NCBI GenBank assembly: GCA_024244665.1
Contig: JAAEOI010000248.1
Coordinates: 1-5,125 of the forward strand
DNA length: 5,125 nucleotides
Direction: 5' to 3'
From: Bacteroidota bacterium
Lineage (GTDB): Bacteria; Bacteroidota; Bacteroidia; Bacteroidales; GCA-2748055
Shown: piece after piece, positions 1 to 5,125 of the stretch
Layout: every line of letters starts with the position of its first letter
Position numbering within the stretch: the first letter of the stretch is position 1
Notes under the pieces: generated by a model
What the model saw: only the letters and a program-made list of their open reading frames with translations
The model's database searches: none
Told to the model about the DNA's origin: nothing
Made by a program: the position numbers and the translations under genes

Positions 1-185
1 ATCCCCTCCCCGGCCAGGCGGTCAATATGGGGAGTTTGGATGGGAATGCTCTCATCATAACAGCTCAGCGAATTCAGTCGCTGGTCGTCGGTCAGCATCA
101 CAATGATGTTGGGCGCTTCTGTTGTTTTTGTGCAGGCCGAAATCAACATGCCTGCAATAGCAAATAATGGGATTAGTTTTTTCAT
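1..185 (-). CDS. Sulfatase B, N-terminal part (predicted lipoprotein; runs off the window)
   Basis: This is the start of a type I (formylglycine-dependent) sulfatase, which hydrolyses sulfate esters on glycans. 61 complete codons are visible. The ATG at 185-183 is followed by a lipoprotein signal peptide (MKKLIPLFAIAGMLISAC) with lipobox I15-S16-A17-C18, so the protein is probably anchored to a membrane through Cys18. The mature part opens with PNIIVMLTDDQR (residues 25-36), the first beta strand of the alkaline-phosphatase-like fold; D33 and D34 are the usual calcium ligands. It continues with TPHIDRLAGEG (51-61), another typical sulfatase segment. The CxPSR-type active-site motif lies beyond the window, so activity cannot be judged. 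The gene starts 27 bp after the stop of the preceding chimeric ORF, so co-transcription is likely. I see no Shine-Dalgarno sequence, as is usual in Bacteroidota. The sulfatase family is firm; the substrate is unknown. Confidence 0.88.
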   Translation of the reverse strand, partial: MKKLIPLFAIAGMLISACTKTTEAPNIIVMLTDDQRLNSLSCYDESIPIQTPHIDRLAGEG

Positions 186-212
186 TTATTTAATAATTAT
201 ATATTCTAAAAC

Positions 213-341
213 CTACTTTCCCCGGGCCTGTATATAAGGTGGGAAATCAAAAGCATCTGTCAACCTTGGATCATTGGTGTTTTCCAGTACCTGCATTAAC
301 AGTTTTGAAAGTTTTGCCTTCTCTTTAGCATATTTCTTAAA
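213..341 (-). pseudogene. Displaced C-terminal tail of sulfatase A
   Basis: The last 42 codons of the chimeric ORF (including the microhomology at the junction) plus its stop encode a typical type I sulfatase C-terminus: KKY, a lysine-rich amphipathic helix, NTNDPRLTD, then DFPPYIQARGK. Sulfatases commonly have about 19 residues between the aromatic of the GDxxY motif and the DPR motif, and here Y341 and DPR are separated by exactly 19. Truncated sulfatase A ends in AGDKKY, so joining the two at KKY restores frame, spacing and a natural end. A hand count gives 50 G+C of 127 bases (39%) for 213-339, close to sulfatase A (101 of 240, 42%, at 4441-4680) and far from the adjoining GH120-type part (138 of 240, 57.5%, at 361-600). 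Lysine-rich tails are AT-rich by nature, so composition is only supporting evidence. An alternative is the tail of a third, otherwise deleted sulfatase. Confidence 0.72.
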
Positions 342-1352
342 ATCAGCCCAGATGATGGTCGAATCCCCTTCCACCTCGGCAAACCAGTAAGAGGGCTGCG
401 GTCCCGCCGTCTTTTTTTCTCTGGGCCTGGACCTGAAAACAAGCGTGATGTCCTGACTCCCGGACAAGGGTCTGGCCAGGTTTGCATGGAAGGGCTGAAA
501 GCTGGTCCACTCCGTGGTAAATCCCACATCAAATGTCCCCAGAAGCTCCCCGTCGGCATCTCCCATATGGATATCCACCAGGCCCCCTTCAACAGGAGAG
601 GCAGCCTGGATGAACATGTACATTGATTCTTCCCCGAAGTCTATCGAATAACTCAGAGTAGCTCCATCCTGCAGTCTTCCCACACAGCTGAGCCCATCCC
701 TAAGGTTCATGGTTTCCAATCCCTTGCTTGCCCTCAGAAAACCGGAAGCCTTACGGCTGCTGCCACTTTTGTCTCCCGGTGTTATCTCCCTCAGGTTCAT
801 CAGCTCGGAAATATCGTCCACTGCTTCCCCGTCAGACTCAGATTTCAACACCAGGTCCTTTCTTGCGGCTTCCTTCAGCCAATGCCCGTTCAGGTAAACA
901 GCGCCCGTATGGTAGGGACCCTTTGCACTGTACCAATTGCCTTGCAGCAGATCACTGTATGGATTGAAATTCCCAAAGAAGGTGTTGGGCAATTTCAATT
1001 CCCAGGTATCTTGCTCCACCTTTTTCCAGCCCCTGACCTGCTCAGAGCCCTTTATGACGACTGTCTCACCAGAAGCCGCCATATAAACAATCCGCATGTC
1101 TTCCGAGCTTCCTCCCCGGGGCGGGTTGATCCATTCCCGGTATACGCCCTCATGCACCATAATGGTATCTCCGGGAAGCGCTTTTTGAGCGGCTGCGGAT
1201 ATGGACCGATAAGCTTTTGCCCCGTAGGAATCTTCTCCCGATACAGCAACGTGGTGGGTATGCTGTGCATTTAATCCTGTCAGGCTTAAAGTGCCCAGAA
1301 AAATGCAGCTTATGATCGTAATGGTTTTACTCTTACAATAATGCATCAGCAT
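213..1352 (-). CDS. Chimeric ORF: secreted GH120-type beta-helix N-terminus with CBM6-like module, fused to a sulfatase C-terminal tail
   Basis: The 379-residue product begins with a signal peptide (about 1-29, cleavage after LNA). Residues 34-140 look like the start of a right-handed beta-helix glycosidase of the GH120 (XylC beta-xylosidase) type: PGDTIMVHEGVYREW (60-74), VVIKGSEQVRGW (98-109) and PNTFFGNFNPY (122-132). Residues about 185-308 resemble a CBM6-type carbohydrate-binding module. The GH120-like part resumes at SYWFAEVEGDSTIIWADF (321-338), where family members normally continue with YANFxGADPNxE and the long helix. Here residues 339-379 instead read as a sulfatase C-terminus (KAKLSKLLMQVLENTNDPRL, then a short aromatic end). 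GH120 catalytic residues lie much later in the helix, so this product should lack them. It starts 13 bp after the fucosidase stop, so the two were probably co-transcribed. Calling it GH120 rather than another beta-helix family rests on remembered motifs. It could be an expressed binding protein or a dead fragment. Confidence 0.8.
   Translation of the reverse strand: MLMHYCKSKTITIISCIFLGTLSLTGLNAQHTHHVAVSGEDSYGAKAYRSISAAAQKALPGDTIMVHEGVYREWINPPRGGSSEDMRIVYMAASGETVVIKGSEQVRGWKKVEQDTWELKLPNTFFGNFNPYSDLLQGNWYSAKGPYHTGAVYLNGHWLKEAARKDLVLKSESDGEAVDDISELMNLREITPGDKSGSSRKASGFLRASKGLETMNLRDGLSCVGRLQDGATLSYSIDFGEESMYMFIQAASPVEGGLVDIHMGDADGELLGTFDVGFTTEWTSFQPFHANLARPLSGSQDITLVFRSRPREKKTAGPQPSYWFAEVEGDSTIIWADFKKYAKEKAKLSKLLMQVLENTNDPRLTDAFDFPPYIQARGK
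331..339. repeat. Direct repeat, low-coordinate copy (candidate target-site duplication)
   Basis: TATTTCTTA here is identical to 4384-4392. The first five bases (TATTT) are the likely duplicated target. The next four (CTTA) can be read as the element end at this side and as host sequence at the other. It lies exactly where the GH120-type protein turns into the sulfatase tail. Five base pairs fits IS1380-family elements such as ISEcp1. Plain microhomology is the alternative. Confidence 0.5.
336..345 (+). repeat. Candidate surrogate right end (IRR2-like) inside the GH120-type gene
   Basis: CTTAAAATCA, reading towards higher coordinates, matches the first bases of the IS end at 4383 (CTTAAAAATC on the minus strand) if one A is skipped. 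It directly follows the TATTT repeat. Similarity stops after about nine bases, as would be expected of a fortuitous end used in one-ended transposition. The site is AT-rich, so chance similarity is possible. Confidence 0.35.
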
Positions 1353-1365
1353 GTTTTACCTTTGC

Positions 1366-2730
1366 TCAGTATTCTGTTTCAAGAACAATAATCGAGTCGA
1401 TCTCATCTCTATTCTCCGTCGGCAGATCGATTTTCATACCCTTGCGGCTCTGCCTCACTCTGACCTTCTCAACATTCAGCCCGCAGTAGCTGGTGATCTT
1501 TCTATCCAGGGGCGGAAGCAAAAGAGAGGTCCCGTCTTCCGGCCATTCCAGCACATGTACATAAACCTTATTGCCTTTAAAAGTCATACCTCCCCAGCTC
1601 CCGTTGGGAATTGGCCCACCACGAGTTCCATATATGCTTTCACCATTCTTATCCAGCCATTTACCTATATCTTTAAGTAGGGATATCTGTTCAGGGGGGA
1701 ATTCTCCTGATGGCATGGGGCCCACATTTAAAAGCAAATTCCCATCTCCCGTAACAGTCTGAACCAGGTTACGAATGGTCTGCTTAAATGAAAAAGTCTT
1801 ACAATCGGGCCGGAAGGACCATCCACCACCACCGGTTGTTTCCACATCACAATGGTTCATGGTCATACAGGATTCCCAGGCCCTGTCAGTCTGGAATTGA
1901 CCTATATATTGTTCCGGTGTATCGAAGTCGCCCAGCACCATTTTTTTCATTTCCGGATCGGCTGGCTCATATTTCTTCCCTTCTTCCCTGGTAATAAACC
2001 TGGCTGCCCGGTTATTGACAAGAAGGTCCTTCCCCTGCAGTTCATACATCATGGCAAAAAGATTAGGGATCGTATAGTCGTCCCAGCTTCCCGCCGTATG
2101 ATCGAACCACATGATATCCACCACTCCATAATTGGTCAGCAGTTCCCGCACCTGTTCCTGGTAGAATTCATTGTATTTCCTGTTATCACCCACGTGATAA
2201 TCCGGATGGGACCAGTCGCGGGTGGAATAGTACCACCCCAGTTTCAGCCCGTGCTTGTGGGCCGCATCGGCTAGTTCTTTGCAAATGTCGCGTTTAAAGG
2301 GGGTGTTGGCAATATTGTAATCGCGCAGTTTCGTGTGAAACATGGAAAAACCATCATGATGTTTTGAGGTAAATACCACATATTTAAAACCCGCCTCCTT
2401 TGCAAGCCGCATCCAGTCATCTGCATTGAATTTCACCGGATTAAAGCTATTGTAAAGCTGGTCGTAGCATTCATCGGGCAATAATCTCAGAGATCCCTGA
2501 AGATCGAAAGGGTGACTCTCTCTTGCCCAGCCGATCTCCACCCCTGCAACGCTGGACGGCCCCCAGTGAATGAACAGTCCCAGGCCGGCATTTCTGAACC
2601 ATTCCAGTTTAGGATCGTCGTCATAAACAGGCCGGATCTCATTATCAGGCCTTGCAGGCTGTGCATCGATAAAGTTCACCTGCATGAAGAAGAAAATAAC
2701 AGGGATCAACAATTTTTTCATGGATTTCAT
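1366..2730 (-). CDS. Secreted alpha-L-fucosidase, glycoside hydrolase family 29
   Basis: A complete GH29 enzyme of 454 residues, normal for the family, which releases L-fucose from glycans with retention of configuration. The signal peptide spans about 1-23 (MKSMKKLLIP..., ending IDA before Q24), so the enzyme should act in the periplasm or outside the cell. The (beta/alpha)8 catalytic domain covers about 35-365. Visible hallmarks are WFRNAGLGLFIHWGPSS (44-60), SKHHDGFSMF (122-131), WYYSTRDW (166-173), VDIMWFDH (204-211) with D210 as the expected nucleophile, GDFDTPEQY (267-275), and LLLNVGPMPSGEFP (332-345). The acid/base glutamate varies in this family; E273 and E286 are candidates. The C-terminal 80 or so residues should form the usual beta-sandwich. 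ATG at 2730 is taken as the start; the in-frame ATG at codon 4 would also leave a good signal peptide. No Shine-Dalgarno is visible. The gene lies between the IS and the chimeric ORF and looks intact. Confidence 0.95.
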   Translation of the reverse strand: MKSMKKLLIPVIFFFMQVNFIDAQPARPDNEIRPVYDDDPKLEWFRNAGLGLFIHWGPSSVAGVEIGWARESHPFDLQGSLRLLPDECYDQLYNSFNPVKFNADDWMRLAKEAGFKYVVFTSKHHDGFSMFHTKLRDYNIANTPFKRDICKELADAAHKHGLKLGWYYSTRDWSHPDYHVGDNRKYNEFYQEQVRELLTNYGVVDIMWFDHTAGSWDDYTIPNLFAMMYELQGKDLLVNNRAARFITREEGKKYEPADPEMKKMVLGDFDTPEQYIGQFQTDRAWESCMTMNHCDVETTGGGGWSFRPDCKTFSFKQTIRNLVQTVTGDGNLLLNVGPMPSGEFPPEQISLLKDIGKWLDKNGESIYGTRGGPIPNGSWGGMTFKGNKVYVHVLEWPEDGTSLLLPPLDRKITSYCGLNVEKVRVRQSRKGMKIDLPTENRDEIDSIIVLETEY

Positions 2731-2746
2731 CAGCTTTTTTTTTGAA

Positions 2747-2760
2747 CTTAAATATCCAAA
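2747..2760 (+). repeat. Candidate IS terminal inverted repeat, transposase-distal end
   Basis: CTTAAATATCCAAA matches the reverse complement of 4370-4383 at 12 of 14 positions, and similarity fades beyond that. It lies 16 bp upstream of the fucosidase start codon at 2730, so the fucosidase leader would be at the very edge of the IS. Any promoter for that gene would then have to lie largely inside the element. Confidence 0.45.
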
Positions 2761-2867
2761 TTGAATTTTTTAAACGGGGATTAACCCGGCATATGAACAA
2801 AGGTCATTCAATTGCGGCCAATTTGGTTTAACTCCCCAGCTTGAATGATCTTTATGCCCCTGCTCAT

Positions 2868-2883
2868 TGGGGAATATTCCCCA
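2868..2883. repeat. 16-bp perfect palindrome
   Basis: TGGGGAATATTCCCCA equals its own reverse complement. It could be a protein-binding site or part of a hairpin in the IS 3' region. Nearby CCCC at 2857-2860 and 2834-2837 allow alternative pairings. Function unknown. Confidence 0.6.
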
Positions 2884-2902
2884 CTTTTCCCTGTTTTTTG
2901 AG

Positions 2903-2947
2903 CTAATGGAAGGTACCTCTCCCATACACTCTCGTGTCGGTTCTCAT
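2903..2947 (-). CDS. Possible 14-codon ORF with strong Shine-Dalgarno (function unknown)
   Basis: ATG at 2947-2945 opens MRTDTRVYGRGTFH and then TAG. It is preceded by AAAGGAGG with GGAGG at 2957-2953, five bases before the ATG. Such a strong ribosome site is notable because the other starts in the window have none, in keeping with Bacteroidota. The ORF begins 21 bp after the transposase stop. It is too short to identify and contains the ACAC-GAGA-GTGT hairpin in its coding strand, so the stretch may be structural RNA or a fragment of another element rather than a gene. Confidence 0.2.
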   Translation of the reverse strand: MRTDTRVYGRGTFH

Positions 2948-2968
2948 ATTTTCCTCCTTTCTATGTTA

Positions 2969-4285
2969 CTACGCCGCTTCGATGAGCCTGTCAAGCTCTT
3001 CCCAAGCGTCTTTATAAAAATGGTGTTCATACATTTTCAACTCAATTTGATGCCCGCTTCTGGTTATCTTTGCGGGCACTGAAATAAACCAATCGATAAA
3101 GCTCCGGTGTTCTTGCTTTTTGTACTTGTCTTTCTTCTGACGCATCATCACCGATATGTTGTATGCAAATACGCTTAATTGCCATAGTATGTCATTTGCC
3201 CAGAAGTCATCGGTCAGCGTGTTGCCTGCCATCGTGTGCCCTTTTACCTGCTCAATCCATGTCTCGCTGGTAGAACGCTGCTTGTACAACTCATGCAACT
3301 CAATGGCATCCACATCATAACTGCTGACATAGCATACATACTGATAAACCGGCACTATTTTCATCTCCCCCAGATAGGATACTTCAACATATTCCTTAAC
3401 TGACCGCATTGCTTTCAGTGTTCTGGAACGTTGCCAGGATTTTGCCTGGAAACTGAACTCACATATGGCAACATCTGTGGCATCTTTAACATCAGTCCAA
3501 TTCTGTGACTGTAATAATTTCTCAAGGTTTTTGAGTTTCACTTTGACCAGATAATCCCAGGAATAAGACTCCAGCAAGTCAAATAGATTCCCTGAGAAGA
3601 ACCCACTATCTGCCCTGAAGAACACTTTCCTGACATTCCTGGGAAGACTGGATTGTACTTCCTTTAAGAACTCAATAACACCATTGGCTGTATACGCTGA
3701 TCCCGTCCTGAACCAGGTGTGGTAAAGCAGCTTCATCTCGCTTACGAAAACCAGCAGTGGGTGATAGCTTCTGGCTCCTTTCTTAGTAGTGTTAAATCCT
3801 TTCTCTGCACCTTCCTGGTTACCACAAACAGATTTGACGGTGGAATCAGCATCCAGTGTAATGCTTGCCAATCCGCTTTCACGCAACCACCGCGCATTTT
3901 TCGACAACAATAACATTTGTAGTTTGCGTGCACCGCTTTGTCCCAAGTTCTTCAACGTTGCGGATATGGCGTTCTCATTTATTGCCTTATCCAGCTTCAG
4001 CAATGCTTTGACCAATCCGTCCCCACTAAAGACAGCGATCCTGTAAATCCGGTTTATCCCGCTGATTGAAGCCAGGGTAATGGCCATCAATACCTGGTTG
4101 ACACCAAACTTGGTGGCATTGTGCCACACGGTGGGAAAGGAGGTGCCAATGGATTTCACTATGTGCTGGCGATTCATATATTTTGCCACGGTATTAAGAC
4201 CGGAATATTTTGTGATGTTACTGCCTGTAAATGAGCACTTAACAATTTTAGATTGGTTCTTTAACTTTTCCTTCGTATTTTTCAT
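2969..4285 (-). CDS. IS1380-family transposase (DDE)
   Basis: A 438-residue DDE transposase that should cut and join the ends of its own IS. IS1380-type landmarks occur in order: LDADSTV (144-150), followed by GNQEGAEKGFNTTKKG (155-170) and SYHPLLVF (173-180); then FFRADSGFF (222-230) with D226; then the Y(2)R(3)E(6)K signature as Y334, R337, E341, K348; then FWANDILWQLSVFAYNI (361-377). D145 or D147, D226 and E341 are the probable catalytic triad. Length and motifs look complete and there is no frameshift, so the enzyme may be active. The ATG at 4285-4283 is the first in frame and has no Shine-Dalgarno. Hand-counted G+C is about 44% at 3541-3660, below the fucosidase (50% at 1801-2040) and the GH120-type gene. 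The coding direction matches all other genes, so transcripts could run on into the fucosidase. Confidence 0.92.
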   Translation of the reverse strand: MKNTKEKLKNQSKIVKCSFTGSNITKYSGLNTVAKYMNRQHIVKSIGTSFPTVWHNATKFGVNQVLMAITLASISGINRIYRIAVFSGDGLVKALLKLDKAINENAISATLKNLGQSGARKLQMLLLSKNARWLRESGLASITLDADSTVKSVCGNQEGAEKGFNTTKKGARSYHPLLVFVSEMKLLYHTWFRTGSAYTANGVIEFLKEVQSSLPRNVRKVFFRADSGFFSGNLFDLLESYSWDYLVKVKLKNLEKLLQSQNWTDVKDATDVAICEFSFQAKSWQRSRTLKAMRSVKEYVEVSYLGEMKIVPVYQYVCYVSSYDVDAIELHELYKQRSTSETWIEQVKGHTMAGNTLTDDFWANDILWQLSVFAYNISVMMRQKKDKYKKQEHRSFIDWFISVPAKITRSGHQIELKMYEHHFYKDAWEELDRLIEAA

Positions 4286-4289
4286 CTAG

Positions 4290-4357
4290 AAAGTGATGTT
4301 TTTTTGCTAGTATTTATTGCTTCAACACTTTGAATATAAGCAAAATACATCACTTTT
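4290..4357. repeat. Subterminal inverted repeat spanning the transposase leader
   Basis: The arm AAAGTGATGTTTTTTTGC at 4290-4307 pairs with GCAAAATACATCACTTT at 4340-4356, leaving one bulge and one mismatch around a 32-base loop. It lies between the IS end and the transposase start, ending five bases before the ATG at 4285. In RNA coming from sulfatase A it would fold into a long hairpin hiding the transposase start, a known way for insertion sequences to prevent activation by outside transcription. It could also be a transposase-binding site. Confidence 0.6.
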
Positions 4358-4369
4358 TATAGTTTTTAT

Positions 4370-4383
4370 TTTAGATTTTTAAG
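4370..4383 (-). repeat. IS terminal inverted repeat, transposase-proximal end
   Basis: Read inward on the minus strand this is CTTAAAAATCTAAA. Its outer edge coincides with the point where sulfatase A stops resembling its family. It encodes the three foreign residues (LKI) and supplies the TAA stop at 4373-4371 that now ends sulfatase A. Confidence 0.5.
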
Positions 4384-5125
4384 TATTTCTTATCGCCAGC
4401 CACGTTATTTAGCTGGTCAGGGTCCAGGCGTAAATCATACAGCTCCTCTTTGGGCCGTTTGCCAAAACCCATTTCGTAATATTTTTTATATTCGGGTGTA
4501 TTCATGTTTGTTACAAACCATGCTTTTGTGGGGCCATTATCTATGCCCCTTAATATTAATGCACTCCGCTGGTTGGCATAATCCTCGTTGAACTCATAGC
4601 TTAGCTGGGATTCCAATGAAAACTCCTTCCTAAATCCGGGTGGTACTAACTCGGGTTCAAAAGTGTTTTCATCAACACCAATGGGCACCCTGTCTGGTTT
4701 GAAATTAAGAATATAGATAAAGTCTTTGGTATGGATTGCCCTGGACGGATAGGGTAAGCCACCTTTTCTGTATCCATGACGTTCCCTTCCAACGACAACA
4801 TGGTCACGTTTTTTATGGATTAATCCCTCTTTTTTCGACATTAACAAAGGGATCAGGCTTTTTCCATCCATGGTTTCGGGTATTTCAATACCAGCTGCTT
4901 CAAGGAAGGTAGGAGCCAAATCGATCAGGTTTACAAAATCATCCAGCTTTCTACCTGTATATTTGATATCTCCCCATCTGATGATCAGTGGAGCACGTAC
5001 ACCGAAATCATAGAGATTGGCTTTCCCGTGCGGAAAACCGGGGATGCCATTGTCGCCCGACAAAACAATAATCGTATTCTCATATTCTCCCAGGCGTTTT
5101 AACTCTTCCACCAGATATTCTTGCC
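4371..5125 (-). CDS. Sulfatase A, C-terminal part, truncated by the insertion (5' end beyond window)
   Basis: 250 codons of a type I sulfatase enter from the window edge; the start codon and CxPSR active-site motif lie outside. The GTG at 5111 is not a start: the frame continues upstream (QEYL), and YLVEELKRLGEYENT is normal family sequence. IIVLSGDNGIPGFPHG (18-33 of the visible part) holds metal ligands D24 and N25. K34 in KANLYDFGVRAPLIIRWG is the usual active-site lysine. MDGKSLIPLL and ELYDLRLDPDQLNN are further hallmarks. The protein then stops at AGDKKY plus LKI, about 38 residues short; the missing end appears at 213-341. The catalytic domain should be complete, but loss of the C-terminal helix may affect folding. 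Hand-counted G+C is about 42% at 4441-4680. The substrate cannot be told; the neighbouring fucosidase arrived with the IS and need not reflect it. Confidence 0.88.
   Translation of the reverse strand, partial: QEYLVEELKRLGEYENTIIVLSGDNGIPGFPHGKANLYDFGVRAPLIIRWGDIKYTGRKLDDFVNLIDLAPTFLEAAGIEIPETMDGKSLIPLLMSKKEGLIHKKRDHVVVGRERHGYRKGGLPYPSRAIHTKDFIYILNFKPDRVPIGVDENTFEPELVPPGFRKEFSLESQLSYEFNEDYANQRSALILRGIDNGPTKAWFVTNMNTPEYKKYYEMGFGKRPKEELYDLRLDPDQLNNVAGDKKYLKI
4384..4392. repeat. Direct repeat, high-coordinate copy (candidate target-site duplication)
   Basis: TATTTCTTA is identical to 331-339. On the minus strand it encodes the KKY of truncated sulfatase A. TATTT (4384-4388) is the likely five-base duplicated target. 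If one copy and everything between the copies is removed, GAT AAG AAA TAT GCT AAA reads through in frame. Confidence 0.5.

Follow-up and report, generated by a model that had tools for sequence, protein, structure and literature searches.

The loci with which Bacteroidota degrade glycans are often described as mosaics, and the small-scale machinery by which individual enzymes pass from one such locus to another has seldom been seen with both of its ends visible. In ISEcp1-blaCTX-M, the cargo lies just past the native right end of the insertion sequence (IS) and is oriented like the transposase. PMC12589106 describes one-ended transposition of ISEcp1, in which a true left end is combined with a degenerate right end, 5-bp duplications are formed and downstream genes are gained or lost. 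ISEcp1 and ISPme1 both belong to the IS1380 family, and misrecognition of a downstream sequence resembling an inverted repeat (IR) gives rise to 'transposable modules' (PMC9330008). Such modules are usually unrecognisable in sequence without a conserved context, for example the cassette of a trap plasmid (PMC3281130).

Here we describe a 4,048-bp insert (4383-336) in a 5,125-bp stretch of DNA (the window) that very probably arose when an ISEcp1-like transposition unit, or transposable module, moved in a single event. It is most likely a known kind of event, published for Proteobacteria, in a host that is probably a member of the Bacteroidota with glycan-degradation genes. As in ISEcp1-blaCTX-M, the cargo is co-oriented with the transposase and lies past the native right end, and as in the ISEcp1 units of Enterobacterales (blaCTX-M and others) a single IS of the IS1380 family would have mobilised the genes downstream of it. 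The imperfect right end and the 5-bp duplication are further features in common with ISEcp1 units, as these are described in PMC12589106. Unlike in those units, the transposase is only ~26% identical to ISEcp1-type transposases (over 95%), the host is probably one of the Bacteroidota, the cargo serves glycan degradation rather than resistance, and a promoter role of the IS is here only presumed. The insert also resembles the ISPme1 transposable modules of Paracoccus, with their lone IS1380-family IS, variable 3'-adjacent DNA and misrecognised ends (PMC9330008 and PMC3281130), but differs from them in being recognised through a conserved target gene, a sulfatase. This gene provides a recognisable context, and 4383-336 was therefore read as one transposition unit. 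Composite transposons likewise move cargo by means of IS elements, but the window has one IS copy and the right end of the insert is not an IS. A composite transposon was rejected as an explanation, as there is neither an IS end nor a transposase at 336, where native GH120 coding sequence is found. The features are listed in Table 1.

Table 1. Features of the 5,125-bp window, in the order of the genes on the minus strand
Feature	Positions	Strand	Basis or remark
S1-type sulfatase body, ending ...NNVAGDKKY	4384..5123	-	Pfam Sulfatase and SGSH_C, alignments; 5' end outside the window
Target-site duplication, copy 1	4384..4388		TATTT on +, AAATA on -
IS1380-family insertion sequence, 1,637 bp	2747..4383	-	Terminal repeats common to relatives
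Transposase, 438 aa, without internal stop	2969..4285	-	NCBIfam NF033539 IS1380, Pfam DDE_Tnp_1_4
GH29 alpha-L-fucosidase, full-length, 454 aa	1366..2730	-	Pfam PF01120, 1.7e-77
5' part of a GH120-CBM6 gene, broken off at codon 339 (WADFK)	336..1352	-	PF21258 and PF03422
Candidate surrogate right end GATTTTAAG, GH120 codons D-F-K	336..344	-	Similar to the native right end (IRR) over its last 8-9 bp
Target-site duplication, copy 2	331..335		TATTT on +
Sulfatase C-terminal tail, KY-AKEKAKLSKLLMQVLENTNDPRLTDAFDFPPYIQARGK-stop, in frame with the GH120 fragment	213..335	-	Alignments
Second sulfatase, start only	3..185	-	Pfam Sulfatase 0.0068 and NCBIfam PRK13759.1 arylsulfatase 5e-06, both below cut-off

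A sequence-only reading of this DNA had proposed that one sulfatase gene is split into two distant pieces with other carbohydrate genes in between. It had pointed to one open reading frame (ORF) that finishes ...AGDKKY-LKI-stop at 4371 and to another, ending at 213, that passes from GH120-like sequence to KKY-AKEKAKL...DPRL, and both are seen in the translations: the frame of the sulfatase body enters the IS end after KKY and stops three residues later, and the second ORF (1352-213, minus strand) is a GH120/CBM6-sulfatase fusion. Deletion of 331-4383 in silico, which is equivalent to the deletion of 336-4388 suggested in that reading, restored the frame and gave a joined protein of 285 aa with the joint at residues 245-247. 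When 140 genomes were searched with this protein (E<=1e-50, scoring limited to 17 candidates per genome), 10 places in nine genomes were found. All ten of these strong relatives aligned with it in register and matched through at least residue 272; none of them stops near KKY, as they might have done if the body ended there naturally. No gap was present at the joint in any of the five relatives aligned residue by residue, and the tail followed the body after exactly two residues (K-Y) in 20/24 fetched sulfatases, including the ten strong relatives, so only one KKY was present in the ancestor. The exceptions were L028, in which the body aligned to residue 243 and the best tail match was off register, and L034, L036 and L037, in which the body aligned only to residues 91-97. 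The nearest solved chains were S1_8 sulfatases, with one alignment spanning both sides of the joint. Thus, 5123-4384 and 335-213 are the body and the tail of one S1-type sulfatase. The truncated protein loses its last 38 residues, those after KKY, and its function is probably impaired. The second sulfatase begins 27 bp downstream of the tail stop on the same strand. The carbohydrate genes between body and tail are the GH29 gene and the GH120-CBM6 fragment, which supports the proposal of a sulfatase gene split by an insertion that carries such genes; the insert is headed by a transposase-bearing IS, a part that had not been named before.

The transposase scored 216.8 bits against NCBIfam NF033539 (cut-off 180), which places it in the IS1380 family. 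The left repeat (IRL) starts at 4383 (CTTAAAAATCTAAAATAAAAA) and the native IRR ends at 2747 (TTCAATTTGGATATTTAAG); the IS ends were placed at these positions because the terminal repeats are common to relatives, where, with variants, the left one reads CTTAAAAAT(C/G)TAAAATAAAAA and the right one TTCAATTT(G/A)GAT(A/T)TTTAAG. In a loose blastn comparison, 7/13 relatives reaching the right boundary stopped at 2745-2747 and the other six went 5-60 bp past it (L003, L006, L011, L017, L018 and L021). At the left boundary, the main piece stopped at 4383-4387 in seven of the nine relatives that reached it; L010 and L015 extended to 4410-4411, and a second piece of L011 to 4392. Relatives of the IS include those in the metagenome-assembled genome Bacteroides sp. 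HyVt-375 (89%) and in Bacteroidales GMC6 (91% over 278 residues). Such relatives point to a host among the Bacteroidales, though weakly, as IS elements pass from one genome to another. Transposase relatives occurred at 1e-60 in 3/140 genomes of the G017 family and 1/7 of the G001 family, and at 1e-80 in 5/393 genomes of the order and in none of 395 genomes across the phylum. Scans of IMG/VR yielded neither a transposase relative nor a GH29 relative.

The flanks distinguish the IS from the whole insert. On the minus strand, the IS alone lies between AAATA (left) and TTCAA (right), and hence is without a target duplication, whereas AAATA is found at both edges of the whole insert; the duplication flanks the unit and not the IS alone. 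The repeat common to both junctions is 9 bp long, TATTTCTTA. We read five of these bases as the target duplication and the remaining CTTA as the element end, which happens to equal native sulfatase bases. Perfect 5-bp duplications were present at the IS's own ends in two relatives, L001 (TAATA) and L087 (TGGTG), showing that this lineage can make a duplication of that length. Among 11 copies in which both ends could be read, judged by eye (L001, L003, L006, L010, L011, L015, L017, L069, L087, L088 and the short element in L107/L121), own-end duplication was perfect in two, comprised 4/5 bases in two and fewer in seven, and its imperfection in 9/11 counts against reading the insert as a single unit. 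Surrogate ends were also sought in five of the imperfect copies, with L011, L069, L088 and L107 left out: AAG plus the exact left-flank 5-mer was found nowhere downstream within the locus in L003, L006, L015 and L017, and L010 had two such sites, unconvincing as surrogate ends. Nor did blastn of relatives, or the IMG/VR scans for transposase and GH29, reveal a second copy of the whole unit, which also counts against that reading.

The outer right end of the insert resembles an IR imperfectly. The native right end finishes in TTTAAG, a hexamer with three occurrences in 2,406 cargo positions, one of them precisely at the breakpoint. When scored with a profile built from the IRRs of relatives, GATTTTAAG shared rank 2 among 2,527 positions with one other site when the last 8 bp were scored, and came 3rd on 9 bp, 20th on 10 and 46th on 12; over 19 bp its rank was 518/2,516 without gaps, or 13th when one missing base was allowed. 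Against the IRL profile it ranked 102/2,516. The likeness is thus short, and weak beyond 9 bp, which counts against a single unit.

The cargo past the native IRR comprises 2,411 bp of non-IS DNA. The ATG of the GH29 gene sits 16 bp beyond the IRR, and its product is full length and matched PDB 6gn6 (1.9e-67); the closest other protein was 80% identical. In a 10-row alignment, GH120-CBM6 homologues tracked the window ORF to F338 (10/10) and K339 (9/10). Beyond the breakpoint they read (V/T/K/E)(D/N)PN...E(I/V)NVR, as in VDPN...EINVRQ, where the window turns into sulfatase. L038, an 805-aa open frame, also continued, with a scored match to residue 347, eight past the breakpoint, and scattered identities. 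GH120 relatives were found at 49 places in 40/140 genomes, and 47 of these matches finished by residue 182, before CBM6; the two that inform on the breakpoint lie in one genome (G026), and one of them stops at 309. Since GH120 homologues run on past the breakpoint, the insert end sits inside a native gene. When P0016 was aligned to 3vst, a GH120 xylosidase of solved structure, the segments WLDW and VFVEVSHG, which we take to hold the catalytic pair Asp382 and Glu405, were located far beyond the breakpoint. One Asp and one Glu form the catalytic pair of GH120 enzymes according to PMC6887791. With the stretches of catalytic residues lying beyond the breakpoint, the GH120 fragment should be inactive, and its in-frame fusion to the sulfatase tail is a by-product of the insertion that arose by chance. 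GC3 was 0.555 in the cargo and 0.452 in the sulfatase pieces combined (p=0.0016). As proof of foreign cargo this is weak, because the second sulfatase fragment, at 0.574, is as GC-rich as the cargo, and the difference only suggests a foreign origin.

These features are accommodated by the following mechanism. An IS1380-family element would first have inserted elsewhere, just upstream of a GH29 fucosidase gene. The transposase would then have paired the true left end with the degenerate right-end-like GATTTTAAG inside GH120, bypassing the real right end, so that IS, GH29 and half of GH120 together, as one unit of 4,048 bp, entered the sulfatase gene at its 3' end, where the insertion would have duplicated 5 bp of the target. 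We infer that the transposase in the window made this move and that the unit came from a different locus or genome. A promoter of the IS may drive GH29. In a scan for Bacteroidetes-type promoters, which identified none, 18 right ends had on average 2.33 mismatches, compared with 2.60 in shuffles.

The insert might instead reflect two events, in which the IS alone entered the sulfatase gene and later recombination with another IS copy brought in GH29 and GH120, together with a deletion ending at the sulfatase. The imperfect own-end duplications of most IS copies described above would fit this history, as recombination between copies gives them too. It would, however, have to place the joint between GH120 and sulfatase with exactly 5 bp duplicated, beside an IR-like end and leaving the rest of the sulfatase intact, and we regard it as quite improbable. 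About as little probability attaches to an assembly chimera, in which the contig misjoins two genomes at one or both junctions. The window is the entire contig, and the fusion protein was found on this contig only, though its cluster counts five member sequences, as might be expected of a misjoin. Against this, the junctions have a stretch of only 9 bp in common, and usual assembly word lengths exceed 9 bp; moreover, the insert starts precisely with the IRL at one junction, and its two flanks are in-register parts of the same gene.

It could also be argued that the tail is an unrelated C-terminus that merely resembles the end of a sulfatase, since it is short (38 residues after KKY). As the 24 sulfatases had been fetched with the joined query, they are biased toward agreement between body and tail, and the tail alone was therefore searched as an independent test. 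At E<=0.01 it reached only three places, in 3/140 genomes, but all three were C-termini of sulfatases also matched by the joined query and the body (L058, L065 and L059). The best tail score was 85, against a maximum of 49 among 200 shuffles, and body and tail scores ranked the relatives alike (Spearman 0.84). Together with the two-residue register noted above, these results leave hardly any probability for an unrelated tail and indicate that tail and body are of the same sulfatase kind, rather than of different subfamilies. The single transposition of an IS-led unit into one sulfatase gene is the reading we retain as the most likely.

The ends of this IS lineage were also surveyed in the 22 genomes with IS relatives. 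The right-end pattern occurred 17 times in 13 genomes (reversed control, once), and the left-end pattern 16 times in 10 genomes (its control, twice). A co-oriented ORF started 10-33 bp past the right end in 10/17 cases, one of which (L101) concerns a sulfatase fragment whose start is arbitrary; outward from the left end, an ORF started within 35 bp in 2/16. The background of ORF starts at intergenic positions of loci L001-L022 was 4.6%. The asymmetry between right and left gave a Fisher p of 0.007, or 0.017 without L101, values that are rough because the loci are partly related and ORF starts are mechanical. The asymmetry points either to insertion in a preferred orientation or to selection that favours outward expression. 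Internally deleted IS copies were present in L010, L015, L017, L094 and L107.

The genes next to the IRR include GH26, GH27, sulfatases and WbsX-type proteins. Outside the window, clear hydrolases or sulfatases by Pfam made up 4/13 IRR-adjacent genes (ten from the right-end survey plus those of L010, L015 and L017) and 3/18 random genes from the same loci (20 drawn, from which a transposase and the already counted L016 sulfatase were dropped); this comparison did not demonstrate that glycan genes are more frequent next to the IRR than in the glycan-rich background. We put forward only tentatively, as a possibility we consider rather unlikely, that the IS1380 lineage and its shortened derivatives serve environmental Bacteroidales as a device for the capture and expression of polysaccharide-degradation genes, lying directly ahead of them with the right end facing and feeding them, and moving them to new loci by misread ends as ISEcp1 does with resistance genes.

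A literature search, with most subscription journals outside its scope, returned no earlier ISEcp1-like unit with glycan genes in Bacteroidota. The window shows, unusually cleanly preserved within 5 kb, both ends of the insert, its target duplication and the gene that it interrupts. The insertion explains both the split sulfatase and the odd GH120-sulfatase fusion, which annotation would record as real genes. If confirmed, it would mean that the ISEcp1-style carriage of neighbouring genes also occurs in a further phylum and with a different kind of cargo, and the end sequences could then be used to search for more such units.

Co-oriented ORFs began 10-33 bp beyond the right end of the insertion sequence (IS) lineage in 10 of the 17 places (L093, L096, L098, L099, L101 and L104-L108, all loci of other genomes), whereas outward from the left end an ORF start lay nearby, within 35 bp, in 2/16. 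The window itself, where 16 bp separate the IS right end from the ORF start, was left out of the right-end count.

In the window, an 18-nt inverted repeat, 89% complementary, lies just inward of the left end of the IS and upstream of the transposase start. About 28 bp inward of the right end is a GC-rich hairpin of the CCGGG-N4-CCCGG type; the window copy is imperfect, and a GC-rich hairpin occupies the equivalent position in many of the 23 IS right ends compared.

Coordinates of features at IS ends
Feature	Sequence	Position
Right end to ORF start	window	2747-2730
Inverted repeat	window	4287-4359
Hairpin	window	about 2774-2791
Tandem IS ends	L011	6533-6539

At L011, a locus of another genome, two IS ends stand in tandem: the right end comes first, and only one 5-bp spacer, TATAA, separates it from the left end that follows. 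IS derivatives with an internal deletion and both ends retained were found at L107/L121 (a 265-bp element), L010, L015, L017 and L094. They resemble miniature elements, and genes lie directly downstream of the shortened derivatives at L010, L015, L017 and L107.
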